Shown one piece after another: positions 1 to 64,000 of a stretch of DNA of 64,000 nt (its first letter is position 1; each line of letters begins with the position of its first letter). The notes under the pieces were generated by a model, which was given only the letters and a program-made list of their open reading frames with translations, made no database searches and was not told where the DNA came from. This stretch comes from Sedimentisphaera salicampi. GTDB taxonomy: Bacteria > Planctomycetota > Phycisphaerae > Sedimentisphaerales > Sedimentisphaeraceae. The DNA is taken from positions 1,116,001 through 1,180,000 of the forward strand of contig NZ_CP021023.1 in the NCBI RefSeq assembly GCF_002117005.1, in the 5' to 3' direction. The position numbers and the translations under genes are program-made.

Positions 1-722
1 ATTTTGGATTTAGTTACAGTAGGGTAGCCTTCGATGGTCTTAACTTCCTGAACCTCGTAAACCCTGTAGGGCTTGTCCTGAGAGTTGTAGTATTCAGATT
101 TCACCACTACGAAGCTGTCTTTATGAATCCACATTTTGTAATACTCAAACTCCACAAGTTCTTCATCTTTAGGCGTATTCTTGAGCACATAATAATTGTC
201 TGTGGTTTCTACAAGCTCGTGCTTATCGTCTTTTATGCTTCTTCCGGAAACGTCTTCATAGAAGAAGTGCGAGCCTACGAAGCTTGTGCGTTTATCAGTA
301 GCCGAGATCCTTTTCACCAGATCCAGCGCCGGAAGATACATCCATCTGTCATCATCCTTGGTTAAATGCTTCCAAACCATAAACACGGTTTTATTTACAT
401 CAGCAGGACGGGTGAAGTAGGCATAGATTTTCTGCTCCTTGCAGTAGCTGTCGTCCTTTCTGGCCTTCTCTTCAGGCAGCGAAGGATCCAGCTCATCTCG
501 CCGGAGGATAATCAGCTCCCTGTTTCGAACCCTGTCTTTGCTGTCAACGATTTCCATACTCACTTCAGCTCTGCCGTCGTATCCCTGATAATAGGAGACC
601 CTGTTGGCATTGTGAACGATTTTCTCAACAGTGATTTCACCTTTTTTCTCTTCAGCGGAAAATGCCGAAGAGCTGATCAAAAGAGCTGAAAAAACTGAGG
701 CTAATGTTAATAATTTTCTCAT
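1..722 (-). CDS. LolA-like outer-membrane lipoprotein-sorting protein (3' end cut by window edge)
   Basis: The frame runs from an ATG at 722 to the window edge, at least 240 residues. It opens with a Sec signal peptide (MRKLLTLASVFSALLISSSA), so the product is periplasmic. The rest looks like the LolA-like family found beside RND/MMPL permeases: a middle region with YFTRPADV, then WMYLPALD and KRIS, then SFVGSHFFYEDV. Such proteins are thought to carry lipid-like cargo to the outer membrane. The ATG overlaps the TGA of the upstream permease gene (ATGA), so the two are translationally coupled. The C-terminus is not visible. Family assignment is from pattern memory and is fairly secure; the cargo is unknown. 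Confidence 0.8.
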   Translation of the reverse strand, partial: MRKLLTLASVFSALLISSSAFSAEEKKGEITVEKIVHNANRVSYYQGYDGRAEVSMEIVDSKDRVRNRELIILRRDELDPSLPEEKARKDDSYCKEQKIYAYFTRPADVNKTVFMVWKHLTKDDDRWMYLPALDLVKRISATDKRTSFVGSHFFYEDVSGRSIKDDKHELVETTDNYYVLKNTPKDEELVEFEYYKMWIHKDSFVVVKSEYYNSQDKPYRVYEVQEVKTIEGYPTVTKSK

Positions 723-3412
723 TCTAATTCTCCCTTCCTTTCATTTTTGAATAATCTTTTCTCGAATACCCTCACCAGCGCCGGCAGCAGAAGGAGTGTG
801 CCGACTCCGGAAACAGAGAGTATTGTTGCAAGCAGTATTCCAACTGTCTTATACGGTGTTAGCGGTGCAAGTATGAGCGGGAGGAAACCAACCGCAAGTA
901 CTATAATATTACGGGTTATAGCAAGAGCAGGTTCAGCGAATACCGCCGGCACTGTCTTCTTCCAGGAATTTCCGAACTGCGGATAGAGTGCCCGGGTTCT
1001 GGCAAGGAAATGGATTGCAAAGTCGATAGCAAGCCCGAGCGTCATGGAGCTGAGAACTGCAACCGGCATATCGTAATCCTTGCCTACAAGCCCTACGCCG
1101 CCGTATATTGCAACGATTGTGATTGTTAGCGGTATCATAGACATCAGTCCCCATAGAGGAGAGCGGAAAAGCAGAGCCATCATAAGGAATACTACGATAA
1201 AGCTTCCTGCGAATGCCTCAAGCATACCGTTTACCATCTTCTTCTGCCAGATCACGTTGATGTATGTAAGCCCGTACCAGTGATGCTCAAGGTTTTTCGG
1301 CGGCGGATTATCTGCGATGTAGTCGTTAATCTCATCAACAACTTTCGTCATATCCTTGTTATCCCCGCTCTTGAGCTGCACCCAGAGACTTGATTTCTTG
1401 TAGTCAGGTGTTACAAAGTGCCAGAGATCTCCCGGGCGATGGCTGGACTGATAAGTTAGCATACATTGAGCCACAGCCTGCGGGGTATCGGGAACTTTGA
1501 ACTCGCTCTCCTTGCCTTCGAAAAGCTCGCGGTGCACTGTTTTCACAATGTCCGTTACGGAGTTGGATTTTCCTACCACGCCTGTATCTGCAAGCTCCAC
1601 CTGAAGGTCTTCGATATACTCAAGCACCTCAGGGTCTTTGAAAGTATCATCAAGCTGTTCTGCTTCATTGATAAACAGCGATGCCTCATCAAGGGCAAAG
1701 GCCATCTCCCCTTCTGCTTTGCTGAGCTCATCCTCGTTTTCAGCTTTCAGGCTTTCAAGCAGGCCGGCCGGACTTTTAGCAGTTTCGCCTTGTTCAGAAA
1801 TGCTCGCTTTGAGCTCCTTAAACACCTCTACTGCCTCTGGCCAGCTTTCCTGTTGATACTGTTTAATCTTAGCATCGGCCTTTTCCTTTAATGTCTGAGC
1901 AAGTTTTTCTGCGGCCTCTTTTGGACTGCCCTCTTTGCTTTCAAGGGCAAGATAGGCCATATAAGTCCCGCCGAAATGCTCATTAAGCACTCTGTCCGCC
2001 TCGCGGATGGGGTGTTCTTTCTCGAACCACTTTACGGGGTTGTCGTTTATTTCAATCTTGCTGATCCCGTAAATGCTGATCGCAACAACTACAGCGGTAG
2101 CGGTAAGAATGAGCTTCGTTCTGTTGTACGTCCAGATGCCGTGTTTTCCGAGCCATCTGCCTAGGATAGAATCATCATCCTTCTTGAAGCCGTTCTCATC
2201 GTGCTGTCGTCCGAATTTATGAAGCGTTTCAGGCTTGAGGTGCATAACGTATGCGGGAATAAACGTGATCGTAAGGAACCACGCTACCATAATCCCTATC
2301 GCCACGAATACGCCGAATACCTGTACCGGCGGAATCGGGGTGAGCGCGAGAGAGGCAAAGCCCGCTGCCGAGGTAAGCGATGTATAGAGCATAGGCACAA
2401 AGAGATCTTCCATAACTTTGTGCATGGTTTTCTTTCGATCTTTGTGCTTCTGGTATATCTCGAAGAACTCACTGATGATGTGGATCGAATCGAGAACCGC
2501 TATGGGCATTATGAATATGGGAATCATACTGCTCATTATGTGCACAGGGAAGCCCGATATAATAAGAGCCCCCATAGTTACTACTACCGATACAAGAGCC
2601 ACAATCATCGGCGAAACTATCACATGCAGCTTCCTGAAGAAAATCAGCATAATGATAAATATTACAACCATCGCCGTTGGTGCAGATATTGCCATCTGCT
2701 TAAACATTTCCACGCCGAAAGTGTCTTCTGCAACAGGCAGCCCTGTGATGTGGTATTTCTCTGAGCCGCTGAAGGTTTCGATCTTCTCATTCAGTGAGCT
2801 GTAAACCTTGTAGCTGAGGTCTTTCTTGGTAATTGGTATGTAGATTCCCAGTGCCTTCCCGTCTTCGGAAACGAGAGTCCCGTCGAGAAACGGGATATCC
2901 GAGGCCTTCTCTCTGATTGCCTGAGCCTCTTCGGGTGTTTCAGGGGGAGCGGGCATAAGCCATTCGAAGTGTACTGTACCGAGTCCGCCCTGCTCAATAT
3001 TGTCAACGGTTGAAGGGGCGATAAGGTCTGCCTTGACCACTCCTTCCTGCTCGCCGTTTTCCTCCCATGTGAGCGTTTTAATATATTCGGTAAGCTCGTA
3101 AACATTTTTGAGCGTCTCAGTGTTAAAAACGCCCTGAGGATGTTCCTCATTAACCACGCCCACAACCACCATATCGTGCAGAGTAAATTCATCTTTCATC
3201 TCGTTATGAAGAACTCTTACAGGCTCGTCATCGGGCAGCATATTTTCAGGGTCTGTATCGATCTTGACCTTATTTAGACCGCTCATAACGTTTGGAAATA
3301 CAGACGGGCCTGCCGCCAGCACAATTGATAAAATGGTAACTGCAGTAACAAGTGCAGTTACCACTTTGTGCCTGTGAAGGGAAAACTCTGTAAGCTTTTC
3401 TCGAAAGTTCAT
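719..3412 (-). CDS. RND/MMPL-family transporter permease
   Basis: 897 residues with the duplicated RND layout: one membrane segment near residues 18-40, a large periplasmic loop, a membrane cluster from about 238 to 390, a second single segment near 435-455, another loop, and a final membrane cluster from about 727 to 880. The GLAIDFAIHFLAR stretch in the last cluster is typical of the sterol-sensing/MMPL branch (HpnN-like), which moves lipids or hydrophobic compounds rather than drugs. The start ATG has GAGGGA upstream. It lies between a DUF302 membrane protein and a LolA-like periplasmic protein, so the three probably form an inner-membrane to outer-membrane lipid export unit. Cargo is unknown. 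Confidence 0.88.
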   Translation of the reverse strand: MNFREKLTEFSLHRHKVVTALVTAVTILSIVLAAGPSVFPNVMSGLNKVKIDTDPENMLPDDEPVRVLHNEMKDEFTLHDMVVVGVVNEEHPQGVFNTETLKNVYELTEYIKTLTWEENGEQEGVVKADLIAPSTVDNIEQGGLGTVHFEWLMPAPPETPEEAQAIREKASDIPFLDGTLVSEDGKALGIYIPITKKDLSYKVYSSLNEKIETFSGSEKYHITGLPVAEDTFGVEMFKQMAISAPTAMVVIFIIMLIFFRKLHVIVSPMIVALVSVVVTMGALIISGFPVHIMSSMIPIFIMPIAVLDSIHIISEFFEIYQKHKDRKKTMHKVMEDLFVPMLYTSLTSAAGFASLALTPIPPVQVFGVFVAIGIMVAWFLTITFIPAYVMHLKPETLHKFGRQHDENGFKKDDDSILGRWLGKHGIWTYNRTKLILTATAVVVAISIYGISKIEINDNPVKWFEKEHPIREADRVLNEHFGGTYMAYLALESKEGSPKEAAEKLAQTLKEKADAKIKQYQQESWPEAVEVFKELKASISEQGETAKSPAGLLESLKAENEDELSKAEGEMAFALDEASLFINEAEQLDDTFKDPEVLEYIEDLQVELADTGVVGKSNSVTDIVKTVHRELFEGKESEFKVPDTPQAVAQCMLTYQSSHRPGDLWHFVTPDYKKSSLWVQLKSGDNKDMTKVVDEINDYIADNPPPKNLEHHWYGLTYINVIWQKKMVNGMLEAFAGSFIVVFLMMALLFRSPLWGLMSMIPLTITIVAIYGGVGLVGKDYDMPVAVLSSMTLGLAIDFAIHFLARTRALYPQFGNSWKKTVPAVFAEPALAITRNIIVLAVGFLPLILAPLTPYKTVGILLATILSVSGVGTLLLLPALVRVFEKRLFKNERKGELE

Positions 3413-3477
3413 ATAAAATCCCTCAGCTTAAAAATGTAACAGATTGATTGTAACATTGAAATCCGGCTGTTCAATGA

Positions 3478-4020
3478 TTACTTCAGCAATCCTTCAAGTA
3501 TTTTTTCTTCTTCTTCAACTACTTTACCGCCCATAACCTTTTTGATGTTCCCGCCGAAGAGCTTTGCCATCAAAGAAAGATTCATCTCGGAGAGATATGC
3601 CTTACCGTTATCTCCCTCCCATACGGCCATTTTGCACGGCATCATGCAGGAAACCCAGCGGTCGCTCGTCAGCACGCTTTTGGCGTAGGGAGCTTTGCAT
3701 AGCTTTACCAGCCGAATCTTTGGCTCAAAATCTACGCCCCGCTTAGCCATAGCTTCATTCATATTTATAGGCTTTCCGTGAGATATGCTCCAGCCGTGCT
3801 CGGGAATTCTCTCTTCCAGAGCTGCCACGGTTTCTTCCACACCCATCTTGCATTCCCTTGTAGTAATCATCATAGAAGGCATTACCTGCACCATTATAAA
3901 CACGACAACCACTGCGCCGACTGCCGCACCTATAATACCAGATTTCCAGTGAAAACCTTTCTTTACGCTGTTTTTCTGTTCTTGATTCTGCTCAGACTGC
4001 TGATTCATTTCTTCAGACAT
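3478..4020 (-). CDS. DUF302-domain membrane-anchored protein
   Basis: 180 residues. A polar Gln/Glu-rich N-terminus is followed by a single membrane segment (about residues 28-48) and a periplasmic DUF302-like domain. Visible family features are CMMPCKMAVWEG and YLSEMNLSLMAKLFGG near residues 125-160. AAAGGAG stands six bases before the ATG. The RND permease follows 65 bp downstream on the same strand. DUF302 has no settled function, but it often sits beside exporters and redox or sulfur genes. Two cysteines four apart (CMMPC) could be redox active or bind metal; that is inference. Confidence 0.8.
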   Translation of the reverse strand: MSEEMNQQSEQNQEQKNSVKKGFHWKSGIIGAAVGAVVVVFIMVQVMPSMMITTRECKMGVEETVAALEERIPEHGWSISHGKPINMNEAMAKRGVDFEPKIRLVKLCKAPYAKSVLTSDRWVSCMMPCKMAVWEGDNGKAYLSEMNLSLMAKLFGGNIKKVMGGKVVEEEEKILEGLLK

Positions 4021-4046
4021 TTCTTTCTCCTTTTACTGCTCTTGTT

Positions 4047-4214
4047 TCAGTTGTTTTCAGGCTGTTCGCCAGTGTAGTCATTAATTTCTTCCTGCGAGCT
4101 GCACGCATCACCTTTATCTGCGCACCCGCTTCCGCTGAGTTCCATACTGCATCCTGCTGCAAACAGCATCACTGCAATACTTAAAGCACTTATTGTTTTT
4201 TTAATCGTTTTCAT
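4047..4214 (-). CDS. Small cysteine-containing lipoprotein
   Basis: A 55-residue frame starts at the ATG at 4214, preceded by AAAGGGAA. It has a short lipoprotein signal (MKTIKKTISALSIAVMLFAA then GC), so Cys22 is the likely lipidated residue. The mature part is about 34 residues and contains two more cysteines (GCADKGDAC) and an acidic tail. It ends 26 bp before the DUF302 gene, which has its own ribosome-binding site, so it is probably the first gene of the export operon. I do not recognise a family. The lipobox, ribosome-binding site and operon position make it likely to be real. Confidence 0.6.
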   Translation of the reverse strand: MKTIKKTISALSIAVMLFAAGCSMELSGSGCADKGDACSSQEEINDYTGEQPENN

Positions 4215-4614
4215 TTTTATTCCCTTTCAGTAAAAAATTGTTTTAACCTCCCCTCTCACAAATTTCGTGCCAATGTTTTTACAACCCGCAAATCAGGCCA
4301 TATTCACTATATTTGCCGGGTCAACGCACTTTCGTAAACTGTGTCGCAAATCGTTAGCGCTAACATAAGTTTACAGTTACACGGTAAAGTTAGCGCTGCC
4401 GCGTTGAGAGGAAACAATTCGAACAGACAGGAGTTAAAGTAAGTATGAAATACGAAAATTTGGTTTTTTTGAAAAATTCTTTAATAAGCTTCATAACAGT
4501 TTACAAAAATCAGCTTTGACTTATAATCACTGTTGGTTTTGTCTTTAATGGGACAAGTGTCCCTGTCAATCAATATTAAGAATAAACGGCTTAAGCCGAA
4601 ACAGGATTAAAACT
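4215..4614. promoter_or_regulatory. Divergent regulatory region between the export operon and clpC
   Basis: About 400 bp without a gene. It holds a perfect 12-bp palindrome GTTAGCGCTAAC at 4353-4364, flanked by inverted arms GTAAACT (4334-4340) and AGTTTAC (4368-4374), and a half copy GTTAGCGCT at 4389-4397. The clpC promoter lies at 4500-4527. For the minus-strand operon only a weak TTGACC near 4320 is visible. The palindrome set looks like an operator for a dimeric repressor. Which side it controls cannot be told, but it lies nearer the centre than either start codon. Confidence 0.5.
4500..4527 (+). promoter_or_regulatory. clpC sigma70-type promoter
   Basis: TTTACA, 16 bp, TATAAT. The -10 box is perfect and the -35 box has one mismatch. 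It predicts a leader of roughly 80 bases before the clpC ATG at 4615. Confidence 0.6.
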
Positions 4615-7119
4615 ATGTTTGAAAGATTTACAGACCGTGCAAGAAAGGTAATGGCGCTTGCCAATCAGGAGGCTCTAAGGTTTAACCATGAGTCTCTGGG
4701 CACAGAGCATATACTTCTCGGCCTTTCCAAAGAGGGCAGCGGGGTTGGGGCGAACGTGCTCAAGAATCTCGGTGTTGATGTAAACAAGCTCAGGATTGAG
4801 GTTGAGAAATACGTTAAGAGCGGCCCGAACGTTATCTCTGCGGGCAAGCTCCCCCAGACTCCTAAGTCAAAGAGGGTTATTGAATACGCAATTGAAGAAG
4901 CCCGCAGCCTCAATCATAACTACGTGGGCACAGAGCACCTTCTTCTCGGGCTCCTGAGAGTTTCAGATGGTATAGCTGCTCAGATTCTGATGAATCTTGG
5001 GCTAAAGCTGGATACTGTGCGGGATGAAGTGCTCAATCTTCTCGGCTCCGGCATGGAGCAGGAAGGTATGGATGCTGATGAGATGTCTCAGCAAACACCT
5101 CCCGGAATGGGGTCTGGACCTCAGCAGAGAAGACAGGGCAGGCCGAAATCCAAAACACCTGCATTAGACAGCTTCGGAAGAGATCTAACAGCCCTTGCTA
5201 AAAACAACGAGCTGGACCCGGTGATAGGAAGATCTAACGAGATTGAGCGTTTGCTTCAGATACTCTGCAGGAGAACGAAGAACAATCCAGTACTTCTCGG
5301 AGAAGCTGGCGTAGGCAAAACGGCTATAGTAGAGGGTATGGCGCAGCGCATTATCGAAAAATCTATCCCCCCTCTGCTCTACAACAAGAGGCTTATCATC
5401 CTTGATCTTGCGATGATGGTAGCGGGCACAAAATACCGCGGCCAGTTTGAAGAGAGGATTAAGGCGGTTATCAATGAGGTTAAGCGTGAGAAAAACGTTA
5501 TCCTCTTTATTGATGAACTGCATACGCTCGTTGGCGCAGGCGGGGCTGAAGGGGCGATAGATGCCTCAAATGTTCTCAAGCCCGCTTTGGCTAGAGGCGA
5601 GCTCCAGTGCATCGGGGCTACTACCCTTGATGAATACCGCAAGCATATCGAAAAGGATTCTGCCCTTGAGCGGAGATTCCAGACGATACAGGTGGATCCG
5701 CCTTCAAAGAATGATACCCTCGAAATTCTCCACGGACTCAGGGAAAAGTATGAAACTCACCATAAAGTTACATACACCGAAAACGCCCTGAATGCAGCTG
5801 TGGAGCTTTCTTCACGTTATATTACAGGAAGATGCCTGCCGGACAAGGCTATTGACATCCTTGATGAGGCAGGGTCAAGTATGAGGCTTAGAAACCTCAC
5901 ACCCCCGCCGGATTTCACAGAAATCAACAGCCGCATTGAAGAGCTGAACGTTCAGAAGGAAGAAGCGGTGCGAAATGCGAACTACGAGCAGGCCGCAGCG
6001 CTGAGAGACGAAGCCCAGAAGCTCAACGAAGAGAAAAAGCAGAAGCAGGAAGACTGGGAAAAGGAAAACGAAAGCTTTGTAGGCGAGATTGATGAGGATA
6101 TTATAGCCGAAATCGTAAGCAAGATAACCGGCGTGCCTCTTACACGCGTGGAAAAAGAGGATGCCGAGAAGCTGCTTGAAATTGAATCTGAACTGCACAA
6201 AACTGTGGTATCTCAGGATCAGGCTATCACTGCTGTTGCCAAGGCTGTAAGGCGCAGCCGTTCAGGAATAAAAGACCCCAACAGGCCTATCGCAAGCTTC
6301 CTGTTTATCGGGCCGAGCGGCGTAGGTAAAACGCTTCTTGCAAGGTCTCTCGCTGAATTTATGTTCGGCGATGAAAGCGCTCTTATCCAGCTCGATATGA
6401 GCGAATACATGGAGAAATACAATGTGAGCAAGCTTATAGGCGCTCCTCCGGGATATGTGGGCTATGAAGAAGGCGGCCAGCTTACTGAAAGAATCCGCAG
6501 GAGGCCGTATGCGGTTCTTCTTCTCGATGAGATCGAGAAGGCGCACCCGGATGTTTCCAATATGCTCCTTCAGATTATGGAAGAAGGCCGGCTTACAGAC
6601 AGCTACGGACGCAAGGTGGACTTCAGAAACGTAATCCTGATTATGACCAGCAATATCGGCGCTGATATGATCAGAAATCAGACAGGCTTCGGCTTCGGTA
6701 AAAGGACTGAACAAGACAACTACGAGAAGATGTCTTCTCTCTTGGAGAAAGAAATCGAGAAGCACTTCAGGCCGGAATTTATGAACCGCCTTGATGACAG
6801 CATTGTCTTCCGCGGCCTTACTAAGGAAGACCTAACCGTGATCATCCAGTATGAGCTGGATAAAGTTCTCAACAGAATAAGAGAGAAGGGAATCAACATC
6901 GATATAGACGAAAACGCGAAAGATTTCCTTATCGATAAGGGCTACAACCCCGAACACGGGGCAAGGCCGCTGAGGAGGGCTATTGAGAAGTATATTGAAG
7001 ATCCTCTCTCAGAGGCGCTTCTTAGAAACGAGTTTGATAAGTCTGAGCATATTACCATTACGGTGAAAGACGAAGACAGCCTCAAATTCGAATATTCCGC
7101 CCAGCCGGTTAGCAGCTGA
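4615..7119 (+). CDS. clpC: ATP-dependent Clp protease ATP-binding subunit ClpC
   Basis: 834 residues, full length for ClpC. Two N-terminal Clp repeats (about residues 1-145) bind substrate or adaptor. The first AAA+ module has Walker A GEAGVGKT at about 229-236 and Walker B with [13 protein letters not shown]-type segment lies near 440-480. The second AAA+ module has GPSGVGKT at about 566-573, [13 protein letters not shown] and TSNIGA. The protein unfolds substrates and feeds them to ClpP in the cytoplasm. AGGA precedes the ATG, a good promoter lies upstream and a terminator follows, so it is probably transcribed alone. No ctsR-like or mcsAB gene is next to it, unlike in Firmicutes. Confidence 0.97.
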
Positions 7120-7141
7120 TAAAAGCTTAAACAAAAAATGC

Positions 7142-7176
7142 AAAAGGGAACGTCTAAAGAGGCGTTCCCTTTTTTT
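7142..7176 (+). terminator. Intrinsic terminator after clpC
   Basis: Inverted repeat aaagggaacg / cgttcccttt with an 8-base loop region and a run of T, 23 bp after the clpC stop. Confidence 0.85.
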
Positions 7177-7263
7177 AATCCGCATTGATTATACATATTT
7201 TTCGTTTTTTCGCCTCAAAGCCTTATAACATCATACTATAAAAATTAGCTGGATATCAAAAGG

Positions 7264-7296
7264 AAAGGCCCTCGTGGGAACTGAGGGCCTTTTTCG
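7264..7296. terminator. Second, probably bidirectional terminator
   Basis: Stem aaggccctc / gagggcctt with T-runs in the plus reading and T-rich sequence on the other strand as well. It lies between the convergent clpC and metallophosphoesterase genes, 45 bp past the end of the latter. Confidence 0.7.
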
Positions 7297-7340
7297 ATTG
7301 GTTGGGACAATATAAAAGTTTATTGGAGAAAATCACATAC

Positions 7341-8483
7341 CTAAAACTGCTTATACCAGTCCTGGATGAATGCCCCGCTGGTTAGAGCAGTGATATTTTC
7401 TTTGTCTGATTTTTCGATTATCAGCCTTCCCACAATATCTGGGCCGTGTTTGATGGCCTCTTGCGAGATTGCCGCCTTTTCTCTCGGAGCGTGAGTTGGG
7501 CTTCTGTGCGGGTGGTCTCCGATGTGTCCGCCGCTGTATTCAACATCAAACTTGAACAGCTCCAGAACGAGCTTATCATCGAAAACGCTGCCCCTGAGGT
7601 AGTTCACATCCGTCTGAGTTCCCCAGAGTGCCCCGTGGACAATCTGCCATATACCATCAACCCGCTTGGCGGTAATTCGGTGGTGCTCGCCGCAGAGATA
7701 AGCATCCACGCCGTACTTGACCATTGTTTTCCAGAAAGCTGAGTTTGTTCCGCCTTTGAGCATATTAGCGCTTGAATTTTTGCTGCGCACTGGGCCTGCT
7801 GCCGGCATATGCCCCTGAACGATGATGAAATCCTTATCGCTGTATTTTTTGAGTTCATTCTCAAACCATTCAAGCTGCTTGCCCGAAACTGTCATCCCCA
7901 TCTTATCGCCTTTGTCTTCAAATTGATCAACGGAAATAACAGCGAGATTGCCTTTAGTGAATGAGTATGCAAGCCCCTTTTTGTGCTCAGGGCCGTTTAC
8001 GGGCATATTGAATATTTTAACAAACTGCTCAGCAAATACCGGCACAAGGTCTTTATGGTTTTTCAGACCGCCGTCATCGCCGTATTCGTGGTCGCCGGGA
8101 GCAATGAAGAGCCTTATATTTTTATCTCTGAACCGCCTTGCAAAACCGCCCCAATACTGGTTCGTTTTTCTTCTAACCTGATCAGGGTTCTCCCACCATC
8201 TTGCGTCCATTATATCACCCGCATTGAGAGAAAATGCAGGGCCTTCTTTCTTCATACCGCCGAGGAACCAGTCCATAGCATCTTCCCAGCCGGGCTGGGG
8301 ATAATCGATATTCCAATTGAAAAGGTCTGGGAAGCTGGTGAAGCAGAAATTTGCTCCCTTATCTGAGGTGGGAAATTCAAAATCTTCGCCATGTTCGTGT
8401 CCTGCGGCAAACAAACCGGAAACAGCAATTCCCGACAGAATAACCATTAAGAATAAAGATTTAACGCTAAAGATTTTTTTCAC
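7341..8483 (-). CDS. Exported calcineurin-like metallophosphoesterase
   Basis: The start at GTG 8483 is chosen because GGAG lies seven bases upstream and the product then opens with a normal signal peptide (KKIFSVKSLFLMVILSG). An ATG at 8507 adds eight residues but has no ribosome-binding site. The mature protein is a Tat/Sec-exported metallophosphoesterase with the family motifs in order: NAGDIMD (about residue 87), GDHEY (about 130, His in place of the usual Asn of GNHE), GHMPA, and GEHH near the end. These bind two metal ions. The substrate is unknown. The N-terminus after the signal is His/Glu rich. Flanking genes are unrelated. Confidence 0.85.
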   Translation of the reverse strand: MKKIFSVKSLFLMVILSGIAVSGLFAAGHEHGEDFEFPTSDKGANFCFTSFPDLFNWNIDYPQPGWEDAMDWFLGGMKKEGPAFSLNAGDIMDARWWENPDQVRRKTNQYWGGFARRFRDKNIRLFIAPGDHEYGDDGGLKNHKDLVPVFAEQFVKIFNMPVNGPEHKKGLAYSFTKGNLAVISVDQFEDKGDKMGMTVSGKQLEWFENELKKYSDKDFIIVQGHMPAAGPVRSKNSSANMLKGGTNSAFWKTMVKYGVDAYLCGEHHRITAKRVDGIWQIVHGALWGTQTDVNYLRGSVFDDKLVLELFKFDVEYSGGHIGDHPHRSPTHAPREKAAISQEAIKHGPDIVGRLIIEKSDKENITALTSGAFIQDWYKQF

Positions 8484-8528
8484 TTTAAAGCTCCATTTAT
8501 TAAACATAAAAGCATATACAGGGACAAA

Positions 8529-8564
8529 CTGCTCATCCCCGCTATAAGTTTATAGTTTGAGCAG
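8529..8564 (-). promoter_or_regulatory. Nested inverted repeats upstream of the metallophosphoesterase
   Basis: Outer arms CTGCTCA (8529-8535) and TGAGCAG (8558-8564) enclose a second near-perfect dyad CTATAAGTTTATAG (8542-8555). This is either a 5' leader hairpin or an operator. No clear -35/-10 pair was found nearby. Confidence 0.4.
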
Positions 8565-8607
8565 CGGAATTTTGACGAAAAAAACTTAAAATTTATAAAT
8601 TTTACAA

Positions 8608-9222
8608 TCAAACCCCGAAGAAAAGAGCCGATTTGAAGAACGTAAGCAGGCTTAAAATCACAGGCTCAATCGCCCCGGTTACAACAAGCATAACCAGAGC
8701 AAGGTAGCTGCCCATAGTTACTTTCGCAGGCATAACGAGCTTTACTCCCGGTATAATGCACGGCCATATCTTGCTTCCATCCAGCGGCGGGATGGGCATA
8801 AGATTTATTACAGCAAGAATAGCGTTCACGAAATAAGTGCCGATGAGTATGCTCACCCATATCCCTGCTTCCTGCTCGAAGCTGTTAATCCCGGACATAC
8901 GAATCAGCAAAGCAGATATAACGCAAATTGCAAGGTTTGATGCTGGGCCTGCAAGGGAACTGAGCAGATAGTCCTTTTTCGGGTTCTGGTAGTTGAAAGG
9001 ATTAACGGGCACAGGCTTTGCCCAGCCGAAACCGAGAATGAAAAGGGCAAGCGTTCCAAGCAGTGAAAGGTGCTTGAGCGGATTAAGCGTAAGCCGGCCT
9101 TTATCCTTTGCAAGATTGTCTCCGAGCGCCGCAGAGGCATAAGCGTGCGATGCCTCGTGGAGAGTAAGCCCCAATATCAGTCCGGGCAGGAAAGTGAGGA
9201 AGAATGCGAATCTTTCAATCAT
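8608..9222 (-). CDS. Site-2 protease family (M50) membrane metalloprotease
   Basis: 204 residues from the ATG at 9222, chosen because GGGAGG lies six bases upstream. An ATG seven codons earlier (9243) is also open. The zinc motif HEASH is in the first membrane segment and the NLMPIPPLDG motif is in a later one, as in small site-2 proteases of the YwhC type that lack PDZ domains. These cleave membrane-embedded substrates such as anti-sigma factors. The start overlaps the upstream gene's stop (ATGATTGA), so it is coupled to the TPR gene. Substrate unknown. Confidence 0.88.
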   Translation of the reverse strand: MIERFAFFLTFLPGLILGLTLHEASHAYASAALGDNLAKDKGRLTLNPLKHLSLLGTLALFILGFGWAKPVPVNPFNYQNPKKDYLLSSLAGPASNLAICVISALLIRMSGINSFEQEAGIWVSILIGTYFVNAILAVINLMPIPPLDGSKIWPCIIPGVKLVMPAKVTMGSYLALVMLVVTGAIEPVILSLLTFFKSALFFGV

Positions 9223-10021
9223 AACCTGCCTCCCTGTACTCATCCGATTCCTTGATCTTATTCAAAATCTCCTCATTTTCCGGTATCTTGATGCCCTTCT
9301 TAACGGCCTGTTTCAAATATTCGGCGGCAGTTTTGATGTCATCGCAAACATAGCTTGCCTCAGCCATAAGAGGCTCCAGGGCAAATCTGAAATCCACTCT
9401 TGCCGCTATTCCGAAATTCTTTTCAGCAAGGTCGATATCTCCATCCTGAAACGCAAGAACACCCGCAGCGATTCTGCCGATCCTCGATTCTTTAATCGTT
9501 AGTATTTTATCAACAAGGGGTCTTGCCTTATCAAACTTCCTCTGCTTTATGTAATTCCAGCATAAACAGTTGTAAGCAAGCTCTGAGGCTTCTGTAGTGC
9601 TGGAGGAACTGCTGACAATCTTCTCAGAAAGCTCCTGAATCTTGCTTTCATCGTTGTTCCTTGAAGCAAGCATAAGCTCAAGATACATCAGCTCAGATTC
9701 TTCAGAGAAAATTTCTTCAGCCTTATCCAGTATCCGGCGAAGCGATTTAAGGCTGCCCGTTTCAAAATACATATACCCAAGGGTTGAAACAAACCTTACA
9801 TCCCCAAATTTTTCGGCATTGGTAAGGAAAGTTTCTTCGTATTTTTCAGGCCCGAACTGAGTTGAAAGCCTTGTAAGATACACAAGAATATCTTCAGGAC
9901 TGCCTGTAATTACGCATATAAGCCTTAGAATCGGCGCATTATCAAATATAGGCAATATTGTCAGTATTGCCGCAAGCACCTTCAAAGGCAATGCCGTAAG
10001 CATTCGCAATAATGTAATCAA
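9215..10021 (-). CDS. TPR-like repeat protein
   Basis: About 268 residues from the TTG at 10021, which has GGAG six bases upstream. A TTG at 10033 directly abuts the preceding stop but has no such site. A hydrophobic N-terminal stretch (about residues 1-40) may anchor it in the membrane. The rest is alpha-helical with degenerate tetratricopeptide-type pairs (for example LGYMYFETGSLKSLRRILDKA and LCWNYIKQRKFDKARPLVDK). Such proteins are usually protein-binding scaffolds. It is sandwiched between a PfkB kinase and a site-2 protease in the same operon. The specific role is not recognisable. Confidence 0.7.
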   Translation of the reverse strand: MITLLRMLTALPLKVLAAILTILPIFDNAPILRLICVITGSPEDILVYLTRLSTQFGPEKYEETFLTNAEKFGDVRFVSTLGYMYFETGSLKSLRRILDKAEEIFSEESELMYLELMLASRNNDESKIQELSEKIVSSSSSTTEASELAYNCLCWNYIKQRKFDKARPLVDKILTIKESRIGRIAAGVLAFQDGDIDLAEKNFGIAARVDFRFALEPLMAEASYVCDDIKTAAEYLKQAVKKGIKIPENEEILNKIKESDEYREAGYD

Positions 10022-10033
10022 ATTTATCTCCAA

Positions 10034-10993
10034 TTAATACTGAAAGAATTCAGTATCTATTTCCAGCTCCTGCTCCACTTCCCACGGCTCATCATCCATA
10101 AGCCCGAAAGCTCGGGAAGTGGCCAATAAAAGCCCCTTCTGCAGAGCATAGGCCGGATCATCATCTTCGTATTTTCCTGCTATAAAACCTGCAAGCAGAT
10201 AATCCCCGCAGCCCACTGTGCACTGAACAGTTCTGGGCTTGCCGATGAACCTGCTTCGCCAGAGGCCTTCTTTTGTTATTAAGAGAGCCCCATCCCCTCC
10301 AAGGCTTACGAGAACCTGAGAAGTTTGTTTCAGTAATTTTTTTGCAGCCCTTGCAACAGACTCCACATCTGATTTCACTTTAGACCCGCTCAGCTCGGAA
10401 AGCTCCTCATTATTTGGGCTCACAAGCTCGGTGCAGCCAAGGCTGAAGATCTTGGAAAACGTTCTGCTGCTCGAATCAAGAAAGATATACGCCCCCCGCC
10501 TGCTGCACTCCCAGACAAGATCAACAATTATCTCAGAGAGGGGGTTGTCCTCTGGAAGAGCTCCTGCAAACACGCAGATATCACCTGAATCGATTATGCT
10601 GAAGAGGCTGTCTGAGAGCTTCTTGATTGCTGCTTTTGTTGCCAGTGCGCCGGGAACTCTTAGATGAAGCTCCTTGTTTTCGCTTGTATCGAATATGCTT
10701 ATGTTTCGTCTTGTAGCTCCCTGAATCGGTGTAAAACGAACGTCTATGCAGTGAGTGTAGGGCTTGAGGCCGAAGAGCATATCGTCAAAATCGCTCGTTC
10801 CCCATAGTCCGGCAGCTACGGAGCTGTATCCAAGCCATGAAAGTGCTTTTGAAACGTTCAGTGCCTTGCCGGCAGGCTCCTGATTATAGCTGTCAACGAG
10901 CCTGTGGTCGCCCCAGTTGAGCCCGCTTGCAAAGAACTGCACGTCCCAAGCAGGACGAATTCCTACGGTTATTATTTTTCCATTATAGGCCAT
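10034..10993 (-). CDS. PfkB-family sugar kinase (1-phosphofructokinase-like)
   Basis: 319 residues, normal for the PfkB family. The first signature is PAGKALNVSKALSWLG (about residues 41-56), in the form used by 1-phosphofructokinase and tagatose-6-phosphate kinase. The second is VGCGDYLLAGF near 265, whose Asp is the catalytic base. It would phosphorylate a phosphosugar with ATP in the cytoplasm. Because this branch includes FruK, LacC and PfkB itself, the exact substrate cannot be read from sequence. It lies 27 bp after ftsK and is followed at once by the TPR gene. The ribosome-binding site is weak, so coupling to ftsK translation is likely. Confidence 0.85.
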   Translation of the reverse strand: MAYNGKIITVGIRPAWDVQFFASGLNWGDHRLVDSYNQEPAGKALNVSKALSWLGYSSVAAGLWGTSDFDDMLFGLKPYTHCIDVRFTPIQGATRRNISIFDTSENKELHLRVPGALATKAAIKKLSDSLFSIIDSGDICVFAGALPEDNPLSEIIVDLVWECSRRGAYIFLDSSSRTFSKIFSLGCTELVSPNNEELSELSGSKVKSDVESVARAAKKLLKQTSQVLVSLGGDGALLITKEGLWRSRFIGKPRTVQCTVGCGDYLLAGFIAGKYEDDDPAYALQKGLLLATSRAFGLMDDEPWEVEQELEIDTEFFQY

Positions 10994-11020
10994 TTTCTGC
11001 TGTGCCCGCTTTATCCAAAA

Positions 11021-13600
11021 CTATCCCTGCTGCTCATCCCAAGGCAGGTTCTGCTCCTGCTGGAGGTCTTCTTCGCCCGTATCTTCCTCGCTGCCTTGCC
11101 CCTCCTGCTGTTCGCTGCGGATATCAGATATATCATCGCCTTCCTTAATGCGTTCCCACTCCTCTGGAGTGATCAAAACTTCCCTTGCCTGAGCGTTTTT
11201 ATGTTCGCCGATAATACCAGATTCTGCCATCATATCAACAATTCTTGAAGCCCTGCCGTAACCAATAGCAAGCTTTCTCTGAAGCAGAGAAACACTTCCG
11301 CGCTTGGTTTCCAGAACAATCCTTACAGCTTCATCGAAATATTCATCTTTCTCTACGCCGTCGGCTGAAACCTTATTAAGCTGAACAAGCTCCCTGCTGT
11401 AGTTCGGGCCGGCCTGCTCTTTGATCTTTCCAACCACGCGGGAAATCTCATCGTTAGAGAGAAACGCCCCTTGAGCCCTTATAAGCTCACTTGTTTTCGG
11501 GTGCAGATAGAGCATATCACCCTTTCCGAGAAGCGTCTCCGCTCCCACTTTATCAAGTATGATCCTGCTGTCCATCCTTGAGGCCACCTTGAAGCTGATT
11601 CTCCCAGGCAGGTTGGATTTTATAAGACCGGTAACAACCGAAGCCTGCGGGCGCTGAGTAGCGAGGATTACGTGAATACCTGCCGCACGGCTCTTCTGAG
11701 TGAGCCGGACGACATACTCCTCCACCTCTTTGCCGTTTGTCATCATCAGATCAGAGAGCTCATCCACTATAAGCACAAGATAAGGCATCCTCTCAGGAAC
11801 CTTGAGCTGCTCCTCAGGGGTTTCTGCGCCGAGTCTTTTGTAGATCTCTTCGCTGGAGAGCTCATTGAATTCTGCAATGTTTTTAACTCTTGCTTCATTG
11901 AAAATTGCATAGCGTTCTTCCATCTTCCCGACAGCCCATTCAAGGATCCTCGAGCTCTGATTCATATCGCTGACAATCGGACACATCAAATGCGGGAGCC
12001 CCTCAAACATCGTCATCTCAATCTGCTTTGGGTCAATGAGCACAAGCTTAACCTCATTTGGCTTTCTGGTAAGCAGGATGCTTGTGATGATAGTGTTTAT
12101 GCACACACTCTTACCGGAGCCTGTGGTACCGGCGATAAGGCCGTGGGGCATATCCGCAAGATCGGCCACCAAAACAGAACCGGAAGAATCCTTGCCGAGA
12201 AAAATCGGAACCTTCATCTTAACAGGCACTTTCCCTGCCCGCTGGATGAGGTCTTTCAGCCTCACAGTTTCCCGTTCGCTGTTTGGAACTTCTATGCCGA
12301 TAGTATCTTTGCCCGGAAGCGGCGAAACCACCCTCACCACAGGCACAGCGAGCGCTCTTGCGATATCGTCTGCAAGGTTGGAAATCTTATTCACCCTCAT
12401 ACCTGCTGAAAGCTCTATCTCGTATAGAGTGATTGTTGGGCCAGGCTCGGCATTTATAACTGATGCATCCACCTTGAAATTATCGAGAGTTTCCTGGAGC
12501 CGGTCTGCCTTTTCCCGAACCATTACTTCAAGACGTGAAGCAAAGTCCTTTTCAGGATCTTCCAGGAGGTTAATATGCGGCAGTACATACTTCTTATAGT
12601 CTTCAGTTATATCATCCTCAGGACTGCTGGGCTTTGATTTTTTCTTGGGCTGATTGTTTTTCTTTGTATCTGCTGATTTTTTCTTATCCTTCTTCGGGCT
12701 TTCCTCTTCGGGCTCTCTGCCTGAGGAGACATCTATCACATCAACCCTGTCCGGATCGGGGATGATCTCAACAGATTCGGAGTTTTGCTCAGGATGGAGC
12801 TGGTAAGGCTCGATATCCTGTTTGCCTCTGCTGATCTCAAATTCTTTTCTTTCTCTTTTAGCAGGCTCCTCTTGCTGCGGGTGCTGATCAACGTTTTCTT
12901 CGGGAAGTTCTTCCTTCTGCTTTGTCTTTTTCTTATCTTTTATCTTGGAGAAAAATCCATGCTTGCTTTCTTTATCCTTCTCACTAACAGAGTCTTCCTT
13001 GGCAGCTTTACGGCCGGTTTTCTTGGGTTTGTCCTTTTTGTAAAGCTTTTTAGATGAGGAGAAGAGGTAATTCCAGAGCCCCTTGAAGAACGCAACAACC
13101 AAGCTGTCTGCAATGAATATCAAACCGATAAGAGTAGCGGCAAGCATAATCGCAAACCTCCCGAGCTGTCCTATATTGTGCCCGAGCCATTCTGCCAGGA
13201 ATGTACCTAACACGCCTGCCCTGCCTACGGGGAACGCATCTACGGAAAAGTTGAACTTTGAATAACACCCCGCTGCTGCTGAAACAGCCGCACAAAGCAA
13301 AAGCATACCCGCTATCCTGAAAGGAATCTGCCCTGGCGGACGACCGAACAGATCTGAGGCAAGCAGAAAAACCAGCGAACCAAGAATCACATAAATCCCC
13401 GGGCCGAGATAATACAGCGCATAATGAGAGAAATACGCCCCGGGCAGATTCAGCCAGTTTGAAGGCGGGTCGTTTACAGGATATGAATACATCCCGGGAG
13501 GGTCATAAATATCAAAGCTCACGCAGCTTGCAGCGGCGAGAAAAAGCAGAACTATAATCAAAAGCTCTGCTGCTATTTTTAACAGCTCACGACCTGTCAT
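11021..13600 (-). CDS. ftsK: DNA translocase FtsK/SpoIIIE
   Basis: 859 residues. Four membrane segments lie within about residues 8-175, followed by a long charged Lys/Glu-rich linker to about 330. The motor has Walker A GTTGSGKS near 490, Walker B LVLIVDELSDLMM, and ILATQRPQ. The C-terminal winged-helix gamma domain (about 770-835, LLQRKLAIGYGRASRIVDMM) reads polar KOPS-type sites. The protein pumps DNA at the division septum during chromosome segregation. AAGGA precedes the ATG. It follows gyrB and a TPR lipoprotein in the replication/segregation cluster. Confidence 0.95.
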   Translation of the reverse strand: MTGRELLKIAAELLIIVLLFLAAASCVSFDIYDPPGMYSYPVNDPPSNWLNLPGAYFSHYALYYLGPGIYVILGSLVFLLASDLFGRPPGQIPFRIAGMLLLCAAVSAAAGCYSKFNFSVDAFPVGRAGVLGTFLAEWLGHNIGQLGRFAIMLAATLIGLIFIADSLVVAFFKGLWNYLFSSSKKLYKKDKPKKTGRKAAKEDSVSEKDKESKHGFFSKIKDKKKTKQKEELPEENVDQHPQQEEPAKRERKEFEISRGKQDIEPYQLHPEQNSESVEIIPDPDRVDVIDVSSGREPEEESPKKDKKKSADTKKNNQPKKKSKPSSPEDDITEDYKKYVLPHINLLEDPEKDFASRLEVMVREKADRLQETLDNFKVDASVINAEPGPTITLYEIELSAGMRVNKISNLADDIARALAVPVVRVVSPLPGKDTIGIEVPNSERETVRLKDLIQRAGKVPVKMKVPIFLGKDSSGSVLVADLADMPHGLIAGTTGSGKSVCINTIITSILLTRKPNEVKLVLIDPKQIEMTMFEGLPHLMCPIVSDMNQSSRILEWAVGKMEERYAIFNEARVKNIAEFNELSSEEIYKRLGAETPEEQLKVPERMPYLVLIVDELSDLMMTNGKEVEEYVVRLTQKSRAAGIHVILATQRPQASVVTGLIKSNLPGRISFKVASRMDSRIILDKVGAETLLGKGDMLYLHPKTSELIRAQGAFLSNDEISRVVGKIKEQAGPNYSRELVQLNKVSADGVEKDEYFDEAVRIVLETKRGSVSLLQRKLAIGYGRASRIVDMMAESGIIGEHKNAQAREVLITPEEWERIKEGDDISDIRSEQQEGQGSEEDTGEEDLQQEQNLPWDEQQG

Positions 13601-13659
13601 CGTACATCCTTCACGAAATATCCTGCCGGCGCCTTCCGGCTAATCTCAGGCCAGAAGCT

Positions 13660-14367
13660 TCACTGCTGGCCGCTTTTTCCCTCATTTTTCTTGAACAGCC
13701 TGTCGAGGCTGAATCCGCTTGATTTCTTGCTCTTGGGCACTTCCACGCTCACGCCCATCTTACCGAGCTCATTAGACACGTCCGGCTGATAAGGGTTTAG
13801 CTGAATGCTCTTTTTGAGATACACCTCAGCACGTGATCTGTCGCCCTGATCGAGGTAGTAGTATCCAACCTGCTTATTCAAAACAGCAGAATCCGGCGCA
13901 AGTGCAAGGGCATTCTGGTAGCAGTCGAAGGCATAGTCGTCAAGGCCTTCATTCTGGAAGGCCTGACCGAGCAGAAGGGCCTCCTCGGCTTTTGATTTTG
14001 TCTGGTTTATATAAATATCGGCAAGCTGGGCTGACTTGCTGTCGTTCCCGAGCTGCTGGTTCACTTTCACCTGTGCCGCCTGGGCTTCTCTTAGCATCGG
14101 CTTGAAATTCAATGCAATGTTAAGCTCGTATTCGGCCTTTGAATACCGGCGATCTGTCATATAGAGCCTTGCAAGCTGGTAATGAGCTTCAGCGTCACCA
14201 AAATCACGCTCAATCTCTTCATTCAGCTCTTCATATCTAAGCTGCTTAGGGGTTTTGTTAATCTTCTGAGACTCATTCTTATCCTTTTCAGAGCCGTTAA
14301 AGACCGAACAGCCGGTAAGCGAAATAAAAATCAACGCTGTAAGTAATGTATAAACTGCTATCCTCAT
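13660..14367 (-). CDS. TPR-repeat lipoprotein
   Basis: 235 residues. A lipoprotein signal ends in LTGC (Cys20). From about residue 45 to 190 there are consecutive TPR motifs, including AHYQLARLYMTDRRYSKAEYEL, GQAFQNEGLDDYAFDCYQNAL and VGYYYLDQGDRSRAEVYLKKS. The C-terminal 40 residues are Ser/Lys rich. It is probably an envelope scaffold; PilF-like or BamD-like roles are possible but not provable here. It lies 55 bp after gyrB and 59 bp before ftsK. Confidence 0.8.
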   Translation of the reverse strand: MRIAVYTLLTALIFISLTGCSVFNGSEKDKNESQKINKTPKQLRYEELNEEIERDFGDAEAHYQLARLYMTDRRYSKAEYELNIALNFKPMLREAQAAQVKVNQQLGNDSKSAQLADIYINQTKSKAEEALLLGQAFQNEGLDDYAFDCYQNALALAPDSAVLNKQVGYYYLDQGDRSRAEVYLKKSIQLNPYQPDVSNELGKMGVSVEVPKSKKSSGFSLDRLFKKNEGKSGQQ

Positions 14368-14422
14368 TTATAAACCTGCACTTTCATTAAAACAATCTTT
14401 CAACAAATCACTATACACAATC

Positions 14423-16957
<2,535 letters not shown>

Positions 16958-17302
16958 CTATATAAATTTAATATCTTTAATTTTCGCTTTCGGATATTCC
17001 TTAAGCATTGAGCTGAGCAGATCGTTTTTAGAAGTCTGAAACTCAAATTTTAGAGCAGGGTCTTTAATCTCAATTTTCAGGATACCGTTTCTAAACCCAG
17101 CCACACGGCAAAACTGCCTCATCTGCTCGGGCACCACAGATTTCCAAGCCTTAATCGCGTCAGGGCTTTTCCCAGAGCTTTTCTTTTTGCTTTTAACAAA
17201 CCGCTCAAGCAGCTCACCAACCGAATCAGCCTTATAAGGCCTTTGTCTTTTCCAGTAGGTGCTTAAAAGCAGATCAGAATCTTGTATATCTTCGTTCTTC
17301 AA
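16958..17302 (-). CDS. dciA: DciA-like DUF721 protein (putative replicative helicase loader factor)
   Basis: 114 residues from a TTG at 17302; no better start is visible. The C-terminal half has the DUF721 pattern, with AWKSVVPEQMRQFCRVAGFRNG followed by a beta-rich segment ending in KIKDIKFI. DciA proteins help load DnaB in bacteria without DnaC/DnaI. The position between dnaN and gyrB matches this family's usual neighbourhood, and here it occupies the place recF often holds. The assignment rests on length, fold pattern and context. Confidence 0.75.
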   Translation of the reverse strand: MKNEDIQDSDLLLSTYWKRQRPYKADSVGELLERFVKSKKKSSGKSPDAIKAWKSVVPEQMRQFCRVAGFRNGILKIEIKDPALKFEFQTSKNDLLSSMLKEYPKAKIKDIKFI

Positions 17303-17314
17303 ATCCCCGCCGGC

Positions 17315-18418
17315 CTACACCTCAACAGGCATAACAATATAAATAAAGGTATCGCTGCAGCGGAAAAGCACCGCCCTGTCGGGATTGCCCATTTCAATCT
17401 GTATCTGCGCCTGCTTAACCACTTTCAGAGCATCAAGGATAAAATCCGGGTCAAATCCTACCGCCAGGGGCTCTCCTGAATAATCCACCGGCATATCCAC
17501 CTGCGCATCGCCCATCTCCGGAGCACGGCTCGAAAACACCATCACTCCATCACCAATGGAAACCTTGATTCCCCTTGACTCGTCTGTAGTAAGAAGAGAA
17601 GCACGCTTAACAGCGCTCAAGGTTGCGTCGGTGTTTAACTTGATTATCTTATCATTGTCTTTCGGGATAATATCCTGATATCTCGGGAAATTACCCTCAA
17701 CAAGATTCGAGGTGATAAGAACATCGCCGCAGCTGAATGTTACTTTCTTTTCATTATAAGAAACACCAATCAGAGAATTCTGCTCGCTCACAATCTTCTG
17801 TACAAGAGAGACAGCCTTTACAGGCAGAATCAGACGCTTGCCGATGTGATTCTCGGGCATAGGCGTATCAAGCTCTACAATCTTCCTCGCAAGACGCCTT
17901 CCGTCTGTTCCAACGAGGTTTATGTATTCCTCTGCGATCTCCCAGAGCACCCCGTGAAGGGCGTATTTGGTGTTCTCTTTTGCCGTTGCGAAGAGGGTCT
18001 GGCTTATGCCCTGCTGGAGGATTGAAAGCGAAACAGCCATATCGGAGTCGCCTTCGTCTTCAATCGCATCTGGATACTGCTCAACATCGTGAGTGTATAT
18101 ATTGAAATGGCTGTCGCTGCCTCTAATATGCAGCTCTGTTTCATCAGCCTCAAATTCAAGCACTTCATCTATGCTCTCGCGGACAATAGCGCTTACCTTG
18201 CTAGCAGGTACTACACTGCTGCCCGGGCGGTCTGTCTGAGCCTGACTAACCATATGACGGATGCCTATCTCCAGATCGGTGCCGCTGATACTGACTCCCT
18301 GTTCATCAGCGCTAATCTTGACGCACTGAAGCACCGGCTTGGCAGCACGGGCAGGTATAATTCCCGCCACAAAGCTGAGAGCCTCTTGAAGGGCTACACG
18401 ATTGAATCTTATCTTCAT
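17315..18418 (-). CDS. dnaN: DNA polymerase III sliding clamp (beta subunit)
   Basis: 367 residues with the three clamp domains of the family. Recognisable pieces are GTDLEIGIRH, FATAKENTKYALHGV, GTDGRRLA and the C-terminal CSDTFIYIVMPV. The clamp encircles DNA and holds the replicative polymerase. AAGAGGTT precedes the ATG. It is the first gene of an eight-gene minus-strand cluster. dnaA is not in the expected upstream position; citramalate synthase is there instead. Confidence 0.96.
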   Translation of the reverse strand: MKIRFNRVALQEALSFVAGIIPARAAKPVLQCVKISADEQGVSISGTDLEIGIRHMVSQAQTDRPGSSVVPASKVSAIVRESIDEVLEFEADETELHIRGSDSHFNIYTHDVEQYPDAIEDEGDSDMAVSLSILQQGISQTLFATAKENTKYALHGVLWEIAEEYINLVGTDGRRLARKIVELDTPMPENHIGKRLILPVKAVSLVQKIVSEQNSLIGVSYNEKKVTFSCGDVLITSNLVEGNFPRYQDIIPKDNDKIIKLNTDATLSAVKRASLLTTDESRGIKVSIGDGVMVFSSRAPEMGDAQVDMPVDYSGEPLAVGFDPDFILDALKVVKQAQIQIEMGNPDRAVLFRCSDTFIYIVMPVEV

Positions 18419-18460
18419 ACCTAACCTCTTAAACTTTGGGGCTTACACTTAAGTTCATTC

Positions 18461-18489
18461 TATATAAAATGTGCGCTATAATTTACCAA
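18461..18489 (-). promoter_or_regulatory. Candidate dnaN promoter
   Basis: On the minus strand TTGGTA, 17 bp, TATATA, about 45 bp before the dnaN ATG. The match is moderate. Confidence 0.4.
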
Positions 18490-18576
18490 AACTTGCATTT
18501 TTTGCAACGGATTTCCCCTTGAATATGCCGGAAGATGGCTCTTCAAAGGGCATAAAAATCCGCCGAAGGCTGCAAG

Positions 18577-20148
18577 CTATTTTTTCAAGGCCTTATCTTT
18601 CAATAATTTGTATTCAATACTGTCTTTAAGAGCTATCCACGAGGCATTAACTACATTTTCGCTCACGCCCACTGTGCCCCATACTGAATCCAAATCTCTT
18701 GATTCTATTATCACACGAACTTTCGCTGCTGTGGCAGCTTTTGCATTTACCACGCGGACCTTATAATCTATCAGGTGCATATCCTTGAGCTGCGGATAGA
18801 ACCTTTCAAGCGATTTTCGGAGGGCTTTATCCATTGCATTAACAGGACCGTCTCCCTCGCTCACCACGTGTTCCTCATCCCCGCCTACGCTGAGTTTGAT
18901 CGTTGCCTCGGAAAGCTCATCACCGTGGCTGTCTCTGCTTACGCTTATATGGAATCTTTCCAGCTCGAAAGCCTCGGTGTATTCGCCTTTTATCCGCTTA
19001 ATCAACAGATCAAAGCTGCCGTCTGCAGCCTCAAACTGATACCCCTCATTTTCAAGCGTTTGAACCTTATCGAGAATCTTCTTGGCCGTCTCTCTGTCAA
19101 CGCTCTGGCCATGCTTTTCCAGCTTGGCAAGCACATTGGACATCCCCGAGAGCTCGGAGACGAGAAATCTTCGTGAATTTCCCACAAGCTCAGGGGTAAT
19201 ATGCTCGTAAGTGTCTTTGTTTTTCCGCAAAGCGTTCACGTGGAGCCCAGCCTTATGCGCAAAAGCGCTCTCCCCAACAAACGGCAGAGAGGTTACAGGG
19301 CTGATGTTGGCTATCTCAAATACAAAAAGAGAGGTCTCTGTGAGCTTCTCAAGCTTATCTTCACTGAGAACATCATAACCCATCTTGAACTTCAGATTGG
19401 GGATTATAGAGCAAAGATTGGCATTTCCCGTTCTCTCACCGATTCCGTTTACCGTCCCTTGAACGTGCCTTGCGCCAGCTCTAACCGCCTCAAGCGAGTT
19501 TGCAACAGCGCAGTCCGAATCGTTGTGAGTATGAATGCCGATTTCGGTGCCTGAAAGGTCGTAGGACACCGTTTTTGTTATCTCGTAAACCTCTTCCGGA
19601 AGGCAACCTCCGTTTGTCTCGCATAAAACAAGGGCATCCGCTCCGGCCTCAGCAGCCGCACGAAGAACCTCAAGGGCGTATTCGGGGTTGTTTTTATACC
19701 CGTCGAAAAAATGCTCTGCATCAAAGAGAACCTCAAGCCCCTTTTGCTTCAAATAGCGAACAGAATCTGCGCACAAATCCAGATTCGCCTGCCTGCTGCA
19801 GCGCAAAACCTGATCAACGTGCATATCCCAGCATTTCCCTACAATAGTAGCAGCGGATGCGCCGCTGGATAAAATCGCATTTATCGATACATCATCTTCA
19901 ACCTTAACATCCGCCCGTCTTGTGCTTCCAAAAGCACAGACTTTCGAATTATCGAGCTTGATATCACTTATCTTCTCGAAAAACGCCTTCTCCTTCTGGT
20001 TGCTGGCAGCATAACCGCCCTCAATGTAGTCAACACCCAGCTGGTCGAGGCGCTTTGCTATAAGCAGCTTATCCTGAAGAGAAAAGCTAACCCCTTCAGC
20101 CTGCATTCCGTCTCTTAATGTTGTGTCATATATTTTAACTCTACTCAT
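18577..20148 (-). CDS. cimA: Citramalate synthase (CimA-type, 2-isopropylmalate synthase family)
   Basis: 523 residues. The HMGL-like catalytic domain starts with YDTTLRDGMQAEGVSFS, contains the metal motif HTHNDSDCAVANS near residue 205 and GNANLCSIIPNLK, and has HKAGLHVNALRK near 300. A C-terminal LeuA-type allosteric domain runs from about 385 to 515. The length and HKAGLHV pattern fit the CimA/TIGR00977 branch, which condenses pyruvate and acetyl-CoA to citramalate, a threonine-independent route to isoleucine. 2-Isopropylmalate synthase is the alternative but usually has other signatures. No leu or ilv genes adjoin it. Confidence 0.88.
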   Translation of the reverse strand: MSRVKIYDTTLRDGMQAEGVSFSLQDKLLIAKRLDQLGVDYIEGGYAASNQKEKAFFEKISDIKLDNSKVCAFGSTRRADVKVEDDVSINAILSSGASAATIVGKCWDMHVDQVLRCSRQANLDLCADSVRYLKQKGLEVLFDAEHFFDGYKNNPEYALEVLRAAAEAGADALVLCETNGGCLPEEVYEITKTVSYDLSGTEIGIHTHNDSDCAVANSLEAVRAGARHVQGTVNGIGERTGNANLCSIIPNLKFKMGYDVLSEDKLEKLTETSLFVFEIANISPVTSLPFVGESAFAHKAGLHVNALRKNKDTYEHITPELVGNSRRFLVSELSGMSNVLAKLEKHGQSVDRETAKKILDKVQTLENEGYQFEAADGSFDLLIKRIKGEYTEAFELERFHISVSRDSHGDELSEATIKLSVGGDEEHVVSEGDGPVNAMDKALRKSLERFYPQLKDMHLIDYKVRVVNAKAATAAKVRVIIESRDLDSVWGTVGVSENVVNASWIALKDSIEYKLLKDKALKK

Positions 20149-20255
20149 TTTGCACTCTTTGTCTGTAAACTTTATTACAAGTTAAACCCTTATTGTAATA
20201 TAAAAACAAAAACCAGCAAACGGAATATACCGCTAACCAGTAATGTGTGCGACAT
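20149..20255. other. Intergenic region upstream of cimA
   Basis: AT-rich, with the likely cimA promoter region on the minus strand, though no convincing -35/-10 pair could be picked. No gene seen. Confidence 0.5.
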
Positions 20256-20353
20256 TTTTTTGGGCAAAGCGTTTTAAAGCCGACCGAGTCCGCCTCGTCC
20301 ACCTTGTCCACTCGCTAATTCCAGCACTAATTTTTCACTAATGATTTTGCTAC
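20256..20353 (-). repeat. Dispersed intergenic repeat, left half split by the IS element
   Basis: Contains modules found elsewhere in the window in the opposite orientation: TTTTTTGGGCAAAGCG-like sequence (also near 26769), CGACCGAGTCCGCC with CACCTTGTCCA (also near 46336-46365), and CGCTAATT..TTTTTCACTAATGATTTT (also near 44882-44915, 45351-45385 and 46283-46315). The repeat resumes at 21761 after the IS. Confidence 0.8.
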
Positions 20354-20464
20354 TGTCAAGTCCTGGTTTAAAGTTGACACTTTTCTTTTCTCTTTTCTAT
20401 TACGATTTAACGATATATTCCGTAGTGGAGGGAGCCCGAAGGGCGACCGGAACGGAGGAATATA

Positions 20465-21340
20465 TCACGCTGCCAAGTGCACCGCCTCTGGTATTCGATA
20501 GCCTAATGCTGCATGCGGGCGGCGGGTATTATAAAGCAACACCGCTTGTTTTACTGCCTCATAGGCATGTTCCTTTTTCGCAAAGGTATTGCACAAACCA
20601 TATTCATGTTTCATTATTCCGTTAAGCCGCTCTGCCTTAGCATTTTCATAACAATGTTTATCTTCTGTCATGCTGATACCAATACCAGCTTCTTGGAGCA
20701 TATCAATATAAGCATTGCAGCAGTACTGGCAGCCTCGATCGGAATGATGAACCGCCTTTGCTGAGGTGGGGATCTGCTTCAATGCTCGGTTCAAGGCTCT
20801 TAAACAACCCTCGGCCTCAAGACTATCACTGCAATCATAACCTATGACCTTGCGGCTGAAGGCATCCATTACAAGAGCAAGATAGACAAAACCCTGATCG
20901 GTGCGTATATAAGTTATATCACTTACAATTGCCTCATTTGGGCCTTGCAGATTCATATCTTTAAGCTTATTACTATAGACCCGAAACCTGTGCCGGCTGT
21001 TAGTCGTTGAGGTGCTGCGTCTTTTAGGCTTGATCAGCTTATTAAACTTGCCCATCAAATCGAAAAACCGATCTCGACCTATACTAACCCCCGCTTCTGA
21101 TAAGTCCTCAGATATCAGCGACAAGAGCTTTCTGCAGCCTAATTGAGGCTGCAAGGAACGCTCCTGGTTTACCAAATCCATTATAAAAGCCTCATCAATA
21201 AGCTGCTTTTGACGCACTTTACGAGTCTTATAAAAATACTGGCGGCTTATGCCTGATGCGCAGCATATTTCAGTTATGGTTACTTTTTCTTCCTTTTCTG
21301 AAGCCCTTTTGTAAGCCTTGTGTGCCGTTTCGTATCTAGT
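20465..21340 (-). CDS. IS3-family transposase OrfB (integrase catalytic part, made by -1 frameshift from OrfA)
   Basis: The frame runs from the slippage site at 21340 to the TGA at 20465 (291 residues after the shift). An internal ATG at 21217 would give only 250 residues and would lose ITEICCASGISRQYFYK. The rve-type catalytic triad is visible: Asp in SDITYI, Asp in HHSDRG, and Glu in ENAKAERLNG, with the family C-terminus YNTRRPHAALGYRIP. Together with OrfA it forms a fused transposase of about 410 residues. Confidence 0.92.
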   Translation of the reverse strand, partial: TRYETAHKAYKRASEKEEKVTITEICCASGISRQYFYKTRKVRQKQLIDEAFIMDLVNQERSLQPQLGCRKLLSLISEDLSEAGVSIGRDRFFDLMGKFNKLIKPKRRSTSTTNSRHRFRVYSNKLKDMNLQGPNEAIVSDITYIRTDQGFVYLALVMDAFSRKVIGYDCSDSLEAEGCLRALNRALKQIPTSAKAVHHSDRGCQYCCNAYIDMLQEAGIGISMTEDKHCYENAKAERLNGIMKHEYGLCNTFAKKEHAYEAVKQAVLLYNTRRPHAALGYRIPEAVHLAA

Positions 21341-21696
21341 TTTTTTTTGACTTCTTCACTGTCCAAGCCAAACTGCTCACAGGTAACTTCAAATCGAGAA
21401 TCACTTACAAGCTTTTCTAAATAAGCATCTGCGAGAGCTTCTTTCAGCTCTTTGTTCTCTGCTTTTAATTGCTTTAACCGGTCATGTTCATCTGGTCTTT
21501 CCACGCGTATCCTCTTTGGTATTAAATGGTTTCGGCCGTATTTCTTAAGCCAACGCTTAACGGTGTGGCTTCCTGCTATTCCATAACGAATATTGGCTTC
21601 ATTTATACATGAGAGTTTACCAGATTCAAGCTCATTTACCACTTGCAACTTAAATGCTTCACTATAACGAGTGCCTGTAGGTCTTTTGTCTTTCAT
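21280..21696 (-). CDS. IS3-family transposase OrfA (helix-turn-helix part)
   Basis: 138 residues. The N-terminal helix-turn-helix is of the IS3/IS911 kind (RYSEAFKLQVVNELESGKL, YGIAGSHTVKRWLKKYG), followed by a leucine-zipper-like coil near residues 75-95. It binds the IS ends and, produced alone, usually regulates transposition. The run of nine A on the coding strand at 21348-21340 is the likely -1 slippage site leading into OrfB. Confidence 0.9.
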   Translation of the reverse strand: MKDKRPTGTRYSEAFKLQVVNELESGKLSCINEANIRYGIAGSHTVKRWLKKYGRNHLIPKRIRVERPDEHDRLKQLKAENKELKEALADAYLEKLVSDSRFEVTCEQFGLDSEEVKKKLDTKRHTRLTKGLQKRKKK

Positions 21697-21760
21697 AAAT
21701 ATTCCTGAAATTTAATTAACATCTATTCTGATATCTGTCAACTATACTCAGGACTAGACA

Positions 21761-21912
21761 TACTCGCGACTCTGCCACACGCCACTCGGCCACTCTGCCA
21801 CTCGCCACAGGCCACTATCTTTATCCCATCCTGTCAATCCTTGCCCCGCAGCCAAAGCGGTTCGGGGCTGTTAATCCTGTCTAATTTATCACATCCCTCA
21901 CCGCCCACTCCA
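21761..21912 (-). repeat. Dispersed intergenic repeat, right half
   Basis: Continues the repeat interrupted by the IS. It contains GGCCACTATCTTTATC, shared with 44838-44860, and GTTAATCCTGTCTAATTTATCACATC, shared in reverse with 45255-45285 and 46165-46205. Between them is a short GC-rich insertion not present in the other copies. The next 150 bp up to the hydrogenase promoter show nothing I can identify. Confidence 0.8.
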
Positions 21913-22065
21913 GTTGAACTGTGGGAAGTGCAGGAAACTTTTAAGGAAGAATATTTCCGCAGGAAGCGGGGAGAAATGCTCACGGACAGCCTCTTGGGGA
22001 ATACGCGTGAGTCGGTGAGTGGAGAAATCGATTTGCTTTTTTTGTTCAAAAATTTCACAAAAAGC

Positions 22066-22094
22066 TTGACATTCGGCAGGCATATTGATATATT
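22066..22094 (+). promoter_or_regulatory. Hydrogenase cluster promoter
   Basis: TTGACA, 17 bp, TATATT. The -35 is perfect. The expected transcript start is about 25 bases before the ATG at 22125. Confidence 0.7.
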
Positions 22095-22124
22095 TTTATC
22101 AAAGTTAAGTCAAAGGCTAAAACA

Positions 22125-23852
22125 ATGCAGGAACTAAAACCAATATACACAGTGAGCACAGACTGCCAGGACTGCTACAAATGCCTCAGGGAATGCCCTG
22201 TTAAGGCAGTTAAGGTGTCCTCCGGCAGTGCGAGCGTAGTGCATGAGCTTTGCATAAGCTGCGGGCACTGCCTGAATGTATGCCCGCAGGGAGCAAAGAG
22301 ATACCGCAGCGACGTTCAGCTCGCCTCAAACACGATCTCGAAATATAAGGCTATGGGCAGAAAAGTGGCCGCTTCTATTGCCCCGAGCTTTATCTCGGAA
22401 TTTTCTGACCTGCCTGTTTCGAGCTTTATCAAGGCGGTTAAGATGCTGGGCTTTGATATAGTATCTGAGACAGCTCTGGGAGCGGAGCAGGTTTCTGCGG
22501 CAACTGTAAAATATCTACAGCAGGAGAAGCCGGATGTGTGCATATCCTCTGCCTGCCCTGTGATGGTGGAGTTTATAAAGAAGTATTACCCATCTCAGGC
22601 CGGCAGGATTGCGCCGATGTTCTCGCCTCTGCTGGTGCACTGCCGAATGCTCAAGCAGATTTACGGCGAGGATGCAGCAGTTGTGTTCATAGGGCCATGC
22701 GCGGGCAAAAAGCTGGAGGCAGATTCAAATCCAGACCTCCTGAACGCCTCAATAACATTTGAAGAGCTCAGGGGATGGCTGGATGCTGAGGGGATAACCC
22801 CCCGCCATCTGCCAGAAAATATGGAAAGATTCAGCCCGAACAGGGCTTCGAACGGGGCGCTGTACCCTGTAGAAGGCGGTATGCTCTCGGGGATCAAGCA
22901 TGGGTGCAGCTCAGTTGAGAGCAGTTATGCATCGTTTTCAGGGATTGAGAATGTGAGAAAAGTTTTGGAGGATCTGGAAAACAACGAGCCGCCTTCCCCG
23001 CTGTTTCTCGAGCTGCTTGCATGCGAGGGAGGCTGCATAAACGGCCCTCTGGTTTCAGATAAGAAGAAGCTTCTCTCAGGCCGCGCAAATGTATTGAATT
23101 ATGCGAACTACCGCAAAGACAACATCACAGACAGCCCGGAAGTGGAAACGAGGGGCGAATACAGAATTGAGCCTGTGATACCGGCAGAGCACCGCCCTTC
23201 TCAGATAAAGAAGGCCCTTGAAAAGGTGGGCAAATACAGCACCGAAGATGAGCTGAACTGCGGCTGCTGCGGCTATGATACTTGCCGGAATTTCGCAAAC
23301 GCAATGCTGAGCGGGAAGGCCGAGCCGTCAATGTGCGTGGGGAATATGCGGAAGATTGCCGCCAGCAAGCTCGACAGCGTTATCAGCGCCCTGCCCTGCG
23401 GGATAATCATAGCAGATTCAGGCAGCAGGGTCGTTGAGAGCAACAGGAAATTTGCAGAGCTGATGGGCGAGGATAATCTCGCTGTTTACCAAAGCTGCGG
23501 CGGACTGAACGGGGCTTCGCTGGAGAAGGTAGTCCCGTTCGACTACTACTTCAAGCAGGTAATCGAGAAAGAAAACGGATTTATCGAGAAGGAAATGAGC
23601 AGCGAAACGGGCGTTCTGAACGTGCAGATATTCACGATAGAGAAGAACCAGCTCGTTGGCTGCATAGCGCAGGATATAACAGAGCCGGCAGTGGAGAAAG
23701 AGCAAATCATCAGCAAGGCGCAGGAAGTGATGGATCAGAACCTTGATACAGTGAAAAAAATAGCTCACCTGCTCGGCGAAAACGCCGCAGCATCCGAGGA
23801 CATACTTAACTCTATAATCAAAAACTCCAAAAAAACAGGGGTGAAAAAATAA
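22125..23852 (+). CDS. Sensory [FeFe]-hydrogenase-like protein with FeS and PAS domains
   Basis: 575 residues. Two N-terminal [4Fe-4S] motifs (CQDCYKCLRECP, CISCGHCLNVCP) feed a hydrogenase large-subunit domain. The four H-cluster ligands are kept: Cys144 (SSACP), Cys192 (GPC) and Cys300/Cys304 (CEGGC). The residue before Cys144 is Ala143, where catalytic enzymes have the proton-relay Cys. Next comes an FeS domain (CGCCGYDTC, about 385) and a PAS domain (about 412-520). This layout is that of HydDB group-C-type putative sensors such as Thermotoga HydS. It probably senses H2 or redox state in the cytoplasm and signals to the phosphatase encoded next. Confidence 0.88.
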   Translation: MQELKPIYTVSTDCQDCYKCLRECPVKAVKVSSGSASVVHELCISCGHCLNVCPQGAKRYRSDVQLASNTISKYKAMGRKVAASIAPSFISEFSDLPVSSFIKAVKMLGFDIVSETALGAEQVSAATVKYLQQEKPDVCISSACPVMVEFIKKYYPSQAGRIAPMFSPLLVHCRMLKQIYGEDAAVVFIGPCAGKKLEADSNPDLLNASITFEELRGWLDAEGITPRHLPENMERFSPNRASNGALYPVEGGMLSGIKHGCSSVESSYASFSGIENVRKVLEDLENNEPPSPLFLELLACEGGCINGPLVSDKKKLLSGRANVLNYANYRKDNITDSPEVETRGEYRIEPVIPAEHRPSQIKKALEKVGKYSTEDELNCGCCGYDTCRNFANAMLSGKAEPSMCVGNMRKIAASKLDSVISALPCGIIIADSGSRVVESNRKFAELMGEDNLAVYQSCGGLNGASLEKVVPFDYYFKQVIEKENGFIEKEMSSETGVLNVQIFTIEKNQLVGCIAQDITEPAVEKEQIISKAQEVMDQNLDTVKKIAHLLGENAAASEDILNSIIKNSKKTGVKK

Positions 23853-23869
23853 AGGCGCAGGAGCATTTC

Positions 23870-25033
23870 ATAGAGATAGACCATTATCAGGCTCTCAAGC
23901 ACGGCCAAAGGCTATGCGGGGATGTCGTGGAGAAGCTGCGTCTTGAGGATCAGGGCAGGGTGATCACTGCCCTTTGCGACGGGCTTGGCTCGGGCATAAA
24001 AGCGCACATACTCTCAACCCTCACCTCCACCATCGCCACGCACTTTGCGGCTTCTGAATCCAACCTCAGGCGGTATATCGAGATCATAAGCCAGATACTG
24101 CCCGAATGCAGCGAGAGAAACCTTGGCTACTCAACGTTTACAATCTCTGATATAGATTCCAGCGGCCGGAATAAGCTGATTGAGTTTGACAACCCCTCCG
24201 CTATTCTCATAAGAAACGGCAAGACCGAAAGAATACAGCGAAGGAAGGTTTCGGTGAAATACGGTAAGCTCGGCAGCAGAGAAGTTTACCAGAGCGTAAT
24301 CGAAATGCAGAAAGGCGACAGGCTCGCAATCTGCAGCGACGGAGTAACCGAATCAGGCAGGGGCGAAAAGGGTATGCAGTGGGGCTGGGAGGAAGAGAAT
24401 CTTGCGAAATTCTGCGAACGGATTTGCAGGGAGAATAAAGAGCTTTCAGCAAGGCAGATGGCAAAGGGAATCGTTGAGGCTGCGATAAAGAATGAAGGCG
24501 GGCAATGCAGGGACGATGCAACTGCGCTTGTGATAAACATCAGAAGGCCGAAGAAGACACTGCTTGTAACCGGGCCGCCCTCTCACAAAAAATTCGATGC
24601 ATACATTACAGACAGAGTAAAGAACTTCATCGGAGCTAAGATTATCTGCGGCGGGACAACCGCAAAGATAATAGCAGATATGCTCGGAAGAGCCCTGCAT
24701 ACAAATCCCGCAGCACTTGGCAGAGGTTTGCCGCCGGCCTCGGAGATTGAGGGGGTGGATTTAGTTACAGAAGGCATCCTCACGCTCTCAAAGCTTGAGG
24801 AGATGCTTGATGCCGGAAGCAGCGGAAAAACAGAAAACACTCCGGCAGAGGCGCTGATGGAGCTTCTGCTCGAATCGGATATAATCACCCTTATAGTGGG
24901 CACGAAAATCAACCAAACGCATCACAATCCGGATTTCCCGATTGATGTTGAGATTCGCAGGAATCTAGCCCGAAGGCTGAAAAGGGTGCTTGAAAACAAA
25001 TATTTGAAGAAAGTTGAGATTGAGCTGGTATGA
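23870..25033 (+). CDS. SpoIIE-type PP2C phosphatase with unconventional start
   Basis: The frame is open from 23810 to 25033 but has no ATG, GTG or TTG before the GTG at 23927. Starting there would drop HFIEIDHYQALKHGQRLCGD, which carries the first metal-binding Asp of the phosphatase domain. I place the start at the ATA at 23870 because AGGAG lies six bases upstream; a frameshift from the preceding gene is the alternative. The domain continues with DGLGSGIKAH and CSDGVTESG near residue 160 and ends near 230. The last 150 residues form a separate conserved-looking region beginning KKTLLVTGPP. Next to hydrogenase sensors such phosphatases are thought to relay the signal. Confidence 0.75.
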   Translation: MEIDHYQALKHGQRLCGDVVEKLRLEDQGRVITALCDGLGSGIKAHILSTLTSTIATHFAASESNLRRYIEIISQILPECSERNLGYSTFTISDIDSSGRNKLIEFDNPSAILIRNGKTERIQRRKVSVKYGKLGSREVYQSVIEMQKGDRLAICSDGVTESGRGEKGMQWGWEEENLAKFCERICRENKELSARQMAKGIVEAAIKNEGGQCRDDATALVINIRRPKKTLLVTGPPSHKKFDAYITDRVKNFIGAKIICGGTTAKIIADMLGRALHTNPAALGRGLPPASEIEGVDLVTEGILTLSKLEEMLDAGSSGKTENTPAEALMELLLESDIITLIVGTKINQTHHNPDFPIDVEIRRNLARRLKRVLENKYLKKVEIELV

Positions 25034-25287
25034 AGAAGATCACTGTTGAAATATGCACAGGCACAACCTGCCATGTGATGGGCTCGGAAGCGATTATGGA
25101 AATACGCAATATGCTCTCAGAGCGATACAAAGAGTCCGTAGAAATCAAGGCAACAAGCTGCCTTGGGTTCTGCCGCGAAAGGCAGGCAGGAGAGGCTCCC
25201 TTTGTTAAGGTAAACGGGAGAATCGTTCCAGAGGCCAGCCTGCTGAAAGTAACTCAGATGATTGACGAGATAGAGAGGGGCAATTAG
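25030..25287 (+). CDS. Thioredoxin-like [2Fe-2S] ferredoxin (NuoE/HydC-like)
   Basis: 85 residues. Cysteines are arranged CTGTTC near residue 9 and CLGFC near 44, the pattern of the thioredoxin-fold [2Fe-2S] proteins related to NuoE and HydC. It would pass electrons to or from the hydrogenase encoded next. The ATG overlaps the phosphatase TGA (ATGA) and the next gene starts directly after its TAG, so the three are tightly coupled. Confidence 0.85.
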   Translation: MKKITVEICTGTTCHVMGSEAIMEIRNMLSERYKESVEIKATSCLGFCRERQAGEAPFVKVNGRIVPEASLLKVTQMIDEIERGN

Positions 25288-26712
25288 ATGCTCTCAGATA
25301 ACAACGCCAGCAAAATAATAAAGAAACTGCTCGTGGAAACTGCCCGCTTATGCTTCGAAGGAAGGCTTGAGGAGGGCATAGACCGGCTTGTGATTGATAC
25401 GATTCCCAAAAAGAGCAATGCAAACCGCTGCTGCGTTCATAAGGACCGGGCAGTGATAAAATACCGCCTGATGGCAATCCTCGGCCACAGCGCAGAAGAG
25501 GAAGAAGACGAGCTCAAGCGGCTGAGCGAATATGCAGGGCAGACCCTCCAGCGGGAAGAAATCAGCGAGCCTGTGCTTACGGTAATCGATGAGGCATGCA
25601 GCGCCTGCCCGGCAGGGAGGCATTTTGTAACCAACGTATGCAGGGGCTGCGTTGCGAGGCCGTGCATGGTAAACTGCCCGAAAGACGCCATCCAAATTCA
25701 CAACGGCAGAGCAGAAATCGATGAGGACAAATGCGTAAATTGCGGAATATGCCTGAAGGTATGCCCGTATAACGCTATAGTTGAGATTCCTGTGCCCTGC
25801 GAGAACGCCTGCCCTGTGGGGGCGATAAGCAAAGATGAAAGCGGGAAGGAGCAGATAGACTACTCAAAGTGCATATTCTGCGGAAGGTGTATGACAGCGT
25901 GCCCGTTCGGAGCGATTATGGAACGCTCGCAGATTATTGACGTGGCGAGGAAGCTCGCAGAGGGGCGGAAGGTGGCAGCGCTTACTGCGCCTTCGGCTGC
26001 CGGTCAGTTCCCGTGCGAGTTCAGCCAGCTTAAAGGAGCGATCCTCAAGGCCGGATTCAGCGAGGTGCTGGAGGTGGCGGAAGGGGCAGATATCACCGCC
26101 AAAAAAGAGGCCGGGGAGTTTGAAGAAAAGATCAGCGAGGGGCAGAAATTTATGACCTCAAGCTGCTGCCCTGTTTACAAAGAGGCAGCGAAAAAACACA
26201 TCCCTGAATTGTGCGAGTTTATATCTGACACCCCAACTCCCATGGAATTTGCCGGCAGAAAGGCCAAAGAGAAATACCCCGGCTGCACCGCTGTGTTCAT
26301 AGGGCCCTGCATAGCAAAAAGGCAGGAGGCCCTGGAAGGCCGCTCGATAGATCACGTGCTCACCTGCGAGGAGCTTGGGGCAATATTAGTGGCCAAGGAT
26401 ATCTTCGTACGTGAGACTGAACCGGCTGAAACGCCCGGACAGGCCAGCATAGAGGCAAGGAAATTCGGCGCCTCCGGCGGTGTTACTGAAGCGGTTAAGG
26501 CGAATCTCTCAGGTAATATACAAATCAAACCCGAACTTATAGACGGCTTAGACAACAAAAACATCAAAAAACTCGCCGATATATGCACCGGCAAGACAAA
26601 TTTTAATTTTGTGGAGGTAATGAACTGCAAAGGCGGCTGCGTTGGGGGGCCGGGGAATCTGAGCACCCCTGCAAGAGCAGCGAAAAGGATCGAGAAAACA
26701 TTCGAACCATAA
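25288..26712 (+). CDS. [FeFe] hydrogenase, group-B-like
   Basis: 474 residues. A Cys-rich N-terminus (CSACPAGRHFVTNVCRGC) is followed by two ferredoxin-type motif pairs (CVNCGICLKVCP; CIFCGRCMTACP). The catalytic domain has TSSCCP at 290-295 with both the proton-relay Cys293 and the ligand Cys294, GPC at 339-341 and CKGGC at 447-451. Unlike its partner three genes upstream it keeps the full active-site set. GPC in place of the common MPC and the N-terminal CxGC motif fit monomeric group B enzymes. It probably makes or uses H2 with ferredoxin or the adjacent [2Fe-2S] protein. Confidence 0.88.
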   Translation: MLSDNNASKIIKKLLVETARLCFEGRLEEGIDRLVIDTIPKKSNANRCCVHKDRAVIKYRLMAILGHSAEEEEDELKRLSEYAGQTLQREEISEPVLTVIDEACSACPAGRHFVTNVCRGCVARPCMVNCPKDAIQIHNGRAEIDEDKCVNCGICLKVCPYNAIVEIPVPCENACPVGAISKDESGKEQIDYSKCIFCGRCMTACPFGAIMERSQIIDVARKLAEGRKVAALTAPSAAGQFPCEFSQLKGAILKAGFSEVLEVAEGADITAKKEAGEFEEKISEGQKFMTSSCCPVYKEAAKKHIPELCEFISDTPTPMEFAGRKAKEKYPGCTAVFIGPCIAKRQEALEGRSIDHVLTCEELGAILVAKDIFVRETEPAETPGQASIEARKFGASGGVTEAVKANLSGNIQIKPELIDGLDNKNIKKLADICTGKTNFNFVEVMNCKGGCVGGPGNLSTPARAAKRIEKTFEP

Positions 26713-27165
26713 AAGTTAATAAACCCGCTGAACCTGAAGAAGAACAGCTGATTGTGGGGCGCGAGATTATTTTTTGGCAAAGCTTTTTAAGCCCCAATCT
26801 ATCCGATTGCTCTCCGCCTTCGGCGGACTCCACGTGCGGCTCTGATTGTCGTTAGTATTACGCAACAACTTCACGATACGAAATATTTAAACCGAGCCAC
26901 GCATGAATCCGCCTTCGGCGGACAGGCTCAGTAAATAGACAGCGATAAATTCTGCAAAGCACTGCAGCATGATGATTTGCATTTTGCGCAAAAATATTGC
27001 CGCGCTCTGATTGTGTGAATTGCTAATATTGTATAACTCTTCAGTTTAATTTAGGTATAATCACCAATTTCTCTGTAATATTATTTGACTTAATAAGCAT
27101 TTTATGTTACAAGTTATGCCGCTGAGAGGGGAGACAGCCATAAGAGCGTTCGGGCAGGTAATTTT
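26713..27165. repeat. Intergenic region with dispersed repeat (26768-26940)
   Basis: No gene. The repeat has two TCCGCCTTCGGCGGA hairpins (26813-26827 and near 26909) and a block with TCGTTAGTATTACGCAAC and AAACCGAGCCACGCATG that recurs inverted at 46430-46510. The remaining 200 bp before 27166 are AT-rich. They contain TATAAT at about 27056 without a clear -35 box, and a GC-rich leader (27119-27160). Confidence 0.7.
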
Positions 27166-30100
27166 ATGGATGATACAACAAAAAGAGTTCTTATTGTTGA
27201 CGATAATGCCGGCAACTTAAGTGTTGTTGCTGGTCTTGTTAGCAAAATGGGTTACGAGATAATACTTGCCCAGACTGGCAAGGAAGGAATTATGAGCGCA
27301 AAGAAGTACTCGCCTGATGCGGTGCTTCTGGATATAATGATGCCGGATAAGGACGGCTATGAGGTTTGCAAAGTGCTTCGCACGCTCCCCCAGACAAAGG
27401 ACGTGCCTATCATATTCCTCACAGCAAAGCTTCAGGAAGACGGCATAGACAAGGCCTTTGACAGCGGCGGGACAGACTATTTAACAAAGCCCTACAGCTC
27501 TAATGTTCTTCTGGCAAGGCTCAAAACACACATAGACAATTCCGTGCTGAAAAAAAACACGCTTGAGCTTAAAGACAAACTCAAGGTTCAAAACCAGTTT
27601 CTTGAAAACATCTATGAAGATGTTGAGGTTGGTCTTTTTGTGCTGGAGGTCGGTGAAAACCATAAGCTCAGATACCTCGGGGCAAACTCTATGTTTGAGC
27701 AGATAATGGGGATAAGATCAAAAGATTTGATGTACAAATCCCCTGAAGAGCTCACAAAGCATTTTTCTAAGTTTACCATTGAAGAACTGCTGAAAAAGGC
27801 TGAAAAATGCATATCTGAAAAGCAAAAGATAAACTACAAAGGCCGAATAATTACCAACGAAAAGACAGTTCTCTGCATAACCACGCTCAGCCCTGTAACC
27901 GGCGATAGCGGAGAGGTTATAAGGATAATCGGCTCCAGCACAGACATAACTGAGCTTGAGAAGGCAAAACATGAGCTCGAAACGCACAAAAACAACCTTG
28001 AAAAGGAAGTTGAGCAGCGAACGAGCGAGCTGAACAAGAGCAGGGAAGAACTGCTTCTTGCGCAGAAAATAGCACATATTGGACACTGGAATTTTGAGCT
28101 TCACAACGACCATTTCACCTGCTCGAAGATTGTTGACAAAATCCTCGGTATGCCGCTCTCGCAGGGCGTTCCGATATCAAAGTTCAGAAAGCTTATAGAC
28201 CCCAGCTACATCCAAAGATTCGACAGGGTACTGAATAAAATTTTCACAGGTTTCCGTGAAGGTAAAAAAATCGAGCTGAGATTCATCTCAGCAGAGAAAT
28301 ACAAATACATAGAGATGAATATAAAGCCGGTATTTAACGGAAACCGATGCGAGTACATCTTCGGCACGATTCAGGATATCACTGCCCGCAAGCAGATGGA
28401 GATTGCGCTGACGAAAATTCAGTTTGCTGTGGATGAGTCTTCCGATGAGATATATTTCCTCGATAAGCACGGACAGTTTGTATATGCCAACCAGACTGCC
28501 CTTAAGAATTTCGGTATCTCAGCAGACAAACTCAGCAGCAAAAGCATATTCGAGTTCAATCCCGAGAAAACAAGGCAGTGGTGGAAAGAGACTTGGGAAG
28601 TGCTCAAGAAAGACAAAAAGATATCCCTGCAAACCGTCCACAGGTCAAAAGAAGGACAAGAATATCCGGTCGATATCCACGGGCAGTATCTCAAACTCGA
28701 AGAGCAGGAGCTTTGCTGCATCTTCTGCCGCGATATCTCCCGAATAAAGAAATACGAGGAAGAGCTGCTCAAGGCAAGGGACGAAGCAGACAAGGCAAGC
28801 GAGGCAAAGAGCCAGTTCCTCGCCAATATGAGCCACGAGATAAGAACTCCAATGAACGCTATCATCGGATATTCTCAGATGCTCAAGAAATCCGACAATC
28901 TCACAAACGAACAGACAAAACAGCTTGAAATCGTTGATTCAAGCAGCCATCATCTGCTCAATCTGATAAACGACATCCTTGAGATGAGCAAGATGGAGGC
29001 AGGGAAAGTAACGCTTTCTCCAATCACCTTTGATTTTATCAATCTGCTCAGCGTTACCAAAAGCATCTTCACCCTGAAGGCGGAAAATAAATCGATATTC
29101 CTCGAGTACGATATACCTTCTGATATGCCTCGCGTGATCTATGCAGACGACGGGAAGATAAGGCAGGTTATCATAAATCTGCTGGGCAATGCTGTAAAGT
29201 TTACCGACAGAGGCGGCGTGCGGGTTCGAGCACGGCACGAACAGATTGATGAGAATATCCTGAAAATCACCGTAGAGGTGGAAGATACCGGCTACGGCAT
29301 TTCAGAAGACGAAAAAGAAAAGGTATTCAGCTACTTCGACCAGACCGAATCAGGCAAAATGAGCGGGGGCAGCGGATTGGGCCTGGCAATCAGCAAGGGC
29401 TACGCAAGGCAGATGGGCGGAGACATTACATTTACAAGCAAAGAGGGCAGAGGGAGTACTTTCAGCCTCACGTTCACAGCAGAGCTGCCTGAGAAAAAAC
29501 AGCAGAATCAGCAGCAAAACAAAAAATCCATCAAATGCCTTACCCAAGAACACGAAGGCAAGCTGGTAATAGTTACAGACGACAACAAGGAAAACAGAGA
29601 AGTTCTGACTGATCTTCTGTACGATGCCGGATTTCAGGTAATCTCCGCGGGCAGCGGACAGGAAACACTTGAGCTTCTCAGTAAATTCACCCCTGACATA
29701 CTTCTGCTTGATAATATGATGCCGAATATGACCGGTGCGGAAGTTATAGATGAGATTAAGGAAAATCCTAATATCAAAGATTTCCCCATAATAATTGTCT
29801 CGGGCGATGTGATGGGCAAGAGCCATAAGCTCGCTGTGGAGGCAGGGGCTACAGATTTCGTGAGCAAGCCCTATGAAATCGATCAGCTCTTAGAGAAAAT
29901 CGCCCTTTACACTAATGCCGAATATATATATGAAGCACCCGGCTCTGAAGCTCAGGATATGTCTAATGAAAAATTGTCTCAGTTCCTTTCAGAGATTGAC
30001 ATCTCGCTCTTTAATTCGCTCAGAGCAGAGCTTGAAAACGGGCGTATGAAGGAATTTACAGAGCAGCTCGAAAGGCTCAAGAAAACAAACAAAGCTGCCG

Positions 30101-30186
30101 GCATAAAACTTTACCGGCTTGCCGAAGGCTATGAATATGAACAGCTATTTAAGCTATTTGGAATTGATTTAGATGACGAGAATTGA
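27166..30186 (+). CDS. Hybrid sensor histidine kinase with N-terminal receiver and PAS domains
   Basis: 1006 residues. In order: receiver domain (about 7-125, phosphoacceptor Asp56 in LLDIMMP); PAS-like region (about 150-260); coiled coil; two further PAS regions (about 300-535); HisKA with His557 (MSHEIRTPMNAIIGY); HATPase with intact NLLGNA, DTGYGI and GSGLGLAI; second receiver (about 805-925, Asp849 in LLDNMMP); and a helical tail. No membrane segments, so it is cytoplasmic. It lies downstream of the hydrogenase cluster on the same strand but 450 bp away. Signal and partner are unknown; the next gene overlaps it. Confidence 0.92.
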   Translation: MDDTTKRVLIVDDNAGNLSVVAGLVSKMGYEIILAQTGKEGIMSAKKYSPDAVLLDIMMPDKDGYEVCKVLRTLPQTKDVPIIFLTAKLQEDGIDKAFDSGGTDYLTKPYSSNVLLARLKTHIDNSVLKKNTLELKDKLKVQNQFLENIYEDVEVGLFVLEVGENHKLRYLGANSMFEQIMGIRSKDLMYKSPEELTKHFSKFTIEELLKKAEKCISEKQKINYKGRIITNEKTVLCITTLSPVTGDSGEVIRIIGSSTDITELEKAKHELETHKNNLEKEVEQRTSELNKSREELLLAQKIAHIGHWNFELHNDHFTCSKIVDKILGMPLSQGVPISKFRKLIDPSYIQRFDRVLNKIFTGFREGKKIELRFISAEKYKYIEMNIKPVFNGNRCEYIFGTIQDITARKQMEIALTKIQFAVDESSDEIYFLDKHGQFVYANQTALKNFGISADKLSSKSIFEFNPEKTRQWWKETWEVLKKDKKISLQTVHRSKEGQEYPVDIHGQYLKLEEQELCCIFCRDISRIKKYEEELLKARDEADKASEAKSQFLANMSHEIRTPMNAIIGYSQMLKKSDNLTNEQTKQLEIVDSSSHHLLNLINDILEMSKMEAGKVTLSPITFDFINLLSVTKSIFTLKAENKSIFLEYDIPSDMPRVIYADDGKIRQVIINLLGNAVKFTDRGGVRVRARHEQIDENILKITVEVEDTGYGISEDEKEKVFSYFDQTESGKMSGGSGLGLAISKGYARQMGGDITFTSKEGRGSTFSLTFTAELPEKKQQNQQQNKKSIKCLTQEHEGKLVIVTDDNKENREVLTDLLYDAGFQVISAGSGQETLELLSKFTPDILLLDNMMPNMTGAEVIDEIKENPNIKDFPIIIVSGDVMGKSHKLAVEAGATDFVSKPYEIDQLLEKIALYTNAEYIYEAPGSEAQDMSNEKLSQFLSEIDISLFNSLRAELENGRMKEFTEQLERLKKTNKAAGIKLYRLAEGYEYEQLFKLFGIDLDDEN

Positions 30187-31351
30187 AAACGCAAAGATAA
30201 TGGTTGTTGACGATATGCCCAACAACCTGCGTCTTCTCGACAAGATGCTGACAGGCTCGGGGTATCATGTTTCGTGTTTCCCAAAGGGAGCTCTTGCAAT
30301 AAAATCAGCAAAGAGAAACCCTCCCGAGCTGATACTTCTCGATATAAATATGCCCGAGATGAACGGCTACGAGGTGTGCAAGAGGCTCAAGGCCGACTCA
30401 CAGCTCTCTCACATCCCGATAATATTCATAAGCGCCCTTAACAATACCGAAGATAAGATTATGGCCTTCAAATCCGGCGGGGTTGACTATATCACAAAGC
30501 CTTTCAAATTTGAAGAGGTGGAAGCGAGGATACAAACCCACCTGAAAATCGAGAGGCTCACTGAACAGCTTGAAAAACATAACGAAGATCTTGAGGCGAG
30601 ATTAGACCAGAAATCAAGGGAGCTCAAGGAAGCAAACGAAAGGCTTATGATACTCGACAAAGCCAAGTCTGATTTCCTTACGCAGATTTCCCACGAACTG
30701 AGAACCCCTCTCAACTCCATACTCGGGGTTATGAAGATGCTTATGGATAACGGCAGCGGCTCTATGTCATCTGATATTGTTGAGATGTTTGAGGGCTCCA
30801 AGGAGAAGCTGATGTCTATAATCAACGATGCAACCCTGCTGACGCAGATAAAGGTATCAGAAGATTCATTCAACAGGGAAAAAGCCGGGCTGAAGCCTAT
30901 TCTGGAAAATGCGGTTAATCTTAGCGGAATGACTGAAAAGGGGCGAACCCTTGAGTGCGGAGAAATCCCTCAGAACATTTTCATCTATGCAGACAGGACT
31001 CTGATAGACAAGGCCTTTGAATCCCTTTTCAAAACAGCCCTGATTCTATCCAGAGAGAATTCTGCTATGCACTTCAGCTGCGAAGACACTGAGCAGGGGA
31101 ATACAAAGCTTCTCTTGATGAAGCTGAACGTGAAGGGGCAGAATATACCAGAGGCAATCCTCCCAAACTTTTTCAGCGAATTCAGCCACGGCCAGACAAT
31201 AAGCAGCGAGGGTGATTTCGGGCTTGCCCCTGCCCTTACACACAGGATATTCAAAATAAATAATGCAAAGGTTGAAGCGGGAAACACACAGGACGGGGTT
31301 GAATTCATTATAACATTCAGCGAGAAATCAGTCATCAGGGAAAATGAATGA
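30173..31351 (+). CDS. Response regulator with degenerate histidine kinase module
   Basis: 392 residues. A receiver domain (about 6-122, Asp57 in LLDINMP) is followed by a coiled coil and a HisKA helix with His174 (ISHELRTPLNSILG). The following ATPase domain looks dead: the N-box NA pair reads TA (SLFKTALILS), the DxGxGIP motif reads VKGQNIP, and the G2 loop is eroded. It can probably receive phosphate or dimerise but not autophosphorylate. It overlaps the preceding hybrid kinase by 14 bp, so it is likely the partner of that kinase. Confidence 0.85.
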   Translation: MTRIENAKIMVVDDMPNNLRLLDKMLTGSGYHVSCFPKGALAIKSAKRNPPELILLDINMPEMNGYEVCKRLKADSQLSHIPIIFISALNNTEDKIMAFKSGGVDYITKPFKFEEVEARIQTHLKIERLTEQLEKHNEDLEARLDQKSRELKEANERLMILDKAKSDFLTQISHELRTPLNSILGVMKMLMDNGSGSMSSDIVEMFEGSKEKLMSIINDATLLTQIKVSEDSFNREKAGLKPILENAVNLSGMTEKGRTLECGEIPQNIFIYADRTLIDKAFESLFKTALILSRENSAMHFSCEDTEQGNTKLLLMKLNVKGQNIPEAILPNFFSEFSHGQTISSEGDFGLAPALTHRIFKINNAKVEAGNTQDGVEFIITFSEKSVIRENE

Positions 31352-32465
31352 GGAAAGAACAAGGCTTTGGCTAAAGCTCTCTAAGGCAGAAGGCGTTGGG
31401 CCTGCTGGAGTTTTAAGGCTGCTTGAAAGGTTTGATGATATCGAATCGATAGCGGGCGCGGGCAAAGAGGGCCTCAAAGCGGTTAAAGGCATTGGAGATA
31501 AAACCGCAGATTCAATGCGAAATGCCTTTGATAATCTAAGCGTTGAAGAAGAGCTGAACCTTTGCGAAAGCCGAGGGATAGGCATACTCACTTTCGATTC
31601 ACCCTGCTACCCAGAACTGCTGAAAAGCACAAGATACGCTCCGGCAGTTTTGTATTATCTCGGAGATAAAGGAAAGCTGGAAAGGCTTGAACCTTCAATA
31701 GCGGCAGTGGGCTCGAGGAGATGCAGCTTCTACGGGAGGGAGCAGGCGAGGATTTTAGCCTGCGGCCTTGGAGAGGCAGGTTTTACTGTTGTAAGCGGGA
31801 TGGCAAGGGGGATTGATTCAGAGGCGCATTACGGAGCGCTTACCGCAGGCGCTGATACAATCGCAGTTTTAGGCTGCGGGCTTATGCACATCTATCCGCC
31901 CGAAAACAAAGGCTTATTTGAGGAAATTGCAGCGAGAGGGGTTTGCCTAAGCCAGTTTCCGCCTGAAACAGAACCGCGAATGGAACATTTCGTTCCGCGG
32001 AACAAGATTATTGCAGGGCTCTCTGAGGCGGTTTTGGTAGTGGAGGCTGGGCCAAACTCGGGAGCTATAAAAACAGCAAACTTCTCAAGCGGCTTAGGCA
32101 GGCAGGTATTCGCTGTGCCGGGCAGGATAGACAGCAAGCTTAGCTTCGGCTCGCATAAGCTTATAAAAGAAGGGGCTTCGCTTTGCAGGGGGATTTCCGA
32201 TATCCTGAATGAACCGAAATCTGCTGGGCAGACCTCGGCAGAACCAGAAAAAAAGAAAGAAAAGCCGAGGTCTCTCTTCGATCAGGGCAGCAATGAGGAA
32301 GCGATAGCTTCAGCGCTCGCTGCCGGCGAGAAAAGCAGTGATGAAATAATAGAAAATACCGGCCTAAACGCAGGCGAGGTAAACTCAGTCCTTACATGGC
32401 TTCAGATGAAGGGAGCAGTTGAGAGTTTGCCCGGGAATAAATACAAGCTGGCAGGAAAAATTTAA
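31344..32465 (+). CDS. dprA: DNA processing protein DprA
   Basis: 373 residues. An N-terminal helix-hairpin-helix-like part (GPAGVLRLLERF, VKGIGDKTAD) precedes the Rossmann core with VGSRRCSFYG, VVSGMARGIDSEAH and FVPRNKIIAGLSEAVLVVEAG. A C-terminal winged helix follows (about 310-370). DprA loads RecA on incoming single-stranded DNA during natural transformation; in bacteria without obvious competence it may serve recombination. It overlaps the preceding regulator by 8 bp. Confidence 0.93.
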   Translation: MNEERTRLWLKLSKAEGVGPAGVLRLLERFDDIESIAGAGKEGLKAVKGIGDKTADSMRNAFDNLSVEEELNLCESRGIGILTFDSPCYPELLKSTRYAPAVLYYLGDKGKLERLEPSIAAVGSRRCSFYGREQARILACGLGEAGFTVVSGMARGIDSEAHYGALTAGADTIAVLGCGLMHIYPPENKGLFEEIAARGVCLSQFPPETEPRMEHFVPRNKIIAGLSEAVLVVEAGPNSGAIKTANFSSGLGRQVFAVPGRIDSKLSFGSHKLIKEGASLCRGISDILNEPKSAGQTSAEPEKKKEKPRSLFDQGSNEEAIASALAAGEKSSDEIIENTGLNAGEVNSVLTWLQMKGAVESLPGNKYKLAGKI

Positions 32466-32851
32466 AAAATTTTCTGATTTTGTTCGGTTTTTGTTTGGAA
32501 GTTAAGCGAAATCTGCTAAAATGACGATTTGAATAGCCTACTGCTGCCGGCATAATGAGCCGTCAGAGTTAAGTTACGGAAGACTTAATTGGAGGCATGG
32601 AAAAATGAAAAGAAAACGCAAAAGCCCTTTATGCAGTTTCGGGCCGGGGGGTGAGTATAAAACGGAATACTCCCCAGACCGCTACGATTCGGGAGTTGAA
32701 CAGAGCTCGGCTTTGAAGGTTCTGTTCGAGAGTTTTTCGTGTGCTCTTGCCGAAAAACTGATATGGACTCTTAACACCAGCCCGCATACAGCAGAACTGC
32801 ACAATTACTCAAGCCCATTTGAAATGGACTGCAATTATGGGGAGAACAGTA
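32466..32851 (+). promoter_or_regulatory. lexA promoter and long structured leader
   Basis: A promoter candidate lies at 32494-32522 (TTTGGA, 17 bp, TAAAAT with an upstream TG). It overlaps or adjoins GTTC-N7-GTTT (32482-32496), which resembles the direct-repeat LexA box of some phyla. The 330-base leader contains two hairpins: GGGGTGAGTAT / ATACTCCCC (about 32649-32675) and GAACAGA / TCTGTTC (32698-32727). A ribosome-binding site with ATG at 32605 opens a frame that is listed separately. Confidence 0.4.
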
Positions 32852-33057
32852 ATGCAGCTTACTCCAGTGAAAATGAATATTCTCGAAATATTCGCAAATT
32901 TCCAGCGGGAAAAACATTATTCCCCGACGATGAAGGAACTCGCCGAACTTCTGGGAAAAAGCAGAACCACGGTGTTCGAACACTGCACCGCCCTTCGAAA
33001 AAAGGGGTATCTCTCGGCATCCCAGGGCAAGGTACGCTCTTTGAGACTCACGGCTAA
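32605..33057 (+). CDS. Doubtful 150-residue frame overlapping lexA
   Basis: The ATG has a good ribosome-binding site (GGAGGCATGGAAAA). The first 80 codons lie in the lexA leader, but the last 70 run through lexA in another frame. The product starts MKRKRKSPLCSFGPGG and matches no family I know. It could be a leader peptide that adjusts lexA expression, or the start of a gene truncated by deletion. Treat it as a candidate only. Confidence 0.25.
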   Translation: MKRKRKSPLCSFGPGGEYKTEYSPDRYDSGVEQSSALKVLFESFSCALAEKLIWTLNTSPHTAELHNYSSPFEMDCNYGENSNAAYSSENEYSRNIRKFPAGKTLFPDDEGTRRTSGKKQNHGVRTLHRPSKKGVSLGIPGQGTLFETHG

Positions 33058-33481
33058 GGCCGAAAAGCTCATTGGTGAAGACTGCTCAGAGAACGAACTT
33101 GATGATAGTAACGGCATCCCGATGCTGGGCAGTGTGGCAGCGGGTTTTCCCGTTGAGCCGCTGGAGGTTGGCGAGAAACTCTCGATCTCGGCGCAGTTTA
33201 ACACTAAAGGCACGCTCTTTGCCCTGAAAGTTTCGGGGGAGAGTATGATTGGAGATAATATCTTCCCGGGGGATTATGTTATCTGCCGTCATACCAGCGA
33301 AGCGAAAAACGGGGATATTGTGGTTGCGTTAGTTGATGAAAACGAGGCAACTCTTAAAAGATTCTATAAAGACAAGAACTGCATCCGCCTTGAGCCTTCT
33401 AATGATGAATATGAAACGCTTCGGGTAACCAACTGCGCCGTAAAAGGCGTTGTTACCGGGCTTTTGAGGAATATACACTAA
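32852..33481 (+). CDS. lexA: LexA repressor
   Basis: 209 residues from the ATG at 32852, chosen because GGGGAG stands seven bases upstream; an earlier in-frame ATG at 32819 has none. The N-terminal winged helix (KELAELLGKSRTTVFEHCTALRKKG is its core, about residues 27-52) binds operators. The Ala-Gly cleavage site lies in GSVAAGFP, and the catalytic dyad is Ser131 (GESM) and Lys169 (ATLKRF). RecA filaments trigger self-cleavage and derepress DNA repair genes. It follows dprA on the same strand. Confidence 0.93.
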   Translation: MQLTPVKMNILEIFANFQREKHYSPTMKELAELLGKSRTTVFEHCTALRKKGYLSASQGKVRSLRLTAKAEKLIGEDCSENELDDSNGIPMLGSVAAGFPVEPLEVGEKLSISAQFNTKGTLFALKVSGESMIGDNIFPGDYVICRHTSEAKNGDIVVALVDENEATLKRFYKDKNCIRLEPSNDEYETLRVTNCAVKGVVTGLLRNIH

Positions 33482-33490
33482 GACAGCTAA

Positions 33491-34567
33491 ATGAATAACG
33501 GCATACCCGAAAGACGCAAAACAAGAGAGGTTAGAATCGGCTCAGCTGCAATCGGCGCGGGGAATCCTGTGGCCGTGCAGTCTATGGCGAAAACTCTCAC
33601 AACAGACATAGAGGCAACCTCTGAACAAATCCGCCGGCTGGAAAAATGCGGCTGCGATATAGTGCGCGTGGCTGCGGCTTCAAAGAAAGATACCGAGGCC
33701 TTCGCTAAGATTGCAGCGCAGGCGAATCTCCCTCTGGTTGCTGATATACACTTCTCCGCTCAAAGGGCAATTGAGGCAATTGATGCCGGAGCAGCGAAAA
33801 TCCGAATCAATCCGGGGAATATGCGGTCTTGGAAAGAACTTGATGATGTTATCGCCTGCGCTAAGGCGAACTCCATTTCAATCCGAATCGGCATAAACGA
33901 AGCAAGCATAAGAAACCTCAAAGAAGACACCCCTTCACGGGATAGAGTGAGCCTTATGTTTGACGAGATGAGCGAATACGTGCGTGAATTTGAGAAACGG
34001 GGGTTTGAAGAGCTCGTTTTGAGCGCAAAGAGCGTAAACGTAAACAGGACAATAGCAATAAACCGCAGGTTCTCAGAGAGCTTTGAATACCCGATACACA
34101 TAGGCCTCACGCATTCCGGCCTCCCCGAAGACGGTCTCGTTCCCTCGGCAGCAGCGATGGGCAGTCTTCTGAGCGAAGGAATTGGGGACACAATTCGAAT
34201 CAGTCTTGCAGGCGAGCCGGAAAACGAAGTAACCGCAGCGCAGGATATTCTCGCCTCTTTTGGGCTTTACGAAAAGAACTCACCTAAGATTGTTGTATGC
34301 CCCACATGCGGGAGATGTATGATAGACGTCCTTTCGCTTGCGAGGAAAATCAAGCAGGCGGCGCAGGGGATTGAAAAGCCGCTGAATATCGCGGTGATGG
34401 GCTGCATTGTAAACGGCCCGGGCGAGGCGGCGGATGCCGACCTTGCAGTATGTGCGGGCAGCGGTAAGGGATATATCTACCGCGGCGGCAGGAAACTGGC
34501 AGTCGTGCAGGAAGAAAACCTGCTCGAGGAATTCTCAAAGCAGATTAAACTGCTGGCTGCCGAATAA
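33491..34567 (+). CDS. ispG: 4-hydroxy-3-methylbut-2-enyl-diphosphate synthase IspG
   Basis: 358 residues. The N-terminal TIM barrel begins RRKTREVRIG with VQSMAKTLTTD. The C-terminal [4Fe-4S] domain has CPTCGRC and the conserved VMGCIVNGPGEA. The enzyme reduces methylerythritol cyclodiphosphate in the MEP pathway of isoprenoid synthesis. It starts ten bases after the lexA stop. Its stop lies two bases from the stop of the convergent LptC-like gene, so there is no room for a conventional terminator between them. Confidence 0.96.
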   Translation: MNNGIPERRKTREVRIGSAAIGAGNPVAVQSMAKTLTTDIEATSEQIRRLEKCGCDIVRVAAASKKDTEAFAKIAAQANLPLVADIHFSAQRAIEAIDAGAAKIRINPGNMRSWKELDDVIACAKANSISIRIGINEASIRNLKEDTPSRDRVSLMFDEMSEYVREFEKRGFEELVLSAKSVNVNRTIAINRRFSESFEYPIHIGLTHSGLPEDGLVPSAAAMGSLLSEGIGDTIRISLAGEPENEVTAAQDILASFGLYEKNSPKIVVCPTCGRCMIDVLSLARKIKQAAQGIEKPLNIAVMGCIVNGPGEAADADLAVCAGSGKGYIYRGGRKLAVVQEENLLEEFSKQIKLLAAE

Positions 34568-34569
34568 TA

Positions 34570-37146
34570 CTACCACGTACGTGATATACCCTCCAGCGAG
34601 GTTTTGAAATCTCCCGTTTCCACGTTGTATATAATTTCTTCAACCACATTATTGTTCAGTACGCACGGGTTCTCTTCTGTGCCGGTGATTTCAAGCTGCC
34701 CAGTTTCGGAACTGAAAGAAAGCTCTTCGCCTATAAGCGTGAATCTGTCCGGTTCGAAATAGCTCACCCCGCCTGAAGCTGAAACCTTTGATATGCTGAG
34801 CTCGCCCTCTTCGGGCTTCTGAGCGTACTCAAGCCTCAGGCTCCCTGCATCGAGGAGTTTTTCCCTGCCGGCCTGACCTTCCGCATCAACTGGAATATAA
34901 CCTATTCGCAGCGGCTTATCGGCTTTTCGGGCGGTTATAAGCTGGCGGCTTCGGTTAATGGTGAGCATACTGAAATTGTCCACAAGAGCAAAACAGCGAG
35001 ATGTGAGATCAAAGGCAGCTTTATCCTCATCTGTTTTTTCCGGCTGGACATTTTTATTGTTCACTTCGATCTTGCCCGGCCCGGTTATCTCAATCTGCTC
35101 ATTCCGGGCAGTATAGTTAATCTCTTTTCCGGTGAGTTTCATTGCACTGATAAGCCTGTCGTCTGTAAACCTGCGGTTTGAAGCGTTCACCTCTCCTCCG
35201 GCAAGCAGAATAGACTCAACAGAATTTGGCGAAAGCCCCCCGCCGGCCTGCTCGCCTTTGCGGGATACATTCACAACCATTTCATCGCAGGAAAATTCTG
35301 TTACCTCATTTATTGAATTGTTTTCTGCGGTGCTTTTGCCTGTAACATCGCCGGAGAAGGTAATCTTGTCGGATGCAGGGCTGTAAAGCACATCATCTTT
35401 GCATTCTATATCAAGCGGGAGAACTTTCCCTTGAGCAGGGAGATTCAATCTGAGATTTATATCGCCGCTTGCTCTTGCGGTTTGAGAGGTAAAATCGTAA
35501 TCCATCTTCTCAGATCTGAACACCGCTGCATCTGCCTGCCCATCGGCCTTTGAAGCAGAAAGGCTTGGATTCTCCCAAGCCGAGGCAGAAGCGGGAACCA
35601 TCTTGCCGTCTTTCCGAGCAAAGCTTACATCAACGCTTCCGGCTTTTAAAGTGCCTGTATTATTAACCAGAGTTACATTCTCACGAAGCTTCAATTCGCT
35701 AATACCCTGCCCTTCAGGCGAGGCTTCCAGAAAAGCGCTTCCCGCCGAAAGGTTTTGGGGCGAATCGGAAATCAGGCGGGCATTGAGGCCGCCTTCTATC
35801 TGAGCGGAGCTGAGCTGGAAATTTTCAGTGAGAGCAATGTCAAGGCTGCCCTTAAAATTGAGTACAGACTCGCTTCCCTCCCTGCCTGATACGAGCCTTC
35901 CAGGGCCTTCTACAAAAGCGGTGAATTCCTTGCGGTTAAGCCTTATACTCTGGGAAGAGTACATTGCATAGCCTCCTGCCTTCGAGTACAGCTCTATCTC
36001 GCCCTGCCCTGAACCTGATTTGAGCTCAGCAATTTGACGGGAGGTATCGTAAAAAATGAGCGGAGAATTCACAGCCGCCTCCTGCGAGCTGAGCCTTGCA
36101 GGCGAACCTGCTATTTCCACGCTTATACTGCCAAGCGGATTAGTTTTATCGGACGGGGCAAATTCAAGCCCGCGTTTGCAGGAAGCTGTGAGCGAGGGCT
36201 CACCCTTCGGGGCAGAGGAATTTCCCTGCTGCTCAGCGGCGGGAGCCGTTTGCTCCTGTTCGCCCTTTTCGGCCGCTGATTCCCATAGTATGTTGTTTAT
36301 AACAAGCTCATCGCAGCTAACGTTTTGCTTTTGGTATTCTAAATTAACATCACCGTTTAAGCTGAGCTTGTAATATTTTCCTGTATCGTCTGAGGCATCG
36401 CCTTCATCCAAGCCGCTTTTGGAGGATGCAATTCCTTCCTCTCCTGCACTGATATCCTCGAACACCTTTATACTGCTTACATAATCAATTTTCAAATAAT
36501 TAACTATATTCTCTTTCGAATCGTATCTGAGATTAAGCCCTTTGCCCTTGAGCTCGAGGAAATCACTTACAATTTCAAGCGTGCCTTTGCTTGTAAGCTC
36601 ATTCCTTTCGATATGACAGGAAAGGCTGGAGAGGTCTATATCCACATCACTGCGGCCGTCTATGATAAATTTAACATGCACATCCTCTTCGAGCTCTGCA
36701 ATCACCGGCTTTGGCTTGCCTGTCTGCAATTCTACGGTTATAGTGCCTGAGGCAGAATTGAGTTTGCATATGTAGCCCTCCCCATAGATTGTGAGGCGGG
36801 GTTCACGGATTGTCCACCGCATTCCGTCTTTGTGCAGGAGCTTTTCGAAGCCGAATCTGCTGGCAACGTTTCCATCTTTATCAAGAAGCTTGAATTCGGA
36901 TTGTTCGGTCTGACCGATCTCAGTATCACCGATACTGCCTGCCTTTTTATCATCCGCAGGCTTTTCTTCTTCCAAACCGCTTTCGCTTGGCTTGTCCTGC
37001 TTATCCTGCTCCACCTCGACAATAGTATAATCATCATCCACCTCTATCACCACAGGTTCTTTGTAGAACCGTACGGCATAATATATGCCTGCACATATGA
37101 TGAGGGTGAAGGCGAATAATAAAAACTTCTTGAAAAATTCCATCAT
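34570..37146 (-). CDS. Giant LptC/LptA-like lipopolysaccharide export protein
   Basis: 858 residues, against about 190 for LptC and 185 for LptA. A single N-terminal membrane segment (about 7-27) is followed by an acidic linker and then long beta-rich repeats of OstA/LptA type, with many short strands such as ITGPGKIEVNNKNVQPE and ISGDINLRL-like stretches. Gene order kdsD-kdsC-this gene copies the kdsD-kdsC-lptC-lptA order of E. coli. I infer an LptC-like anchor fused to a long periplasmic bridge for LPS transport. No lptB or lptA follows. The precise family call needs a profile search. Confidence 0.7.
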   Translation of the reverse strand: MMEFFKKFLLFAFTLIICAGIYYAVRFYKEPVVIEVDDDYTIVEVEQDKQDKPSESGLEEEKPADDKKAGSIGDTEIGQTEQSEFKLLDKDGNVASRFGFEKLLHKDGMRWTIREPRLTIYGEGYICKLNSASGTITVELQTGKPKPVIAELEEDVHVKFIIDGRSDVDIDLSSLSCHIERNELTSKGTLEIVSDFLELKGKGLNLRYDSKENIVNYLKIDYVSSIKVFEDISAGEEGIASSKSGLDEGDASDDTGKYYKLSLNGDVNLEYQKQNVSCDELVINNILWESAAEKGEQEQTAPAAEQQGNSSAPKGEPSLTASCKRGLEFAPSDKTNPLGSISVEIAGSPARLSSQEAAVNSPLIFYDTSRQIAELKSGSGQGEIELYSKAGGYAMYSSQSIRLNRKEFTAFVEGPGRLVSGREGSESVLNFKGSLDIALTENFQLSSAQIEGGLNARLISDSPQNLSAGSAFLEASPEGQGISELKLRENVTLVNNTGTLKAGSVDVSFARKDGKMVPASASAWENPSLSASKADGQADAAVFRSEKMDYDFTSQTARASGDINLRLNLPAQGKVLPLDIECKDDVLYSPASDKITFSGDVTGKSTAENNSINEVTEFSCDEMVVNVSRKGEQAGGGLSPNSVESILLAGGEVNASNRRFTDDRLISAMKLTGKEINYTARNEQIEITGPGKIEVNNKNVQPEKTDEDKAAFDLTSRCFALVDNFSMLTINRSRQLITARKADKPLRIGYIPVDAEGQAGREKLLDAGSLRLEYAQKPEEGELSISKVSASGGVSYFEPDRFTLIGEELSFSSETGQLEITGTEENPCVLNNNVVEEIIYNVETGDFKTSLEGISRTW

Positions 37147-37150
37147 CTGT

Positions 37151-37684
37151 TCAGCCCAAATATCTATCCATCAGTTTTTGCCACTTGTCCTGATGCTCAA
37201 GGATAAGCTTCACTATCTCCCTAACAGCTCCGCCGCCTCCCTGACGTTTGGATACGTAATCGGCGCATAATTTCAGCTCGTCAACTGCATTATCCACAGC
37301 CGCGCTGAAACCTGCCTGCCTTGCCACGGGGATATCAACCACATCATCGCCAACCCACGCCACTTGCTCCGGCGAGATATGAAGGGTTTCGAGCATCTCC
37401 TTAAAAGCAGGGAGTTTCTCCTTGCAGCCCTGATAAACGTGCTGGATATCGAGCTGTGCTGCCCTGAGGTTTGTAACATTAACCGCTCTGCCGCTCAAGA
37501 TTGCAGACTGATGCCCTGCTCTGTGCCAGAGCTTTATCCCGTGCCCGTCGTGGACATTGAAAGCCTTTGATTCCACGCCGTAGTCGTTAAGGATGATGCT
37601 GCCGTCTGTGAGTACGCCGTCAACATCAAGAACGAGAAGGCGGATATTTTTGAGTTTTTCCTTATCGTATTCCTGCTTGAACAT
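37151..37684 (-). CDS. kdsC: 3-deoxy-D-manno-octulosonate 8-phosphate phosphatase KdsC
   Basis: 177 residues from the ATG at 37684, which has GAGG five bases upstream; a GTG two codons earlier overlaps that site. HAD motifs: DVDGVLTDG near the start, ILSGR in the middle and VGDDVVDIPV near 115. C-terminal KRQGGGGAVRE is typical of KdsC, which removes phosphate from Kdo-8-phosphate for the LPS core. It is coupled to kdsD upstream and followed after a few bases by the LptC-like gene. Confidence 0.93.
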   Translation of the reverse strand: MFKQEYDKEKLKNIRLLVLDVDGVLTDGSIILNDYGVESKAFNVHDGHGIKLWHRAGHQSAILSGRAVNVTNLRAAQLDIQHVYQGCKEKLPAFKEMLETLHISPEQVAWVGDDVVDIPVARQAGFSAAVDNAVDELKLCADYVSKRQGGGGAVREIVKLILEHQDKWQKLMDRYLG

Positions 37685-37686
37685 TT

Positions 37687-38667
37687 TCACCTCGAAAGCT
37701 TGATCGAAACAATATCCTGCACGTCAATCATACCTACAGGCTTTAAGTCTTCATCGACAACGGGCAGTTCATCAATTCTGTATTTATGGAAAATGGCCAT
37801 CGCTTCAGATGCAAGGGTGCTGGTTTGAACATACTTACAGTTTGCAGTCATCACCGACTCCACTGTCCGGCTGAATCCCTCGGATTTGGTATCCATAAAG
37901 AGCCTTCGAAGGTCTGCGTCTGTTATTATCCCTTCGAGCCTGCCCGACTTGCCCGCTACCATTACCGCGCCTCTTCGTTTTGTGGAGCTGGTTTTATCGA
38001 GCATATCAGCGATAGTAAGCTCCTTTTCTACAATCGGAAGCTTATCAGTCTTAGTAAAATCCATAGACTGCTCCACAGTAATAAGCTGCGCCCCCAGCGA
38101 ACCACCCGGGTGATACTTGGCAAAATCCTCCTTCGTGAATTTTTTTGCCTTCATCACAGTAAGGGCAAGTGCATCGCCAACAGCAAGCATACAGGTTGTG
38201 GAAACAGTGGGGGCAAGCCCCAGCGGGCACGCCTCTTCAAATGACCCGAAAGCAAGAGACACATCGCAGTTTGCAGCAAGACTGCTGTCCGGCTTGCCGG
38301 TTAGAGCGATTGTCTGAACACTCATCTGCTTGAGCACCTGCATAAGCCGGAGCATCTCTGCTGTTTTCCCGCCGTAGCTTATCAGCACAGCGAGGTCTTT
38401 CTCGCACACCCTTCCGAGGTCTCCATGCACGGCTTCGCTCGGGTGAAGAAAGATGCTCGGTATCCCGACAGAGGCCATTGTAGCTGAGATCTTTCTGCCG
38501 ATAAGGCCGGCCTTGCCTATCCCGCTTACAACCACGTTAGATTTGCAATTATAAATCTTTTCGCAGGCCAGAGCGAAACTTCCGCCTGAAACCAGCTCTG
38601 AGAGAGAATCAACGGCCTGGGCCTCCTTTTTTATTACCTGCTGAGCGTATTGGACATCAAACTTCAT
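37687..38667 (-). CDS. kdsD: Arabinose-5-phosphate isomerase KdsD (KpsF/GutQ family)
   Basis: 326 residues from the ATG at 38667, whose first bases overlap the previous stop (TGATG). The SIS domain has VVSGIGKAGLIGRKISATMASVG (core GIGKAGLIGRKIS) and SYGGKTAEMLRLM. Two CBS domains follow (about 205-325). It converts ribulose-5-phosphate to arabinose-5-phosphate, the first step toward Kdo. It sits with kdsC and an LptC-like gene in an LPS gene block. Confidence 0.94.
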   Translation of the reverse strand: MKFDVQYAQQVIKKEAQAVDSLSELVSGGSFALACEKIYNCKSNVVVSGIGKAGLIGRKISATMASVGIPSIFLHPSEAVHGDLGRVCEKDLAVLISYGGKTAEMLRLMQVLKQMSVQTIALTGKPDSSLAANCDVSLAFGSFEEACPLGLAPTVSTTCMLAVGDALALTVMKAKKFTKEDFAKYHPGGSLGAQLITVEQSMDFTKTDKLPIVEKELTIADMLDKTSSTKRRGAVMVAGKSGRLEGIITDADLRRLFMDTKSEGFSRTVESVMTANCKYVQTSTLASEAMAIFHKYRIDELPVVDEDLKPVGMIDVQDIVSIKLSR

Positions 38668-40184
38668 CAAAGAACCATTCTCCCTCTTTCATCAAGACAG
38701 GAAATAGCAAACTCCTCGCCCTTCATCTCAGGCCTCTGCTTGATCTCAATTACCTTCTCGCTTTCGTTTTCGGCTTCGCATATCACTGCTCTTTTGCTGT
38801 TCAAAAGGTGCTCTGCTATCTCAGAAGAAGTTTCAACAAGCACTTTAACAGTTCGCTTGTTGGCAAGGGCAATCTGTACTTCTCGAAGTATTTCCACGGC
38901 AACCGATTCTGCGCATTTTATCAGACCTGACCCCCCGCAGACCGGACACTCCCTGAAAAGGCTCCTCTCCAGCGAAGGCCTCATTCGCTGCCTTGTCATC
39001 TCTACAAGGCAAAACTGGCTCATACGCAGTATTCGATATTTTGCCCTGTCCGGCTTAACGGCATCTCTGAATGCCTTCTCAACCCTTTTGCGGTTAGCGG
39101 CTATTTCCATATCTATGAAATCACATACGATTATACCGCCCATATCCCTTAACCTAAGCTGGCGGGCAATTTCTTTTGCAGCTTCAAGATTTGTCTGCAG
39201 AGCGGTTTGCTCAATATCTTTGTACTTCTTGGCCCTTGCGCTGTTTACATCAATCGCCACGAGGGCTTCAGTTTGCTCGATAACAATCGTGCCGCCGCCG
39301 CGAAGCTCGACCTTGCGCTGCTTAACCTTGTTAACCGCTTCCTCAATCCAGTATTTGTGGAACAGAGGTTCTGAGGAATTGTAGTAGCTTATTCGCTTTT
39401 TGTATCTCGGCTGAGTTATTTCGAAGAAATCTTTAATCTTGTTTGTAACGTTTTCAGAATCACACACCACCCGCTTGACTGTAGTATTGAAAACATCTCT
39501 AACCGCCCTTATCGCGAGGTCTGATTCTCTGTAGAGCTCTGCTGGCGGCTGCCTCTTGTTCATCCGCTTTTTGATGGATTCCCACAGCCTTGTGAGATAT
39601 TTGAGATCCATCTGTATATCTCTTTTGTTTGCAAGCTCTCCAGCAGTTCTAACGATGAAGCCTGCATCCTCAGGCCCCTCGAGCTCGGAAATAATGCCCT
39701 TGAGCCGTTTCCTGCTCTCCTCATTCTCAATCCTCTGTGAAACCCCTACCTTATTCATCCACGGCATCAAAACAAGATATTTACCCGGAAGTGAAAGATA
39801 CGTTGTAACGGCGGGGCCTTTAGTTCCCACGCCTTCCTTTATAACCTGCACAACAATCTTCTGCCCGGGCTTGATGCACTTTCTGATTGGAGGCCTTTTC
39901 TTGAGGCCGGTACGTTTGCCGATCTTCTCCTTAGCGCCTTCGTTTACATAGTACCTCGGATGGATATCGCTTATATGAAGAAAGCCATGGCGTTTCTCAC
40001 CGTAATCTACGAATGCCGCCTGGATACTCGACTCTACATTTATAACCTTACCCAAATAGATATTGTTCACGCAGGAATTATCGTCTTCCCGCTCCATGTA
40101 AAGTTCTTCAAGAGCGCCATCCTGCAAAACCGCAACCCGGCATTCTTCGCCTTGGGTTACATTTATCAGCATTTCTCTTGACAT
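38667..40184 (-). CDS. rng: Ribonuclease E/G family protein
   Basis: 505 residues, RNase G-like in size. An S1 domain (about 35-125, interrupted by a Lys/Arg-rich insertion GKRTGLKKRPPIRK) precedes the catalytic core with VAIDVNSARAK and CDFIDMEI; the Asp residues bind Mg. The Zn-link reads CPVCGGSG near 420. It processes rRNA and degrades mRNA in the cytoplasm. There is no long RNase E scaffold tail. DUF2344 upstream is its usual neighbour. Confidence 0.92.
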   Translation of the reverse strand: MSREMLINVTQGEECRVAVLQDGALEELYMEREDDNSCVNNIYLGKVINVESSIQAAFVDYGEKRHGFLHISDIHPRYYVNEGAKEKIGKRTGLKKRPPIRKCIKPGQKIVVQVIKEGVGTKGPAVTTYLSLPGKYLVLMPWMNKVGVSQRIENEESRKRLKGIISELEGPEDAGFIVRTAGELANKRDIQMDLKYLTRLWESIKKRMNKRQPPAELYRESDLAIRAVRDVFNTTVKRVVCDSENVTNKIKDFFEITQPRYKKRISYYNSSEPLFHKYWIEEAVNKVKQRKVELRGGGTIVIEQTEALVAIDVNSARAKKYKDIEQTALQTNLEAAKEIARQLRLRDMGGIIVCDFIDMEIAANRKRVEKAFRDAVKPDRAKYRILRMSQFCLVEMTRQRMRPSLERSLFRECPVCGGSGLIKCAESVAVEILREVQIALANKRTVKVLVETSSEIAEHLLNSKRAVICEAENESEKVIEIKQRPEMKGEEFAISCLDERGRMVL

Positions 40185-40314
40185 TGCTAAAACCCTTTAT
40201 AATTCGGGGGTAAGCAGCTGAACGCAAACCTAATACCTGATAAGCTTTTTCCAATAAACCGCCGAGACCGCTTGCCTAGAAACGATTCATTAGAGAAAGC
40301 CTAATTGTCAGCTG

Positions 40315-40965
40315 CTATGCCCACCCTATATTTATTCTTACTATTCTGCTCAGGTCGGTATCATCGTAACCGGCCAGCTTTAATATTTCTCCGGCCTTTA
40401 ATGTGCCGGAGCTGGAAAAATTCACCTTCAGCTTGAGCCCGTTTTCTTCCGGCTTGAGCCTTTCAATAAGCTGTGCAAGCGGAAGAACCTTTATTTTTCC
40501 TGTTTTGTGTTTCTTACGGGTAAACTGAAAATCTTTCGATTCTATTTTTTCTGTAATATCAGATTTTACAGCCTCGGCTTCCTCGCCGCTGCATCTGATA
40601 AGATAAGTAACATCACTAACTTGGCAACCCTTTTTCCCCGAATACTGCTCGGCTGAGATTACAGAAATGCCCTCAGGAAGCTGCTCATTGAGCTTTTTTC
40701 TGATTAGCACCGAATCAATCTGCGAGGCAGGACGCTCGAGCTGAACAACGCACAGCTCACAAAGAGACTCAACTCCCACATTCTTGGGAAGCGGCAGTGA
40801 AAATCTCGGGTGCGGATTGAAGCCCTGGGAAAATCTAAGCGGGAGCTTTGCCCTTATGCACGCCCTTATCAAAACCGTCATCACCTCCTGATGGGAAAGG
40901 AAGGCCGTTCCATCGGAAATCTGGTACACCATAAAAAGGGTTGAAAAATCTTCCCCGTCCTGCAT
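40315..40965 (-). CDS. DUF2344 (TIGR03936-type) radical-SAM-associated protein
   Basis: 216 residues from the ATG at 40965; a GTG one codon earlier is equally open. The family signature is FSQGFNPHPRFSLPLPKNVGVES in shortened form: SQGFNPHPR then LPLPKNVGVES. In many bacteria this domain is fused to or follows a radical-SAM protein and precedes RNase G; here the radical-SAM part is absent and PtsI is upstream instead. Its role in RNA or tRNA modification is suspected but not proven. Confidence 0.82.
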   Translation of the reverse strand: MQDGEDFSTLFMVYQISDGTAFLSHQEVMTVLIRACIRAKLPLRFSQGFNPHPRFSLPLPKNVGVESLCELCVVQLERPASQIDSVLIRKKLNEQLPEGISVISAEQYSGKKGCQVSDVTYLIRCSGEEAEAVKSDITEKIESKDFQFTRKKHKTGKIKVLPLAQLIERLKPEENGLKLKVNFSSSGTLKAGEILKLAGYDDTDLSRIVRINIGWA

Positions 40966-42707
40966 CACTGCACCTCTGGGACTATTCCCATAAGCGTATC
41001 CCTCAGATAGTTTACTATAGAACGCCTTGTCTCAAGGCAGCCTGCTCTTCTTGCCACCTCTTCGCAAGTTGGGATGTCCAGAGCCCTTATAACAAGCTTA
41101 ATCTCCGGAATCCGCGGAGCTGCCACGGAAAGCCTTCGAACACCAAGGCCTAACAGAAGGGGCACAAACTCAGGCTCCGATGCCATCTCTCCGCAAACGC
41201 ACACTTCTGTGCCGGCCTTTTTGGCATTTCGCACAACTTCCTTTATAAGCTTTATCACAGCGGGCTGGCCGGGCGAATACAGGCTAGCAAGCTTTTCGTT
41301 CGCTCTGTCCACAGCGAGGGTGTATTGAATGAGATCGTTCGTGCCGATGCTGAAAAAATCCACCTCTTTTGCAAGAAAAGCTGAGATCAAGGCAGAGCTG
41401 GGGGTTTCAATCATTATGCCTATTTTGATATTGAAATCGTAATCAAAGCCGTCATCTGCAAGGTCTTCCATTACATCCCGGACAACCATCTTTGCATGGC
41501 GAACTTCCTCGACAGTTGTGATAAGAGGAAACATCAGCTTGATATCTCCCTCAGCACTTGCCCTTAGAATAGCCCGAAGCTGGGTTCTGAAAAGCGGAAG
41601 ATTCGCTGTTGTGAGGCAGTATCTTATAGAACGCAAGCCGAGAACGGGGTTTGTTTCGGTTGGGAATTTCCCGTCTGAGGGCATTTTATCTGCGCCCAGA
41701 TCCATCGTTCTTATAACGAGCGGTCGTCCGGCGAGCCTTCTTATCACATCCATATAGGCATCGTAATGCTCCTGCTCGGAAGGCATTTTCTCACTCTGCA
41801 AATACAAAAACTCAGTTCTGTACAGCCCTACCCCGTCTCCACCTTTCGAGGCCACAATATCCGCCTCCTGCGGAAGCTCGATATTACCGCCGAGTGAAAC
41901 ATTCACACCGTCGGTTGTCTCTGCGGGCAAATCGCAGGTTTTCTGGAGCTGCTGCTCTACTGCAATCGTATCATCGCTGTATCTGCGGTATTCCTCGAGG
42001 GTTTCAGAATCGGGGCGTATGAGAACTGTGCCTTTATAGCCGTCAAGGATTATCGTATCGCCGTCCTCAGCGGAGGATGTGATATCCTCAAGGGCAACGA
42101 TTGCAGGTATGCCGATTGATCTTGCCACAATAGCAGTATGGCTGGTTCTCCCGCCAGCATTTGTTGCAAAGCCCTTTACGTAGTCGAGATTGAGCGAAGC
42201 GGTCTGGGTGGGGCTTAGGTCATTAGCTATAACCACACATTCCTCGTTTATGCTTCCCAAATCGTAGCATTCTTTTTTGGTAAGCACGCGAAGAAGCCTT
42301 TTCTCAATATCGTATATATCGCTCACCCTCTCCCTTACATAGTTGTCCGGCGAGCTGGAAAGCGTTCCCGATATCTCTTTGAAAACACTTGATACTGCAT
42401 ACTCAGCACATACAGACTTTTCTCTGATTCTCTTAGATACCCTCTTGATAAGAGAATCATCGCTCAGGAAACCAACGTGAACAGCAAAAATATCTCTTAT
42501 CCCGCTGTCATCGCTTCCGTACTTACTGCTGAGCTCACGCACCTGCTCTGCGGCGTTTTTAAAAGCCTTTTCAACCCTTTCAACCTCATCCTCAATCTGT
42601 TCGGTCTCAATTACCTTGTGCTGAATTCTGAAATCTTCAGCCTCAAGCAGGCAGCATTTTGATATTATAATTCCCGGTGAAACCGGTATGCCGTTTTTAA
42701 TTTCCAT
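40965..42707 (-). CDS. ptsI: Phosphoenolpyruvate-protein phosphotransferase (PTS enzyme I)
   Basis: 580 residues from the ATG at 42707. The phosphohistidine site GGRTSHTAIVARS lies near residue 190. The PEP-binding barrel has GVGLYRTEFLYL and the C-terminal SIGTNDLIQYTLAVDR with CGEMASEP. It takes phosphate from PEP to HPr. No sugar permease is nearby; with HPr and EIIA beside it, the set resembles a regulatory PTS. It ends overlapping DUF2344 by a few bases. Confidence 0.95.
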   Translation of the reverse strand: MEIKNGIPVSPGIIISKCCLLEAEDFRIQHKVIETEQIEDEVERVEKAFKNAAEQVRELSSKYGSDDSGIRDIFAVHVGFLSDDSLIKRVSKRIREKSVCAEYAVSSVFKEISGTLSSSPDNYVRERVSDIYDIEKRLLRVLTKKECYDLGSINEECVVIANDLSPTQTASLNLDYVKGFATNAGGRTSHTAIVARSIGIPAIVALEDITSSAEDGDTIILDGYKGTVLIRPDSETLEEYRRYSDDTIAVEQQLQKTCDLPAETTDGVNVSLGGNIELPQEADIVASKGGDGVGLYRTEFLYLQSEKMPSEQEHYDAYMDVIRRLAGRPLVIRTMDLGADKMPSDGKFPTETNPVLGLRSIRYCLTTANLPLFRTQLRAILRASAEGDIKLMFPLITTVEEVRHAKMVVRDVMEDLADDGFDYDFNIKIGIMIETPSSALISAFLAKEVDFFSIGTNDLIQYTLAVDRANEKLASLYSPGQPAVIKLIKEVVRNAKKAGTEVCVCGEMASEPEFVPLLLGLGVRRLSVAAPRIPEIKLVIRALDIPTCEEVARRAGCLETRRSIVNYLRDTLMGIVPEVQ

Positions 42708-42737
42708 CAATTCCCAACCTTTAGCCAGAATTCCAAA

Positions 42738-43019
42738 TCAGCTGTTCCCCGCCTCAGACTCAATAAGAGTTTCCTCTATGAGCTCTCTGAGCGCCTCAAG
42801 GGCTTCTCCAGAATCTTCGCCGTCTGCTGAAATAGTAATATCCTCGCCGGAAGGTACAACGAGAGTCATTATTTCCATAATGCTTTTGCCGTTGACCTTG
42901 TTCTCGCCGTTAGCAATTGTAATTTCGCTGCTGAAATTACTTGCAAGCTCGGAAATCTGCATTGCAGGCCTCATATGCAGTCCTTCCGGCATCATAATTT
43001 TGACAACTATTTCATTCAT
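42738..43019 (-). CDS. ptsH: PTS phosphocarrier protein HPr
   Basis: 93 residues. His15 sits in GLHMRPA (Met in place of the usual Ala after His). Ser46 sits in VNGKSIMEIMTL, the site used by HPr kinase in bacteria with that enzyme. It relays phosphate from enzyme I to EIIA. The C-terminal acidic tail (EEETL-type, ending ESEAGNS) is a few residues longer than in model HPr. It lies between EIIA and ptsI. Confidence 0.93.
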   Translation of the reverse strand: MNEIVVKIMMPEGLHMRPAMQISELASNFSSEITIANGENKVNGKSIMEIMTLVVPSGEDITISADGEDSGEALEALRELIEETLIESEAGNS

Positions 43020-43039
43020 CTTATTGAAGACCTGTCTGG

Positions 43040-43510
43040 TTATATCTCGTCTCTGTCTGCTTCCTCAAGCAGAGTAACCACGTCTTCAGTGCTTTTAGAC
43101 TGTCTCAGGAAACTCCTGAAATCATCCTTTTGAAGATTTTTGAAAATCAGTTCCATAGCCGAAAGGTGCTCTTCCGGACTGCCTTCAGGTCCTATTACGA
43201 GAAAAACCGAATAGACGAGCTGCTTGTCCAGAGATAAGAAATCTACACCTTCTGAGCTCAAACCGAAAGCGCCTACGGGGGAGTTAACCAGATAAGACTT
43301 CACATGAGGCACGGCAACACCCTTGCCGATTCCAGTGCTTGCCTCATTTTCTCTGTCTATTACAGCCTTTACTGCCTGATCCCTGTTAACCTTTTCCAAC
43401 TGACCTGCATCAACAAGACTGTCAACCAGCTCAGTTATAACGCCGTCCCTATCGGTTGATTTAAGTTTAGCTACTATCGCCTCTGGACAAACCAGCCCGT
43501 TCAGTTTCAT
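43040..43510 (-). CDS. ptsN: PTS EIIA protein, fructose/nitrogen type (PtsN-like)
   Basis: 156 residues from the ATG at 43510, chosen for GGAG six bases upstream; a TTG six codons earlier lacks one. The active His is in GVAVPHVKSYLV (about residue 69). There is no EIIB or EIIC, so it is more likely a regulatory EIIA (EIIANtr) than part of a sugar permease. The neighbours hpf upstream and ptsH/ptsI downstream match rpoN-region logic in proteobacteria, though rpoN is not seen here. Confidence 0.88.
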   Translation of the reverse strand: MKLNGLVCPEAIVAKLKSTDRDGVITELVDSLVDAGQLEKVNRDQAVKAVIDRENEASTGIGKGVAVPHVKSYLVNSPVGAFGLSSEGVDFLSLDKQLVYSVFLVIGPEGSPEEHLSAMELIFKNLQKDDFRSFLRQSKSTEDVVTLLEEADRDEI

Positions 43511-43537
43511 ATTATTCTCCAATTTCAATTCTCAGTA

Positions 43538-43852
43538 TCACCCGGCGTGCATCGGGTTTCTTTCCTTTTCTTTAATCTTCTTAAGCTGCCTTTCGGCCTT
43601 TTCGAAAGCCTCATCTATAATTTTAAAGAGATTGTCATCTTCCTCACCTTGCACCTTAACCACAAGCGGGGGATTATGTCCGCCTTTTGTAATCACTTCC
43701 ACTTTTGTAGTTTTTCCCTCTCCGCCATCTATTATTGTTTCAATAGACTCAACTGAACTGTAAAATTTCGGGAGCTTGTTAGCCTTAAGCTCTACGTGCT
43801 CTTTGATCCCTCGAGTTACCTCGAAATGTCTGCCTGTCAGTTTAAGTTCCAT
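43538..43852 (-). CDS. hpf: Ribosome hibernation-promoting factor, short form
   Basis: 104 residues. The N-terminal pattern LTGRHFEVTRGIKEHVELKANKL is that of HPF/YfiA (core GRHFEVTRGIKEHVE). The protein lacks the C-terminal dimerisation domain of long HPF. It inactivates ribosomes in stationary phase. It lies immediately upstream of the EIIA gene, as hpf does beside ptsN in many Gram-negative bacteria. Confidence 0.92.
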   Translation of the reverse strand: MELKLTGRHFEVTRGIKEHVELKANKLPKFYSSVESIETIIDGGEGKTTKVEVITKGGHNPPLVVKVQGEEDDNLFKIIDEAFEKAERQLKKIKEKERNPMHAG

Positions 43853-43901
43853 AATTTTCTCCTTTATAATTAATAAATTAACAGCTCAGTCGAAAATACG
43901 C

Positions 43902-44597
43902 TCACTCACTGTTTTGTGTTTGCTCAAGCTGCAAACCTTCCCACTCCGACGGCGTTATCACGCCTCCGCTTATAGTGAATCTGAGCGCTTCTTCTACAGT
44001 CATATCCAGATCTATCACACTTCCCGCCGGCACCATAATAACGTAGCCGGTAAAAGGCGTAGGGGAGCTGGGGATAAAGATCGAAACCAGATCCATATCC
44101 AAACTCGCCGTAACCTGATCTATACCCGAGCCGGTTACCATACCCACAGACCATATCCCAGCACGGGGATACTCTACAGCTACAACCTTCTTAAAGGCAA
44201 TAGAATGCCGCGAAAAGACGCTGTCTGTTACCTGTTTGATATTCGGGTATATATTCCTGACTATCGGGGCTCTTGCCGCAAGATTCTCAAAATATTTCCA
44301 TATTGTTTTCCCGACTACGCTGGCAAGAAAAGCACCGAGAAAACAGACTGCAATGAATATAACCAGAAAACCCGCTGTCTGGCCTTTCCCGTTTACCCAG
44401 AACTGAATAAGCTCTTCTTTGGGCTGGTCGCTGCCTGCCCATATTATCAGCTTTACTATAAAGCCGTTTATATGCCTGCTCAAATTCTCCTGTATGAACA
44501 GATAAAACTGAACAAACAGCCAGATAGTCAGGATAGTCGGGAGTAATGCTGCAACGCCTCGGAGAAAGTAGTTTCTTATATCCCTGAATACTCTCAT
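43902..44597 (-). CDS. DUF502 membrane protein
   Basis: 231 residues. Two membrane segments (about 13-35 and 70-95) are followed by a C-terminal soluble domain with VRNIYPNIKQVTDS, VEYPRAGIWSVGMVTG and the family's SPTPFTGYVIMVPAG. DUF502 proteins are inner-membrane proteins of unsettled function. It is the first gene of the minus-strand cluster and has its own promoter. Confidence 0.85.
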   Translation of the reverse strand: MRVFRDIRNYFLRGVAALLPTILTIWLFVQFYLFIQENLSRHINGFIVKLIIWAGSDQPKEELIQFWVNGKGQTAGFLVIFIAVCFLGAFLASVVGKTIWKYFENLAARAPIVRNIYPNIKQVTDSVFSRHSIAFKKVVAVEYPRAGIWSVGMVTGSGIDQVTASLDMDLVSIFIPSSPTPFTGYVIMVPAGSVIDLDMTVEEALRFTISGGVITPSEWEGLQLEQTQNSE

Positions 44598-44642
44598 AAG
44601 TCTTTTGACTAAACCTAGTTCGTTTTTATATTTCTCTAATAA

Positions 44643-44671
44643 ATTTTACTATTAAAATGGATTATAGTCAA
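44643..44671 (-). promoter_or_regulatory. Promoter of the DUF502-hpf-pts cluster
   Basis: On the minus strand TTGACT, 17 bp, TAAAAT, about 45 bp upstream of the DUF502 ATG. One mismatch in each box. Confidence 0.6.
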
Positions 44672-44759
44672 CAGAAAATGGATTTATCGGGGATAAGAAT
44701 TAAAGGCAATGTAATACTGGTAATAAAAAGTATAACCGCTAATGACATCCAGCTTTGGG

Positions 44760-44930
44760 ACGTTAATAATATTTTTTTACTGAGCCTGTCCGCCGAAGGC
44801 GGAGAGGACTCGGAGGATCACGGAGGAGGATGTGATAAAGATAGTGGCCTGTGGCGAGGGGCAGAGTAGCTCGTGGCAAAATCATTAGTGAAAAATTAGA
44901 GCTGATTAGCGTCTGAAATTATCTCCCCTC
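44760..44930 (+). repeat. Dispersed intergenic repeat copy
   Basis: Begins with a GAGCCTGTCCGCC hairpin (TCCGCCGAAGGCGGA), then AGGATCACGGAGGAGGATGTG, GATAAAGATAGTGGCC, and ends AAATCATTAGTGAAAAATTAG with GATTAGCG. The last two blocks are the ones split by the IS element at 20354-21760. A further piece (CATCAGAGCAGGATTATG, about 44969) recurs near 46571. Confidence 0.85.
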
Positions 44931-45059
44931 CGTTTCCTCCGGTAACTCCGTGTAAAAATCAATTTAAACATCAGAGCAGGATTATGTATTGCGTTTAAGC
45001 GTCCTGCTGGCAGAGAGCTTTCCCTCATTTATGAAAATGTTTTCTCTGATGTAAAAGAG

Positions 45060-45200
45060 AGTTAAACCGAGTCTGTCCGCCGGAGGCGGAGAGGAAGCGG
45101 AGATAACGGAGAGGATGTTAATATATTATATTTAAAAATCCTCTGTGCCCCTCCGCGTGCCTCGGTGGTTAATATATATCTTTTCTCTCCGTGGTTAATG
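45060..45200 (+). repeat. Partial repeat copy with cereal-rich CCGTGG-type words
   Basis: Holds another GTCCGCCGGAGGCGGAGAGG hairpin at about 45067-45090, then CTCTGTGCCCCTCCGCGTGC and CTCCGTGGTTAATG words. These recur, in shortened form, at 46100-46130. No gene seen. Confidence 0.7.
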
Positions 45201-45400
45201 TTTTTTTACTGAACCTGTCCGCCGGAGGCGGAGAGGGCTCGGAGGATCACGGAGGAGGATGTGATAAATTAGACAGGATTAACAAGATTTACAGGATGAG
45301 ATAAATACAATGGCAGAGCTGTAAGTCCGCCTGCGGCGGATTGCGAGTAGCAAAATCATTAGAGAAAAATTAGAGCAGATTAGCGGTTAGTTTAAATAGG
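45195..45400 (+). repeat. Dispersed intergenic repeat copy (longest uninterrupted)
   Basis: Order of modules: CTGTCCGCCGGAGGCGGAG hairpin, AGGATCACGGAGGAGGATGTG, GATAAATTAGACAGGATTAA, AGATTTACAGGATGAG, a second hairpin TCCGCCTGCGGCGGA (about 45332), then AAATCATTAGAGAAAAATTAG and GATTAGCGG. It is the best prototype for the family in this window. Confidence 0.85.
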
Positions 45401-45418
45401 GACAGTTACCCATTTATT

Positions 45419-45500
45419 AGTTTGGCTTTTGGTAGTGAGTAATCTTTCCCTCCCTTCAGCACAAAAGCATATCCGGAAGGCTCGGCCACATTACTCTTTT
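45419..45500 (-). repeat. 82-bp direct repeat, copy 1
   Basis: Nearly identical to 45783-45864 (two differences). Translated on the minus strand it gives the EPSGYAFVLKGGKDYSLPK segment, but here it lies beyond the stop of the remnant gene and reads into a stop after KAKLINKW. Confidence 0.85.
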
Positions 45501-45526
45501 AATAGTTCTTTTCTTTTACGTGGGAA

Positions 45527-45595
45527 TTTCTCCCACACTTTTGTGAACGTTTTTCCCACACTTTTGTGAACGTTTTTCCCACACCTTTGGGAAGT
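45527..45595. repeat. 23-bp tandem repeat (three copies)
   Basis: Units of TTTTTCCCACACTTTTGTGA plus ACG at 45527-45549 and 45550-45572, then a diverged third copy to about 45594. The period is not a multiple of three, so it shifts the reading frame of the overlapping remnant gene. Confidence 0.85.
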
Positions 45596-45766
45596 TTTTC
45601 CCACAGTCAGACGTTGGGGGTGCGGGAGTTTCTCCCACACTGCTGTGAACGGTTTTCCCACAGTTAGGCGTTGGGGGTGTAGGAGTTTTTCCCACATTGC
45701 TGTGAACGTTTTTCCCACAGTCAGACGCTGGGGGTGTGGGAGTTTCTCCCACACTGCTGCGAACGT
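45596..45766. repeat. 57-bp tandem array A (three copies)
   Basis: Units start at 45596, 45653 and 45710. Each contains TTTTCCCACAGT, then GCGTTGGGGGTG-like sequence, then TCCCACACTGCTGTGAACG. The word CCCACA occurs twice per unit. Confidence 0.9.
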
Positions 45767-45782
45767 TTTTTGGTACTCTTCG

Positions 45783-45864
45783 AGTTTGGCTTTTGGAAGT
45801 GAGTAATCTTTCCCTCCCTTCAGCACAAAAGCATATCCGGAAGGCTCGTCCACATTACTCTTTT
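45783..45864 (-). repeat. 82-bp direct repeat, copy 2
   Basis: Second copy of 45419-45500, 364 bp away, flanking array A. This copy lies inside the remnant frame and codes for EPSGYAFVLKGGKDYSLPK. Confidence 0.85.
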
Positions 45865-45908
45865 CTTTTCTTATTCTTTTATGGTCTAATTTTCGGACAG
45901 GTTCCTGT

Positions 45909-46039
45909 CTGGTTTTCGGGCAGGTACCGGTCGGATTTTCGGACTGGTCGGTTTTCCCTACCGGTCTGGTTTTCGGGCAGGTACCGGTCTGATTTTCGGA
46001 CTGGTCGGTTTTCCCTACCGGTTGGGTTTTCGGGCAGGT
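45909..46039. repeat. 57-bp tandem array B (two full copies and a partial)
   Basis: Units at 45909-45965 and 45966-46022 plus the start of a third. Each holds TGGTTTTCGGGCAGGTACCG and GGACTGGTCGGTTTTCCC. Unrelated in sequence to array A but with the same 57-bp period. Confidence 0.9.
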
Positions 46040-46099
46040 TTTGTAAATGTTTGACTTCCCGATACCCTGCTGCTGTCTCGGCATACAATTTAAAGAACA

Positions 46100-46345
46100 T
46101 ATGTGCCCCGCGGTGGTTAATTTCTTTTTTCTCTACAGAACCTGTCCGCCGAAGGCGGAGAGGACTCAGAGGATCACGGAGGAGGATGTGATAAATTAGA
46201 CAGGATTAACAAGATTTACAGGATGAGATAAAGATTTCATATTAATTTTAAATTGGCTTTCTCCATCAAAAAAACTTATCTTAAATCATTAGTGAAAAAT
46301 TAGTGCAGATTAGCGGCTTATATATCTCAGCGGAAATTAGCGGCT
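46100..46345 (+). repeat. Dispersed intergenic repeat copy
   Basis: CCTGTCCGCCGAAGGCGGAG hairpin, AGGATCACGGAGGAGGATGTG, GATAAATTAGACAGGATTAA, AGATTTACAGGATGAG, an unrelated AT-rich insert, AAATCATTAGTGAAAAATTAG, and GGCTGGACAAGGTGGACTCG. The last module matches the reverse of 20283-20310 beside the IS. Confidence 0.85.
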
Positions 46346-46399
46346 GGACAAGGTGGACTCGGTCGGTGGAACTTTTGCCTTTTCATTGCCTATTGTCCA

Positions 46400-46610
46400 C
46401 TTATTTCGCCCCGCCTGCGGCGGGCCTACATGCGTGGCTCGGTTTAAACATTAGTTTTGTGAAATCGCTGCGTAATACTAACGACAATCAGAGCCGTGCG
46501 TGGAGTCCGCCGAAGGCGAAGAGCCTGTCCGCCGCAGGCGGACTGGCTCTGTCAAAAAAAACACTGTCCACATCAGAGCAGGATTATGTATTGCGTAGCA
46601 GCTTAGCTGC
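46400..46610 (+). repeat. Dispersed repeat, second type
   Basis: GCGTGGCTCGGTTTAAA, GCGTAATACTAACGACAATC and GTGGAGTCCGCCGAAGGCG recur inverted at 26816-26905. It then has a TCCGCCGCAGGCGGA hairpin and the CATCAGAGCAGGATTATG word shared with 44969. The 160 bp from there to the GH2 gene show nothing firm beyond a weak promoter-like TTTACC (about 46713). Confidence 0.8.
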
Positions 46611-46770
46611 CCAAAAGAATTGCCGCACTCCCCCGCTTGATTTTTCTTCTTTACTTTTCCCCGCATTTCAAATATAAAAAAGCCCGCAGATTTTCGATAT
46701 GGGAATGGAAATTTTACCAATGGTATAGAGACGGTTATGTATTATTCAGATTCACAGGGAGACTTGCCTT

Positions 46771-48543
46771 ATGAAACGCTCACTTCTCATTTTTGTTCTT
46801 TCAGCAACGTTTGCGTTTGGCGCAGATTTAATCACCAATGTTGACAACAGGGATACAACAAGCCTGAACGGCTCTTGGCGGATGATAATCGACCCTTACG
46901 AAAGCGGCTTCTACGACTACCGCTACAACGAATCCCGCTGGGGATATTTCCGCGACGCCGAGCCGCGGGATAAATCGGATCTCGTGGAATACAGCTTCGA
47001 CAAGGCCGAGCTTATCAGCGTACCCGGAGACTGGAACAGCCAGATGGAGAAGCTCTTCCTCTATGAGGGCACGGTGTGGTACAGAAAAACCTTCGACTAT
47101 CAGCTCGATGAGGGCAAGCGGCTCTTCGTTTACTTCGGAGCGGCCAATTACGAAACGATAGCCTATCTCAACGACAAAAAGCTCGGCAGACACGAAGGCG
47201 GCTTCACCCCCTTCTGCTTCGAGATAACAAATCACGTGAAGCCTAAAGACAACAGCCTCGTTGTGAAGGTTGACAACAAACGCGTTGAGACGGCCGTGCC
47301 TACGGTGATGTCCGACTGGTGGAACTACGGCGGGCTCACCCGCAGGGTTATGCTCATCGAAGAAAGCGAAACCTTCATTCAGGATTCGTTCATACAGCTC
47401 GAGCAGGGAAGCCGCAGCCAAATCGCCGGCTGGGTGCAGCTTGAGGGCAGCGAAAAGCAGCAGGAAATCGAACTTTCCATACCGGAAGCCGGCATCAGCA
47501 AAGCCTTCCGCACGGATGAAAACGGCAGGGCCGAAATCAGCCTCAAAGCAGACCTCCAGCTCTGGAGCCCGCAGAACCCGAAGCTCTACGACGTTGTCAT
47601 AGAAGCGGGCGGCAGCAGGCTCGAAAACCAAATCGGCTTTCGCTCTATCGAAACAAAGGGCGATGAAATCCTGCTCAACGGCAGCCCCGTTTATCTCAGG
47701 GGAATCTGCATTCATGAAGAGGCCCCTCTACGTGAGGGCAGGGCATTTCTCAAAGAGGATGCTGAGATCCTGCTGGAATGGGCAAAGCAGCTCAACTGCA
47801 ATTTCGTTCGCCTCGCACATTACCCGCACAACGAATATATGACAAGGCTCGCAGATCAGATGGGGATTATGGTATGGTCTGAGATTCCGCTGTACTGGAC
47901 GATCTCTTGGGAAAACGAAAAGGTGTATAAAAACGCCCTCTCCCAGCTCGATGAGATGATAAACCGCGATAAGAACAAGGCATCGGTTATTATGTGGTCT
48001 GTGGCGAATGAAACGCCGATAAGCAGGAGGCGTACGGAATTTCTCGCAAGCCTCACCGATGAGGCGAGAAAGCTCGATTCCACCCGCCTTATCACAGCTG
48101 CCCTCGAAAAACACACCCGCGGGAGCAGTATGCACGTTGACGACCCGCTCGGGAAATATCTGGATGTGCTGGGGTGTAATGAGTATGAAGGCTGGTATTC
48201 CGGCGACAAAGGCTTCAGCCGCACGTGGGAAACGCCGTACAATAAGCCGCTGGTTATGAGCGAATTCGGAGGCGGAGCCCTGCAGGGCTACCACGCAGAC
48301 TCCGAAACCCGCTGGAGCGAGGAGTTTCAGGCGAGCCTGTATGAAAAGCAGTTTGGAATGCTGAATAAAATCGATTTCCTCCGCGGAACAACCCCTTGGA
48401 TACTAAGAGACTTCCGTTCGCCGAGAAGGCCGCTTGCCGATATTCAGGATTTCTACAACCGCAAGGGACTCATCTCAGAACGCGGCGAAAAGAAGAAGGC
48501 CTTCTACCTGCTTCAGGAGTGGTATGAAGAGAAAATGCAGTAA
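46771..48543 (+). CDS. Exported glycoside hydrolase family 2 enzyme (beta-glucuronidase/beta-galactosidase-like)
   Basis: 590 residues. A Sec signal (MKRSLLIFVLSATFAFG) leads to the GH2 sugar-binding sandwich (about 30-200), the immunoglobulin-like domain (about 205-290) and the TIM barrel. The acid/base Glu414 lies in SVANET and the nucleophile Glu498 in VMSEFGGGA. The RLAHYPHN motif upstream of the acid/base is typical. Beta-glucuronidase and beta-galactosidase are both possible. It would cleave plant or algal polysaccharide fragments in the periplasm. It is followed 21 bp later by a lipoprotein gene. Confidence 0.92.
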   Translation: MKRSLLIFVLSATFAFGADLITNVDNRDTTSLNGSWRMIIDPYESGFYDYRYNESRWGYFRDAEPRDKSDLVEYSFDKAELISVPGDWNSQMEKLFLYEGTVWYRKTFDYQLDEGKRLFVYFGAANYETIAYLNDKKLGRHEGGFTPFCFEITNHVKPKDNSLVVKVDNKRVETAVPTVMSDWWNYGGLTRRVMLIEESETFIQDSFIQLEQGSRSQIAGWVQLEGSEKQQEIELSIPEAGISKAFRTDENGRAEISLKADLQLWSPQNPKLYDVVIEAGGSRLENQIGFRSIETKGDEILLNGSPVYLRGICIHEEAPLREGRAFLKEDAEILLEWAKQLNCNFVRLAHYPHNEYMTRLADQMGIMVWSEIPLYWTISWENEKVYKNALSQLDEMINRDKNKASVIMWSVANETPISRRRTEFLASLTDEARKLDSTRLITAALEKHTRGSSMHVDDPLGKYLDVLGCNEYEGWYSGDKGFSRTWETPYNKPLVMSEFGGGALQGYHADSETRWSEEFQASLYEKQFGMLNKIDFLRGTTPWILRDFRSPRRPLADIQDFYNRKGLISERGEKKKAFYLLQEWYEEKMQ

Positions 48544-48564
48544 AGAGTTTACGGAAGCTGATAA

Positions 48565-49176
48565 ATGAAAAAAACAGTATGCAGATTAACGCTCATTTTA
48601 ATTTCGGCAGCTTCGGCTGTTTTGCTGTGCTCCTGCGGGGGGCAGCCCCAAAGGCTCGCAGAGGCAGACTATACGAGCAGATACCTCCCGATCCCGATAG
48701 CTTCTGCGCCGAAAGCAAATGCCCGGCAGCTCACTGCATTCTTCCTCGCCTCCAACCCCTCGGCAAGCAGAGCAGAGATAAGCCGGCTCGCCCGGATTTA
48801 CATCGAAGAGGCCGCTGCGGAGGGGATAAACAGCGATATCGCTTTCTGCCAGATGGTGCACGAAACGAATTACCTCCGCTTCGGCGGAGACGTGCGACGG
48901 GAGCAGAACAACTTCTGCGGACTCGGGGCAACAGGCGGCGGCGAACCCGGCCATTCCTTCCAGACGCCCCGCCTCGGGGCTCGGGCACATATCCAGCACC
49001 TCAAGGCGTACGCAAATTCACGCCCGCTGAGAAAAGCCCGCATAGACCCGCGGTTTGAGCTCGTTAAGAGGGGAAGCTCGCCAAATATCGACGGCCTCAC
49101 CGGCACGTGGGCAACCGACCCGCAGTACGACCGAAAGCTCAGGAGAAAGCTCAGAGAGCTCGATAAGTTTCTATAG
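48565..49176 (+). CDS. Glucosaminidase-domain lipoprotein
   Basis: 203 residues. A lipoprotein signal ends LLCSC (Cys at about 24). A glucosaminidase-type (Bax/FlgJ-like) domain covers about 50-200, with EGINSDIAFCQMVHETNYLRFG near 90, whose Glu is the likely catalytic acid, and NNFCGLGA and GARAHIQHLKAYA after it. It probably trims peptidoglycan at the envelope. It shares an operon with the GH2 enzyme, although the substrates differ. Confidence 0.85.
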   Translation: MKKTVCRLTLILISAASAVLLCSCGGQPQRLAEADYTSRYLPIPIASAPKANARQLTAFFLASNPSASRAEISRLARIYIEEAAAEGINSDIAFCQMVHETNYLRFGGDVRREQNNFCGLGATGGGEPGHSFQTPRLGARAHIQHLKAYANSRPLRKARIDPRFELVKRGSSPNIDGLTGTWATDPQYDRKLRRKLRELDKFL

Positions 49177-49228
49177 CCAGCCAGAGGGCTGCTCCCCCCT
49201 CGCCAGATGAATTTTGAAGCAAAAGTAC

Positions 49229-49257
49229 TTTACAAGACTTAGAAAAGCCTTTATAAT
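49229..49257 (+). promoter_or_regulatory. Promoter of the restriction-modification operon
   Basis: TTTACA, 17 bp, TATAAT, 45 bp before the ATG at 49302. The -10 is perfect and the -35 has one mismatch. Confidence 0.7.
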
Positions 49258-49301
49258 ATCCCGCAATACTTACGGAGGATTCTTTTCTTTAGGCAGGAAT
49301 A

Positions 49302-49976
49302 ATGGCAAAGCAAACAAACACCACACCTGATTCAATGCAGGTTAGAACAAGACAGAGGGTTGCAGACCATGGAGAGGTGTTCACTTCTCAGCGAGAGGTA
49401 AATGCCATGTTAGACTTGGTCAAACAGGAAACAGAAAGAATTGATTCTCGGTTTCTTGAACCTGCCTGCGGGACGGGCAATTTCCTTATTGAGGTTTTGC
49501 GGAGAAAGCTCGCTAGGGCCAAAGAAAGATACAGAAAAAATCAGCTTGAATATGAGCGTAATGCCGTGCTCGCAGTATCCAGCCTTTATGGGATAGACAT
49601 CCTCGAGGATAATGCGGCCGAATGCAGGCAAAGGCTCTTTGATGAGTTCGACAAGCACTACCTCGCTTTATACAAATCCAAATGCAAGCACGAATGCAGA
49701 AGAAGCGTTAAATTCATTCTAAGCAAAAATATCGTTCGCGGGGATGCCCTCACCATGAAAACAGCAGACGAAAGCTCATACATCGTTTTCCCTGAATGGG
49801 CTGCTGTAAACGGGAGTATGATGAAAAGACGGGATTTTACATTCCATGAGCTCCTGGGCAATTCAGAAGTTAGAAATACCCCCCTGTTCTCGGACTTAGG
49901 GGAAGAGGCGTATGTGCCGGAGCCGATAAAAGAATATCCGCTTGTTCATTTTCTGGAGCTTGGAGCCGATGGATAG
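49302..49976 (+). CDS. DNA methyltransferase-like protein with AdoMet motif but no NPPY
   Basis: 224 residues. The N-terminal HGEVFTSQREVNAML and motif I FLEPACGTGNFL (residues 51-62) mark an N6-adenine-type methyltransferase, followed by YGIDILEDN and VRGDAL. The catalytic NPPY/DPPY motif that should come after is absent; instead there is EWAAVNGSMMKRRDFTF. The chain ends at 224, far short of a complete enzyme. The next gene supplies NPPY but has an altered motif I, so the two may form one split enzyme. Its last codons overlap the next start by 8 bp. Confidence 0.8.
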   Translation: MAKQTNTTPDSMQVRTRQRVADHGEVFTSQREVNAMLDLVKQETERIDSRFLEPACGTGNFLIEVLRRKLARAKERYRKNQLEYERNAVLAVSSLYGIDILEDNAAECRQRLFDEFDKHYLALYKSKCKHECRRSVKFILSKNIVRGDALTMKTADESSYIVFPEWAAVNGSMMKRRDFTFHELLGNSEVRNTPLFSDLGEEAYVPEPIKEYPLVHFLELGADG

Positions 49977-51480
49977 AACCAACTACAATCCCGATGTTCT
50001 CAACTGTCTTGCAAATCTAAGCAATGATGAGGTATTCACGCCGCCAAAGCTGGTAAACGAAATGCTTGATCTGCTCCCGCCGGAAATCTGGAAGGATAAA
50101 AACGCAGCTTTCCTTGATCCGGTATGCAAGACGGGCGTTTTCCTGAGAGAGATTGCAAAAAGGCTTACAGAGGGGCTCAAAGATGAAATTCCTGATCTGC
50201 AGGAACGGGTAAATCATATATTCAGAAATCAGATATTCGGAATCGCTATCACAGAGCTCACAGGCCTCGTGTCGAGAAGAAGCGTTTACTGCTCGAAAAA
50301 AGCTGACGGCAAATATTCTGTCTGCAATGAATTTCAAAATGAGCAGGGAAATATTCTCTTTAATCCTTGCAAGCACAACTGGCGCAGAGGCAGATGCACC
50401 TTCTGTGGAGCTGCTCAGGCAGTTTACGAGAGAGACGATGAATTAGAAGCCCATGCTTATCAGTTTATACACACAGAAAAACCGGAGGATATTTTTAATA
50501 TGAAATTTGATGTGATTGTTGGAAACCCGCCATATCAGTTGAGCGATGGAGGAGCTCAGGCTAGTGCTATTCCACTTTACCATAAATTCGTTCAACAGGC
50601 GAAAAAATTAAAACCTCGATACTTAACAATGATTATTCCTTCAAGATGGTTTGCTGGAGGAAAGGGGCTTAATGAATTTAGAGAAGAAATGCTTCACGAT
50701 AAAAGAATTAGAAAACTTGTGGATTTTCCTTCTACTTCTGATTGTTTCCCAGGAGATGTTAAAGTTGAAGGAGGGGTTTGCTATTTTTTATGGGATAGAG
50801 ACTATTCAGGCAATTGCGAAGTCAAGAGCATCATCGGAAACGAATATGATATTTTAGAAAGGCCTCTATTAGAGCGTAATTCTGATATATTTATCAGGTA
50901 CAATAAGTCTGCAAACATCTTCAGAAAAGTAAATAAGAAAAATGAAAAAAGTTTTTCAGAATATGTGAGTTCAAGAAAACCTTTTGGCCTGCCAACAAAC
51001 TTTCAAGATTATTATTATGTTCGTTTAGAAAATCACTTAAAATTATATGCAAACAAAAAAACAGTATATGTAGATACTGATAAAATTATACATAACAATA
51101 GCTGGATTAATAAGCATAAAATTTTAATTTCAATGGCTTATGGAATGGGAAATGCTAAACCATATCAAGTTATCAATAAACCTTTCTATGCTGAGCCTAA
51201 CTCCTGCTGCACTGAGACATACCTTGTAATTGGACCATTTGATTCAAAAGAAATATGTGAAAATGTAATCAGTTATATAAAAACAAAATTCTTCAGATTT
51301 CTTGTTCTACTCAGAAAAAATACTCAGCACGCTGCAAAAGGTGTTTATCAATTTGTCCCTATTCAGGATTTCAACGAGCCTTGGACAGACGAAAAGCTTT
51401 ACAAAAAATACGGCCTTGATGAAGAAGAAATCAGCTTTATTGAATCAATGATTCGTCCAATGGAGATGGATAATGAATAA
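49969..51480 (+). CDS. Eco57I-type DNA methyltransferase with altered motif I
   Basis: 503 residues from the ATG at 49969, chosen for GGAG three to ten bases upstream. The motif I region reads DPVCKTGVFL (Asp50 to Leu59), with Lys where DPACGTG has Gly. NPPYQ is intact at 186-190. Between them a CKH..CTFC cluster (134-146) looks like a zinc knuckle. The C-terminal half (about 190-490) is the likely target-recognition domain, and its DNA is clearly more AT-rich than its neighbours. It ends by overlapping the RhuM fragment by 8 bp. Confidence 0.85.
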   Translation: MDRTNYNPDVLNCLANLSNDEVFTPPKLVNEMLDLLPPEIWKDKNAAFLDPVCKTGVFLREIAKRLTEGLKDEIPDLQERVNHIFRNQIFGIAITELTGLVSRRSVYCSKKADGKYSVCNEFQNEQGNILFNPCKHNWRRGRCTFCGAAQAVYERDDELEAHAYQFIHTEKPEDIFNMKFDVIVGNPPYQLSDGGAQASAIPLYHKFVQQAKKLKPRYLTMIIPSRWFAGGKGLNEFREEMLHDKRIRKLVDFPSTSDCFPGDVKVEGGVCYFLWDRDYSGNCEVKSIIGNEYDILERPLLERNSDIFIRYNKSANIFRKVNKKNEKSFSEYVSSRKPFGLPTNFQDYYYVRLENHLKLYANKKTVYVDTDKIIHNNSWINKHKILISMAYGMGNAKPYQVINKPFYAEPNSCCTETYLVIGPFDSKEICENVISYIKTKFFRFLVLLRKNTQHAAKGVYQFVPIQDFNEPWTDEKLYKKYGLDEEEISFIESMIRPMEMDNE

Positions 51481-51736
51481 TAAGGCTGAAATTGAGAAAA
51501 TAAGCGTCGCTCATCAGCAGAATATCATCATTTACACCAGCCCCGACGGCAAGGCATCGGTTGCTCTTTACACCAAAGACGGCACGGTGTGGATGAACCA
51601 GAAGCAGATCGCAGAACTTTTTGCCACCTCAGTACCAAACGTCAGTATGCATATATCTAACTTATTAGAAGAAAAAGAGTTAGATGCAAATTCAGTCATT
51701 AAGGATTACTTAAAAACTCACCATATCGGGAATTGA
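51473..51736 (+). pseudogene. N-terminal fragment of a RhuM-family protein
   Basis: 87 residues. IIIYTSPDGKASVALYTKDGTVWMNQKQIAELF and HISNLLEEKELDANSVIKDYL in shorter view (TVWMNQKQIAELF; NSVIKDYL) match the N-terminal helix-turn-helix of RhuM proteins, which are normally over 300 residues. It stops right after that, and nothing downstream resembles the rest. RhuM genes often lie in restriction loci. The fragment still has a start coupled to the methyltransferase and might make a small DNA-binding protein. Confidence 0.75.
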
Positions 51737-51761
51737 CAAAGGGCAGGATAGCCGATATTAT
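51733..51761 (+). promoter_or_regulatory. Near-consensus promoter for the GIY-YIG/helicase gene
   Basis: TTGACA, 17 bp, TATTAT. The -35 box is perfect and the -10 has one mismatch. It lies at the end of the RhuM fragment and only 22 bp before the ATG at 51783, which has CAGGAG upstream. Confidence 0.75.
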
Positions 51762-51782
51762 CCTAAAACACAGGAGCGAGAA

Positions 51783-54269
51783 ATGAGCAAGTTCACCTTT
51801 CCCTCAAGGCCGCAGGCAGATCCCAAAATATACGCATACGAAGATACAAACCCGCAATATGAAGGGTTTTTGAAGGTAGGTTATACCAGCGTGGATGTTG
51901 AGAAGAGAGTTGCCCAGCAGTACCCGACAGCGCGGCCCGGGAAACCGCCATACAAAATTGTGCTCAGCGAGCCTGCTATAAGGAGCGACGGCAGCAGTTT
52001 TACAGACCGCGATGTTCACAGGCAATTGCTGAAGATGGAAAAAGAAAATCCTGAGGGCGAGTGGTTTAAGTGCAGCAAGGAAGATGTTAGAGCGGCGATT
52101 ATAGCAGTAAGAGAAGGGCTGGAGAACGAAGAAAACCGCTATAGAGATTTTGAAATGAGGCCTGAACAGGCCGAGGCAGTGAAAAAAACCGCCTGTTACT
52201 TTGAGCAGTGCAAAAAGGAAAGGCCTGATAAAACCTCCCATTTCCTATGGAACGCAAAAATGCGTTTCGGAAAAACATTTGCTGCTTATAAGCTCGCAAA
52301 ACGGATGGGCTGGAATAAAATTTTAGTTCTCACATTCAAGCCCGCAGTTCAAAGCGCATGGGAAGAGGATATTAAAACGCATATAGACTTTGAGGGCTGG
52401 CAGTTTATCTCAAGAAACGGTCTGCGTTTTGAAGATATAGACAGAAACAAGCCTTTTGTATGTTTTGGCTCATTTCAGGATTATCTCGGCAAAAACGCCC
52501 TGGGCGGAATTAAAACAAAAAATGAATGGGTACATGAAATCAACTGGGACTGTGTAATCTTTGATGAATACCACTACGGGGCATGGCGGGAAAATGCGAA
52601 AGAGCTTTTTGAAGCGGAGGATAAGAAAGAGCAGAAATTTGGCCAAGGAGAAGGGATTGAGCTTTACGAAGAAGAAATAATGCCCATTACAACCGATGCC
52701 TATCTCTATCTTTCCGGAACTCCTTTCAGGGCGATAAGCACAGGCGAATTTATCGAAGAGCAGATTTTCAACTGGACATATTCCGATGAGCAGAAAGCAA
52801 AAGAAGAATACGCCGACAATCAGTATAACCCCTATGCTCCACTGCCGAGAATGGCAATGCTAACTTATCAGATGCCCGATTCGATAAGACAGGTTGCAAT
52901 GGGAGGCGAGTTTGACGAGTTTGATTTGAATGTGTTTTTCTCGGCAGAAGGCGAGGGGGAAGAGGCGAGGTTTGTATATGAAGCTGAAGTTCAAAAATGG
53001 CTAAATCTCCTGCGGGGGGCAAATATAGAAAACTACACCTCAGATTTGAAACTCGGCTCAAAAAAGCCGCCGATGCCATTTTCGGATTCGAGGCTGCTTA
53101 ATATGCTCACGCATACATTCTGGTTTCTGCCGAGCGTTGCCTCATGCTGCGCTATGCGAAATCTTCTAACTAAAAGAAACAACACCTTCTTCCACGATTA
53201 CAAAATAATTGTTGCCGCCGGCCGCTCTGCAGGCATTGGAGTTGATGCGCTCGGGCCTGTTAGAGAAGCTATGGACAACCCGCTTAAAACAAAAACCATT
53301 ACTCTCTCTTGCGGAAAGCTTACTACGGGGGTAACCGTTAAACCGTGGTCTGGTATTTTTATGCTGAAGAATCTTTCAAGTCCGGAAACATACTTCCAGG
53401 CGGCCTTCAGGGTTCAGTCTCCTTGGACAGTAAAAAAGAGCGATACCAGCGAAGAAGAAATATTGAAAGAGCAATGCTATGTATTTGATTTTGCTCCAAA
53501 CAGAGCTCTTTCTCAAGTGGCAGAATACAGTTGCAGATTAAACGTTGACGAAAACAATCCTGAAAAAAAGGTGGCGGAGTTTATTAGGTTCCTGCCGATT
53601 CTTGCATACGACGGCAGCTCCATGAAGCAAATTGATGCTGCGGGGGTCTTGGATATGGCAATGAGCGGCACATCCGCTACACTTCTCGCCAAGAGATGGG
53701 AGAGCGCTTTGCTTGTTAATGTGGACAATGGAACACTTCAGAGAATAATGGATAATCAGAAAGCGCTTGATGCTTTGATGAGCATTGAAGGATTCAGGAA
53801 TCTAAATCAGGATATTGAAACGATAATCAACAAATCGAATGATGTTAAAAAAGCCAAGAAAGAACTTGGCGAAGAAGAACCTTCAAGCGAGAAAAAGAAA
53901 GAGATTTCCGAAGAGGAAAAAGAGTATAAGAGCCTGCGCAAAAGGGTTCAAGATAAGCTGATAAAATTTGCAGCGAGAATCCCTGTATTTATGTATCTAA
54001 CAGACTACAGAGAACGAACGCTTAAAGACGTAATAACGCAGCTTGAACCCGGGCTTTTCAAGAAAGTAACAGGGCTAACCGTTCAGGATTTTGATCTTCT
54101 TGTAAGCATTGGAGTTTTCAACGACTCGCTGATGAACGACGCTGTTTACAAATTCAAGCGATATGAAGATGCAAGCCTTGATTATACCGGAATAGACAAA
54201 CACGAAGGCGAAGATGTAGGCCTGTACAGTACGGTAGTGAGCAGCGATGAATATGAAAATATGACGTGA
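51783..54269 (+). CDS. GIY-YIG (T5orf172-like) nuclease fused to superfamily 2 helicase
   Basis: 828 residues. The N-terminal 110 residues look like a T5orf172/MUG113-type GIY-YIG nuclease (KIYAYEDT, FLKVGYTS, EKRVAQQYP). The helicase has a motif I variant AKMRFGKTF near 155-163, motif II DEYH near 260 and LSGTPFRA near 318. The QAAFRVQSPW stretch near 540 resembles motif VI. A coiled, charged region (about 695-740) precedes the C-terminus. It is the likely restriction subunit that tracks DNA and cuts it, paired with the two methyltransferase proteins upstream. Confidence 0.82.
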   Translation: MSKFTFPSRPQADPKIYAYEDTNPQYEGFLKVGYTSVDVEKRVAQQYPTARPGKPPYKIVLSEPAIRSDGSSFTDRDVHRQLLKMEKENPEGEWFKCSKEDVRAAIIAVREGLENEENRYRDFEMRPEQAEAVKKTACYFEQCKKERPDKTSHFLWNAKMRFGKTFAAYKLAKRMGWNKILVLTFKPAVQSAWEEDIKTHIDFEGWQFISRNGLRFEDIDRNKPFVCFGSFQDYLGKNALGGIKTKNEWVHEINWDCVIFDEYHYGAWRENAKELFEAEDKKEQKFGQGEGIELYEEEIMPITTDAYLYLSGTPFRAISTGEFIEEQIFNWTYSDEQKAKEEYADNQYNPYAPLPRMAMLTYQMPDSIRQVAMGGEFDEFDLNVFFSAEGEGEEARFVYEAEVQKWLNLLRGANIENYTSDLKLGSKKPPMPFSDSRLLNMLTHTFWFLPSVASCCAMRNLLTKRNNTFFHDYKIIVAAGRSAGIGVDALGPVREAMDNPLKTKTITLSCGKLTTGVTVKPWSGIFMLKNLSSPETYFQAAFRVQSPWTVKKSDTSEEEILKEQCYVFDFAPNRALSQVAEYSCRLNVDENNPEKKVAEFIRFLPILAYDGSSMKQIDAAGVLDMAMSGTSATLLAKRWESALLVNVDNGTLQRIMDNQKALDALMSIEGFRNLNQDIETIINKSNDVKKAKKELGEEEPSSEKKKEISEEEKEYKSLRKRVQDKLIKFAARIPVFMYLTDYRERTLKDVITQLEPGLFKKVTGLTVQDFDLLVSIGVFNDSLMNDAVYKFKRYEDASLDYTGIDKHEGEDVGLYSTVVSSDEYENMT

Positions 54270-54436
54270 GTTTGAAGCGGGCAGCATTATTCAAACGCTT
54301 GAAAAACAGATTGCAATTAAAAGACACAGAACCGCTGCTTTTGTCTGCTTTATTTGCTGTTTACAATCACTGCTTGGGAATATAGAATAACAGCAGTGTT
54401 TCAACTGCGCCAAACACCAAAAACAGGGAACAGGAA

Positions 54437-55909
54437 ATGAGCTTAAAAGTATATAATTCGCTAACAAGAGAAAAAGAGAGCTTCAAACCGATAAATGAAG
54501 GTTCGGTGGGGATGTACGTATGCGGGCCTACCGTTTACGGCGATGCCCACCTCGGGCACGCAAAGAGCTATGTGAGCTTTGATATAATCGCCCGATATAT
54601 TGAATACCTCGGCTACGATCTCACATACGTTCAGAACATAACAGACGTAGGCCATCTGACAGACGACGCCGACGAAGGCGAGGACAAGCTCGCTGTGGCG
54701 GCGAAAAAGCAGAAAAAGCACCCGATGGCTCTCGCCGAATACTACACCGCCAGCTACTTCGAGGATATGGACAAGCTCAACTGCCGCAGGCCGGATATCA
54801 GCCCGAGGGCAGCAGGACATATCCCCGAGCAGATTGAGCTTATCGAGAAGCTTATAGATGCCGGCCACGCATACGAGGTGAACGGCTCGGTGTATTTCGA
54901 TGTAACAAGCTTCAAAGGCTACGGCAAGCTCTCAGGCAGGAATCTTGAGGATATGCTCAGCGGGACGCGGGTGGGCGTGAAATCGGAAAAGAAGCATCCC
55001 GCAGATTTCGCCCTCTGGAAGAAGGCAGAGCCGAATCATATAATGCAGTGGAAGAGCCCTTGGGGGATGGGATATCCGGGCTGGCATCTGGAATGCTCTG
55101 TTATGAGTATGAAGTATCTCGGGGATACGATCGATATCCACGGCGGCGGGCTCGAAAACAAATTCCCCCACCACGAATGCGAAATCGCCCAGTCCGAAGC
55201 GGTTACAGAATGCCCCTTCGTGAAATACTGGCTGCATAACAATATGGTAACCGTTGACGGGACGAAGATGGGCAAAAGCCTGAACAACTTCATCAACTTA
55301 AAGCAGGTGTTCTCTGGCAGCCATGAACGGCTCAGCAAGGCCTACGACCCGCTCGCAGTTCGAATGCTCATTCTCAACAGCCACTACAGAAGCCCGCTGG
55401 ACTTCTCCGATGCCGCCCTTTCTGCGGCAGAAAGCGGGCTCGAGAAGATATCTGCCGCTGTTAAGGCTGTGCGAAGGGCGGCAGAAAAGGCTCCCGAAGG
55501 CGAGATAAATCAGAAGGTGCAAAAGCAGCTTGATGGCTTCCGGCACCGCTTCGAGAAGGCAATGAACGACGATTTCAACACAAGCGTTGCGCTGTCTGTG
55601 GTTTACGAGATGGTAAAGCTCGCAGAGAAGGAGGCGGGCAAGGCAAACAAGGCAACGCTTCAGGCAGTCGATGAGCTCTTCTCAAAGCTCGGCGGGGATG
55701 TGCTGGGAATCGTGCGGGAGAGCTACCCCGAAGACTCAAAAGCACTCACCGAACTCGCAGACTACCTTATGCAGGATGTAATCGAGAAACGCGCAAAGGC
55801 AAGGGCTGAGAAAAACTTCGAAGAGGCAGACCGAATCAGAGATGAGATGGCAAAATTCGGCGTAACCTTCAAAGACACTCCAAACGGAACTGAATGGGTT
55901 ATCCAGTAG
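54437..55909 (+). CDS. cysS: Cysteinyl-tRNA synthetase
   Basis: 490 residues, full length. The N-terminal CGPTVYGDAHLGHA contains the HIGH-type motif (HLGH) and the first zinc Cys. GWHLECSVM gives a second zinc ligand. KMGKSLNN is the KMSKS motif. The C-terminal helical part (about 345-490) binds tRNA. It charges tRNA-Cys. The position between two restriction loci is unusual, but the gene looks intact and ordinary. Confidence 0.97.
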   Translation: MSLKVYNSLTREKESFKPINEGSVGMYVCGPTVYGDAHLGHAKSYVSFDIIARYIEYLGYDLTYVQNITDVGHLTDDADEGEDKLAVAAKKQKKHPMALAEYYTASYFEDMDKLNCRRPDISPRAAGHIPEQIELIEKLIDAGHAYEVNGSVYFDVTSFKGYGKLSGRNLEDMLSGTRVGVKSEKKHPADFALWKKAEPNHIMQWKSPWGMGYPGWHLECSVMSMKYLGDTIDIHGGGLENKFPHHECEIAQSEAVTECPFVKYWLHNNMVTVDGTKMGKSLNNFINLKQVFSGSHERLSKAYDPLAVRMLILNSHYRSPLDFSDAALSAAESGLEKISAAVKAVRRAAEKAPEGEINQKVQKQLDGFRHRFEKAMNDDFNTSVALSVVYEMVKLAEKEAGKANKATLQAVDELFSKLGGDVLGIVRESYPEDSKALTELADYLMQDVIEKRAKARAEKNFEEADRIRDEMAKFGVTFKDTPNGTEWVIQ

Positions 55910-55977
55910 ATTCAAGGCAGAAGGAAATGGCAAAGCTTGCCTGCGAAATCTGGCGGTTTTGAAAAAGGAGATTATTT

Positions 55978-56337
55978 ATGTATAACTGGGCACGATCAGC
56001 AGACACATTCATAAACACCAAGGTTGATACAATCAGCCGGGGCAAGACCCGCAGCAACCAAACGAGACTGGAAAACATTGAAGACCAGCTCGACAGGCTC
56101 ATCCTCGTTAATCGGGCGCTCTGGGAGCTGCTCAGCGAAAAGACAAACCTCACAGACGACGAGCTCTTCAGCAAGGTTGCCGAGATAGATATGCGCGACG
56201 GCGAGATGGACGGCAAGCTCCGCAAGGAGATGAAGAAATGCAGCAGCTGCGGCCGTGCCCTCAACCCCCGCCACCAGAAATGTATGTACTGCGGGAGCGA
56301 AAGCCTGAAGAAAGATGCATTCGATGCAATAAAATGA
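55978..56337 (+). CDS. Coiled-coil zinc-ribbon protein
   Basis: 119 residues. A helical, coiled-coil-like N-terminal part (about 25-75) is followed by a zinc ribbon: CSSCGRA then CMYCGSE (about 87-107). I do not recognise a named family. It lies 68 bp after cysS and its TGA overlaps the ATG of yggS, so it is co-translated with that gene. Confidence 0.65.
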   Translation: MYNWARSADTFINTKVDTISRGKTRSNQTRLENIEDQLDRLILVNRALWELLSEKTNLTDDELFSKVAEIDMRDGEMDGKLRKEMKKCSSCGRALNPRHQKCMYCGSESLKKDAFDAIK

Positions 56338-57047
56338 GCAAGATCGAAGAAAATTTAAATATTGTTGAAGAGAATATCCAAGCCTCCTGCGAAAGGGCAT
56401 CCAGGAGCAGGGATGAGGTGAGCCTTGTTGCTGTTACCAAAACCGCAACGCCTGAGCAGGTAGTGGAGGCGGTGCGGCTGGGCTGCACAGACCTCGGCGA
56501 AAACCGCCTGCAGCACTTCTCCGAAATAAGGCAGGCCGCCGAAAGCAGCGAGGAAATATCACGACAGCTTCCCAGCCTGCGGTGGCATATGATCGGCCAT
56601 ATGCAGAGAAACAAAGCCAAACACTTCCTCCCGCTGATGGATTTGCTCCATTCGCTCGAATCGCTGAAGCTTGCGGGAGTTTTGAATAAACTGCTCGCAG
56701 AAGAGGGAAGAAAGCTTGAGGCGTTCATTCAGGTAAACTGCTCACACGAAGAGCAGAAATACGGCGTGCCCGCAGGCGAGGCCGGAGAGTTTGCCGCCAA
56801 ACTCGCTGAGCACGAGAATATCATCCCCGCCGGAATTATGACTATGGCCGCTTTCGAGGCGAGCGAAAAACAGCTCCACGAGACATTCGCCCTTGCAAGG
56901 GAAACTATGCTGAATGCCCGCTCCGCCCTGCCGGAAAAACTCCAAAAAAGCTTCTCACGCCTGAGTATGGGGATGACAAACGACTACCCAATCGCAATCG
57001 AAGAAGGCGCAACAGACCTGCGAATAGGCTCAGCAATTTTCGCCTGA
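56334..57047 (+). CDS. yggS: YggS/PROSC-family pyridoxal phosphate homeostasis protein
   Basis: 237 residues from the ATG at 56334, which overlaps the previous stop (ATGA). The PLP-binding Lys36 is in VAVTKTAT. Other family blocks are LGENRLQ, WHMIGHMQRNK and LSMGMTNDYPIAIEEGATDLRIGSAIF near the end. The protein balances PLP supply and amino acid pools. It ends 18 bp from the convergent mcrC gene. Confidence 0.95.
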   Translation: MSKIEENLNIVEENIQASCERASRSRDEVSLVAVTKTATPEQVVEAVRLGCTDLGENRLQHFSEIRQAAESSEEISRQLPSLRWHMIGHMQRNKAKHFLPLMDLLHSLESLKLAGVLNKLLAEEGRKLEAFIQVNCSHEEQKYGVPAGEAGEFAAKLAEHENIIPAGIMTMAAFEASEKQLHETFALARETMLNARSALPEKLQKSFSRLSMGMTNDYPIAIEEGATDLRIGSAIFA

Positions 57048-57065
57048 ATCAGTTCTTTTTCAGTT

Positions 57066-58112
57066 TCAGTTCAGGATATCAATCAGTTCGTTATGTATGT
57101 CAGCCCAATTCTGATTCAGGTTTACTGTTTGCAGCGAAATCCTTCGACCCTTAATAATCCATTGATGATTTACTTTATTTTCGCTTGCAGAAGGATAAAG
57201 CAGAATTCCTTCACAATTTTCGAAAGGGTCATTCATAATATAAGCAAAAATTTGATACAGATTTTTAGAGCGAGCCTTCTCTATTTCATAATAATTTTGA
57301 AACATCCTGGTGTAAAACTTTGTATCCATTATGATCTTACGACCACTTGATGTTAATGATATATCTGTTCGCATATCTGGTAGCATCGCCTTATCTTTGC
57401 TGGATTCAAAGCCGCTAAGATCCCAATCGACAAATTCTGACGCTACTTTAAAACTGGTTTGTTCCTTTGCATAAAAGTTTCTAACAAAGCCTTCAAAAAG
57501 CCTCGCCATTGCCTGATGGTCTCTTCTGAAGTCATTAAAAATGAATCTGCCGGCCTCTTCTGATGGTAGAAGGCAATCATAAATGAGCTCACATACATTT
57601 ATCAGAAATGCATAATAGCTGTTGTTTCGATTAAGACACACTCGGCCAAAGAGCCTTTTGTTCATATCAATTTCATCAACACCATCAAATCTTCTGTAGA
57701 TTTTTCTAAGATCGTTTGCTGCTTCTCTGTCCACCTCAGAGCAGCGTATCATTCTGCGAATTGTGGTTTTAATTATCTGATTGTGCAGTATGTTATTATC
57801 GAATTCATCAAATTGGCATATCAGGGCAGGCTTCCGCATAAAAGTTCTGTTAAATGATTCTGTGAAACATATCTGCCCTCGTATCCGGCTGACCATCTCT
57901 TCTTTTTGGATATAATCACTGTCAAGTCCGCGTTTGAGAATACGTGATGCCCCATTGATCAAAACTTTTGCAAAAAGCGTTGAAAGATTTTCTTTGTTGG
58001 TCTGGCTGACAGGTGTCTGTTTTGCTTCTTCAAGCTTATCCCATGAATAACTCAGCAGGTAGTATATATTTTGAACCGGTATTTTAGTTAAGTCTGGTTT
58101 TTCGCTAATCAT
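57066..58112 (-). CDS. mcrC: McrC subunit of modified-cytosine restriction system
   Basis: 348 residues. The N-terminal helical region begins IPVQNIYYLLSYSWDKL, typical of McrC. A PD-(D/E)xK nuclease core appears at the C-terminal half: DMRTDISLTSSGRKIIMDTKFY in shortened view (MRTDISL then IIMDTKFY). McrC cuts DNA when driven by McrB. It overlaps mcrB by 8 bp (ATGATTAG). Confidence 0.9.
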   Translation of the reverse strand: MISEKPDLTKIPVQNIYYLLSYSWDKLEEAKQTPVSQTNKENLSTLFAKVLINGASRILKRGLDSDYIQKEEMVSRIRGQICFTESFNRTFMRKPALICQFDEFDNNILHNQIIKTTIRRMIRCSEVDREAANDLRKIYRRFDGVDEIDMNKRLFGRVCLNRNNSYYAFLINVCELIYDCLLPSEEAGRFIFNDFRRDHQAMARLFEGFVRNFYAKEQTSFKVASEFVDWDLSGFESSKDKAMLPDMRTDISLTSSGRKIIMDTKFYTRMFQNYYEIEKARSKNLYQIFAYIMNDPFENCEGILLYPSASENKVNHQWIIKGRRISLQTVNLNQNWADIHNELIDILN

Positions 58113-60213
58113 TTAGAAGCCGTTTCATTTCGTTCGCCTTATCGGGATTATCGAACCAATATTCTTCCAGCAAAGGTTTAATCTCGTAGTCATAAATTTG
58201 TCTCAGCCAAAGTTTTTCGTTTTGAATATCTCTCTGCGGACAAAAGAAACTGTGCCCAATGCAGAAACCTTCCCCGAGATTATGAATGTCTTTTCTAATC
58301 TCTTCATTGAGCCTGAGCATTGACTCCCTTATAGCGGTTAAACAGCTCTCAGATATGCCTTTTGAACTTAAAAACTCGCCAAACTTATTCTTATCGAAAT
58401 GCGGGGTAAGAGTTTGGAAGGCAAAACGCCTTCTGAGTGCAAAATCTACCATCGCAAGTGAGCGGTCTGCGGTATTCATTGTGCCAATCAAATAAACATT
58501 TTCAGGTATGAAAAAACCCTCATTTGAATAAGGCAGAGGGATTGAATATTCTTTGCCTCGCTTATCTTTCTCTATAAGCATCATCAGCTCACCGAATATC
58601 TTGCTCAGATTTCCGCGGTTGATTTCATCAATTATAAAAACATATATGCCCTCAGAGTCTTCCCTTGCTTTGCTGCAAAAATCGTAAAATACCCCGTCTT
58701 TGAGTATAAATTTACCATCCTCGCTAGGTCTGTAGCCTTGGATAAAATCTTCATAACTGTAAGACTGATGAAACTGGATCATCTTAACTTTGCTGTTATC
58801 TTTAGCCCCAATAAGACTGTACGCTATCCTCTTGGCTATGAATGTTTTCCCAACCCCCGGCGCCCCCTGCAGTATGATATTCTTTTTCTCTTGGAGCAAA
58901 TCAACTATACCGCTGAAAGTCTCCTCACTCATAAACAAATCCTGCATCGCATCAGAGATAGAAAAAGAAGCCGCCTTTTCACTTTCGCCAACCAAACGAA
59001 GATAATAATTAACCATATTCTCGTAAGGCGTTATATCGGTTAGCTCCTTCGCCGAACTAAGCATATTCTCCTTGACATTCCAATTGCCTATTACCTTCCA
59101 CTCAACTTTGACACTATTTCTCAATTTAAAGTCTTCTTCTTTGCGATATTCATACTCTCCTGAAACTACACCATACCCCACAATCTGCTGTTTATCATAG
59201 CCTTGATTAAACTTAGCAAAAACAACATCTCCTCTTTTCAGTTCATGGGCGAAATTATAACAGAGCAGTTGAATCATTATGGGGTTAGAATACTGTGGGA
59301 ACTTCTTTTTTATCGCTTCCCCAACTTCCTCTTTAGAATTGTATTGACGCAAATCACCGATCTCCCCCCACCCTATTGTTGCAACTTCTTCGTCCTGCCA
59401 TTTCTGCCATTTTTCTTTTGTAAACGGCGAAATAGCCCAATAGCGAATCTCTTCATGAGATCCAGTTTCGTCATCTTCAGTTTGGCTGGCGTTTCTGCTT
59501 AGCAATGCTTGCCTTGATAATTCAGGGAAGGAGATTTCTTCCCCTTTCTTACTTAAAGCATCCTTCATATCATCTATCGCATTCAGGTAATTAGAACCAC
59601 TCAAGTCTTTACGACTTGGGACTTTAATGCCCAGATTAGATTTAAGATAATTCCTGGAAAGGCTGTCAAGAGTCATAAATTTAGTAGGGCGAACCCAAAA
59701 GAGCCCAGAGGTTAAGTTGAATTTAACATTTTTCAGATCAACCGCGCTATCAAAAGCCTTTACGAAATGCTCCTTTTGTTCCTGATTAGACTTATCTGCA
59801 TAACCCAAGGATGCCTCGAAAACATCCCAAAGCTTATCTATATCACCCTCCTTCCTTAGATACAAGAAACGGTAAAACAATGCCATGAAATTGTTAAGCG
59901 TGGGAATGCCGTCATCAAAATTAAAATTATCTGGCAGTCGGTTTTTAAGACTTAAAGATTCAGCTAAATAGTTAGCGAGATTAACACGTAAATTCTTTTT
60001 AATATTGCGATTAAAAATTCCCATAAAAGTAAAAGGGCAGATATCCTGAAGAGGAATTTTTTCATTTGGGGCTTTTTTGTCGTGTAGATAATCTAATTTA
60101 TTAGATTCGGCTTTTTTCAGTTTGGAAACAATCTCAATCAAGGAATTGCGGTTATTCTTGTATTTAAGCAGTTTATTTGCAAACTCTTCATAAAACTCAA
60201 CCCAACTGCTCAT
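58105..60213 (-). CDS. mcrB: McrB AAA+ GTPase with EVE-like specificity domain
   Basis: 702 residues. The N-terminal 250 residues are helical and unrecognised. About 257-400 looks like an EVE/PUA-type base-reader (RYWAISPFTKEKW, TIGWGEIGDLRQY, GDVVFAKF). The AAA+ motor has GAPGVGKTF near 450, FIIDEINRGN and GTMNTADRSLAMVDFALRRRF in short view (GTMNTADRS). McrB hydrolyses GTP. The EVE-like domain probably reads a modified base in invading DNA. Its N-terminal coding region is AT-rich compared with flanking genes, in keeping with transfer. Confidence 0.9.
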   Translation of the reverse strand: MSSWVEFYEEFANKLLKYKNNRNSLIEIVSKLKKAESNKLDYLHDKKAPNEKIPLQDICPFTFMGIFNRNIKKNLRVNLANYLAESLSLKNRLPDNFNFDDGIPTLNNFMALFYRFLYLRKEGDIDKLWDVFEASLGYADKSNQEQKEHFVKAFDSAVDLKNVKFNLTSGLFWVRPTKFMTLDSLSRNYLKSNLGIKVPSRKDLSGSNYLNAIDDMKDALSKKGEEISFPELSRQALLSRNASQTEDDETGSHEEIRYWAISPFTKEKWQKWQDEEVATIGWGEIGDLRQYNSKEEVGEAIKKKFPQYSNPIMIQLLCYNFAHELKRGDVVFAKFNQGYDKQQIVGYGVVSGEYEYRKEEDFKLRNSVKVEWKVIGNWNVKENMLSSAKELTDITPYENMVNYYLRLVGESEKAASFSISDAMQDLFMSEETFSGIVDLLQEKKNIILQGAPGVGKTFIAKRIAYSLIGAKDNSKVKMIQFHQSYSYEDFIQGYRPSEDGKFILKDGVFYDFCSKAREDSEGIYVFIIDEINRGNLSKIFGELMMLIEKDKRGKEYSIPLPYSNEGFFIPENVYLIGTMNTADRSLAMVDFALRRRFAFQTLTPHFDKNKFGEFLSSKGISESCLTAIRESMLRLNEEIRKDIHNLGEGFCIGHSFFCPQRDIQNEKLWLRQIYDYEIKPLLEEYWFDNPDKANEMKRLLND

Positions 60214-60324
60214 ATTCTTAACTCCATAAATATAATCGTTCTTTCAAAAAATAGGCTTCTGAAACGGGCTTATTAACACTAATTTAAGTATTATACTCAT
60301 CAGCAACTGAAGCCTAAAACGGAC

Positions 60325-60352
60325 ATTATACTCTTTAGAATCTATAAGTCCA
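60325..60352 (-). promoter_or_regulatory. Candidate mcrBC promoter
   Basis: Minus strand: TGGACT, 16 bp, TATAAT, about 110 bp upstream of the mcrB ATG. Perfect -10, weak -35. Confidence 0.4.
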
Positions 60353-60585
60353 GCGGGTACACTGCCCTTCACGTTTTTTCACTCCCGTTTTGCAGTGCCT
60401 TCTTGGGAAATCGATATTTTTCTCAACAGGGGCTTACAAAAATTTACCGCCAAAGTTAGGAAAAGACTATAAGATAAGCGTACAACCCAAATGCGGCAGT
60501 CAAAAAGTAATTTTTCTAAAAAACCAAAAAGAATTTTATGCGTAAAACTAAGAAATAAAAAAAACTTACAGAATTGACACATAAA

Positions 60586-60594
60586 TGTTATAAT
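60586..60594 (+). promoter_or_regulatory. Extended -10 promoter of the TlpA gene
   Basis: TGTTATAAT, an extended -10 with a perfect TATAAT, 69 bp before the ATG at 60664. No good -35 at the right distance, as expected for this class. Confidence 0.45.
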
Positions 60595-60663
60595 CACTTT
60601 CAGGTATAGATGCTTTTTGACGAGCATTAAAGGCCTGAAATCAAAAATGAAAGGGTTTTACCG

Positions 60664-61347
60664 ATGGATGAAAACAAAAACTTAGAAGATCAAAACAGCG
60701 AAAATCAGCAAAACGGGCAGGAGCAAGGCCATGAGGGCCAGAGCAAGGTTCATAAGTTCTGGCCGCTTGCTTTGATCGTCATTATTGCGGGAGCTGCAAT
60801 ACTGATCCAGAAAACTCCGTGCTGCGGCATAGCAGGACAAAGCGGTCAGGCAGGCGGAAACGCCGAGGGCATAAAGCAGGCAGAAGTGAGCAGTTCGCTT
60901 ACAGGGATAATTCCCGCAAGCAGGCTTGCTATGGAGAGCTTTTACGGTGCAGATGCCTCAGAGATGTCGGTTGAGAATCTTGAAGGGGAAAAGATCGAAC
61001 TGGCAGAGATGGAGGATAAGAACGTTTTAGTTGTATTCTGGGCGACGTGGTGTCCGCCGTGCAGGGAGGAAATTCCGGAGCTCAAGAAACTTAGAAACAA
61101 GTACAGCTCTGATGAGCTGGAAATTATAGCAATCAGCTTTGAAAATGAAAAAACAGTGAAGGATTTCGCTCAGGAAAAGGGCATAAACTACACAGTTGCG
61201 GCAAGCTCGCAAAACGAGCTGCCCTCACCTTTCAAAGATATAAGGGCTTATCCAACGATTATGTTTATAGATAAGGAAGGCAAGTTTAAGGCTGTAGTTG
61301 AAGGCGGAATTGGCCTTGATACTATGGAAAAAGTTATTTCGCTGTAA
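60664..61347 (+). CDS. Membrane-anchored TlpA/ResA-like thioredoxin
   Basis: 227 residues. A Gln/Glu-rich cytoplasmic N-terminus is followed by one membrane segment (about 31-48) with a CC pair just after it, then a periplasmic thioredoxin fold. The active site is WCPPC at 129-133 and the cis-Pro loop is AYPTIMFID. It probably reduces disulfides in envelope proteins, for example during cytochrome or lipoprotein maturation. A 27-bp gap separates it from the next gene. Confidence 0.9.
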   Translation: MDENKNLEDQNSENQQNGQEQGHEGQSKVHKFWPLALIVIIAGAAILIQKTPCCGIAGQSGQAGGNAEGIKQAEVSSSLTGIIPASRLAMESFYGADASEMSVENLEGEKIELAEMEDKNVLVVFWATWCPPCREEIPELKKLRNKYSSDELEIIAISFENEKTVKDFAQEKGINYTVAASSQNELPSPFKDIRAYPTIMFIDKEGKFKAVVEGGIGLDTMEKVISL

Positions 61348-61374
61348 TATTACAAAAGCAAAAAGGAGAAAATT

Positions 61375-61632
61375 ATGGACAGACACCTCATTCTCGGCGT
61401 TCACGTAACAGAGAGGCTCAAACACGCTCAGGCAATTCAGGAAGTTCTCACAAACTTCGGAGACACAATCAAAACCAGAATAGGTCTGCACGATGTGAAC
61501 GGAGAAATCAGCTCCCCTAATGGTGTGCTTCTGCTTGAATGCATCGATAAGCAGGACCGCTTCAGTTCGCTCAAGCAGGATTTGAGCAATATTGAAGGAG
61601 TTGAAATCAAAGAAATTGTTTTTGATCACTAA
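61375..61632 (+). CDS. Small ACT-like protein (TM1266-type, iron-only hydrogenase system regulator-like)
   Basis: 85 residues in a beta-alpha-beta ACT/NikR-C-like pattern: HLILGVHVTERLKHA, then LTNFGDTIKTRIGLHDV, then LLLECIDKQDRFSSLKQDL (each strand-helix unit visible). It resembles the TM1266 family annotated as putative regulators of iron-only hydrogenases. It is 35 kb from the hydrogenase cluster here. It has AAAAGGAG before the ATG and a terminator after the stop. A ligand-binding or metabolic role is possible; no helix-turn-helix is present. Confidence 0.65.
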   Translation: MDRHLILGVHVTERLKHAQAIQEVLTNFGDTIKTRIGLHDVNGEISSPNGVLLLECIDKQDRFSSLKQDLSNIEGVEIKEIVFDH

Positions 61633-61657
61633 TCGCAAACTTCAATGTAATTTCCGG

Positions 61658-61696
61658 CCGCAGAGAGCAGATTCAATTGATTCTCTGCGGTCTTTT
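61658..61696 (+). terminator. Intrinsic terminator before rlmN
   Basis: Stem CCGCAGAGA / TCTCTGCGG with a 15-base loop, followed by TCTTTT. It overlaps the region upstream of the true rlmN start and shows that earlier in-frame starts are not used. Confidence 0.8.
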
Positions 61697-61715
61697 ACTT
61701 TCCCAGAAAAAGTTT

Positions 61716-62741
61716 ATGGAAAAAGATCTTAAATCATACACCCTTCCCGCTCTGCAGGAGCTTATTGCCGAAAAATCGGGAAAAAAGTTTCACGCAGGCT
61801 ACATATTCAGCTTTATACACGAGAAGCAGCACAGCAGACTTGAAGAGATCACCCCTGTGCCTGAGAAACTGAGAAACATTCTCTCAGATGAGGGCTTCTT
61901 TATAAGTTCTCTGGAGATTCTCGAAAGGCAGAAAGACGCTGACAGCACCGAAAAATTCCTCTTTTCCGCCCAAGACGGAAGCAAATTTGAATCCGTTCTG
62001 CTGGATGATAACGGAAGAAAAACAGTTTGCATCTCCTCGCAGGCCGGCTGCAGAATGGGCTGCGGATTCTGCGCTACAGCAGGAATAGGCTTTATAAGGA
62101 ATCTGTCTTCAGGGGAAATAGCTGAGCAGGTTTACGCCGCAAAAAGAAGCGCTGAGAAAATCAGCAATGTGGTATTTATGGGTATGGGCGAGCCGTTCGA
62201 TAATTACGAAAATGCAGTGAACGCCGCCATAATTCTCAACGACAGCAAAGGGCTTGGCCTCGGAGCAAGGCATATAACATTAAGCACCTGCGGGCTAATC
62301 GACAGAATCGAAGATTTTACCCAATTGGACAAACAGTTCAGACTCGCTGTAAGCATACATGCAGGATATGAGGAAACAAGAAACAAGCTGATGCCAATAA
62401 ACAAATCCAACCCGCTTGCCAAACTCTTTGCTGCTGTAGAAAACTACTGCCGGAAAACAGGGCGAAGGGTAACGCTTGAATACTGCCTCATCGACGGCAT
62501 AAACGACAGCAGAGAGGAAGCAGTTAAATTTGCCCAATCAGCCCAGCGGCTCAAATGCAACGTAAATCTCATAGAATTCAATCCCGCTGGAAGCCTGAGG
62601 TTCTCAGCACCGAAAAAGGGAAAAACAAACGCATTTGCAGATATCCTTCGCGAGAACGGCATTGAAACCCATATTCGTTACCGCAGAGGCAGGAATATCA
62701 AGGCCGCCTGCGGACAGCTCGGCGCAGAATGGGAAAAATAG
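61716..62741 (+). CDS. rlmN: Dual-specificity RNA methyltransferase RlmN
   Basis: 341 residues from the ATG at 61716; earlier alternative starts lie inside a terminator. The radical-SAM motif is CRMGCGFC. The methyl-carrying cysteines are in VCISSQAGC (about residue 105) and AACGQLGAE near the C-terminus. FMGMGEPFDNY and SLRFSAPKKGK-like blocks are typical. It methylates A2503 in 23S rRNA and A37 in tRNA. Confidence 0.95.
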   Translation: MEKDLKSYTLPALQELIAEKSGKKFHAGYIFSFIHEKQHSRLEEITPVPEKLRNILSDEGFFISSLEILERQKDADSTEKFLFSAQDGSKFESVLLDDNGRKTVCISSQAGCRMGCGFCATAGIGFIRNLSSGEIAEQVYAAKRSAEKISNVVFMGMGEPFDNYENAVNAAIILNDSKGLGLGARHITLSTCGLIDRIEDFTQLDKQFRLAVSIHAGYEETRNKLMPINKSNPLAKLFAAVENYCRKTGRRVTLEYCLIDGINDSREEAVKFAQSAQRLKCNVNLIEFNPAGSLRFSAPKKGKTNAFADILRENGIETHIRYRRGRNIKAACGQLGAEWEK

Positions 62742-62767
62742 ACTGCTAAAATAATTCTAATATCTTG

Positions 62768-62785
62768 CTAACATTTCTCTAACAA
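62768..62785 (+). promoter_or_regulatory. Pho-box-like direct repeat upstream of pstS
   Basis: CTAACAT-TTCT-CTAACAA: two seven-base repeats with an 11-bp period, the geometry of PhoB/PhoP boxes. A possible -10 (AATAAT at 62793-62798) follows ten bases later, so the box would stand in for the -35. Confidence 0.65.
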
Positions 62786-62850
62786 TATTTGAAATAATCT
62801 CAAACAAAGTAATTTTTTAAGCAGCAAACAAGAAACAAGAAAGGATATTT

Positions 62851-63666
62851 ATGAAAAAAACAGCATTACTCACTGCACTGCTGGCTTGCGCTGCAGTTTT
62901 GCCGGCTAAAACCCTCCACATTGACGGATCAACTACCGTAGGCCCTATCGGGGATGCATTTGCAGAATTTTTCCAAACCGTACTTCATCCTGAGATGAAA
63001 ATCACTGTTAAAAAAACAGGCTCGGGCGACGGGGCCGCTTCTCTTTCAGAGAACCGCTGCGATATCGCAATGACAAGCCGGTTTTTGAAAGAAAAAGAAT
63101 TCAAGAAATCTATATCTAACGATGTCTACCCGGTTGCTCACGTAATAGCTATGGATGGAGTGTGCGTTGTAGTGCACCCTTCAAATCCCGTAAGCAAGCT
63201 CAGCAGCGAAAAGATAAGGGATATATATACTGGCAAAATAAAAAACTGGAGCCAGCTTGGCGGCCCGGACAGAGAAATTATCGCTATAAGCCGAGACACC
63301 TCTTCAGGCACTTACGAAACCTTCGACGGTATGGTAATGGAAGGCGAGAAGATGGCTGCCTCAGTAGAATATGTTAATTCAAATCCTCAGGCTCACGCAA
63401 GGGTTAAAACCACTCCAGGGGCAGTAGGCTATGTAGGCCTTGGGTTCGTTGATAAATACGTTCGTTCAGTGGATGTTGACGGGATAGAGCCCACAAGAAG
63501 GACAATCTCCAAAGGTATTTACCCGATCAGCAGGGCGCTGTTTTTCTTTACAAATAAGTACCCCCAGCCGGGGAGCCTTGTACATGAATTCTGCACATTC
63601 TACCTCACAGAGGACGGGCAGGAAATAATCGAATCAAAGGGTTTTGTACCCGTTACAGATTACTAA
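62851..63666 (+). CDS. pstS: Phosphate ABC transporter substrate-binding protein
   Basis: 271 residues. A Sec signal (MKKTALLTALLACAAVLPA) leads to the PBP-II type fold. DGSTTVGPIGDAF, KKTGSGDGAASLSENRCDIAMTSR (short view: GSGDGAASL, DIAMTSR), IYTGKIKNWSQLGG and SRDTSSGTYETF are the phosphate-binding family motifs. It captures periplasmic phosphate for PstCAB, which is not in the window. A Pho-box-like repeat lies upstream and a terminator follows, so it is probably a single-gene unit. Confidence 0.93.
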   Translation: MKKTALLTALLACAAVLPAKTLHIDGSTTVGPIGDAFAEFFQTVLHPEMKITVKKTGSGDGAASLSENRCDIAMTSRFLKEKEFKKSISNDVYPVAHVIAMDGVCVVVHPSNPVSKLSSEKIRDIYTGKIKNWSQLGGPDREIIAISRDTSSGTYETFDGMVMEGEKMAASVEYVNSNPQAHARVKTTPGAVGYVGLGFVDKYVRSVDVDGIEPTRRTISKGIYPISRALFFFTNKYPQPGSLVHEFCTFYLTEDGQEIIESKGFVPVTDY

Positions 63667-63681
63667 AATAAAGCTTCTGAC

Positions 63682-63708
63682 AAGGGGGCAGAGAAGCCCC
63701 CTTTTTTT
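63682..63708 (+). terminator. Intrinsic terminator after pstS
   Basis: Stem AAGGGGGC / GCCCCCTT with a six-base loop, then a T run, 15 bp after the stop. Confidence 0.9.
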
Positions 63709-63738
63709 ATGCGCCGATATTTCATCCATGCAAGGCGG

Positions 63739-63766
63739 TTGTAAGATTGTAAATGCAAAGTATAAT
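63739..63766 (+). promoter_or_regulatory. pflA promoter, giving a leaderless or near-leaderless mRNA
   Basis: TTGTAA, 16 bp, TATAAT. The -10 ends seven bases before the ATG at 63774, so transcription should begin at or just before the start codon. No ribosome-binding site is visible. Confidence 0.6.
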
Positions 63767-63773
63767 ATCGGTT

Positions 63774-64000
63774 ATGTTTACTGAAGGTTATATACATTCT
63801 ATACAGTCTATGGGTACACTCGACGGGCCGGGTACGAGATGCGTGGTATTTCTTCAGGGCTGCAGCAAACGCTGCATCTACTGCCACAATCCCGATTCAT
63901 GGAAAATGAATGCAGGGGAAAAGACCAAAAGCTCTGAGATAATCAAGCTCGTAGAGAGATACCGCCCCTACTACGGCGAGAAAGGCGGGATCACTCTGTC
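63774..64000 (+). CDS. pflA: Pyruvate formate-lyase activating enzyme (5' part, runs off the window)
   Basis: The first 75 codons: MFTEGYIHSIQSMGTLDGPG, then GCSKRCIYCHNPDSW with the radical-SAM CxxxCxxC motif, then GEKGGITLS. This is the N-terminus of PflA, which makes the glycyl radical on pyruvate formate-lyase under anaerobic conditions. It fits a fermentative metabolism. The gene continues beyond the window edge. Confidence 0.93.
   Translation, partial: MFTEGYIHSIQSMGTLDGPGTRCVVFLQGCSKRCIYCHNPDSWKMNAGEKTKSSEIIKLVERYRPYYGEKGGITL

Follow-up and report, generated by a model that had tools for sequence, protein, structure and literature searches.

A probable AUA start codon for a SpoIIE-type phosphatase gene overlapping the stop codon of a putative hydrogen-sensor gene in Sedimentisphaera

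Bacterial genes that begin with AUA are rarely documented in nature. Here we examine a SpoIIE/PP2C-type serine phosphatase gene of Sedimentisphaera salicampi that lacks a standard start codon ahead of its first metal-binding motif, within the window (the whole 64,000-nucleotide stretch of contig NZ_CP021023.1 that was analysed; positions are counted from its first letter). From sequence comparison we infer that the phosphatase is very probably made as a separate protein initiated at AUA 23849, with low efficiency and therefore lower yield than its neighbours, and coupled to translation of the sensor gene whose stop codon the AUA overlaps. Most likely this is a normal gene with a weak start, rather than the product of a sequencing error or part of a fused protein. 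The features on which the analysis rests, all on the forward (+) strand, are as follows.

22125–23852, +, putative sensory [FeFe] hydrogenase (HfsB/HydS-like), ending GTG AAA AAA TAA; open reading frame with Fe_hyd_lg_C, FeS and Fer4 domains.
23837–23844, +, Shine-Dalgarno site AGGGGTGA, with a GGGG-to-ATA gap of 7 nt; duplex with the 16S tail of −11.2 kcal/mol.
23849–23851, +, proposed ATA (AUA) start codon of the phosphatase; in 107 of 112 homologues the nearest in-frame start lies within −4 to +3 codons, and the codon is conserved in the sister-species locus L003.
23849–25033, +, SpoIIE/PP2C-type serine phosphatase gene, 394 amino acids when read from the ATA; SpoIIE domain, profile match and dN/dS.
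23850–23852, +, sensor stop codon TAA, overlapping the ATA as ATAA; TAG (ATAG) in the sister species.
23870–23872, +, ATA, an internal Ile codon of the first strand; preceding AGGAG not conserved, duplex −6.6 kcal/mol.
23918–23923, +, conserved Gly-Asp, first acidic motif of the PP2C fold; invariant G24/D25 and alignment to SpoIIE structures.
23927–23929, +, GTG, the first ATG/GTG/TTG of the frame; an internal Val codon, too far 3′ for a start.
25030–25287, +, thioredoxin-like [2Fe-2S] ferredoxin of the same operon (PF01257).
25288–26712, +, monomeric [FeFe] hydrogenase of group B type (TIGR04105 FeFe_hydrog_B1, 519.6 bits against a cut-off of 450).

From stop to stop, the phosphatase frame spans 23810–25033 (+) in the open reading frame listing, and its identity is supported by a Pfam SpoIIE domain (E = 6.6e-23, 82.1 bits against a cut-off of 25) and by the acidic metal-site residues D25, D44, D164 and D222, invariant in the 13 aligned homologues. 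An earlier sequence-only reading had found no ATG, GTG or TTG between the upstream stop at 23807 and GTG 23927, and a scan of the frame agrees, with GTG 23927 the earliest of these codons. The same reading placed the conserved Gly-Asp upstream of that GTG. This too is borne out: in the codons TGC GGG GAT GTC GTG, the GTG stands two codons 3′ of GAT 23921, the Asp codon of a pair that is invariant in 13 of 13 aligned homologues (columns G24 and D25 of alignment A1) and matches the GD of solved SpoIIE structures by profile. A protein begun at GTG 23927 would therefore miss the motif. A run of 26 start-free codons is unremarkable alone, its chance probability being about 0.28 given how frequent start codons are locally; the gap acquires meaning because it is kept in the sister species and the skipped codons encode conserved protein. 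Three in-frame ATA codons precede the Gly-Asp, at 23849, 23870 and 23876.

In the sister species of the genus (genome G001, locus L003, reading GGGGGTGAAAAAATAG), the phosphatase is 90% identical and its frame is likewise without ATG, GTG or TTG ahead of the Gly-Asp. The junction there, ACGGGGGTGAAAAAATAGCGCTGGCGGAGAATTTCATAGAG, retains the ATA and the spacing of the window, with the sensor stop changed to TAG. Upstream of the ATA, the L003 frame is open for 51 codons (1340–1492), again free of ATG, GTG and TTG, because the counterpart of the window stop at 23807 is AAA. DNA similarity between the window and a syntenic stretch of 60 kb in the sister genome extends into intergenic regions. The codons immediately after the ATA have diverged (KAQEH in the window, ALAEN in the sister species), which shows two diverged sequences rather than a single record that was copied. 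This bears on the proposal that a sequencing error conceals a normal start: although one base change would turn the junction into ATGA, the single-contig assemblies of the two species agree on ATA while nearby codons differ, and the sister frame offers no standard codon in its place. With the ATA shared by two diverged genomes, such an error is excluded for practical purposes. Conservation of ATA 23849 is in part imposed by the sensor codons that overlap it (the last Lys and the stop); were the sensor stop to become TGA, an ATG would arise, and the absence of this change in both species is weak evidence at a dS of about 0.7.

The pattern of substitution indicates that the skipped codons encode protein under constraint. 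Between the two species, codons 8–26, which lie upstream of GTG 23927, show no nonsynonymous and four synonymous changes; the whole phosphatase has dN 0.058 and dS 0.69, a pattern like that of the sensor gene (dN 0.046, dS 0.70). The low dN relative to dS therefore places the phosphatase under purifying selection, including the part upstream of GTG 23927. The phosphatase might instead be a copy in decay that has lost its working start and persists only because the loss is recent, and an ATG-started second copy of the operon does exist in both genomes (L002 and L025). A whole-gene dN/dS of about 0.08, similar to that of the sensor, together with intact conserved acidic residues and the absence of internal stops, leaves decay with a very small probability.

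Homologues were found by alignment query of genome contigs, and 114 loci, a few of them duplicates of one contig, were examined by script; they come from the same genome, the class and other phyla (Bacteroidota, Spirochaetes, Cloacimonadota, Acidobacteria and others). The 112 loci compared here are those left after removal of the sister-species locus and of one locus truncated at a contig end. An in-frame ATG, GTG or TTG precedes the Gly-Asp in 112 of these 112 complete homologues; among the loci examined, the ATA arrangement occurs in the two species of the genus and not outside it. Taking as the start the nearest in-frame ATG, GTG or TTG, which is not a proven start, the homologue start falls −4 to +3 codons from the position of ATA 23849 in 107 cases (the script found 106; it missed L119, which was added after a separate check); five Treponema/Spirochaetaceae loci have theirs 6 to 14 codons upstream of that position. 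Four loci (L073, L110, L125 and L130) reproduce the exact overlap geometry of the window, with the same stop-to-start offset, but carry a canonical ATG or GTG (ATGA or GTGA) where this genus has ATA (ATAA). The genome also holds a second sensor–phosphatase pair (L002, G000:C1:3020473-3024645), with a counterpart, L025, in G001; its phosphatase is about 44% identical and has an ordinary ATG, 14 bases before the sensor stop and preceded by GGGG CAAAG.

The ribosome-binding signal also points to ATA 23849. The 3′ end of the 16S rRNA of this genome is ...GGATCACCTCCTTTCT, and pairing was computed between its tail, UCACCUCC, and the 16 bases before ATA 23849. The resulting duplex (−11.2 kcal/mol) compares with −6.6 kcal/mol for ATA 23870 and −5.8 kcal/mol for GTG 23927, and is stronger still in the sister species (−14.5 kcal/mol). 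Of the 2,464 ATA triplets that the window contains on its two strands, only 1.1% have a Shine-Dalgarno site as strong, and only 3 of the 42 gene-like open reading frames of the window have a stronger one. The phosphatase gene combines the lack of a usable ATG, GTG or TTG with a strong and well-spaced Shine-Dalgarno site and with conservation in two species of the genus.

The sequence-only reading had favoured ATA 23870 behind an AGGAG. That motif is indeed present six bases before the codon in the window and can pair with the 16S tail; however, it is absent from the sister species, which reads GCGGAG AATTTC ATA, and its pairing is much weaker than that of ATA 23849. Moreover, ATA 23870 sits within the conserved first strand 'FIEI/V', and homologue starts lie about 4–8 codons upstream of it. 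Initiation there is accordingly quite improbable: a non-standard ATA start stands as the best explanation of the gene, with 23849 and not 23870 as the codon.

A different solution would dispense with a start codon altogether, through a −1 slip on the A6 run at the sensor end that fuses sensor and phosphatase into one chain. The sequence GTG AAA AAA TAA is present as described, the run is identical in both species, the phosphatase lies in the −1 frame relative to the sensor, and a P-site tRNA-Lys at the AAA beside the stop can move back by one base and still pair perfectly. The junction (G AAA AAA) does not, however, have the form X XXY YYZ of a tandem slippery heptamer, and allows single P-site re-pairing at most; the RNA downstream is not unusually structured (z = −0.51); and in the paralogous pair of this genome the phosphatase has an ATG of its own, with no A6 run where the two genes meet. 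The Shine-Dalgarno site here is too near the slip site for −1 stimulation, at a distance that suits initiation at ATA 23849. None of the 114 homologous loci examined encodes a fused sensor–phosphatase. The slip and the fusion are thus unlikely, and initiation at AUA 23849 remains the preferred reading.

The genetic setting resembles a known hydrogenase operon. In Thermoanaerobacterium, hfsABCD encodes a PAS-containing sensory hydrogenase (HfsB), a serine phosphatase (HfsC) and a hydrogenase (HfsD), and a regulatory role of HfsB is supported (PMC11837493, PMC5707799). As there, a sensory [FeFe] hydrogenase here adjoins a serine phosphatase and a second [FeFe] hydrogenase, so that the HfsB-like sensor, an HfsC-like phosphatase and an HfsD-like group B hydrogenase stand together as in an hfs-type operon; it differs in the small [2Fe-2S] protein between phosphatase and hydrogenase and in the AUA start proposed for the phosphatase. 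The C-terminal part of the sensor may be PAS-like, judging from its family: no Pfam PAS match was found in the sensor at E 0.001, and residues about 410–575, after the FeS domain, are long enough for such a domain. The phosphatase would act downstream of the hydrogen sensor. Just upstream of the operon, at 20465–21696 (−), are two open reading frames whose translations resemble, by eye, orfB and orfA of an IS3-type transposase. The end of this orfA is a lysine-rich, A-rich stretch, a usual place for a programmed −1 slip.

Non-AUG initiation has an apparent precedent in this genus and documented ones elsewhere. The infC gene, which encodes IF3, habitually uses near-cognate starts, and an apparent ATC start after GAGGT in both species of the genus (L050 1470–1525; L137) fits this habit; in the sister species no ATG, GTG or TTG precedes the conserved VNERI, GTG being replaced by GTT. 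The genus thus appears, from its sequences, to use non-AUG starts at infC. In Staphylococcus aureus, ribosome mapping has shown AUA starts at infC, ccpN and citZ, and extended Shine-Dalgarno sites are found at infC, ccpN and cvfC1 (PMC13009471). In reporters, output from the AUA of ccpN and citZ and from the AUU of cvfC1 was about 10% of that from AUG in poor medium; in rich medium, ccpN reached up to 30% (PMC13009471). The S. aureus AUA genes infC, ccpN and citZ share with the present gene a strong and properly spaced Shine-Dalgarno site, a weak codon being joined to strong start-proximal pairing (GGGGUGA here), and the AUA of ccpN is conserved between species, as is this one. The phosphatase gene differs from them in being internal to an operon, in the overlap of its AUA with an upstream stop, in belonging to the Planctomycetota and in having a start predicted from sequence.

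These observations suggest how the phosphatase could be started. A ribosome ending the sensor at the overlapping UAA, or a new 30S subunit, would be held by AGGGGUGA seven bases upstream, and fMet-tRNA would then start the phosphatase on the near-cognate AUA 23849. Ribosomes finishing the sensor could in this way reinitiate at the overlapping AUA, which would couple the phosphatase to the sensor. AUA is a weak start codon, such that the gene could be poorly expressed, and a phosphatase level below that of the sensor is therefore expected. More speculatively, and with rather less than even likelihood, the overlap may be a selected weak start that holds the phosphatase-to-sensor ratio low through IF3-sensitive termination–reinitiation at AUAA/AUAG; in the literature surveyed there is no example of a coupled non-AUG start at such an overlap.

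A gene finder that accepts only ATG, GTG and TTG would either omit this gene or begin it downstream of the first metal-site motif. Backed by homology, the locus is a clean example of AUA in the place where relatives carry AUG or GUG within a stop–start overlap. It suggests that translation initiation could be the step that sets phosphatase dose in relation to the hydrogen sensor.
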